From NCBI GenBank assembly GCA_902589095.1, contig CACIRR010000004.1, positions 1 through 44,367 on the forward strand: 44,367 bases of DNA. The letters are read 5' to 3'. The position numbers and the translations under genes are program-made. The notes beneath the pieces were generated by a model. It saw only the letters and a list, made by a program, of their open reading frames with translations, did no database searches and was not told where the DNA came from. Source of the DNA: an uncultured Alphaproteobacteria bacterium (lineage in GTDB: Bacteria > Pseudomonadota > Alphaproteobacteria > HIMB59 > GCA-002718135). The stretch's first letter is position 1. Each line of letters begins with the position of its first letter. Below are positions 1 to 44,367 of this stretch, piece after piece.

Positions 1-2
1 TA

Positions 3-1016
3 GATGCTGATTATGACATTGTAAGAAAAATGAGGGCCTCAATTTTGATTTTAGGCCCATTAATTGCTAGATTTGGAAAAGCAAGAATATCACTCCCAGG
101 GGGCTGCGCAATTGGCACAAGACCAATTGATATTCATTTAGAAGGACTGAAAAAATTAGGTGCAAATTTTCAAGTTGAAAATGGTTATGTTGTAGGTTGG
201 GTCAAAAAACAATTGATTGGCAATCATATCACTCTTCCTTTTCCAAGTGTTGGTGCAACTGAAAATATTATGATGGCTGCATCAATTGCCAAAGGAAAAA
301 CAATAATTGAGAATGCTGCAAGAGAGCCTGAAATTAATGATTTAGCTATGGCCCTGAATAAGATGGGCGCCAAAATAAATGTTAAAAATAATGGAATAAT
401 AAAAATTAATGGTGTTAATTCATTGTCCCAAACTTCACACAAAATTATGAGTGACAGAATAGTGGCAGGTACATTTGTGATTGCTGCTGTAATGTTAAAT
501 AAAAAATTTGAAGTAAAAGATATTGAAAGCAATCACTTAGAAGCTTTGACATCTTCATTGACTGAAATGGGAGCAAAATTAAAAATTAAAAAAACTTCTA
601 TTCAAATTATGCCTACTAAAAAATTAAATGGAATTAAGATTGAAACAGCTCCTTATCCAGGTTTTCCAACTGATTTACAGGCACAAATTATGGCTTTGAT
701 GAGTTTGGTCAATGGAAATTCACAAATTAAAGAAAATATATTTGAAAATAGATTTATGCATGTTCCCGAGCTAAATAGATTGGGTGCTATGATAAGAGTA
801 AAAAAAGATATAGCTTTAATTACAGGTAATAGAAATTTAAAAGGTGCACAAGTAATGGCTAGCGATTTAAGAGCTAGTGTTAGTCTCGTTCTTGCTGCCT
901 TATGTGCAGAAGGGGAAAGCATAATTAACAGAGTTTATCATCTTGACAGAGGATATGAAAAAATTGAACATACCTTAGGTAGTTTAGGTCCATCAATAAT
1001 AAGAGAAAAATATTAA
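3..1016 (+). CDS. murA: UDP-N-acetylglucosamine 1-carboxyvinyltransferase, 5'-truncated by window start
   Basis: Frame is open to the window start (DADYDIVRKMRASILILGPLIARFGKARISLPGGCAIGTRPIDIHL); the PGGCxIGxRPxDxH motif contains the MurA catalytic Cys. Confidence 0.95.
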   Translation, partial: DADYDIVRKMRASILILGPLIARFGKARISLPGGCAIGTRPIDIHLEGLKKLGANFQVENGYVVGWVKKQLIGNHITLPFPSVGATENIMMAASIAKGKTIIENAAREPEINDLAMALNKMGAKINVKNNGIIKINGVNSLSQTSHKIMSDRIVAGTFVIAAVMLNKKFEVKDIESNHLEALTSSLTEMGAKLKIKKTSIQIMPTKKLNGIKIETAPYPGFPTDLQAQIMALMSLVNGNSQIKENIFENRFMHVPELNRLGAMIRVKKDIALITGNRNLKGAQVMASDLRASVSLVLAALCAEGESIINRVYHLDRGYEKIEHTLGSLGPSIIREKY

Positions 1017-1060
1017 GTTTTTATAGTTTTTTCAAATTTAAGATATAAAAGCCAAAAATT

Positions 1061-1708
1061 ATGTCCAAAATTATTATAGCTGTTCCAAGAGGAAGAATAA
1101 TTAGCGAAATTAAAAAAATTCTAGCAAAAACAAGTTTTGCTCCTGAAAAAGAAATGTTTGATGACAAGTCAAGAAAGCTTACATTTTCATCAAAAAGAAA
1201 AGATGTTAATTTTATCAAAGTCAGAGCTTTTGATGCATGCACATTTGTAGCTTTTGGAGCTGCTCAAATTGGTATAGCTGGCGAAGATGTAATAAAAGAA
1301 TTCGACTACTCAGAAGTATATGCGCCTTTAGAGCTAAATATTGGACATTGTCGCTTGTCTGTTGCTGCACTCAAAACATTATTAAAAAAAGAAGATCCAG
1401 AGACTTGGAGCAATATTAGAGTTGCCACAAAATATCCAAATATCAGCAAAGAATATTTTGCAAAAAAAGGTGTGCAGGTTGATGCGATAAAGTTAAATGG
1501 TTCAATGGAGTTGGCGCCCTCTTTAAATATGTGTAGAAGAATAGTTGACTTGGTTTCTACTGGCGCTACGCTAAAAGCGAATGGTCTTAAGGAAATTGAT
1601 GAGATTATGAAAGTTCAATCAAAATTAATTATTAATAGATCTGCTTTCAAAACAGATAATAAAAAAATACAATCTATTATTCAGGAGTTCAAAGATTTAG
1701 TAGAATGA
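1061..1708 (+). CDS. hisG: ATP phosphoribosyltransferase, short-form catalytic subunit
   Basis: 215 aa; AVPRGR start, GIAGEDVI, and DLVSTGATLKANGL PRPP-binding motif; no C-terminal regulatory domain. Confidence 0.93.
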   Translation: MSKIIIAVPRGRIISEIKKILAKTSFAPEKEMFDDKSRKLTFSSKRKDVNFIKVRAFDACTFVAFGAAQIGIAGEDVIKEFDYSEVYAPLELNIGHCRLSVAALKTLLKKEDPETWSNIRVATKYPNISKEYFAKKGVQVDAIKLNGSMELAPSLNMCRRIVDLVSTGATLKANGLKEIDEIMKVQSKLIINRSAFKTDNKKIQSIIQEFKDLVE

Positions 1709-2991
1709 AAATACTAACTTATCAATCTGATGATTTTTGGAGACAATTAGAAGAACATCTTTTTATAAGAGATGAAGAAACAAGCTCTAAAATAGAAGCT
1801 GATGTAAAATCGATTATTAAAGAGATAAGGGCATATGGTGATGAAAAAGTTATACAATTTGCAAAAGATTTTGATAAGATTATTATAAAAAAAAATGAAA
1901 TAAAATTACCAAATTTAAAACAATTTTATTCTTTAGAAAATTTAAATAACGAAACTGTTAAAAGTTTTAGGTTAGCTATACAAAATGTGAGAAAATTTCA
2001 CCAAAAACAATACCCTAGTGATTATGAAATTTCAAATATGGATGCAAAATTAAAATCAATTTGGAAACCAATGGACTCAGTAGGTCTTTATGTTCCAGGC
2101 GGTAAAGCAGTTTATCCATCCTCATTAATTATGAGTGTAGTTCCTGCTCAAATAGCAGGAGTAAAAAGAATAGTCTGTGTAACACCTCCTTCAAATAACT
2201 TTAATCCTTATATTGCTTTTCTATTAGACGAGTTAAATATCCAAGAAGTTTATCAAATTGGTGGGGCTCAAGCAATTGCGGCTTTAACTTATGGAACTCA
2301 AACAATTAATCCAGTTAATAAAATTTTTGGACCAGGAAACGCTTATGTTGCAGCTGCAAAAAAACAAGTTTTTGGCAAAGTTGGGATAGATTTAGTTGCT
2401 GGCCCCTCAGAAATTATAGTTGTAGCAGACGAAGATAATAATCCTGAATGGGTTGCAAGTGATATAATGGCTCAAGCCGAGCATGATGAAAATGCACAGT
2501 CAATACTAATTACTAATAGCAATAATTTTGCTAAAAAAGTATTGGACAACATAGATAATCTTAAAAAAACTTTGAGCAAAAAAGTAACAGTTGAAACTAG
2601 TTTGAAAAAAAATGGCCTAATCGTGATTATGGATGATTTAAAATTGTCATATAAAATTATTAATAAAATAGCTCCAGAACATTTGCACCTTCAATCAAAA
2701 GAAAAAGATTTTATTTTTCAAAATGTGAACAATGCTGGAGGAATATTTTTAGGTGATTATTCAACTGAAGCATTTGGTGATTATGTTGTAGGGACAAATC
2801 ATATCTTACCTACTTCTGGAGCAGCTAAATTTTCATCAGGTTTAGGTGTAATTGATTTCATGAAAAAAAGCTCTGTTGTAGAAATAAATAAGTTGAGTTA
2901 TGAAAATCTATCAAAGCATGTAGAAAATATATCAGATGTTGAGAATTTAGATGCTCATAAATTGTCAGTTACGGTTAGACAAACAAAATAA
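1705..2991 (+). CDS. hisD: Histidinol dehydrogenase
   Basis: VGLYVPGGKAVYPSSLIMSVVPAQIAGV, GPGNAYVAAAKKQVFG, DLVAGPSEI, EHDENAQS; ATGA overlap with hisG. Confidence 0.96.
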   Translation: MKILTYQSDDFWRQLEEHLFIRDEETSSKIEADVKSIIKEIRAYGDEKVIQFAKDFDKIIIKKNEIKLPNLKQFYSLENLNNETVKSFRLAIQNVRKFHQKQYPSDYEISNMDAKLKSIWKPMDSVGLYVPGGKAVYPSSLIMSVVPAQIAGVKRIVCVTPPSNNFNPYIAFLLDELNIQEVYQIGGAQAIAALTYGTQTINPVNKIFGPGNAYVAAAKKQVFGKVGIDLVAGPSEIIVVADEDNNPEWVASDIMAQAEHDENAQSILITNSNNFAKKVLDNIDNLKKTLSKKVTVETSLKKNGLIVIMDDLKLSYKIINKIAPEHLHLQSKEKDFIFQNVNNAGGIFLGDYSTEAFGDYVVGTNHILPTSGAAKFSSGLGVIDFMKKSSVVEINKLSYENLSKHVENISDVENLDAHKLSVTVRQTK

Positions 2992-3027
2992 AATTAATTA
3001 TAAGTCCTAAAAAAAAGAAAGATAAAA

Positions 3028-3246
3028 ATGCCAAAAGAAGGATCGATTGAATTTCAAGGTGTGGTACTAGAGCTTTTACCTAATGCAATGTTTAAAGTTA
3101 AATTAGAAAATGATCATGAGATTTTAGCTCATTCATCAGGAAAAATGAGAAAAAATAGAATTAGAGTATTAGCTGGTGATAAAGTTACAGTTGAAATGAC
3201 GCCCTATGACTTAACCAAAGGTCGCATTACATTTAGATGGAAGTAG
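3028..3246 (+). CDS. infA: Translation initiation factor IF-1
   Basis: 72 aa; [67 protein letters not shown]. Confidence 0.97.
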
Positions 3247-3410
3247 AAAAAAAAGACAACATAATCAATCTGAAGAAGAAAAAAAGTAAGTGTCCTACTT
3301 GTAAAAAAATTTCTAAAGAGCCATTTAGTCCATTTTGTTCAAAAAAATGTGCAGAATTAGATTTAATGAAATGGCTAAATGATGAACATGAAATTAATAT
3401 AACTAATTAA
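3237..3410 (+). CDS. yacG: YacG-like small zinc-finger protein (putative DNA gyrase inhibitor family), 57 aa
   Basis: Not in the ORF track (below its size cutoff). Read by hand: [57 protein letters not shown]; CPxC...FCSxxCAxLDLxxWL is the YacG signature. Overlaps the 3' end of infA by 10 nt. Confidence 0.85.
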
Positions 3411-3472
3411 AGTTTTTTTTATAATATTTAATTGAATTAATAGCTAAAACACATTATCACAATTTTTTCATA

Positions 3473-3548
<76 letters not shown>

Positions 3549-3591
3549 TCATCTAATTTCATATTTCTCAAATTAGTGTAAGATCAATATC

Positions 3592-4572
3592 ATGAAATCA
3601 ATATTAGTATTTTCTAACGGAGAAAAAATTGGTGATGGAATAATTAAACTGCCTTTGCTTAATGAATTAAAGAGGAGACTGCCATATCATAATTTATTTT
3701 GGATGACCGATCAAGGAAGTACTGTGTATACATCAACCTTAAAGAATATTTCCTGTAATTACATTCATAAAATCTATGAGAAAGTTAATTTAAATTATTT
3801 TTTTTCGAATAAAATTTCAAATAATTATCAATTGGAAAAAGAGTTTTTTGATATAATATTAGACACTCAAAAATCTGTATTTAGAACGCTAACTCTTAAA
3901 AGAATTAAACATAAAACTTTTATTTCTGGTTCAGCATCAGGCATATTCTCTGATATTAGACTCAATAAAAATATTAGAAATGAGAAAAAATACTACTTGG
4001 AGTATTTGTATGATCTACTTGATTTAATTTTAAAAAAAGAAGTAGATAAGAATTTCAAGTTTCCAATTAATGAAAATATAGAAGTAAATTTAAGGAAAAT
4101 TTTTTCTGAAAATCATAATTATGTAGGCATTGCTCCTGGAGCTGGAGAAGAAAATAAAATATGGCCTCTTAATAATTATATTGAAATTGGAAAATATTTA
4201 GAGTCGAAAGATTATATAATAGTTTATTACTTAGGGCCAAATGAGAGGGATTATGAAAAAATCTTGAAACAAAATTTTCAAAATGCAATTTTTTTAGAAA
4301 ATGAAAAATTATTAGATAGTTTTAATAATATTGAAATAATTATGGCTTCAACAAAATTTTTAAAATTTGCAATATCAAATGATAGTGGAGTCAGTCACAT
4401 GCTTTCAACAAATTATTGTCCTTTAATAAAGTTATTTGGACCAAAAGATTCTAATAAGTTTACTCCAAAGTTGAAAAACTTAATTACAGTTTCATCATCA
4501 GAATTAAATTCAGATAAAATTGAAGATATTAGTATTTCTAGAGTTATTAGAGCAATTGAGGATTTAGATTAA
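3592..4572 (+). CDS. Glycosyltransferase family 9 / heptosyltransferase-like protein
   Basis: GIAPGAGEENKIWPLNNYIEIGKYL ... YYLGPNERDYEKIL ... SNDSGVSHMLST ... KLFGPKD resemble GT9 motifs. Confidence 0.7.
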   Translation: MKSILVFSNGEKIGDGIIKLPLLNELKRRLPYHNLFWMTDQGSTVYTSTLKNISCNYIHKIYEKVNLNYFFSNKISNNYQLEKEFFDIILDTQKSVFRTLTLKRIKHKTFISGSASGIFSDIRLNKNIRNEKKYYLEYLYDLLDLILKKEVDKNFKFPINENIEVNLRKIFSENHNYVGIAPGAGEENKIWPLNNYIEIGKYLESKDYIIVYYLGPNERDYEKILKQNFQNAIFLENEKLLDSFNNIEIIMASTKFLKFAISNDSGVSHMLSTNYCPLIKLFGPKDSNKFTPKLKNLITVSSSELNSDKIEDISISRVIRAIEDLD

Positions 4573-4575
4573 TCA

Positions 4576-5280
4576 ATGTTTAAGTTCGATAAACTAGTTT
4601 TTGGTGATCTTGGATGGGGTGATGAGTTTTTATTTGCAACTCTAATGACAATTACAGTTAGTATTCTATCAATGGGTTTAGGTTTGTTTCTTGCCATACT
4701 AACTGTTTGGGCAAAATTAATTACAAATAAAATAACTCGACTTATTGCTAATTTTTACACCACTGTTGTGAGGGGTGTGCCGGAGTTATTGGTAATTTAT
4801 TTGATCTTCTTTGGTGGAAACACTGTTGTTATGAGTATTGCTAAGCTTTTTGGGTATAATGGATACATTGAATTAAATGCTTTAACTATTGGAACTATAG
4901 CAATTGCCTTTATTTCAGCAACTTATTCTAGTGAAGTTTTGCGTGCTGCCTATTTGGCTGTGAACAAAGGGCAAATAGAGGCTGCGAAAGCTCTTGGATT
5001 AAATAAATTTCAAATCTTTTTTAAAGTGATGGGTCCTCAAATTTTGCGTCACGCGCTTCCAGGTATTGGTAATGTATGGCAAATTACACTGAAAGATACT
5101 TCTTTAATTTCAGTTACAGGATTAGTTGAAATTATGAGACAAACTAGAATAGCTTCAAATGTGGAACATTCTCCACTCACATTTCTTGTTACAGCAGCTT
5201 TATTGTATTTATTTCTAACAACTTTTTCAGGAAAATTTTTTAAAGTTTTAGAATTAAATTATTCCAAAGGGTATAATTAA
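4576..5280 (+). CDS. Polar amino acid ABC transporter permease (HisQ/HisM type)
   Basis: EVLRAAYLAVNKGQIEAAKALGLNKFQIFFKVMGPQILRHALPGIGN is the EAA motif of HisMQ permeases. Confidence 0.88.
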   Translation: MFKFDKLVFGDLGWGDEFLFATLMTITVSILSMGLGLFLAILTVWAKLITNKITRLIANFYTTVVRGVPELLVIYLIFFGGNTVVMSIAKLFGYNGYIELNALTIGTIAIAFISATYSSEVLRAAYLAVNKGQIEAAKALGLNKFQIFFKVMGPQILRHALPGIGNVWQITLKDTSLISVTGLVEIMRQTRIASNVEHSPLTFLVTAALLYLFLTTFSGKFFKVLELNYSKGYN

Positions 5281-5993
5281 TGCAAAACTTTTTAGATTAT
5301 TTTAACCAGTCATTATTATTTCGCAATTTCTTGGAAGTTTTATCTGGCTTAGATAACACTTTACTTCTTTTAATTATTTCCTTGCCAATTGGCTTTGTTT
5401 TATCATTATTTTTTGCTTTAGGGAGAGTTTCTAAATATCAATTTTTATCAAAACCTATAGCTGGTTACATATTTGTTGTACGTGGAACCCCACTACTTGT
5501 TCAAATATATCTAATCTATTTTGGTCTAGGCTCAATCGAGTTTATTAGAGAGAGTTTTTTGTGGATTTTACTAAAAGAGCCTTTTTGGTGTGGAGTATTG
5601 GCCCTTACTATCAATACAGTAGCTTACGGAAGTGAAATTTTTAGAGGAGGAATCCAATCGGTAACAAAAGGTCAGATAGAGTCAGGACTTTCGTTAGGTT
5701 TCAATAAAATAACTCTTTTAAGGAAAATTATTTTTCCAATAGCTTTAAGAAAGGTTCTTCCCTCTTATGGTAATGAATTAATCTTAATGGTTAAGGCAAC
5801 TTCTTTAGTTAGTCTTACAACCTATATGGAGATGACAGGAATAGCTAGAAAGATAATGGCTAAAACATTTGCCCCTGTAGAAGCTTTTATTGCAGCAGGA
5901 ATATTATATTTATTTTTAAACTTTTTAATGATTCAGTTTGTTAAATATTTAGAATGGAAATATAATCCTCACTTAAGAGTAGAGCAAAGTTAG
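5280..5993 (+). CDS. Polar amino acid ABC transporter permease (HisM type)
   Basis: VVRGTPLLVQIYLIYFGLG; SEIFRGGIQSVTKGQIESGLSLGFNKITLLRKIIFPIALRKVLPSYGNE. Confidence 0.88.
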   Translation: MQNFLDYFNQSLLFRNFLEVLSGLDNTLLLLIISLPIGFVLSLFFALGRVSKYQFLSKPIAGYIFVVRGTPLLVQIYLIYFGLGSIEFIRESFLWILLKEPFWCGVLALTINTVAYGSEIFRGGIQSVTKGQIESGLSLGFNKITLLRKIIFPIALRKVLPSYGNELILMVKATSLVSLTTYMEMTGIARKIMAKTFAPVEAFIAAGILYLFLNFLMIQFVKYLEWKYNPHLRVEQS

Positions 5994-6427
5994 TTTCTAA
6001 ATTTTTTGTGGCAAGTTCCACAGTTTGAGGCCATAATATTAAAATTCTCTACAAGTGAAACACTGTCTTCATTATTTATACTTTTACCAATATTTTCAAT
6101 TGAAATTATAAAATTGTCATTAAAAAGATCAAACTTTTCTCTATCCTCCCAAATTAAAGATGAAGCCTTGCCACCTTGTGTTCCTTCAGTAAACAATAAT
6201 TTAAATTCTTGCGCAGCATGTAATAATTTATCATTAAGCTTTTTTATTTCTTCGAATTCACCAGACATGGTTAGTGGATACATTTTAGTAGAATATGCTT
6301 TAATTTTACTCATATTACTCATTCTTTGCTTAACTATCTCTTCAACATTTTTATCTTCTATACTTATTTCATGAGAGGCAGCTATAAATGAGAAAAGGAG
6401 CAAAAATGCTAATATTTTAAAATTCAT
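5990..6427 (-). CDS. Cytochrome c'-like c-type cytochrome
   Basis: N-terminal hydrophobic signal (MNFKILAFLLLFSFIAA) and a C-terminal CGTCH heme motif in a 145 aa protein, the cytochrome c' arrangement. Confidence 0.75.
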   Translation of the reverse strand: MNFKILAFLLLFSFIAASHEISIEDKNVEEIVKQRMSNMSKIKAYSTKMYPLTMSGEFEEIKKLNDKLLHAAQEFKLLFTEGTQGGKASSLIWEDREKFDLFNDNFIISIENIGKSINNEDSVSLVENFNIMASNCGTCHKKFRN

Positions 6428-7310
6428 AATCTACTTTTTTAAGTGTCTTATGTAGATAGGTATATCCAATTTTAGCATATTCAAGAGGGTTAGCTTTTTT
6501 TGGATCTTGTTCTGCTTCAATTATTAGCCATTTATCATAATTATTTTCATATAAAATTTTAAATAATGGTTCATAATCAATGCATCCATCCCCAGGAACT
6601 GTGAACACACCATCTAAAAAAGACTCTCTAAAACTTAAATCATTTTTTAAAGAATTTTCTAAAATATTCTGCCTTATATCTTTACAATGCACGTGATTTA
6701 TTTTTGATATGTAGTTTTTTAAGACTCTTTCGTAGTTTGCTTCTGCAAAAAGTAAATGGCCAGTATCGTATAATAAAAAAGTATTTTGATTAGTGTTATT
6801 CATAAATCGGTCAACATCATTTTCTGTTTGGATAATAGTACCCATGTGTTCATGATAAGACATTGGAATACCTTCATCACTTAAACGGTTTGAGATATCA
6901 TTTATTTTTTTACAATATTCCGCAAATTCATCATCCTCCATTGTAGGTCTTGCTGAAAGTCTTTTTGTTTGATCACCCTGTATAGAACCTGATACATCAG
7001 CGAATACGAATACATCAGCATTTACTAATTTTAAAAGATTGAGGTGATCCTGCATTGCAAACCATTCATCTTCTGCAGATCTTGTTCTAAGAAGAGATCC
7101 ATACCATCCACCAGGCATTTTAAGTTTGTATTTATAAAGTAAGAAATTTGTTATACCGGGGTTTCTTGGAAATTTGCCTCCAAGCTCAATACCTGTAAAT
7201 CCTGCTGATGATGCTTCCTCTAAGCATTGCTCTATTGGTGTATCACCTCCAAGCTCTGGCATATCATCATTACTCCATGCTATTGGCGCTATACCTAATT
7301 TTATTTTCAT
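6417..7310 (-). CDS. iolE: Myo-inosose-2 dehydratase-like protein (IolE; TIM-barrel sugar phosphate isomerase/epimerase family)
   Basis: GIAPIAWSNDDMPELGGDTPIEQCLEEASSAGFTGIELG resembles the IolE N-terminus; YHEHMGTIIQTENDVDRFM and LLYDTGHLLFA. Confidence 0.75.
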   Translation of the reverse strand: MKIKLGIAPIAWSNDDMPELGGDTPIEQCLEEASSAGFTGIELGGKFPRNPGITNFLLYKYKLKMPGGWYGSLLRTRSAEDEWFAMQDHLNLLKLVNADVFVFADVSGSIQGDQTKRLSARPTMEDDEFAEYCKKINDISNRLSDEGIPMSYHEHMGTIIQTENDVDRFMNNTNQNTFLLYDTGHLLFAEANYERVLKNYISKINHVHCKDIRQNILENSLKNDLSFRESFLDGVFTVPGDGCIDYEPLFKILYENNYDKWLIIEAEQDPKKANPLEYAKIGYTYLHKTLKKVDYEF

Positions 7311-7354
7311 TATTTTTTATATTTCATGATATGGTAAAAAAATAAAGTAATAAA

Positions 7355-8176
7355 ATGAATATTCTTATCGTAGATGGAAATGAAAGAGATGCTTCTGAAA
7401 GGTATACCAACATGGGAATGGATACACAATATGAGGTTTATCAAAAAGTTTTAGAAAATTTATCAACTAGTAAATTAAATATTACTGTTATTCATCCTGC
7501 GATAAAAGACGAATATTTACCAATTGGAATTAGCTTGGATGATCTTGATGGTATAGCTTGGACAGGTAGTTTGCTAAATATTTATGATATGACTCCATCA
7601 ATCTTAAAACAGATTGATCTTGCAAAAAACCTTTTTACCAAAAAAAATAAAATATTTGGCAGCTGTTGGGGTTTGCAAGTTCTTGTGACTGCTGCTGGTG
7701 GAAAGATTAGAAAAAATCCTAAAGGGTTAGAAGCTGTTGTGGCAAAAGAAATAACTTTAAATGAAATGGGTGGAAAACATCCTATGTATGTTGGAAAAAA
7801 TAAAATTTTTGATGCTTTTTGTTGGCATTATGATGATACAGAAAATTTACCTCCTGACTCTAAAATTTTAGCATCTAATGAAAAAAGTAAAGTACAATCA
7901 ATTGATTTTACAATAAATAATTCCAGTGTTTGGGCAGTTCAATATCATCCAGAATTTGATCCAATCTGGATCGCAGGTTTAATGCAACAACGTGAGGAAA
8001 TATTACTAAATGAAAAAGCATTTTCTGAAAAAAAATTTTTTGATGAAGAATTAGAATATTTTTCTAATTATAAAAAAAATAAAAATGAATCACAAATTCA
8101 GCAATATAAAGATTTAACTAATATAAATAGCCATACTTTAGAGTTATCAAATTGGATTAAGTCGCTTAATTATTAA
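7355..8176 (+). CDS. Class I glutamine amidotransferase (GMP synthase-like GATase domain protein)
   Basis: GSCWGLQVLVTAAGG nucleophile elbow and VQYHPEFD His/Glu of the triad. Confidence 0.82.
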   Translation: MNILIVDGNERDASERYTNMGMDTQYEVYQKVLENLSTSKLNITVIHPAIKDEYLPIGISLDDLDGIAWTGSLLNIYDMTPSILKQIDLAKNLFTKKNKIFGSCWGLQVLVTAAGGKIRKNPKGLEAVVAKEITLNEMGGKHPMYVGKNKIFDAFCWHYDDTENLPPDSKILASNEKSKVQSIDFTINNSSVWAVQYHPEFDPIWIAGLMQQREEILLNEKAFSEKKFFDEELEYFSNYKKNKNESQIQQYKDLTNINSHTLELSNWIKSLNY

Positions 8177-9647
8177 GTGTTATTAAATTTTTTATTGTTT
8201 TTTTCCAAGTTGCAACTTTTTTTTGTACAATCGATTTTTTAATTTTTGGTTTTGTTTCTTTATTTTTTTTCCACAATTTTTTAATATCATTTGTATTTTT
8301 TATTATACCCGCACTAAGTCCAGCTAAATATGCGGCTCCAAGAGATGTTGTTTCTATATTTTCAGGTTTTATAATTTTTACTTGTGTTACATTAGATAAA
8401 CTTTGAAGAAAATTATTATTATTGATCATACCACCGTCAACTCTTATCTCGGAAATACTAATCTTGGCATCCCTTTCCATTGACTCTATAAGATCTAATG
8501 TTTGGTATGAAAGACTATCTAGTGTTGCTTTTATAATATCTGCTTGAGAAGTATTTCTTGTTAAGCCAAATATTGCACCTCTTGTATTTGGTTCCCAATG
8601 AGGTGCCCCAAGGCCTGTAAGTGCGGGGATTAAAATGACGTTTTCATTTTCATTTGCTAGAGAGTAAAGTTTATCAGTTTCTTTTGAATTTTTAAAAAAC
8701 ATCATATTATCTCTGAGCCATTGAATTGCTGATCCAGCAACAAAAATACTACCTTCATAACAAAACATTTTTTTTCCATTAATTTTAAATGCAACAGTTG
8801 TTAAAAGTTTATTTGAAGATAGCTTAAACTTAGTTCCTATATTCATTAATAAAAAACATCCAGTTCCATAGGTGCTTTTAGATTGTCCCGCACTAAAACA
8901 GGCTTGACCAATTGTTGCTGCCTGCTGATCTCCAGCCATTCCTCCTATTTGAATCTCACCACCAAATAATTTGGTACTACCGAAGTCGTAAGCATTTTCC
9001 TTTACTTCAGGTAAAATATTTTTATCAATTTTAAAAAGTGTTAATAGTTCCTTGGACCACTCTTCTTTAATAGAGTCATAAAGCATTGTTCTTGATGCAT
9101 TTGTTATATCTGTGAAATGCGACTTTCCTTCTGTGAGTTTCCAAAGAAGCCAAGTATCAATAGTTCCAAATAAAATATTTTTATTTGAAATTTTCTTTTT
9201 GTTAGAGACTTTATTTAATATCCACTTAATTTTTGTCGCAGAAAAATATGGATCTAAGACTAAACCTGTAATTTTTTGTATAATTTTATCTTTATTTTGT
9301 GTTTTTAATTTTTCACAATACTCAGCTGTCCTCCTATCTTGCCATACAATTGCTTTGTATAAAGGTTTTCCAGTAATTTTATTCCAGAGAACTGTGGTCT
9401 CTCTTTGGTTGGTTATGCCAATAGAGGCTATTTGGTTTGGTTTAAGTTTATTTTTTTTGATTGTTAATTGAATTAATTTTTTAACATCATTCCATATTTC
9501 CTCAGCATCATGTTCTACCCATCCATCTTTAGGAAAAAATTGTCTAAATTCTTTTTGTTGAATATTTTTTATTTTAAATTTATCATCGTATAAAACCACT
9601 CTAGAGCTGGTTGTGCCTTGGTCAATTGATAATATATATCTCTTCAT
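8166..9647 (-). CDS. glpK: Glycerol kinase
   Basis: SIDQGTTSSRVVLYD, ITNQRETTVLWNKITGKPLYKAIVWQDRRTA, GGMAGDQQAATIGQACF, RVDGGMINNNNFLQSLS. Confidence 0.96.
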   Translation of the reverse strand: MKRYILSIDQGTTSSRVVLYDDKFKIKNIQQKEFRQFFPKDGWVEHDAEEIWNDVKKLIQLTIKKNKLKPNQIASIGITNQRETTVLWNKITGKPLYKAIVWQDRRTAEYCEKLKTQNKDKIIQKITGLVLDPYFSATKIKWILNKVSNKKKISNKNILFGTIDTWLLWKLTEGKSHFTDITNASRTMLYDSIKEEWSKELLTLFKIDKNILPEVKENAYDFGSTKLFGGEIQIGGMAGDQQAATIGQACFSAGQSKSTYGTGCFLLMNIGTKFKLSSNKLLTTVAFKINGKKMFCYEGSIFVAGSAIQWLRDNMMFFKNSKETDKLYSLANENENVILIPALTGLGAPHWEPNTRGAIFGLTRNTSQADIIKATLDSLSYQTLDLIESMERDAKISISEIRVDGGMINNNNFLQSLSNVTQVKIIKPENIETTSLGAAYLAGLSAGIIKNTNDIKKLWKKNKETKPKIKKSIVQKKVATWKKTIKNLITLNN

Positions 9648-9649
9648 AA

Positions 9650-11599
9650 TTAAATATCTATTTGATTTGTAAAGTTAGCATTTTCTTGAATAAACTTAAA
9701 TCTATATTCAGCCTTTTTACCCATCAAAGACTCAAATAATTTTTCCGTTTCTTTCAGTTCTTTTTTTCCTTGCTTAATGTTTACATTTAATAATTTTCTT
9801 TTTTCTGGATTCATTGTAGTTGATTTCAATTGGTCTGCAGGCATTTCCCCAAGTCCTTTGTAACGACTTAACGTAGGAATTATTTTTTTAAATTCTGATT
9901 TAATTATTTTATCTTTTTCGTTCTCATCATATGCATAAAATATTTTTTCTTTATGTTGTATTTTAAAAAGAGGTGGCATAGCTAAAAACAATCTATTATT
10001 GTCAATAATGGGTCTCATATACTTATAAATAAAAGTAATTAGTAAAGTTGCAATATGTGAACCATCAACATCAGCATCGGTCATCAGAATAACTTTTTCA
10101 TATCGTAATTTTGCTAAATCAAAATTTTTACCAATACCACACCCCAAAGACTGAATAAGATTTTGAATTTCATTATTATCAGCAATCTTTGATAAACTGA
10201 CACTAAAAACATTTAATATTTTACCTCTAAGTGGAAGAATTGCCTGCAATTCTCTGTCTCTTGCTTGCTTAGCTGAACCTCCTGCGCTATCGCCTTCAAC
10301 AATAAATAGTTCCGTACCTTCAATTCCTTTACTGGAACAATCAACTAGTTTACCAGGAAGTTTATTTCTCTCTTTGATTGATTTTCTCTCTAACTCTTTT
10401 ATTTTTGTCAAATCAGTTCTAAGTAAAGATCTTTCAATTAAAGTTTCAAGAAGAGTTTTTGCAATTTTTTTATTAGAATTTAGCCATAATAAAAATTCAT
10501 TTTGAATAAGGTTTTCAAGATGTTTTTGAAGCTTTGGCATTATGATTCTTTTTTTTGTTTGTCCTTCAAAGCTTGGTTCATTGATAAATATCGAGATAAC
10601 TATGTCTGAATAGTCAGATAAATCATTGATACTAATGTTTGATATTTTTGCGATTTGGTTTTTTTGACCATATAATTTGATCGCTTTTAGCATACCATTT
10701 TTAAAACCATTTTCATGGGAGCCTCCATCTGGCGTTTCAATAGTATTACAAAAAGAAATCAACGATGATTTTTCATTTTGATTAAAGCAAGTAAATATTT
10801 CACATTTTTCATTTTCATTTATTTTTTTAATTATTGAAAATTTTTTATCAAATAACCTAGCGGAACTTTTGTTAATAATATCTAAAAAATCAGCAATACC
10901 ATTTTTAAAATGAAATTTTTCAAATTCTGGAGTGCTGTCTTTTATTAATTCTTTATCAACCTTAAATTCTATTGACGTCCCTGAAACAAGAACAGCTTTC
11001 ATTTTTATAAACTCATATAATTTTTTAGGAGAGAATTGAGTAGTCTCAAATATTGACTCATCAGGTATAAAATTAATTTCAGTACCTTTTACATTTTTTT
11101 TGCACTTTTCTATCTTAATCTTTGTCTTTGCTCTCCCCTTTGCATATATTTGTGAATATTTTTTTCCATTTTTAAAAACTATTACTTGTAAATATGAGCT
11201 TAGAGCATTTACTACGGAAATACCAACACCATGCAATCCACCTGAAGTTTTGTAAGAATTATTATCAAACTTACCACCAGCATGAAGTGTTGAGAGGACT
11301 ATTTCTAATGCTCTTTTATTTTTAAATTTTGGATGAAAATCTACAGGTATTCCTCTTCCATTATCTTTAATTTTAATGGATCCATCTTTTTTATAATGAA
11401 AAGAAACTTCACTAGCATGGCCTGCAACAACTTCATCTATGCTATTATCTAACACTTCATTGACAAGATGATGCAATCCTTGCTCATTAGTGCTCCCAAT
11501 GTACATACCTGGTCGTTTTCTTACTGGCTCTAAACCCTCCAAAACTTCAATGTTTTTTGCAGAGTAGTTCGTTTTTTTAGACATATTTTTTAGTATCAA
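9650..11599 (-). CDS. parE: DNA topoisomerase IV subunit B (GyrB/ParE family); start probably at the internal MSKK (11584)
   Basis: EGLEPVRKRPGMYIGS, TSGGLHGVGISVVNALS, EGDSAGGSAKQARDRELQAILPLRGKILNV, TDADVDGSHI; length and spacing favour ParE over GyrB. Confidence 0.88.
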   Translation of the reverse strand: MILKNMSKKTNYSAKNIEVLEGLEPVRKRPGMYIGSTNEQGLHHLVNEVLDNSIDEVVAGHASEVSFHYKKDGSIKIKDNGRGIPVDFHPKFKNKRALEIVLSTLHAGGKFDNNSYKTSGGLHGVGISVVNALSSYLQVIVFKNGKKYSQIYAKGRAKTKIKIEKCKKNVKGTEINFIPDESIFETTQFSPKKLYEFIKMKAVLVSGTSIEFKVDKELIKDSTPEFEKFHFKNGIADFLDIINKSSARLFDKKFSIIKKINENEKCEIFTCFNQNEKSSLISFCNTIETPDGGSHENGFKNGMLKAIKLYGQKNQIAKISNISINDLSDYSDIVISIFINEPSFEGQTKKRIIMPKLQKHLENLIQNEFLLWLNSNKKIAKTLLETLIERSLLRTDLTKIKELERKSIKERNKLPGKLVDCSSKGIEGTELFIVEGDSAGGSAKQARDRELQAILPLRGKILNVFSVSLSKIADNNEIQNLIQSLGCGIGKNFDLAKLRYEKVILMTDADVDGSHIATLLITFIYKYMRPIIDNNRLFLAMPPLFKIQHKEKIFYAYDENEKDKIIKSEFKKIIPTLSRYKGLGEMPADQLKSTTMNPEKRKLLNVNIKQGKKELKETEKLFESLMGKKAEYRFKFIQENANFTNQIDI

Positions 11600-11620
11600 A
11601 AGTATCGAGAAAATTACATA

Positions 11621-11652
11621 AAAAAAACCGCCAACAATTAAGTTGGCGGTTT
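11621..11652 (-). terminator. Rho-independent terminator downstream of glnA
   Basis: Perfect 11-bp inverted repeat AAACCGCCAAC / GTTGGCGGTTT with AATTAA loop; on the minus strand it is followed by a T run, just past the glnA stop. Confidence 0.9.
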
Positions 11653-11674
11653 GACTCTAACAAATAAAAAATTT

Positions 11675-13105
11675 TTAAGCGTCGTAATATAATTTAAATT
11701 CGTGCGGATGAGGCTGAATGTTAACAGGGTTAACTTCATTTTCTCTTTTATAATTAATGTATGTTTCAATTAGATCTTTAGTGAAAACATCACCCTCAAG
11801 CAAAAATGCATGATCTTTTTCTAATGCATCTAGTGCTTCTGCTAATGAACCTGGTGTAGAAGGAATTTTTGCCAAAACATCAGCGGGCGCTTCATAAATA
11901 TTTATATCTGTTGGCTCACCTGGATCTATTTTATTTTTTACACCATCTAATCCAGCCATTAACATTGCTGCAAATGCAAGATAAGGGTTTGCAGTTGGAT
12001 CTGGGCATCTGAACTCCATTCTTTTTGATTTAGGGCTAGATGAATAAGTTGGTATTCTAACTGAAGCCGTTCTGTTTCTTTGAGAGTAAGCGATATTTAC
12101 AGGCGCCTCAAATCCGGGAACTAGTCTTTTGTAAGAATTAGTTGTTGGTGCACAAAAAGCTAGAAGGGCAGGGGCATGTTTTAATATGCCACCAATATAG
12201 TTAAGAGCGATATCACTCAAATCAGCATAGTTACCTTTTTTATACATCAATGTATCACCATCTTTCCAGATACTTTGATGAACATGCATTCCAGAGCCAT
12301 TATCACCAAACAAAGGTTTTGGCATAAATGTTGCTGAAAGTCCGTGCAATTTAGCTACATTTTTTACCACGTATTTGTACTTCATTAAATCATCAGCCAT
12401 TGAAACGAGTGGGGCAAACTCTAAATCGATCTCTTGTTGGCCACCTGTTGCAACTTCATGGTGATGGGCCTCAACTGTAAGACCAATATCTTGCATAGTC
12501 ATAACCATTTCAGTTCTTACATCATGCATACTATCAACTGGTGGTAGAGGAAAGTAGCCCTCTTTATGACGAGGTTTATGACCTAAATTTGGCCCTTCAT
12601 CCTTTCCTGTATTCCAAGTGCCTTCATTTGAGTCAACCTCATGAAAAGCGAAGTTTGATCCTGAATCATACTTAACATCATTAAAAATGAAGAATTCAGC
12701 TTCTGGACCAAAATATGCAGTATCACCCATACCTGACGATTTTAAATATCCTTCAGCTTTTTTTGCTATGTTTCTAGGGTCTCTTGAATAATTTTCCTTA
12801 GTAATTGGGTCTTTAATATCACAATAAAAAGCTATTGTTTTTTCTGAAAAGAAAGGATCGATGTAGGCTGTTGTCACATCAGGAACAACTATCATATCAC
12901 TGTTTTCTATAGCTTGGAAACCTCTTACAGAAGAGCCATCAAAACCAAGACCATCTTCAAAGATATCTTCTTCTAAAAATTTTATCGGAATAGTGAAATG
13001 ATGCGTAGTTCCAGGAACATCAGTAAACCTCATGTCTACCATCTTAATATCTAAATCTTTAATCTGTTTTAATAATTCAGCTGGCGTTGAGCAGTTAAAT
13101 TTCAT
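11675..13105 (-). CDS. glnA: Glutamine synthetase type I
   Basis: [67 protein letters not shown] at the adenylylation-Tyr region. Confidence 0.97.
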
Positions 13106-13189
13106 AATTTATCTCCATCAAGTTAAGCAAACTCTAACCATTAGAGCTTACTAAATAATCATGCGCTAGTTATGAAAGTTCTGCTTTTA
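13106..13189 (-). promoter_or_regulatory. Candidate riboswitch expression platform in the glnA 5' leader
   Basis: Between the second aptamer and the glnA ATG the minus strand carries CTCTAA-TGG-TTAGAG, a perfect 6-bp hairpin (13132-13146), upstream of a Shine-Dalgarno-like TGGAG. Confidence 0.45.
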
Positions 13190-13190
13190 A

Positions 13191-13245
13191 AGCGTTCCTT
13201 CGGCAGGTGCCTACTTCCGACTCTTACTAATAAGAGTTGAACGAA
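13191..13245 (-). ncRNA. Glutamine riboswitch aptamer (glnA RNA motif), gene-proximal copy
   Basis: Minus strand TTCGTTCAACTCTTATTAGTAAGAGTCGGAAGTAGGCACCTGCCGAAGGAACGCT: CGTTC/GAACG P1, ACTCTTA/TAAGAGT hairpin, and CGGAAGTAGG...GAAGGAACGC conserved elements. Confidence 0.92.
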
Positions 13246-13259
13246 TTCAAACTTTTGCA

Positions 13260-13317
13260 TGCGTTCCTTCAGTCTTAAGACCTACTTCCGATCTAGGATG
13301 AACCTAAATTGAACGAT
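13260..13317 (-). ncRNA. Glutamine riboswitch aptamer (glnA RNA motif), promoter-distal tandem copy
   Basis: Minus strand ATCGTTCAATTTAGGTTCATCCTAGATCGGAAGTAGGTCTTAAGACTGAAGGAACGC: same conserved core with a different P2 sequence (TTTAGG/CCTAGA). Confidence 0.92.
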
Positions 13318-13358
13318 TAGTTGCCTTTTATTGTTTTTAGAGGAAATGTAAAGTTAAT

Positions 13359-14854
<1,496 letters not shown>

Positions 14855-14909
14855 TTTTTTGGTATAGCGAATAAACTTTATTAATAAAACTTATATTTGT
14901 TAATTTAAC

Positions 14910-14987
14910 GGCGAACGTAGCTCAGTTGGTTAGAGCGCGGCCTTGTGGTGGCCGATGTCGTGGGTTCGAATCCCATCGTTCGCCCCA
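14910..14987 (+). tRNA. tRNA-His (GTG), with encoded G-1, C73 and CCA
   Basis: G-GCGAACGTAGCTCAGTTGGTTAGAGCGCGGCCTTGTGGTGGCCGATGTCGTGGGTTCGAATCCCATCGTTCGC-C-CCA; GTG anticodon. Confidence 0.96.
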
Positions 14988-15064
14988 AATATAAAAAAAA
15001 CCACTTTATATTTCAATTTCTCTATTGTTTTTTATTGTATTCATCATAAAAGCGGCAGAATAAT

Positions 15065-15149
15065 GGGCCGGTGGTGGAATTGGTAGACACGCTAGATTTA
15101 GGTTCTAGTGCCGCGAGGTGTGAAGGTTCAAGTCCTTTCCGGCCTACCA
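15065..15149 (+). tRNA. tRNA-Leu (TAG), CCA encoded
   Basis: GGGCCGGTGGTGGAATTGGTAGACACGCTAGATTTAGGTTCTAGTGCCGCGAGGTGTGAAGGTTCAAGTCCTTTCCGGCCTACCA; class II tRNA with TAG anticodon. Confidence 0.95.
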
Positions 15150-15165
15150 TTAAAGGGGAAAATTT

Positions 15166-16512
15166 ATGTCTGTTAAAGAAATAAAATCAGCAACTCTATA
15201 TAAAGAGTACGCCGTTGAAATACCATATCAGGAAATTAATGGAATAATAGACAAGAAAATAAATGAAATACAACCAACTGTTTCCATACCAGGTTTTAGA
15301 AAAGGAAAAGCCCCTATTAGTATCGTGAGAAAAAAATATGAGGACAATATAATATCTGAAGCTATTGAAAGATTAGTTCAAGATAAAACTAAAAATTTAC
15401 TTGATGAAAAAAATCTTAAACCCTTTATTCAGCCAAGAGTAGATTTAAAAAAATTTGAAAAGAATCAGCCAATTGAAGTTGAGATAAAAATCAATTTAGA
15501 ACCAGAAATAAAATTAAAAGATTTTAAAAAAATTGATTTAACAAATTATGAAATAAATTTAGACAAACAGATAATTGATAAAAACTATAAAGAGTTTTTA
15601 AATAATCAAAAAAAATACACACCTATAACAAATTCTAGAGAAATAAAAAAATCAGACAGAGTTATTTTAAATTTATCATCTGAAAATGAAGATGTTCCAG
15701 ATTTTTTAAAATCGCAAAAGAATTTACCTTTAATAATTAATTCAGAATTACAAATTCTTCCAAATTTAGGGTCTAAGTTATTAAGTAAAAAGTTAAAAAA
15801 AGGAGATAAAGATAAATTTGGTCTCGATATTTCAAAATCTATAAAATCAGATAAAGAATTTATTGCTGATTTTGATATTGAGATAGTTGAGATTGAGGAG
15901 TCAGCTCCTTTTAAAGTAGACAAAGAATTTTTAGAAAAAAATGGTTTAAAAAATGAAGAAGAATTAAAAAATAATTTAGAAATTAGTCTAAAGTCTCAAT
16001 ATGAAAATGGCATTAAACAAATTGAAAAAAAACAATTGATGGATGTTTTAGATAAAGAACATCAATTTGATCTACCCCAAGGTATTGTTGATCAAGAGTT
16101 TAGTGATATTTGGCATAGGATTGAGCATGCAAAAAAAGATAATAAACTAGATGATGATGATAAAAAATTAACTGATGATAAACTAAAAAAAAGATATGAA
16201 AAAATTTCTAAAAGACGAGTTAAGCTTTCAATTCTTTTGCAATTTATTGCCAAAGAACAAAAAATTTCAGTTGATGAAAAGGAACTAACCAACGGGATGA
16301 TGGCTTATGCTTCTCAATATCCTGGTCAAGAAAAGCAAATAATAGAGTATTTTAAAAAGAATCCGTCAGCAATAGAAACTGTGAGAGGACCTATTTTAGA
16401 AGAAAAAGTAATAAACTCTGTAATTTCTTCTTCTAACATTGTTAAGAAAAAGATAACCAAAACGGAATATGAGAATTTAGAAAAAAAAACATTTGATGTG
16501 AGCAAGGATTAA
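15166..16512 (+). CDS. tig: Trigger factor
   Basis: Position before clpP-clpX; N-terminal [32 protein letters not shown] is the trigger-factor ribosome-binding motif. Confidence 0.95.
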
Positions 16513-16514
16513 TT

Positions 16515-17126
16515 ATGAAAGATGTTGAAAAAATAACTAATAATTTAATACCGATGGTGGTGGAACAATCTTCTCGTGGAGAGAGAGCTTATGATATTTA
16601 TTCAAGATTGCTTAAAGAAAGAATTATTTTTTTAACCGGACCAATTGATGATAATATTGCAAGCTTAATTTGTGCCCAACTTCTTTTTCTTGAGTCAGAA
16701 AATCCAAAAAAAGAAATATCATTTTATATAAATTCACCAGGGGGGATTGTTTGGTCTGGTCTAGCGATTTACGACACTATGCAATACATTTCATCTAAGG
16801 TAATGACTATATGCATAGGTCAAGCTGCTTCTGCTGGTTCTTTATTGCTAACGGCTGGATCTGAAGGAATGAGATTCTCTTTACCTAATTCAAGAATTAT
16901 GGTGCATCAGCCAAGCGGAGGTTATCAAGGGCAGGTTACAGATATAGAAATTCATACTAATGAAATTAAAAAAACTAAGGAGAAATTAAATCAAATTTAT
17001 TCAAAGCACACAAAAAAGAAAATAAAGGAAATAGAATTAATTATGGAAAGGGATAAGTATTTTTCTCCGGAAGAAGCAATTAAGTTTGGACTTATCGACA
17101 AGATAGTAGAAAGTAGAAAAAGTTAG
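16515..17126 (+). CDS. clpP: ATP-dependent Clp protease proteolytic subunit
   Basis: [33 protein letters not shown] (Ser), [12 protein letters not shown] (His). Confidence 0.97.
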
Positions 17127-18388
17127 TGAGTAAGAAAGACGAAAAAGATTCATTGTTTTGTTCTTTTTGTGGAAAAAGTCAAAAAGAAGTAAAAAAGTTA
17201 ATTGCCGGTCCAACAGTATTCGTTTGTGATGAATGTGTTGAGCTTTGCATGGATATTATTAAAGAAGATAATAAGAATAATAAATCTAAATTAAAGACTA
17301 ACACCCCAAAGCCTTCTGAGATAAATAAATTTTTAAATGACTTTGTTATTGGTCAGAATAAGGCAAAAAAAAATCTATCTGTAGCTGTTTACAATCATTA
17401 TAAGAGATTATCTAATTCAACGTATGATGATGTTGAGATCTCTAAATCTAATATTTTACTCGTAGGACCGACTGGTACTGGCAAAACTTTGCTAGCACAA
17501 ACTTTAGCTAAAGTTTTGGATGTTCCCTTTACGGTTGCTGATGCTACAAGCTTAACTGAGGCAGGTTATGTTGGTGAGGATGTCGAAAATATAATATTAA
17601 AGTTACTACAAGCATCTGATTATAACGTTGAAAGAGCTCAAAAAGGAATTGTTTATATTGATGAGATAGATAAGATTAGTAGAAAAAGTGATAATCCTTC
17701 TATAACGAGGGATGTGTCTGGAGAGGGCGTTCAGCAAGCACTTTTGAAAATTATGGAAGGTACTATTGCGAGTGTTCCACCTCAAGGTGGAAGAAAACAT
17801 CCTCAGCAAGAATTTTTGCATGTTGATACATCTAATATTTTATTTATTTGTGGAGGTGCTTTTTCGGGCTTAGAGAATATTATAAATCAAAGATTAAAAG
17901 GTTCATCGATTGGTTTTAACTCATCAATTACTGATTTTAGAGATAAGTCTGTCGGCGACTCATTGCAAAGTCTACAAAACGAAGATCTTTTAAAGTTTGG
18001 AATGATTCCTGAATTTATCGGAAGGTTACCCGTTGTTACTACATTGGAAGAACTTGATTTAGATATGTTAATTAGAATTATGCAAGAACCTAAAAATGCT
18101 CTTATCAAACAATATGAAGCGTTGTTCAGAATGGATGGTGTGAACTTAGAAATAAAAAATGACGCACTCAAAGAAATTGCTAAATTAGCTATAGAACAAA
18201 AAACTGGAGCCAGAGGCTTAAGATCTATTTTGGAAACTTTATTAAATGAACTTATGTTCAAAACTCCAGATTATAAAGATTTAGAAAAAATTATTATCAA
18301 TAAAGATGTGGTTAATAAAAAATCAGAAGCTATTATGATATATAATAATAAAAATTCAAATCAAAAAATTTTGGTTAATAAGACTTGA
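17126..18388 (+). CDS. clpX: ATP-dependent Clp protease ATP-binding subunit ClpX (GTG start)
   Basis: [18 protein letters not shown] zinc-binding domain, [16 protein letters not shown] Walker [16 protein letters not shown]. Confidence 0.97.
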
Positions 18389-18421
18389 TTTTAATAAAAA
18401 AATAATCATCTATTACTTTAT

Positions 18422-20815
18422 ATGAATTCATCTTTAATTCCCGTACTACCACTTAGAGATATAGTTGTTTTTCCTGGAATGGTTGCACCTCTATTTGTAG
18501 GCAGAAAACAATCAGTTAATGCATTAAACCATGCAATGAGCGTAGATAAAAAAATATTTCTTTTAGCTCAAAAAAATTCAGAAACTGACAATCCAAACAA
18601 ATCAGATCTATACGAATGCGGAACTGTGGCAAAAGTACTTCAGTTATTGAAGCTTCCAGATGGAACTATTAAAGTTTTAGTTGAAGGAACTTCAAGAGCT
18701 AAATTAGTGACTCTTAATACATCAAATGATTTTTTAAGTGCCAAAATTAAAACAGTTGATACAAAATTTAAAAATAATAATAACATAAAAGCCCTGATAA
18801 AAGTTGTTTTAGAACAGTTTGAAGACTACGCAAAAGTTAATAAAAAAATTCCATCCGAAGTTATCACCAATCTAAGCTCAATGACTGATGCATACAAAAT
18901 AGCTGACGTAGTTTCCATAAATTTAACAATAAATATGTTACAAAAGCAAGAACTGCTAGAAATGTTTAACTTAGAAGAAAGGTTAAATAAAATTCATTTT
19001 TATTTAGTTTCCGAAATTGACTCTTTTCAAATGGAAAAAAAGATAAAGGGAAGAGTAAAACGACAAATGGAAAAAACCCAGAAGGAATATTATCTTAATG
19101 AACAAATGAAAGCTATTCAAAAAGAACTGGGTGATAATGATGACTTAGATGAAGTTGCTGAAATTGAAAAAAAATTAGAAACAGTAAAATTATCAAAAGA
19201 AGCTAAAGAAAAATGTAAGTCTGAAATTAAGAAGTTGAAAAATATGAGTCCTATGTCGGCTGAAGCAACTGTTATAAGAAATTATCTTGATTGGATATTT
19301 TCTATCCCGTGGAATGAACCTACAACAATTTCAAAAAATATTAAAAAAGCTAAATCTATTTTAGAGAACGACCATTATGGTCTTGATAAAGTCAAAGATA
19401 GAATTTTAGAATATTTGGCAGTTCAAAAAAGAACAGAAAAAATAAAAGGGCCAATTTTATGTTTAGTGGGCCCTCCAGGTGTAGGCAAAACATCCCTTGG
19501 AAAATCTATAGCTTCTGCAACTGGAAGAAACTTCGTAAGAATGTCTTTGGGGGGAGTGAGAGATGAGGCTGAGATAAGGGGGCATAGAAAAACATACATT
19601 GGTTCAATGCCTGGAAGATTTATTCAATCAATGAAAAAAGCTAAATCCTCCAACCCACTTATTCTATTAGATGAAATTGATAAACTTGGATCAGATTGGA
19701 GAGGAGATCCATCATCTGCTTTACTTGAGGTTTTAGATCCTGAACAAAACGATAAATTTAATGATCACTATCTTGAACTTGACTATAATTTATCTGACGT
19801 AATGTTTGTTTGTACTGCTAACACTCTCAATATACCCCCTGCATTGCTTGATAGAATGGAAATTATAAGAATTCCAGGATATACTGAAAAAGAAAAGAAT
19901 AAAATTGCACAAAAATATTTAATTCCAAAACAAATTAAAAATCATTTTCTTAAAAAAAATGAACTTAAATTTTCAAATAAAGTAGTAAACCAAATTATAA
20001 GGAATTTTACTAGAGAGGCCGGAGTAAGAAATTTAGAGAAAGAAATATCTAAAGTTTGCAGAAAAGCAGTGAAATTATTAGAAACATCGAATAAAAAACA
20101 TGTCATTCTCAATGATCAGATGTTGACAACTTTTTTAGGAATTAACAAATTCAGATCAAGTGAAATAGAAAAGAAAAACTTAATTGGCGTAACTAACGGC
20201 CTTGCCTGGACTGAGGTAGGTGGTGAGATTTTATCAATTGAAGTTATTCTGTCCATCGGTAAAGGAAGGCTTACAATCACTGGAAAGTTAGGTGAGGTTA
20301 TGAAAGAGTCAGTTCAAGCAGCTATTTCATACGTGAAATCTCACAGTTTAAACCTAGGTATTCACCCATTTGATTTTGATAAATTTGATATTCATGTTCA
20401 CGTGCCTGAAGGTGCCACTCCCAAGGATGGTCCTAGCGCAGGTATAGCAATATTTAACTCTTTAGTATCATCTCTTACATCTAATAAAGTAAGAAAAGAC
20501 GTTGCAATGACGGGTGAAATTACACTCAGAGGTAGAGTTTTACCAATCGGAGGATTAAAAGAAAAAATCTATGCTGCATCCAGAGCAGGTATTAAAAAAG
20601 TTTTAATTCCTGAAGAAAATAAAAATGAAGTAGCTGAATTTGATAAAGAGATTTTAAAGACTCTCAAAATTATTCCCATAAATGAAGCAAAATCAATTCT
20701 AGAGCACACGCTTATCAAGCCCATTTCCCCACTTGATTTAACCGAATCAGATATTCTTGAGGCACAAAAAAACAGATATTCTGATACAAATTTGAAAGAA
20801 AACATCAGGCACTAA
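18422..20815 (+). CDS. lon: ATP-dependent Lon protease
   Basis: LPLRDIVVFPGMVAPLFVGR, GPPGVGKTSLGKSIA, PKDGPSAGIA catalytic Ser. Confidence 0.98.
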   Translation: MNSSLIPVLPLRDIVVFPGMVAPLFVGRKQSVNALNHAMSVDKKIFLLAQKNSETDNPNKSDLYECGTVAKVLQLLKLPDGTIKVLVEGTSRAKLVTLNTSNDFLSAKIKTVDTKFKNNNNIKALIKVVLEQFEDYAKVNKKIPSEVITNLSSMTDAYKIADVVSINLTINMLQKQELLEMFNLEERLNKIHFYLVSEIDSFQMEKKIKGRVKRQMEKTQKEYYLNEQMKAIQKELGDNDDLDEVAEIEKKLETVKLSKEAKEKCKSEIKKLKNMSPMSAEATVIRNYLDWIFSIPWNEPTTISKNIKKAKSILENDHYGLDKVKDRILEYLAVQKRTEKIKGPILCLVGPPGVGKTSLGKSIASATGRNFVRMSLGGVRDEAEIRGHRKTYIGSMPGRFIQSMKKAKSSNPLILLDEIDKLGSDWRGDPSSALLEVLDPEQNDKFNDHYLELDYNLSDVMFVCTANTLNIPPALLDRMEIIRIPGYTEKEKNKIAQKYLIPKQIKNHFLKKNELKFSNKVVNQIIRNFTREAGVRNLEKEISKVCRKAVKLLETSNKKHVILNDQMLTTFLGINKFRSSEIEKKNLIGVTNGLAWTEVGGEILSIEVILSIGKGRLTITGKLGEVMKESVQAAISYVKSHSLNLGIHPFDFDKFDIHVHVPEGATPKDGPSAGIAIFNSLVSSLTSNKVRKDVAMTGEITLRGRVLPIGGLKEKIYAASRAGIKKVLIPEENKNEVAEFDKEILKTLKIIPINEAKSILEHTLIKPISPLDLTESDILEAQKNRYSDTNLKENIRH

Positions 20816-20879
20816 ACCCATGTTTTCCCGGATTTTTATTTAAAATTCCTTTGAAACTGCGAATATTTCCAAAAAATGA

Positions 20880-20909
20880 TTGACTAGAACCATAATGAAA
20901 TAATATTCT
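20880..20909 (+). promoter_or_regulatory. Candidate sigma70-type promoter for hupB
   Basis: TTGACT at 20880-20885 and TATTCT at 20904-20909, 18-nt spacer, in the lon-hupB gap. AT-rich context makes chance matches likely. Confidence 0.3.
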
Positions 20910-20939
20910 AATTATAACACCAATAAAAAGGAGTTTGAT

Positions 20940-21215
20940 GTGAATAAAAATGACCTAATTGCATCAGTTGCCTCTTCTGCTGGATTGTCCAAATCTGATG
21001 CTACGAGAGCAATTGAAAGTTTTTTAGATGCTGTAACTAATTCTCTAAAAAGAGATGAAAAAGTTAGTATTGTTGGTTTTGGAAATTTTAGTGTTAGCCA
21101 TAGAAAAGCAACAACTGGAAGAAACCCAAGAACTGGTGAGTCTATACAAATCCCAGCTTCTAAAAGACCAAAGTTTACCGTAGGCAAAGCACTTAAAGAT
21201 GCAGTAAATAACTAG
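20940..21215 (+). CDS. hupB: HU family DNA-binding protein (GTG start)
   Basis: 91 aa; NKNDLIASVASSAGLSKSDATRAIESFLD ... GFGNFSVSHRKATTGRNPRTGESIQIPASKRPKFTVGKALKDAVN; AAGGAG RBS upstream. Confidence 0.96.
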   Translation: MNKNDLIASVASSAGLSKSDATRAIESFLDAVTNSLKRDEKVSIVGFGNFSVSHRKATTGRNPRTGESIQIPASKRPKFTVGKALKDAVNN

Positions 21216-21237
21216 AATAATTAAAATTTTTATTGCG

Positions 21238-21269
21238 CCGGCTGTTAAAAATATTTAACAGCCGGTTTT
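21238..21269 (+). terminator. Rho-independent terminator downstream of hupB
   Basis: Perfect 12-bp stem CCGGCTGTTAAA-AATA-TTTAACAGCCGG followed by TTTTG. Confidence 0.93.
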
Positions 21270-21274
21270 GTTTA

Positions 21275-21350
21275 GGGTGTTTAGCTCAGTTGGTAGAGCA
21301 TCTCGTTTACACCGAGAGGGTCGGGAGTTCGAGTCTCTCAACACCCACCA
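21275..21350 (+). tRNA. tRNA-Val (TAC), CCA encoded
   Basis: GGGTGTTTAGCTCAGTTGGTAGAGCATCTCGTTTACACCGAGAGGGTCGGGAGTTCGAGTCTCTCAACACCCACCA. Confidence 0.97.
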
Positions 21351-21353
21351 TGC

Positions 21354-21430
21354 GCGGGAGTAGTTCAGCTGGTTAGAACGCTGCCCTGTCACGGCAGAGG
21401 TCGCGGGTTCGAATCCCGTCTCTCGCGCCA
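21354..21430 (+). tRNA. tRNA-Asp (GTC), CCA encoded
   Basis: GCGGGAGTAGTTCAGCTGGTTAGAACGCTGCCCTGTCACGGCAGAGGTCGCGGGTTCGAATCCCGTCTCTCGCGCCA. Confidence 0.97.
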
Positions 21431-21535
21431 CTTTTTGATGAGTGATTAAAAATAGTAGTTAAAATAGTAGCAGTTTAAACTAACTCTAAAAATAGTATTT
21501 TAGCCGCAGAAATCATCGATTGTTATCCTTGAATA

Positions 21536-21558
21536 TTTTACTAAATAGATTAGTAAAA
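21536..21558. promoter_or_regulatory. Palindrome upstream of nuoA (possible operator or leader hairpin)
   Basis: Perfect inverted repeat TTTTACTAA-ATAGA-TTAGTAAAA, ending 23 nt before the nuoA GTG. Confidence 0.4.
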
Positions 21559-21581
21559 CATTTTTTGTAGAAAATTTTAAA

Positions 21582-21947
21582 GTGGAAAATTATTTATCTG
21601 AATATTTACCAATACTTATTTTTATAATTATTGGTTTTGCTATTGCGATTGGAATGACAACATTGTCCTTTGTTGTCGGAGATCGCAAACCTGATAATGA
21701 AAAGCTATCAGCATATGAATGTGGCTTTGAAGCATTTGATGATGCCAGAGGAAGATTTGATGTGCGATTTTATTTGGTAGCAATTTTGTTTATCATTTTT
21801 GATTTAGAAGTAGCGTTTTTATTCCCATGGGCTGTTTCATTAGGAAGTATTGGAATTTTTGGATTTTGGTCAATGATGATTTTCTTATTAATTCTCACTA
21901 TAGGTTTTATCTATGAGTGGAAAAAAGGAGCCCTTGAATGGGAGTAG
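21582..21947 (+). CDS. nuoA: NADH-quinone oxidoreductase subunit A (GTG start)
   Basis: [44 protein letters not shown]. Confidence 0.96.
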
Positions 21948-22438
21948 AAATAAACGAAGATAATTTTGGAGAAGAGCTTAATTCTAAAGGTTTTTTAGTT
22001 GCTAATTTTGACAAACTATTAACATGGGCAAGAACAGGTTCATTATGGCCAATGACGTTTGGTTTGGCATGCTGTGGAGTAGAAATGATTCATACTTATA
22101 TGGCTAGATACGATTTAGATAGATATGGAGTTATTCCACGAGGAAGCCCTAGACAATCAGATGTTATGATCGTTGCCGGAACATTAACAAACAAGATGGC
22201 ACCAGCACTTAGAAAAGTTTACGACCAAATGCCAGAACCTAGATGGGTCATATCTATGGGCTCATGCGCAAATGGAGGTGGATATTATCATTACTCATAT
22301 TCAGTTGTCAGGGGTTGCGATAGAATTGTGCCAGTAGATATATATGTGCCAGGTTGTCCGCCCACAGCTGAAGCCCTAGTTTATGGTATCTTGCAATTAC
22401 AAAAAAAAATTAAAAGAAAAAATAAATTTGTAAGATAA
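21938..22438 (+). CDS. nuoB: NADH-quinone oxidoreductase subunit B
   Basis: [48 protein letters not shown] ... [11 protein letters not shown]. Confidence 0.98.
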
Positions 22439-22441
22439 TAG

Positions 22442-23014
22442 ATGCTTCAAGAATTAAATAAAATTAAAGAGCTAAACTTAGTTACGGATAACAAAATTTT
22501 TTATTCAGCGGTTTTTTCAAGAGAACACTTAACTAAGCTTTTTAATGAACTTAAGAATAATGAATTACTATGCTTTAATCAGTTAATAGATATCACAGCA
22601 ATTGATCATCCATCAAAAGAAAAAAGATTTGAATTAGTTTATATTTTATTAAGTATGAAACATAATAAGAGGGTCATTTTAAAAACTCATTTAGAAGAAA
22701 ATGACAGCATTGATAGTTTAACTGAAATCTTTCAAGCTTCAAACTGGTACGAAAGAGAGTGTTATGACTTGTTTGGTATAAAATTTAATAACCATCCAGA
22801 TTTAAGAAGAATCATGACTGATTACAATTTTGAAGGCTTTCCACTTCGTAAAGACTTTCCGCTAACTGGACATACTGAAGTTAGATACGATGATGTTGAG
22901 AAAAAAGTAGTTTATGAACCTGTACAATTAACTCAGGAATATAGAGATTTTGATTATACTTCACCGTGGGAAGGAATGACTAAAGGTATTGATGACGAAA
23001 GTGAGCAAGAATAA
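22442..23014 (+). CDS. nuoC: NADH-quinone oxidoreductase subunit C
   Basis: [49 protein letters not shown]. Confidence 0.97.
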
Positions 23015-23016
23015 TT

Positions 23017-24195
23017 ATGAAAGAAATAGAAGTAAACACAACTACAATAAACTTTGGACCTCAACATCCAGCTGCACACGGGGTTTTGAGATTAGTTGTG
23101 GAATTAGATGGCGAGGTTGTAGAAAGAGCCGAGCCGCATATAGGTTTGCTTCATAGAGGAACAGAAAAATTAATTGAATACAAGACTTATCTGCAAGCTG
23201 TTCCTTATTTTGATAGATTAGATTATGTTTCTCCAATGTGCCAAGAACATGCTTTTGCACTAGCAACTGAAAAGTTACTTGGTATCGAAGTGCCTCAAAG
23301 AGCACAATACATCAGAGTAATTTTTGCAGAAATAACAAGACTTCTAAATCATTTATTAAACATACCTGCTTATGCTGCTGATATTGGAGCTGTAACTCCT
23401 TTCTTATGGTGCTTTGAAGAAAGAGAAAAACTTCTTCAATTTCATGAAGCAGTCTCAGGAGCAAGATTTCATGCTGCATATTTTAGACCAGGCGGTGTTC
23501 ATCAAGATATGCCTGAAGGAATGGAAGAAAAATTAGGAAAACATTTTGAAAAATTGCCTAAGTTTATTGATGATCTTGAGAGTCTTTTAACAAACAACAG
23601 AATTTTAAGGCAAAGGTCTGTTGATATTGGTGTGATCTCTAAGGATGAAGCAATAGAATGGGGATGTACTGGGCCTGTTTTAAGAAGTGCAGGAGTACCA
23701 TGGGACTTAAGACGTTCTCAGCCTTATGATGCTTACGATAAAGTAGAGTTTGAAATCCCAGTTGGTAAAAAAGGAGATTGTTTTGACAGATATTTAGTTC
23801 GTATAGAGGAAATGAGACAAAGCATTTCGATAATTCAACAATGTTTAAAGCAGATTAAATCAGGTGAAATTTCTGTAATTGATAATAAAATTACGCCCCC
23901 TAAAAGAAGTGAAATGAAACACTCTATGGAATCACTTATTCATCATTTCAAATTATTTACTGAAGGTTATAGAGTTCCAGAAGGTGAAACTTATAATGCG
24001 GTTGAAGCACCTAAAGGTGAATTCGGTGTTTTTTTAGTATCTGATGGCTCAAGTAAACCATATAGATGTAAAATAAGAGCGCCGGGTTTTGCACATTTAC
24101 AAACTCTGGATTTCTTATCTCAAGGACATTTAATGGCTGATATTGCAGCAATTCTTGGAAGTCTTGATATAGTATTTGGAGAAATTGATAGATGA
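23017..24195 (+). CDS. nuoD: NADH-quinone oxidoreductase subunit D
   Basis: [49 protein letters not shown]. Confidence 0.98.
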
Positions 24196-24791
24196 AACAT
24201 CCAGGGATGACAAATAAAGTTTATAATATTTCTAATGATGTTTTTAATTGGTCTGAAGATAATTTTAATAGAGTTTCTGAAATTATAAAAAAATATCCCA
24301 ATTCTAGGCAGCAAAGTGCAGTAATACCACTGTTAGATTTAGCTCAGAGACAAAATGCTGGATGGTTAAGTAAGACTGCTATTGAAAAAGTCGCTGAGAC
24401 CCTAAGTATGTCTTATATCCGTGTTTTAGAAGTAGCTACTTTTTATTCAATGTTTAATCTCGAACCTGTTGGAGAAAATTTTGTTCAAATTTGTAGAACA
24501 ACTCCATGCTGGTTAAGAGGAAGCGATAAACTTACAAAAGTTGCTAAAGAAGTTTCTAACTCAAAACTAGGAGAAACATCAACTGATAATAAATTCACTA
24601 TTGTTGAAGTTGAATGTCTAGGAGCATGTTGTAACGCTCCAATGGTTCAAATTAATGATGATTACTTTGAAGATCTTGATGAGGAAAATTTTAGAAAAAT
24701 ATTAATTGATTTAAAAAATAATAAATCAATTAATAAAGGTTCGCAAATTGGAAGGCAAACATCTCATCCAAAAAGAGGTAATGATGCTTAA
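24192..24791 (+). CDS. nuoE: NADH-quinone oxidoreductase subunit E
   Basis: [40 protein letters not shown] ([2Fe-2S] ligands). Confidence 0.97.
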
Positions 24792-26061
24792 AGAAGAAGA
24801 TAAGATTTTTAAAAACTTATATGGTTTTGAAGATTGGTCTTTAAAAGGAGCTATGCAAAGAGGCGTGTGGTCAAATACAAAAGAAATTATCGAAAAAGGG
24901 TCTGATTTTATTGTTGAAGAAATTAAAAGTAGTCAATTACGTGGAAGAGGAGGTGCTGGATTTCCTGCAGGATTGAAATGGTCTTTCATGCCTAAAGACT
25001 CAGGCAAACCGCATTACTTAGTAGTAAATGCTGATGAGTCAGAACCAGGAACATGTAAAGATAGAGAAATCATGAGAAATGATCCTCATTTACTATTAGA
25101 AGGGTGTTTAGTTGCGGGCTTTGCTATGCACGCAAATGCTTGCTATATTTATATAAGAGGAGAATATTATAGTGAAGCTTCTAATTTACAAAAGGCGATT
25201 GATGAAGCTTATGCTAACAATCTAATTGGAAAAAATGCTTGTGGGAGTAATTGGGATTATGACATTTATTTGCATAGAGGTGCAGGAGCATACATTTGTG
25301 GAGAAGAGACTGCACTTCTTGAAAGTCTAGAGGGTAAAAAAGGACAACCAAGATTAAAACCGCCATTTCCAGCTGGAGCTGGACTCTATGGATGTCCGAC
25401 AACAGTTACGAATGTGGAAACAATTGCAGTTGCTCCAACTATAATTAGAAAAGGTGCTTCTTGGTTTAATTCTCTTGGAAGAGAAAATAACACAGGTACA
25501 AAAATTTTTAGTATTTCGGGTCACGTAAATAACCCTTGTAATGTTGAAGAAGAAATGGGTATCGGATTAAAAGAGTTAATCGAAACTCATGCTGGCGGTG
25601 TTATAGGAGGATGGGATAATTTATTAGCTGTTATTCCTGGTGGAGCTAGCGTACCTTTAATTCCAAAATCAATTTGCGATACTGTAAAAATGGACTTTGA
25701 TAGTTTGAAGGAAGTTCACAGCGGTCTTGGTACTGCAGCGGTAATAGTAATGAATAAATCTACAGACATTGTTGATGCAATTTGTAGACTGTCACATTTT
25801 TATAAACACGAAAGCTGCGGTCAATGCACACCATGCAGAGAAGGAACCGGATGGATGTTTAGAATGATGGAGAAAATGGTTAAAGGTGATGCGGAAGTAA
25901 ATGATATTGATAAACTTTTAGATGTTACCAAGCAAATAGAAGGACATACAATATGTGCGCTAGGTGATGCCGCCGCATGGCCTATTCAAGGTTTAATGAG
26001 GCATTTTCGACCAGAAGTTGAGAGAAGAATTAAAGAATATAGAATAAGTGAGGTGGCATAA
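24781..26061 (+). CDS. nuoF: NADH-quinone oxidoreductase subunit F (start at MMLKEEDK preferred over the upstream ATG at 24748)
   Basis: [50 protein letters not shown]. Confidence 0.96.
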
Positions 26062-28109
26062 TGCCAACTATTACAATTGATAATAAAAAAGTTGAATTTG
26101 AAAATGGAATGACAGTGATGCAAGCATGTGAGCTTGCTGGAGCTGAGATACCTAGATTTTGTTATCATGAAAAACTATCTATAGCAGGAAATTGTAGGAT
26201 GTGCCTTGTTGAAATGGAAAAAGCTCCAAAGCCTATAGCATCTTGTGCAATGCCAGCTGGTGACGGTATGGTAATTAAAACAAACTCTGACACAGTTCAA
26301 AAAGCAAGAAAAGGAGTGATGGAATTTCTTTTAATAAACCATCCCCTGGATTGTCCAATTTGTGATCAGGGCGGAGAGTGTGATCTGCAAGATCAGGCAT
26401 TGCATTATGGTTTTGATAAATCAAGGTATGAAGAAAATAAGCGTGCAGTAAAAAATAAACATATGGGCCCATTAGTGAGTACTATAATGACTAGATGCAT
26501 TCATTGTACAAGATGTGTGAGATTTTCAACTGAAGTTGCTGGTGTAGATGATTTGGGATTACTTGGTAGAGGCGAGAATGCTGAAATAACTACTTATTTA
26601 GAGAAAACAATTGAGTCCGAATTGTCAGGCAATGTTATTGATTTGTGTCCAGTTGGAGCGCTAACAAGTAAGCCTTATGCTTTTAAGTCAAGACCATGGG
26701 AATTAACTAAAACTGAAACACATGATGTGCTAGATGGAGTGGGCTCCAGCATTAGAGTTGATACACGTGGAAAGCAAGTTTTGAGAGTTTTGCCTCGCAT
26801 TAATGAAGATACAAATGAAGAATGGATCAATGATAAAACAAGATTTGCGATAGATGGTTTATCAAGACAAAGATTAGATAAAGTATACATAAAAAATGAA
26901 AATAAACTAAATGTTGCTGATTGGGACACAGCTTTAAACAAAATAAAAGATGAATTAAATAAAAGAGGAAAAGAAAAAACAATTACATTATCAGGTAAAT
27001 TTACTGACGCTGAAACAATAATCGCATCAAAATTTTTTTTAGATGGTTTAGGTTCGAATTTATATGATTGCAGATTTGACAATGCGCAGATTATTCATAA
27101 TGAAAATGAAAGTTATAAATTTAATTCTTCAATTCATGAAATCGAAAATGCTGACGCAATTTTACTAGTTGGCTCAAATCCTAGATGGGAAGCAAGTGTA
27201 CTTAATTCAAGAATTAGAAAAGCATACATAAATAATAATTGTAAAGTGGGAGTTATTGGCCCAGATCTTGATCTGAACTATTCTTACACAAAAATTTCTA
27301 ATTCCCTAATCGGATTAAATGACATTAAGGAAAAAAAATCAGAATTCTCAAAAATTTTTCATAATGCAAAAAATCCATTAATTATTATCGGAACATCAGC
27401 TATCAATAATAGTGAGGGAGCATCTGTTTTAAAGTTATGTGCAGACATCGCCAAAAAATTACCTAATTATTCTAGTACATTTAATCCACTGAATATATTA
27501 AATCAGGATATCTCAAGAGTAGGCTCATTGGAGTTAGGTTTTGTAAACAAATATTTTGATAAGAATTTTGAAGAAAACATAAAAGAAAATGTTAAAATTA
27601 ATAAGCCTGTTATTTTTTTATTAGGATTAGATGAGATCGACCCAAAAAATCTAGAGCAAGCATTTGTTGTATATATTGGCCACCATGGTGATTTGAACGC
27701 TCAACATGCTGATATTATATTGCCATCTCCAGCTTATACTGAAAAGACTTCTACTTTCATGAACATAGAGGGACGAGTAATACAAACATCGAGATGTCAT
27801 AACCCGCTTGGAGAAGCAAAAGAAGAATGGAAAATATTTAGAGTGCTTAGTGATCTTATGAATTGTGATTTAAAATTTAATAACCTTAATGATGTAAGAA
27901 AATATCTTGTTGATAATAATAAAAATTTCCTTCAAATTTTAGAATGTAATAATACATCAAATTTATCTTTTGCATCACCTGAAGCAATTACTGAACATAC
28001 TATTGCATATAACATTACCAATTTTTACATGAATGACTCTATTTCCCGTTCATCAGAAACTATGGCAAATTGTACAAATGAAATTCTAAATAAAGAAAAA
28101 GCATCATGA
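26061..28109 (+). CDS. nuoG: NADH-quinone oxidoreductase subunit G
   Basis: [69 protein letters not shown]. Confidence 0.97.
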
Positions 28110-29128
28110 ATAGTTTTTCATATTTAAATGATTTAATAATTCCTGGTGGAATTATTATTGCTCAAATAATGGCAGTATTGATGCCAGTTCTAATTTCAGT
28201 TGCATTTTTAGTATATGCTGAAAGAAAAGTTCTCGCTCTTATTCAGCTGCGTCGCGGCCCGAATGTTGTTGGGCCCTTTGGTATCCTTCAAAGTTTTGCT
28301 GATGCTCTAAAATTATTAACTAAAGAAAATATTGTTCCAGCCAATTCTAATAAAATTGTTTTTTTATTAGCACCTATCATTACGATGGTACTCAGTTTAG
28401 CAGGCTGGGCAGTTATACCTTTTGCTCCTAATTGGGTGTTAGCAGATATTAATGTGGGAATAATGTACCTCTTTGCTGTATCATCACTTGGTGTTTATGG
28501 AATAATTATGGCTGGATGGGCTAGTAACTCACAGTATCCTTTTCTTGGAGCATTAAGGTCAGCGGCTCAAATGGTATCATATGAAGTTTCAATTGGCTTT
28601 GTTATTATTACTGTATTACTTTGTGTAGGATCTCTTAACTTATCAAAAATAGTTGAAGCACAAGAAACAGTATGGTTTGCAATTCCTCTACTTCCAATGT
28701 TTGTCGTTTTTTTTATTTCAGCTCTTGCAGAGACAAATAGATTACCTTTTGATTTACCTGAGGATGAGTCGACTCTTGTTGCTGGATTTTTTACTGAGTA
28801 TTCATCCGCTTCTTTTGTATTATTTTTTCTTGGGGAGTATGCAAGCATGATCCTGATGAGCTCAATGACAGTAATATTATTCATGGGAGGTTGGTTACCA
28901 CCGTTTGATATATTTCCATTAAATGCAGTACCAGGAGTAATATGGTTTGTAATTAAGGTTATATTTATTTTATTTTTGTTTATATGGGTTCGAGGAACTT
29001 TTCCCAGATATAGATATGATCAATTAATGAGACTCGGCTGGAAGATTTTTTTACCATTATCATTACTGTGGGTAGTTTTAACAGCAGGTTTTTTAATTGT
29101 ATTTGATATGGTGCCAAACTCTTTATGA
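28106..29128 (+). CDS. nuoH: NADH-quinone oxidoreductase subunit H
   Basis: [63 protein letters not shown]. Confidence 0.98.
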
Positions 29129-29604
29129 TAAAATATATTAAATCATTTATACTTTTTGAGTTGTTGCAAGGAATGTTTTTAACTTTGAAATATATGTTTA
29201 AAGCAAAGGTAACAATAAATTATCCTCATGAGAAAGGCCCTCTAAGCCCCAGGTTCAGAGGTGAACATGCTCTAAGAAGGTATCCCAGTGGTGAAGAGAG
29301 ATGTATTGCATGTAAATTATGTGAAGCGGTTTGTCCTGCGCAAGCTATTACAATCGAAGCTGAGCCAAGAGAGGATGGTAGTAGAAGAACTACTAGATAC
29401 GACATTGATATGAGTAAATGTATTTATTGTGGGTTGTGTCAGGAGTCATGTCCTGTCGATGCAATTGTTGAAGGTCCAAATTTTGAATTCGCGACAGAAA
29501 CTAGAGAAGAATTGATGTATACCAAAGAAAAACTTCTTGAAAATGGAGATAGGTGGGAGCAAGAGATTGCTCAAAACATTTATTTAGATAGGAAATATCG
29601 TTAA
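29125..29604 (+). CDS. nuoI: NADH-quinone oxidoreductase subunit I
   Basis: Two 4Fe-4S motifs: [12 protein letters not shown] and [24 protein letters not shown]. Confidence 0.98.
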
Positions 29605-30215
29605 TGTATTTGTATTCAATTACATTTTATATTTTTTCACTAGTTGCTGTTTTATCAGCTTTAATGGTCATAAGTGCTCGTAATCCAGTTCATTCTGTTT
29701 TATTTTTAATTTTGAGTTTTGTTAATGCATCAGGATTGTTTGTTTTATTAGGAGCAGAATTTTTGGCAATGATTTTAGTAGTTGTTTATGTCGGGGCTGT
29801 TGCTGTTCTTTTTTTGTTTGTTGTAATGATGTTAGATATAAATTTTGTTAAATTAAGAGAGGGTTTTCTTCAATATTTACCTTTTGGGGCTCTGTTAGGG
29901 GTTGTTCTTATCGTAGAGTTAGGAATTTTATTTCTTACAAAATCGTTTTCCGAAAATTCTCTCTCACGGTTTGTGCAGTCACCTCAAATTAATGAAGTTG
30001 AAAACACTAAATTAATTGGTCAAGTTTTATATACAGATTATTTTTACTTATTTCAAATTAGTGGCCTAATTCTTTTAGTGGCAATGGTGGGATCCATAAC
30101 ACTTACATTAAGAGATAGAGGGCAGGTCAAAAGACAAAACATATCTTCTCAAAATTTTATTGATGAAAAGAATGCTATAGAAAAGAAAAAAATTAAATTG
30201 GGTGAGGGCATTTAA
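29604..30215 (+). CDS. nuoJ: NADH-quinone oxidoreductase subunit J
   Basis: [53 protein letters not shown]. Confidence 0.97.
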
Positions 30216-30520
30216 TGATTTACCTGGAACATTATTTATTTCTTGCGGCTATAATTTTTACAATTGGGGTACTGGGAATTTTTTTAAATAAAAAAAATGT
30301 CATAATTATTTTAATGTCTATTGAATTAATTTTGTTATCGGTAAACATTAACTTAATTTCTTTTTCTGTTTTCTTGAATGATATTTCAGGCCAAATTTTT
30401 GCAATGTTAACATTAACAGTCGCTGCAGCGGAAGCTGCAATTGGATTAGCAATTCTTGTTGTGTTTTATAGAAACTTAGGATCAATCGAAGTAAATAAAA
30501 TCAATAAATTAAAAGGATAA
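30215..30520 (+). CDS. nuoK: NADH-quinone oxidoreductase subunit K
   Basis: [34 protein letters not shown] ... [20 protein letters not shown]. Confidence 0.97.
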
Positions 30521-30529
30521 ACTTTATTT

Positions 30530-32437
30530 ATGGCCCAATTAATTGTTTTTCTTCCTTTAATAGGTTTTTTGTTCTGTTTTTTCTTTGGCAAAAAATTTAA
30601 CTTTAAAGTATCACAAATTTTAACAACATCGCTGCTATTCTCATCTGCAATTCTATCCTGGATTTTATTTTTCTCATATATTGGAGAGAAAGAAACTCAA
30701 ATAATTCATATTTTCAACTGGTTCACTTCAGGTAATTTTATTGTCGATTGGTCTATTCGATTGGACTCACTCACAACCACGATGTTTGTAGTGGTATGTA
30801 GTGTTTCAGCTTGTGTTCATCTTTACTCTATTGGATATATGAGTGATGACCCATCAAAAGAGAGATTTATGGGATATTTAAGTCTTTTCACTTTCTTTAT
30901 GTTGATGTTAGTCTCTAGTAACAATTTGCTGCAAATGTTTTTTGGCTGGGAAGGAGTAGGCCTAGCTTCATATTTACTAATAGGTTTTTGGTACCATAAA
31001 CCATCTGCTAACAATGCTGCAATAAAAGCTTTTCTTGTTAACAGGGTAGGAGATTTTGGTTATGCCTTGGGGATAGCAGGTGTTTTTTATATTTTTGGAT
31101 CTATTGAGTTTAGTGTTATCTTTGATAACGTTGAAAATTTTAAGGATCACACCATTCATTTTATAGGTTTAAATTTCAGTACCATTGATTTGCTTTGCTT
31201 CCTTCTATTCATTGGGGCAATGGGTAAATCTGCTCAACTTGGTTTGCACACTTGGTTACCCGATGCAATGGAGGGCCCAACACCTGTTTCAGCACTTATT
31301 CATGCAGCTACAATGGTAACAGCTGGTGTATTTTTAGTAGCTAGAATGAGCCCTTTATTTGAATATGCTTTAGTTACAAATTTATTTATTACTTTTATTG
31401 GTGCTTCAACTGCTATTTTTGCTGCAAGCATTGCACTTACACAAAACGACATCAAAAGAGTTATAGCGTATTCAACTTGTAGCCAATTAGGATATATGTT
31501 TTTTGCAGCAGGTCTAGGCGCTTACAATGCTTCAATTTTCCATTTAATGACCCATGGTTTTTTTAAGGCGTTACTATTTTTATCAGCTGGATCAGTTATT
31601 CACGCAATGCATCATGAACAAGATATGCGTAAAATGGGAGGTTTATTCAAAAAAATTCCTTTTACCGGTTCAATGATGTGGATTGGGTCACTTGCAATTA
31701 TAGGCTTCCCATATTTCTCAGGTTACTATTCAAAAGAGAGTATTTTAGAAAATGCCTACTATTCAAGTTCCGCAATGGCTACATTTGCTTACATTATTGG
31801 AATCATAACAGCTCTGTTAACAGCTTTTTATTCATGGAGATTATTATTTATGACTTTTCATGGTGAGACAAGATCTGATTTAAAAACCTATGATCATGCT
31901 CATGAGTCACCACCTGTAATGACTATTCCTTTAATATTATTGGCTTTTGGATCAATTTTTGCAGGAATATTATTTTCAAATTTCTATATTGGAAAGTTAC
32001 AATATTCTTTCTGGGGAGACGCCATAATTCTGCATGATGGTAAACATCATTATTTGCCTTTTATTCAAACTTTGATTGTTAAAAGCTCAGTAGCGATTGG
32101 TGTTATGTTAGCAGCATTAATCTATTTCTATAGAAATCATTTATCTAAAAATTTAGCGCATAATTTAGATCCCCTTTATTCTATTTCATATAACAAGTGG
32201 TATGTTGATGAACTTTATCATTCAATTTTTATTAGACCATATTTCTATCTTGGTAATTTGTTTTGGAAAAAAGGTGATGAAAAAATTATCGATGGATATG
32301 GCCCTAATGGAATTTCAAAAGTAGTATCTATATCTTCGGGTTACTTGAGTCGTTTTCAATCAGGATATTTATACCATTACGCTTTTGCGATGTTGGGTGG
32401 TTTAGTAATAATTTTAACATGGTTCATATATTATTAA
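30530..32437 (+). CDS. nuoL: NADH-quinone oxidoreductase subunit L
   Basis: FGWEGVGLASYLLIGFWYHKPSANNAAIKAFLVNRVGDFG, HTWLPDAMEGPTPVSALIHAATMVTAGVFL. Confidence 0.98.
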   Translation: MAQLIVFLPLIGFLFCFFFGKKFNFKVSQILTTSLLFSSAILSWILFFSYIGEKETQIIHIFNWFTSGNFIVDWSIRLDSLTTTMFVVVCSVSACVHLYSIGYMSDDPSKERFMGYLSLFTFFMLMLVSSNNLLQMFFGWEGVGLASYLLIGFWYHKPSANNAAIKAFLVNRVGDFGYALGIAGVFYIFGSIEFSVIFDNVENFKDHTIHFIGLNFSTIDLLCFLLFIGAMGKSAQLGLHTWLPDAMEGPTPVSALIHAATMVTAGVFLVARMSPLFEYALVTNLFITFIGASTAIFAASIALTQNDIKRVIAYSTCSQLGYMFFAAGLGAYNASIFHLMTHGFFKALLFLSAGSVIHAMHHEQDMRKMGGLFKKIPFTGSMMWIGSLAIIGFPYFSGYYSKESILENAYYSSSAMATFAYIIGIITALLTAFYSWRLLFMTFHGETRSDLKTYDHAHESPPVMTIPLILLAFGSIFAGILFSNFYIGKLQYSFWGDAIILHDGKHHYLPFIQTLIVKSSVAIGVMLAALIYFYRNHLSKNLAHNLDPLYSISYNKWYVDELYHSIFIRPYFYLGNLFWKKGDEKIIDGYGPNGISKVVSISSGYLSRFQSGYLYHYAFAMLGGLVIILTWFIYY

Positions 32438-33922
32438 ATGACAGAAATGCCTTTATTATCATTAACAATTTTTTTACCTTTATTAGGTGCTTTAGTTATT
32501 CTTTTAATTAAAGAAGATGAAAACTCTGTAAACAATATCAAAAAAGTTGCTTTGTGGACATCGATAGGAGTTTTTCTTTTAAGCTTATTAATATGGCTTC
32601 AGTTTGATAATAATAACGGAAGTTATCAGTTTGAAGAAAAGTTTAGATGGTTCAATGATTTTAATTTTTATTTTCACATTGGTATTGATGGCATTTCTCT
32701 ATTTATGGTGATCTTGAGTACTTTTTTAACACCTCTTTGCATCTTAGCAAGTTGGGAAAGCATCAAAAAAAGAGTTAAAGAATATATGATCGCTTTTTTA
32801 TTCCTTGAGACGGTAATGATTGGAATGTTTGCCTCTGTTGATATTTTGCTTTTTTATATTTTCTTTGAAGCAGTTTTAATCCCAATGTACCTCATAATTG
32901 GCATCTGGGGTGGAGAGAGAAGAATTTACGCATCTTTTAAATTCTTCTTATATACACTGCTAGGATCTGTTCTAATGTTAATAGCTATTGTGGTAATCTA
33001 TAGGTTAACTGACTCAATGAGCATAGAAACACTGCAAGGAAATTATTTTACTAAAAATATTCAGATTTATTTATGGCTAGCCTTCTTTGCTTCATTTGCT
33101 GTTAAAATTCCAATGTGGCCTTTTCATACTTGGTTACCCGACGCGCATGTGGAAGCACCTACAGCTGGCTCTGTTATATTAGCGGGCGTACTGCTAAAAA
33201 TGGGAGGGTATGGTTTTATAAGATTTTCCTTAGGTATGTTACCAGAGGCTTCTAATTATTTTTCTCCTTTAATAATGACTCTTAGTATAGTTGCAGTTGT
33301 GTACACCTCACTTGTTGCTTTAGCGCAAACTGATATAAAAAAATTAATTGCATACTCATCAGTGGCGCACATGGGATTAGTTACTATTGGAATATTTCTA
33401 GTTAATTCTCAGGGCTTAGAAGGAGCAATGATACAAATGATAAGTCACGGAGTTGTATCGGGAGCTCTATTTTTATGTGTAGGAGTTATATATGACCGCA
33501 TGCACACTAGAGATATTAATTTTTATGGTGGTTTAGTCAACAGAATGCCAATTTATGCAACAGTCTTTATGATATTTATGCTAGGCTCTGTAGGTCTGCC
33601 AGGTACAAGTGGTTTTATTGGAGAATTTTTGGTTATAGTGGGGGCATTTCAATATTCAAGCATTGTTGTCATTGGCGCCGCAACAGGTATTGTTCTCTCA
33701 GCAGTTTATATGTTGTATTTATACAAGCGAATTATTTTTGGTGTAATGACTAATGAAAAATTGACTGAGATATTAGATTTGGATAACAGAGAAAAAATTA
33801 TCCTAATACCTCTAGCGATTGCTGTCATATTTATTGGAATTTTTCCAAATATTTTTATTGAACCTATGAGACTACCAATAGAGTCAATTATATCTAACTA
33901 TGAGTCTGCAAATGCTAAATAA
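32438..33922 (+). CDS. nuoM: NADH-quinone oxidoreductase subunit M
   Basis: FFEAVLIPMYLIIGIWGGERRIYASFKFFLYTLLGS, PFHTWLPDAHVEAPTAGSVILAGVLLKMGGYG. Confidence 0.98.
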   Translation: MTEMPLLSLTIFLPLLGALVILLIKEDENSVNNIKKVALWTSIGVFLLSLLIWLQFDNNNGSYQFEEKFRWFNDFNFYFHIGIDGISLFMVILSTFLTPLCILASWESIKKRVKEYMIAFLFLETVMIGMFASVDILLFYIFFEAVLIPMYLIIGIWGGERRIYASFKFFLYTLLGSVLMLIAIVVIYRLTDSMSIETLQGNYFTKNIQIYLWLAFFASFAVKIPMWPFHTWLPDAHVEAPTAGSVILAGVLLKMGGYGFIRFSLGMLPEASNYFSPLIMTLSIVAVVYTSLVALAQTDIKKLIAYSSVAHMGLVTIGIFLVNSQGLEGAMIQMISHGVVSGALFLCVGVIYDRMHTRDINFYGGLVNRMPIYATVFMIFMLGSVGLPGTSGFIGEFLVIVGAFQYSSIVVIGAATGIVLSAVYMLYLYKRIIFGVMTNEKLTEILDLDNREKIILIPLAIAVIFIGIFPNIFIEPMRLPIESIISNYESANAK

Positions 33923-35348
33923 TTTAATGCATATCCTTTTTGTTCCAGAAGTCACTTTGGCTATTCTTGCTGTTGCGTGTTTGATGTATGGATTGTTTTC
34001 AAAAAATAATTCTTTCAATAAAGCTACTAACTTTGCAACACTATCATTGTTATTTGTAACTGTATTAATCTTTTTTGACTTTTCTACAAAATTTGCCTTA
34101 TTTGATAGTTTTTTTTCAAATACACAATTTACAAAATTTTTTAAAATTCTAACAACCTTAGGTGCGGCAATATCTTTAATTATTTCTAAAAACTATTTCA
34201 TTGATAGCAAAATTAACAAATTTGAAATACCAACTTTACTTTTATTTTCCACTTTGGGCATGTTGATAATGATAAGCTCAAAAAATTTAATGATTATGTA
34301 TTTAGCAATAGAACTACAGAGCTTATCTCTCTATGTTGTAGCTTCTATCAAAAGAAATTCAATAGAGTCTGCTGAGTCGGGAGTAAAATATTTTATTTTA
34401 GGAGCTCTATCTTCAGGTATTCTGCTTTATGGCTTTTCTTTAGTTTACGGATTTACTGGTCATACATCTTTTGAAGGTATCACTAATTCTTTGGTTGAAA
34501 TAGATAACCTTCCTATTGGATTAATCTTTGGATTAGTTTTTGTATTAGTTGGTCTTGCATTTAAAGTATCTGCTGTACCTTTTCATATGTGGACACCAGA
34601 TGTCTATGAAGGAGCCCCAACTTCAATCACAGCATTTTTTGCCATTGTTCCAAAACTTGCTGCAATCGCATTAATATTTAGATTTTGTCTTGAGCCATTC
34701 GGTAAATTTTATTTTGAATGGACTCAAGTTATATTCTTTTTGTCCATTGCTTCAATGTTTCTGGGAGCTATCGCAGCAATTGCACAAAAAAATCTTAAAA
34801 GACTACTTGCTTATAGTTCCATAGGTCATGTAGGATATGTATTAATTGCTTTGGTTTCTGTTAGTGATCAAGGTTTAAAAAGTGCCTCGATTTATATGTT
34901 TATTTATCTAGTTATGAACATTGCAGTGTTTTCAATTATCTTGTCATTAAAAAAATCAGATGCCTATGTTGAAAAAATAAGTTCGCTAAGTGGTTTAAGT
35001 AAATCAAACCCTGTTATTAGTGCATCTTTAGCAATAATTATGTTATCAATGGCTGGAATTCCGCCATTTATTGGCTTTTTTGGAAAATTGTATGTATTTA
35101 TTGCAGCTATTGAGAGTCAATTGTACATATTAGCTGTGCTAGGGGTACTAGCTAGTGTAATTTCGGCATTTTATTATCTAAGAATTATTAAGGGTATGTA
35201 TTTTGATGAATCAGATGACAATCAAACTTTTGAATTTACAATAAGCTCAGAGTCTAAAGTGATATTATCTGTCTTAATGATATTAATTACATTTTTTATA
35301 CTTTATCCTTCACTGTTAATTGATGCTGTTTCAAGTATATCTCTTTAA
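33900..35348 (+). CDS. nuoN: NADH-quinone oxidoreductase subunit N
   Basis: AIELQSLSLYVVAS, ESGVKYFILGALSSGILLYG, PFHMWTPDVYEGAPTSITAFFA; start may be an ATG at 33912 or 33927 instead. Confidence 0.96.
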   Translation: MSLQMLNNLMHILFVPEVTLAILAVACLMYGLFSKNNSFNKATNFATLSLLFVTVLIFFDFSTKFALFDSFFSNTQFTKFFKILTTLGAAISLIISKNYFIDSKINKFEIPTLLLFSTLGMLIMISSKNLMIMYLAIELQSLSLYVVASIKRNSIESAESGVKYFILGALSSGILLYGFSLVYGFTGHTSFEGITNSLVEIDNLPIGLIFGLVFVLVGLAFKVSAVPFHMWTPDVYEGAPTSITAFFAIVPKLAAIALIFRFCLEPFGKFYFEWTQVIFFLSIASMFLGAIAAIAQKNLKRLLAYSSIGHVGYVLIALVSVSDQGLKSASIYMFIYLVMNIAVFSIILSLKKSDAYVEKISSLSGLSKSNPVISASLAIIMLSMAGIPPFIGFFGKLYVFIAAIESQLYILAVLGVLASVISAFYYLRIIKGMYFDESDDNQTFEFTISSESKVILSVLMILITFFILYPSLLIDAVSSISL

Positions 35349-35357
35349 TTTAGATTA

Positions 35358-36110
35358 GTGTCATTACCTATTAAAATAGAAAACTTTTTATTGAAACAAA
35401 ATACAGATTTAATTCATTTAGAAACTGTTGGGTCCACAATGAAAGAAATAAAAAAGCATACTGGAGATAAAAATATTTGCTTAATTGCTGATGAACAAAC
35501 AGAAGGTATAGGTAGAAGAGGTAATCAATGGGTCAGCCCCAAAGGTAATATTTATTTATCTTTTTTATTTAAGTACAACTTATCAATTGAGCATCATTTC
35601 TTGTTTACTGCAGTCACTGCTAATTCAATTATTTTGTGCTTAAATAATTATATAAATGAAAATATTTATATAAAATGGCCAAACGACATCATAATTAATG
35701 ACAGTAAAATTGCAGGAATTATGACTGACATTATAGAATATAAAGGTATTAAGTATATAATTATAGGCATTGGTATTAATATAGAAACTTCACCAAAACT
35801 TAGTGATTACAAAACATGTTGTGTAAATAATTTTAATTCTAATCTCATATATGAAGAATTGCTTTTAAATTTTTTTCAGACTTTTTTCTCTGAATACGAA
35901 ATGATTATTAATAATGAACAAAGTAATATTATTAATAAATTTAGAGATAATATGAAAGATTTAAATAGAAAGAAAACAATTCTTCTTCCTAATGGAAAAA
36001 AAGAAATAGTTTTTATAAAAAATTTAAATTTAGATGGATCTCTTCTTATAGAAAAAGAGGGTAAGCAAGAAAGTATTTTTTCAGCAAGGATTACAGATGA
36101 TTTTAATTGA
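35358..36110 (+). CDS. birA: Biotin--[acetyl-CoA-carboxylase] ligase (GTG start; no N-terminal HTH)
   Basis: ADEQTEGIGRRGNQWVSPKGNIYLSFLF, KWPNDIIINDSKIAGIMTDI, IGIGINIE. Confidence 0.93.
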   Translation: MSLPIKIENFLLKQNTDLIHLETVGSTMKEIKKHTGDKNICLIADEQTEGIGRRGNQWVSPKGNIYLSFLFKYNLSIEHHFLFTAVTANSIILCLNNYINENIYIKWPNDIIINDSKIAGIMTDIIEYKGIKYIIIGIGINIETSPKLSDYKTCCVNNFNSNLIYEELLLNFFQTFFSEYEMIINNEQSNIINKFRDNMKDLNRKKTILLPNGKKEIVFIKNLNLDGSLLIEKEGKQESIFSARITDDFN

Positions 36111-36864
36111 TGTAGGTAATACTAATATTGTTTTTGCTGCAAGTGCAAATAATTTATTGAAAAAAATAAAAAGAATAAAAACTAATGACGGTAAGAAAAA
36201 ATTAAAAAACTTAATTAACAAAATAATAATAGATTTTGCCTCAACTAATAAACTTGATAATCACAATGTTGCAATTATTTCTTCTGTTGTGCCTAATTTA
36301 AATTTACTAATTAAAAATATTTTAAAAAAACACTCAATTAAAGGTTATGTAATTACGTCTAAGGATATATTGCCCTTCCTGAGGATTAAATATAATTTAA
36401 AAGAGATTGGGGCTGATAGGCTAGCTAATTCAATAGCGATTATAAAAAATAAAATCACAAATAGTATTGTTATAGATTTTGGAACGGCTACAACTTTTGA
36501 AGTAATCAAAAATAAAATTTTTTTAGGAGGAATAATTTTTCCAGGAATTAATTTGTCAAAAGAAACTCTTGTCAAAGAGGCATCATTGTTGAAAAATACT
36601 GAGATTACTAAAACAAATAAAATAGTAGCTAATAATACTCAAAAATCAATTCAATCAGGTTTTTACTGGGGATACTTATTAGCAATTAATGGTCTAATAA
36701 AAAACATCTCCATCGAAAATAAATTTAAACCAAAAATCATTCTTACTGGAGGGCTAGCAAATATATTTAAAAATGATATTAAGCCCAAACCTATAATAAA
36801 GCCTAATTTAACTCTAGAGGGTCTTCAAATTATTGGATCAAGTCATTATGCTAAAAAAAAATAA
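36097..36864 (+). CDS. coaX: Type III pantothenate kinase
   Basis: MILIDVGNTNIVFA, GADRLANSIAI, IDFGTATTFEVI, GGIIFPGINLS, TGGLA. Confidence 0.94.
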   Translation: MILIDVGNTNIVFAASANNLLKKIKRIKTNDGKKKLKNLINKIIIDFASTNKLDNHNVAIISSVVPNLNLLIKNILKKHSIKGYVITSKDILPFLRIKYNLKEIGADRLANSIAIIKNKITNSIVIDFGTATTFEVIKNKIFLGGIIFPGINLSKETLVKEASLLKNTEITKTNKIVANNTQKSIQSGFYWGYLLAINGLIKNISIENKFKPKIILTGGLANIFKNDIKPKPIIKPNLTLEGLQIIGSSHYAKKK

Positions 36865-38521
36865 TAATTCACAAATATACAAAAAGGGTCTTTATTTTTT
36901 ATCCCTAGGAGGAATAGGCGAAATTGGTGCGAACTGTTATCTTTATTGTTGTGATGACAAATGGATTATGATTGATTTGGGATTATCTTTTGCTGATGAG
37001 CAATTTCCAGGGGTTGATCTTTTAGTACCAAAAATAAACTTTATTGAAGATATAAAAGATAATCTTGAGGCAATTATTATTAGTCATGGACATGAAGATC
37101 ATGCGGGAGCCGTTGCATATTTAGCAGATAAAATTGATTGTCCAGTTTATGCTTCAAGTTTCCCAAAGCTTCTCATTGAAAATAGATTAAAAGAATTTGG
37201 GAAATTAGACTCAGTTAATTTGATAGAATTAGACACAAATAAAAATTTGTCATTAGAAAATTTTAATTTGAAATTTATAGATACCACTCATTCTATACCT
37301 CAGCCGCAAGCAATTGTTATTGAAACCAAGTATGGCAACTTATTGCATACTGCAGATTGGAAAATAGATAACAAACCAACTTTAGGTAGAGGATTTAATA
37401 AAAACAATTTTGTTGAATTAGGTAATCAGGGGGTATTAGCTTTAATTGGTGACTCCACTAATGCAGATGTTCCTGGCTTTTCTTCTTCTGAGGAGCAGGT
37501 AAGAGACGAGCTAAAAAATGTTTTCTCAAGATATATCAATAGAATTGTTGTTACATGCTTTTCTTCAAACATAGCTCGTATTATTAATATTGTTAATGCA
37601 GCTAAGAAAAATAATAGAAAAATTGCTTTAATTGGTAGAAGTATGAAAAAAAATATTGAAGCAGCTGTAAAATCAAATTTAATTGAAGACGTTGATATTT
37701 TTATATCCGAGGAGGAAGCCTCACTTATACCAAAAGAAAATCTTGTTATAATATGTACAGGGAGTCAAGGTGAGAAAAGATCAGCTTTGTATAGAATTGC
37801 TTATAATTCTCATCGAAATATTCATTTAGAAAAAGATGATGTTGTTATATTTAGCTCTAGAGATATACCTGGTAATGAAAAATCAATAAATGCACTTAAA
37901 AATTTACTAATTAGGCAAAAGGTTGAAATTATTACCGCTGATGATGATCTAGTTCATGTATCTGGCCATGGTCATGCTGAAGAAATTAAGCAAATGTATA
38001 ACTGGACAAAGCCATTTATTTCTATTCCTGTTCATGGGGAACCTATGCATTTAGAATCGCACAAAAAAATTTCAGAAGCTTCTCAAGTTCCGATAACAAA
38101 AATTCTCCAAAATGGAAAATGTCTTAAAATAGCACCTGGGGATTGCACAATAGTTGATCATATTGACACTGGAAAATTAATTGTGGAGGGCAAATATCTT
38201 TATGATTCTGACTCTGATTTTATTAGAGACAGAAGAAAATACTCTTATGAAGGAATAGCTATGCTATCGCTAGTTATTAATGATGACCAATCAATTGATC
38301 AAAATATACAGTTAAGTTTTATTGGTCTTCCATACGAGGAAATAGATTTAGTGAAGCATGAATTTAAGTCAGAATTTATAGAAAAATACCTCAAATTAAG
38401 CCACGAACAAAAAACTTTAGATCAAAATGTCATTGAGCTGATTAAAAAAAGTTTAAAATTTGTTCTTAAAAATATTTTGCAAAAAAAACCAGAAATTAAA
38501 ATTCATTTAATCAGGAAGTAA
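36833..38521 (+). CDS. rnj: Ribonuclease J (start possibly at 36848)
   Basis: LGGIGEIGANCYLY, IISHGHEDHAGAVAYLA metallo-beta-lactamase motif, HTADWKID, HVSGHGHAEEIKQM. Confidence 0.93.
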   Translation: MDQVIMLKKNNNSQIYKKGLYFLSLGGIGEIGANCYLYCCDDKWIMIDLGLSFADEQFPGVDLLVPKINFIEDIKDNLEAIIISHGHEDHAGAVAYLADKIDCPVYASSFPKLLIENRLKEFGKLDSVNLIELDTNKNLSLENFNLKFIDTTHSIPQPQAIVIETKYGNLLHTADWKIDNKPTLGRGFNKNNFVELGNQGVLALIGDSTNADVPGFSSSEEQVRDELKNVFSRYINRIVVTCFSSNIARIINIVNAAKKNNRKIALIGRSMKKNIEAAVKSNLIEDVDIFISEEEASLIPKENLVIICTGSQGEKRSALYRIAYNSHRNIHLEKDDVVIFSSRDIPGNEKSINALKNLLIRQKVEIITADDDLVHVSGHGHAEEIKQMYNWTKPFISIPVHGEPMHLESHKKISEASQVPITKILQNGKCLKIAPGDCTIVDHIDTGKLIVEGKYLYDSDSDFIRDRRKYSYEGIAMLSLVINDDQSIDQNIQLSFIGLPYEEIDLVKHEFKSEFIEKYLKLSHEQKTLDQNVIELIKKSLKFVLKNILQKKPEIKIHLIRK

Positions 38522-38754
38522 TGCAAATATTTTCTTATTTTTTATTTTTCGTTGTAATTTGGTGGGTATTATTTTTTATTTTCTTACCTATTAAAAACGA
38601 AACGCCTAAAGAATGGCAGAGTGGTAATGCAAATAGTGCGCCAATTAAAAGCTATCTTTTAATAAAAGTAATAATTACATCAGTTTTATCTTTTCTTATT
38701 TTAATTACTTTAATATACTTTGGCTTAGATTTAGCTTTTTTGTTTAAACAATGA
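38521..38754 (+). CDS. DUF1467-like small membrane protein
   Basis: 77 aa; two hydrophobic segments, [11 protein letters not shown]; located between rnj and proS as in other alphaproteobacteria. Confidence 0.7.
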
Positions 38755-40046
38755 AATACTCAGAATTTTTTATTCCAACTGTAAAGGACGTACCGAGTGA
38801 TGCTGAGATCATTTCTCATCAACTTATGATAAAGGCAGGAATGATCAAGCAATCAAGTGCTGGTATTTATTCTTGGTTACCACTTGGCTATAAAGTTCTA
38901 AAAAATATTGAACAAATTGTTCGAGAAGAGCAAGATAAAGCAGGTGCCAACGAAATGCTAATGCCAACAATACAATCTGCTGATTTGTGGGTTAAGTCTG
39001 GCAGATATGATGATTATGGTAAAGAAATGCTTAGAATTAAAGATAGAAGTGGCAGAGAGATGCTATATTGACCAACTAACGAAGAATTAATAACTGATAT
39101 TTTTCAATCATATGTAACTTCTTATAAAGAATTGCCAAAAAATTTATACCATATTCAATGGAAATTCAGAGATGAAGTAAGACCACGTTTTGGCGTTATG
39201 AGGGGCAGAGAATTTTTAATGAAAGATAATTATTCTTTTGATTTAAATGAAGAGGAAGCAAAGATTTCATATAACAATATGTTTAAAGCATATATTAAAA
39301 CTTTTCTAAGAATGGGGTTAACTCCAATTTCTTTAAGAGCTGAAACGGGTCCGATTGGTGGAAATCTAAGTCATGAGTTTCAAATATTAGCAAATACGGG
39401 TGAAAGCACTTTATATTATGATAAAGAATTGGAAACCTTAGATCCTGAGAGTCTTGATCCCGACAAATTACAATCGTATTATGCTGCAGTAGATGAGCAA
39501 CATGATGACACTAGCTGCCCAATTAATAAAGACGATTTGAAAATATCAAAAGGAATTGAAGTTGGCCATATATTTTATTTTGGGACAAAATATTCTGAGA
39601 AATTAAATGCTTTTGTTCAGGATAAAAATGGAAAAAGAGTTCCAGTTCACATGGGCTCTTATGGTATTGGAGTTTCAAGATTAGTTGGTGCTTTAATTGA
39701 GGCAAATCATGATGAGAAAGGTATAAAATGGCCAAAATCTGTAGCGCCTTTTAAGTTAAGTGTTGTAAATTTAATGCCAGATGATCAAAATTGTACCACA
39801 ATAGCAGAGGATTATTATTCTAATTTTATGCGTCAGAATATAGATACATTATTTGATGATCGAGATTGTAGTATTGGAAAAAAATTATCTGATAATGATT
39901 TAATTGGAACCCCATTCCAAATTGTAATCGGTAAAAGAGACATATCACAAGGTTTAGTAGAAGTTAAAGATAGGTTATTGGATACATCTGAAAAAATTAA
40001 AATTGAAGATGTAAAGAGAGTTGTTTTACAAAAACTAAATTCTTGA
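38751..40046 (+). pseudogene. proS: Prolyl-tRNA synthetase (short form) interrupted by one in-frame TGA at 39069-39071
   Basis: ORFs 38751..39071 and 39132..40046 lie in the same frame; the sequence between them translates without frameshift: ...[58 protein letters not shown]... Confidence 0.85.
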
Positions 40047-41296
40047 TGTTATCCAGATCAGAGATTTTAATTACAAAACGTTTTTTATTCTCAAAAAAAA
40101 CAGAAGGTTATGTTTCGATTTTTTCCTGGTTTTCAATCGTTGGTATATCTTTGGGGGTTGCAGCAATAATTATTGTAATGTCTGTAATGAATGGTTTTCG
40201 ATCTAATCTGATAGAAAGGCTTATAGGTGTAAATTCTCACATTAATATTTATTCAATTAATGAAAAAATAGAAATTGAAAAAATAGAAAAAATAAAAAAA
40301 CAATTAAATCCTAAAAATTATAAAGAAGTTTTTTCTTCAATTGAAACACAAGGCTTAATTATAAGTGACAATACTTCTAAAGGAGTAATAATGAGAGCCT
40401 ATGAAAAAATTAGTACAGAACATTATTTGTATCAAAGAATTATTAGTAAAAAAATTGCTGAAATTGGTTTCAACAGAATCATTATCGGTGATGCTCTAGC
40501 GAAAGAACTAAACTTAAAAATAGGTGATGAAATTAAAATAGCTATTCCAAAAACTGATAGATCATTACTTGGCAACATTCCAAGGTTTAAAACTTTAAAG
40601 ATTGATGGAATATTTGATTTTGGAATGTATGAGTACGACTCTAATCTTGTTTTTATATCTTTAGAACTTGCTAGGAAATTGCTTTTGTTTGAAGAAGGCG
40701 TGTTTAATAGACTCGAATTTTATTTATATGATCCATTAGAAGTTAATAATTTCAAGACAATTATTAATTCTTCTATTAAAGAAAATGATCTAAATTTGTA
40801 TCAATTAACTTGGATTGATAGAAACTCATCATTAATGAATGCTCTAAAGGTAGAAAAAAATGTAATGTTTTTAATTTTGGCGTTAATTGTGATTGTCGCT
40901 TCTATGAATATAATTTCAGGATTAATTATTTATGTTAAAGAAAAAAATAAAGATATAGCAATTTTGAAAACATTAGGTTTTAGTAATTATAGTCTTTTAA
41001 AAATTTTTTTTTCAATCGGACTTACAATAGGTTTAATTGGTACAATTTCAGGGACAATACTTGGTATAATTGTCACTGAAAACTTATTAATAATACAAAA
41101 CTTTCTAGAAAAGCTACTTGATACAGAGCTTTTTTCTGAAGAAATATATTTTTTATCAACACTTCCTTCAGATATTAAATATGAAGAAGTTTTATTTATA
41201 TTTGTTATATCTGTAATAATAACTATCTTATCGACAATATTTCCGGCAATTAGGGCGTCTAATATTGATCCAATTGTTTCGTTAAAAAATGAGTAA
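40043..41296 (+). CDS. Lipoprotein-releasing ABC transporter permease (LolC/LolE family)
   Basis: RSEILITKRFLFSKKTEGYVSIFSWFSIVGISLGVAAIIIVMSVMNGFR; C-terminal FtsX-like domain. Confidence 0.92.
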   Translation: MMLSRSEILITKRFLFSKKTEGYVSIFSWFSIVGISLGVAAIIIVMSVMNGFRSNLIERLIGVNSHINIYSINEKIEIEKIEKIKKQLNPKNYKEVFSSIETQGLIISDNTSKGVIMRAYEKISTEHYLYQRIISKKIAEIGFNRIIIGDALAKELNLKIGDEIKIAIPKTDRSLLGNIPRFKTLKIDGIFDFGMYEYDSNLVFISLELARKLLLFEEGVFNRLEFYLYDPLEVNNFKTIINSSIKENDLNLYQLTWIDRNSSLMNALKVEKNVMFLILALIVIVASMNIISGLIIYVKEKNKDIAILKTLGFSNYSLLKIFFSIGLTIGLIGTISGTILGIIVTENLLIIQNFLEKLLDTELFSEEIYFLSTLPSDIKYEEVLFIFVISVIITILSTIFPAIRASNIDPIVSLKNE

Positions 41297-41969
41297 TTTT
41301 ATAGAAATTAAAAATTTAAAAAAAACATTTAATATATCAAGTAATAATCAATTGTTATTATTTGAAAATTTAAATTTGAGCATTTCCCAAAACAGTACAA
41401 CTTCTATAATAGGACCATCTGGATGTGGAAAGTCTACACTTCTAAATATTATTGGTCTTCTTGACTCTAGTTTTTACGGAGAATATTTTTTTGATGGTGT
41501 TTTAATTAATAATATTAATAAGAGCAAGTTAAACGAAATTAAAAATTTAAAAATTGGATTTGTTCATCAGTTTTTTCATTTAATTCCTGAATTAAGTGTG
41601 ATTGAGAACATAATATTACCAGCTTTGATAAAAAAAGATAAAATTTCAGACATAAATAATGATGCTTATAATTTATTAAATGTTTTTGAAATTTTTGATA
41701 AAAAAAATACGAAACCTAATAAGTTATCAGGTGGTGAACAACAAAGAGTAGCTATTGCAAGATCACTTATAAATAAACCAAGTATAATTTTAGCAGATGA
41801 AATGACTGGTAACTTAGATGAAAAAACATCTGATGAAATAATTAAATTTTTTTTAAAATTTGTGGCGAATCATCAATTATCTTTAATGTATGTAACGCAT
41901 AATCAAAGATATGCAGAAATGGCAGATATAAAATATGAGCTTAAAAATAAAAATTTAGTTGCAAAATGA
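41289..41969 (+). CDS. lolD: Lipoprotein-releasing ABC transporter ATP-binding protein
   Basis: GPSGCGKSTLLNIIGLLD Walker A, KLSGGEQQRVAIARSLINKPSIILADEMTGNLD. Confidence 0.93.
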   Translation: MSNFIEIKNLKKTFNISSNNQLLLFENLNLSISQNSTTSIIGPSGCGKSTLLNIIGLLDSSFYGEYFFDGVLINNINKSKLNEIKNLKIGFVHQFFHLIPELSVIENIILPALIKKDKISDINNDAYNLLNVFEIFDKKNTKPNKLSGGEQQRVAIARSLINKPSIILADEMTGNLDEKTSDEIIKFFLKFVANHQLSLMYVTHNQRYAEMADIKYELKNKNLVAK

Positions 41970-44367
41970 AAAAACCTTTTGTTCACTTAAGATGCTTGTC
42001 TTCTTATTCACTTTCTGAAAGCACTCTTAAAATACAAAAATTAGTCCAATTAGCAAAAAAAAATAATATGCCTGCACTCGCTATTACCGATAATAACAAT
42101 ATGTTTGGGGTATTTGAATTTGCTCAAGAATGCATAAAAAATAATATTCAACCAATAATTGGCACTTCAATAAACTTAGTTGATGTTCAGAGTAAAAATC
42201 AAGTCTCTCAATTATCTTTTTTAGTAAAGAACGAGATAGGATATAAAAACTTAATTCATTTAAGCTCTTTATCTTATTTAAATAAAGGTAGTGATATGGG
42301 TATTTCTATAAGTGATCTTGAAGGCCATAGTGATGGACTGTTTTGTTTTTTAGGTGGTGAGTTTAATCCTTTATTAATTTTAAATAATCAGAATAAAAAA
42401 AATGATGATTTAATTAAAAAATTACAGCAATTATTTAAAAACAATCTTTTTCTTGAGCTGCAAAGAATTAGTGACTCAGAATTAGATGCTTTTGAAGATC
42501 AATTGATAAACTTATCTAATAAATTCAATATACCATTAATTGGTACTAATAATATTAAATTTGGTGAAGAAGATGATTTTCAAGCTCATGATGCTTTGTT
42601 ATGTGTAGCTCAAAAGACAACTATAAATAGTGGTAGTAGAAAAACTTCCAATAACCAAATAGCTTTTAAGAGTAGTGAACAGATGATTGAGTTATTTTCT
42701 GACATCCCTGAAATTGTTGAAAACAACTTTAATATTTCAATATCATGTAGCTATTACCCAAGAGAAGTTTTACCAAAATTACCAAAGTTTAAAAATAATC
42801 TAAATCTATCTGAAAAGGAATTATTAGTAAAATTATCTAATAGTGGACTTGAAAAAAGACTAAAATTAAACAGCATTAAAGAAAATAAAAAATATCAAGA
42901 CAGGTTAAATTACGAAATTGATATTATAAATAAAATGGGTTTCGCCGGTTATTTTCTAATTGTTGCAGATTTCGTTAACTGGGCAAAGGATAATGATATA
43001 CCAGTTGGACCAGGAAGAGGATCTGGAGCAGGGAGTGTTGCTGCTTGGTCATTAGGTATTACTGATCTGGATCCTATTCAATATAGTTTGCTGTTTGAGA
43101 GATTTCTAAATCCAGAACGTGTTTCCATGCCAGATTTTGATATAGATTTTTGTCAAATTCGACGGGATGAAGTTATAGAGTATGTAAATAAAAAATATGG
43201 AAGTGAATCTGTTGCCCACATAATTACTTTTGGAACTTTGGCTTCGCGTGCAGCAGTAAGGGACATAGGTAGAGTGTTAGAGGTTCCCTATGGTGAAGTT
43301 GACTCTTTTGCTAAATTAATACCTTTTAATCCAGGCAGCCCTTTAACCTTAGCAGAATCAATAAAATCTGAAAAATCACTCAGAGATATTATTGAAAAAG
43401 ATGATACTCTTTCAAATGTTGTGGACATAAGTCTTAAATTAGAGGGCGTTCATCGTCATGCATCTACACATGCTGCTGGAGTGGTAATAGGGGATACAAA
43501 TTTAAGTAATATTGTGCCTTTATACAAAGATCCAAATACAGAAACTAATGCAACACAATTTTCTATGAAATATGTTGAAAAAGCAGGTTTGGTAAAGTTT
43601 GATTTTTTAGGATTAACTACTTTATCGATAATAAACGAGTGTGTGAATTTAATAAAAAAAGATTTCTTTAATTTTTCACTTCACGATATTCCATTGAATG
43701 ATGAAAAAACTTTTCAACAATTAAGTAGAGGAAATGCTGTTGGAGTTTTTCAGTTAGAAAGTAATGGAATGAGCAGTGTTTTAAAGCAGTTGCAGCCAGA
43801 TAAATTTGAAGAAATCATTGCAGTTGTAGCTCTTTTTAGACCAGGTCCTATGGATAACATTCCTTCTTTTTGTAACCGCAAACATGGTAGAGAGGACATA
43901 AACTATATTCATCCAATGTTGGAAGATGTTTTAAAAGAAACCTACGGAATCATAGTCTATCAAGAGCAAGTAATGGAGATAGCGCAAGTTCTTTCGAACT
44001 ATTCTTTAGGTGAAGCTGATTTACTGAGAAGAGCAATGGGTAAAAAAATACAAAAGGAAATGGACGATCAAAAAATTAGATTCATCGAAGGTGCTTTAAA
44101 AAATAAAATAAATGAAAAAGAAGCATCAAAAATATTTGATCTTGTTGATAAATTTGCTGGTTATGGTTTTAACAAAAGTCATGCTGCAGGCTATGCCTTA
44201 ATTTCTTATCAAACTGCTTATCTTAAGGCTAACTTTCCTCATGAATTTATGACCGCAACTCTAAACTTTTCTATAGATAGAACTGATAAAATTATTTCAT
44301 TAAAGCAAGAGTTGGAAAAACTTGAGATACCATTTTTAAAGCCAGATATAAATTTTTCTGAAGAAAA
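41966..44367 (+). CDS. dnaE: DNA polymerase III subunit alpha, 3'-truncated by window end
   Basis: Not in the ORF track (no stop before window end). ATG overlaps the lolD TGA; MKKPFVHLRCLSSYSLSESTLKIQKLVQLAKKNNMPALAITDNNNMFG..., VGPGRGSGAGSVAAWSLGITDLDP, MPDFDIDFC catalytic Asp motif. Confidence 0.95.
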   Translation, partial: MKKPFVHLRCLSSYSLSESTLKIQKLVQLAKKNNMPALAITDNNNMFGVFEFAQECIKNNIQPIIGTSINLVDVQSKNQVSQLSFLVKNEIGYKNLIHLSSLSYLNKGSDMGISISDLEGHSDGLFCFLGGEFNPLLILNNQNKKNDDLIKKLQQLFKNNLFLELQRISDSELDAFEDQLINLSNKFNIPLIGTNNIKFGEEDDFQAHDALLCVAQKTTINSGSRKTSNNQIAFKSSEQMIELFSDIPEIVENNFNISISCSYYPREVLPKLPKFKNNLNLSEKELLVKLSNSGLEKRLKLNSIKENKKYQDRLNYEIDIINKMGFAGYFLIVADFVNWAKDNDIPVGPGRGSGAGSVAAWSLGITDLDPIQYSLLFERFLNPERVSMPDFDIDFCQIRRDEVIEYVNKKYGSESVAHIITFGTLASRAAVRDIGRVLEVPYGEVDSFAKLIPFNPGSPLTLAESIKSEKSLRDIIEKDDTLSNVVDISLKLEGVHRHASTHAAGVVIGDTNLSNIVPLYKDPNTETNATQFSMKYVEKAGLVKFDFLGLTTLSIINECVNLIKKDFFNFSLHDIPLNDEKTFQQLSRGNAVGVFQLESNGMSSVLKQLQPDKFEEIIAVVALFRPGPMDNIPSFCNRKHGREDINYIHPMLEDVLKETYGIIVYQEQVMEIAQVLSNYSLGEADLLRRAMGKKIQKEMDDQKIRFIEGALKNKINEKEASKIFDLVDKFAGYGFNKSHAAGYALISYQTAYLKANFPHEFMTATLNFSIDRTDKIISLKQELEKLEIPFLKPDINFSEE

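Follow-up and report, generated by a model that had tools for sequence, protein, structure and literature searches.

According to a review of the glutamine-I riboswitch (RF01739), the class is restricted to cyanobacteria, and its associations with glnA, PII and amt genes are known from environmental sequences alone (PMC6316151). The tandem form has been described as well, as 157 doublets and 4 triplets (PMC9481103), and in the solved aptamer the ligand inserts G23 into the P1 helix, where it pairs with C60, a pair that exists only when ligand is bound (PMC11477058). Two other systems invite comparison: the tandem glycine riboswitch, in which two like aptamers are also joined by a structured linker, and the GlnD–PII–GlnE system of the sister family (HIMB59), which likewise couples glutamine sensing to glutamine synthetase.

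The case that concerns us lies in a stretch of 44,367 nucleotides from an uncultured alphaproteobacterium (the whole of which we call the window), where a pair of aptamers occupies the gap between glnB and glnA on the minus strand. These aptamers resemble the described class in their full-length match to the model, their three stems, their invariant CGGAAGTA and GAAGGAACGC, and their position upstream of glnA or amt genes, and they differ from it in that the host is an alphaproteobacterium. As in the published tandems (PMC9481103), two adjacent like aptamers precede one gene; unlike in those tandems, they come with a conserved linker:block helix and a proposed start-masking platform, neither of them described in the papers searched. 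From the glycine riboswitch they differ in ligand and fold and in a linker that pairs beyond aptamer 2, and from the GlnD–PII–GlnE system in that the latter is a protein modification cascade, of which GlnD and GlnE were not found in the window's family. In other words, the aptamer class and the tandem arrangement are already known (PMC2864571, PMC9481103), and here they have a new occurrence; what goes beyond the known is the anticorrelation with GlnD and GlnE at the level of the family, the reuse of one device across a regulon, and the conserved complementarity of linker and block. The literature searched, which left most subscription journals and preprints outside its scope, contained no earlier mention of riboswitches in HIMB59/AEGEAN-169 or of the linker design.

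A sequence-only reading of the locus had proposed two tandem units in the glnA leader on the minus strand, belonging to a motif found mainly in cyanobacteria and marine metagenomes, a statement that agrees with the published distribution (PMC2864571, PMC6316151). The covariance model bears this out: RF01739 matches both units over its full length (cmscan; E 1.9e-9 for aptamer 1 and 3.2e-11 for aptamer 2), each passing the gathering score of 35, with glnA downstream. Across the 68-contig assembly, there was no further RF01739 match above the cut-off, the next best reaching 12.4 bits (E 6.1). The device as we now see it runs to about position 13100, past the interval of that reading, which ended at the aptamers (Table 1).

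Table 1. Features of the tandem riboswitch device and its neighbors, in window coordinates
Feature	Position	Strand	Evidence or detail
Glutamine-I riboswitch aptamer 1	13258..13317	-	RF01739 54.7 bits and covariation; P1 = CGTTC 13315-13311 with GAACG 13266-13262
Glutamine-I riboswitch aptamer 2	13189..13245	-	RF01739 61.2 bits and covariation; P1 = CGTTC 13243-13239 with GAACG 13197-13193
Linker, 5' strand of proposed enclosing helix P0	13246..13261	-	CATGC 13261-13257, AGTT 13253-13250, TGAA 13249-13246
Conserved block GAACTTTCATAACTAGCGCATG, 3' strand of P0	13160..13181	-	GCATG 13164-13160, AACT 13171-13168, TTCA 13176-13173
Proposed anti-start TTTCATAA within block, alternative to P0	13170..13177	-	Duplex with TTATGAAA at start codon
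12-bp spacer hairpin between block and ribosome-binding site	13126..13152	-	No U tract, tail TAACTTGA
GGAG, Shine-Dalgarno-like, of glnA	13113..13116	-	Sequence
TTATGAAA, glnA start region, partner of anti-start sequence	13100..13107	-	ATG 13105-13103
glnA, glutamine synthetase, proposed regulated gene	11675..13105	-	PF00120/PF03951
glnB, PII with altered T-loop, upstream of riboswitch	13359..13700	-	PF00543

A consensus scan for sigma-70 promoters found none in the glnB–glnA gap, and the leader may be co-transcribed or may have its own promoter. A terminator-like hairpin with a T tail (AGACAGCATCACTGTCT TTTTCTCC) also lies on the plus strand where glnB ends (13361-13377), antisense to the 3' end of that gene; it could have arisen by chance.

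How far is this arrangement kept among relatives? The closest genomes that bear a name come from uncultured Alphaproteobacteria, assembled from single cells or metagenomes, and the tandem pair precedes glnA in 58 of 58 alphaproteobacterial records with enough upstream sequence (L004-L058, L060, L066, L071 and L073, minus L028, whose contig end is too near), with glnB upstream of the pair wherever the contig reaches; the count includes L053, whose unit 1 escapes the strict core pattern and is yet plain in the sequence. Two like aptamers per leader are maintained in 106 distinct tandem leaders. The hairpins of the two units in the window had been read as different (TTTAGG/CCTAGA vs. ACTCTTA/TAAGAGT), as indeed they are, and as covarying rather than simply duplicated, and an alignment of 42 distinct tandem leaders, drawn from three gene families, says the same: both-sided changes occur at 15 of 32 pairs, located in P2 and P3 of each unit, and 99.2% of cells pair, a percentage raised by the inclusion of five invariant linker:block pairs, which add nothing to covariation. 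The covariation score is 0.398 vs. 0.177 in shuffles, and double-change cells number 214 vs. a shuffled mean of 71; neither value was reached in any of 500 shuffles, and sliding the partners by one to three columns lowers pairing to 23-39%. P2 and P3, then, covary in both units, and P1 and the core are invariant, including CGGA (the equivalent of G23) and C60, the linchpin nucleotides of the fold; A61 is also invariant after C60 in aptamer 1 (42 of 42), and in aptamer 2 C60 is kept and the following A is not. Judged by their sequences, these are genuine aptamers maintained by selection. As a detail, the aptamer 2 hairpin of one relative (L005:2010-2175) carries a short tandem duplication (CTTATTAATCTTATTAATAAGGG) relative to L004.

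The aptamers are only part of what is conserved, and the rest was absent from the sequence-only reading, as were the wider regulon and the anticorrelation with GlnD. The tandem linker consists of CATGC, one to four bases, and GTT, and the block after aptamer 2 ends in ATA[AG]CTA-N(1-2)-GCATG; the two occur together in all 106 distinct tandem leaders and in none of the 7 single-aptamer leaders. The duplex that they would form, P0, has a computed energy between −9.5 and −12.3 kcal/mol, surpassed in each of four groups by no more than about 2% of shuffled pairs, and RNAalifold found its CATGC:GCATG stem unprompted in both the three-gene and the glnA-only alignments. Its internal loop becomes smaller in step on the two strands, from 3x3 in glnA to 2x2 in amtB and 1x2 in the ATP-grasp leaders. 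The outer stem is invariant, with no compensatory changes, and because it never varies, covariation cannot test it; linkers and blocks swapped between groups pair as well as they do with their own partners, and the case for P0 therefore comes from co-occurrence, conservation and the comparison with shuffled pairs. Tandem glutamine riboswitches have been interpreted in the literature (PMC9481103) as independent aptamers, and here that reading would mean only a steeper, pseudo-cooperative response, in which the linker helix is a passive scaffold and some other pairing produces OFF; it gives no reason to expect that linker and block should keep company so strictly, or that the block should fit the start region of its own gene, as it does in glnA and amtB, and we consider it unlikely.

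P0 also shares a base with aptamer 1. The C60 of aptamer 1—the base directly after P1 in the crystallized sequence—is the first C of the linker and thus the first base of P0, and glutamine binding should compete with P0 because of this shared base. A helix below P1 was reportedly seen by Ren et al. in 2015 to melt on ligand binding, an observation that is no part of the case made here.

We lean toward the view, which we hold to be probable but well short of secure, that the tandem aptamers and P0 form a translational switch of glnA and that this RNA device stands in for GlnD and GlnE in the family. At low glutamine, the linker would pair with the block as P0, leaving the glnA start codon free and the gene ON. 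Glutamine would capture C60 of aptamer 1 and tighten both P1 helices; P0 would then open, and the freed block would pair across the spacer hairpin with the start codon, turning glnA OFF. We infer the binding of glutamine by these RNAs, its coupling to the opening of P0 and the OFF direction; the capture of C60 costs P0 at most one base pair, and the remaining coupling is assumed. Glutamine control of glnA, which had been proposed from the sequence, gains support from the location of the pair before glnA and its conservation in all related leaders, and OFF at high glutamine is what one would expect for glutamine synthetase and ammonium transport.

The direction could be reversed, with glutamine stabilizing P0 and turning glnA ON: P0 directly adjoins the P1 helices and might stack on them, and in cyanobacteria the same aptamer (type 1) turns a different gene ON with glutamine (PMC6316151). 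Such a switch would raise glutamine synthetase and the ammonium transporter when glutamine is plentiful, and the capture of C60 competes with P0, so that we regard ON as very unlikely.

The start-masked half of the proposed switch involves a second pairing of the block. The block's TTTCATAA is complementary to TTATGAAA at the glnA start, the amtB block TTTCCATA to the amtB Shine-Dalgarno sequence TATGGAG, and, in one ATP-grasp subclade, the block CCATAG to CTATGG. Taken alone, the block:start duplexes of glnA and amtB rank only with roughly the top 10% of shuffles; the duplex is unremarkable in the ATP-grasp leaders and weak in one of their subclades; the 8-bp duplex of glnA is near-isoenergetic with P0, yet only at that 10% level. 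When blocks and start regions are exchanged across gene families, those of glnA and amtB pair only modestly better with their own partners, and those of ATP-grasp show no such preference. The energy gap between P0 and the start-masked state, computed with both P1 helices held in place, is 0.7 kcal/mol in the window; in the other glnA leaders for which it was computed, it is mostly <3.5 kcal/mol and reaches 4.6 at the extreme, and in amtB P0 is favored by 2-7 kcal/mol.

Might the platform work on transcription instead, with the conserved hairpin 3' of the block serving as an intrinsic terminator favored by glutamine binding? A few leaders do have T-rich sequence after the hairpin (L128 TATAGTTTTTT, L137 TTATGTGTTTTT), and 9 of 36 glnA leaders have at least 6 T in the next 8 bases. 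The mean, however, is 3.3 T of 8 in glnA, only 1 of 13 amtB leaders reaches 6, and in the window the tail of the hairpin is TAACTTGA, with no U tract, and a terminator scan detected no minus-strand terminator at this locus. With the hairpin conserved but the U tract rare, we rejected a terminator platform, and we count attenuation as distinctly improbable.

More improbable still, to our minds, is a leader peptide, that is, an ORF starting right after aptamer 1 (GAAGGAACGC-ATG-CAA), the translation of which would gate aptamer 2. An SD-like AAGGA in the 3' strand of the aptamer and the presence of ATG CAA in nearly all tandem leaders speak for it. The frame, however, is not conserved: it runs for 39 codons in the window, sister glnA leaders encode MQKL*, those of amtB MQSY* or something longer, and ATP-grasp leaders MQVIKSFNLY*, and P0 explains the ATGC without coding. 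This candidate, too, was set aside.

The order offers its own comparison of the riboswitch with the protein sensors. The order sample comprises 162 genomes, 110 from the window's family (f1, the window's genome included) and 52 from the sister family (f2). RF01739 occurs in 106 of 110 f1 genomes vs. 0 of 52 in f2; GlnD occurs in 0 of 110 vs. 42 of 52, and GlnE over the cut-off in 0 of 110 vs. 40 of 52. Three of the four f1 genomes without the riboswitch have no glnA at E ≤ 1e-60, and the fourth contains no more of the gene than its 3' half. One f1 genome (G109, 93% complete), with no glnA at that threshold, no riboswitch and no place among the P-II matches listed, has possibly lost the whole glnBA locus. 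The targets of the cascade differ as well: P-II usually has two copies in f2 and one in f1; the f2 PII proteins that were read have the canonical T-loop KGHTELYRGAEY, and f1 proteins have an altered 16-residue T-loop or similar, with Tyr replaced by Phe in some; and the adenylylation motif of glutamine synthetase is NLYDLPPE in f2 and NLYAASDE or NIYEAPAD in f1. By sequence, the T-loop and the adenylylation motif of f1 appear to have decayed to match the absence of GlnD and GlnE. The PII of the window's own locus is without a canonical uridylylation T-loop.

The pattern suggests that RNA glutamine sensing took over from GlnD in the window's family, and such a replacement would be the cause of the anticorrelation. 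The two distributions amount to one evolutionary event, because both trace to one split between f1 and f2. SAR11 IIIa/LD12 have glnB without glnD (PMC10030771), and loss of GlnD alone therefore does not imply a riboswitch. A search for the NtrC family put no genome over the cut-off and is uninformative as to the presence of NtrC.

The device is also reused within the nitrogen-assimilation genes of the family. It precedes ammonium transporter genes (two neighboring copies in G078) as well as glnA, and it precedes a circularly permuted ATP-grasp gene (PF14403); no Amt gene was found in the window's own assembly, which is 66.6% complete. Amt genes of a second type in f1 have one aptamer only, with neither linker nor block (L085, L122, L132, L136), and the ATP-grasp gene of another alphaproteobacterial family, f10, is likewise preceded by a single aptamer (L180-L183). 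The PF14403 platforms thus differ, f1 having the tandem and P0 (L115, L090-L113 and others) and f10 the single aptamer and a CTCTTTC:GAAAGAG hairpin by the start. Riboswitches in two families would link to glutamine an ATP-grasp gene that is otherwise unexplained. In ATP-grasp leaders (L090, L093 and others), a small ORF of ~17-20 codons lies between riboswitch and ATP-grasp start, and in L090 its stop overlaps that start (TGATG), which suggests that the two are translationally coupled. As to carriage by phages, the linker pattern had no match in IMG/VR, and a distant blastn of the leader had none in phage records.

To whom, then, does this device belong? AG-337-I02 is the name used in PMC8692485 for an AEGEAN-169 genus of the order HIMB59, and one related record, L048, is AG-337-I02; the order of the window is probably HIMB59/AEGEAN-169, and we infer a place for the window within the AG-337-I02/AEGEAN-169 group. 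The broadest statement that we would make, tentatively and with slightly less than even expectation, is that in one HIMB59/AEGEAN-169 family tandem RNA sensors replaced GlnD, and that P0 joins the two aptamers in a single translational switch, of which copies came to stand before glnA, two amtB genes and an ATP-grasp operon. Glutamine riboswitches linked to glnA and amt, tied before only to uncultured environmental sequences, can now be assigned to a lineage of ocean bacteria that is both abundant and recognizable. The locus offers a specific, testable design in which two aptamers would share one expression platform, and the family offers a natural case of RNA glutamine sensing where GlnD and GlnE are missing, with its sister family as the control.
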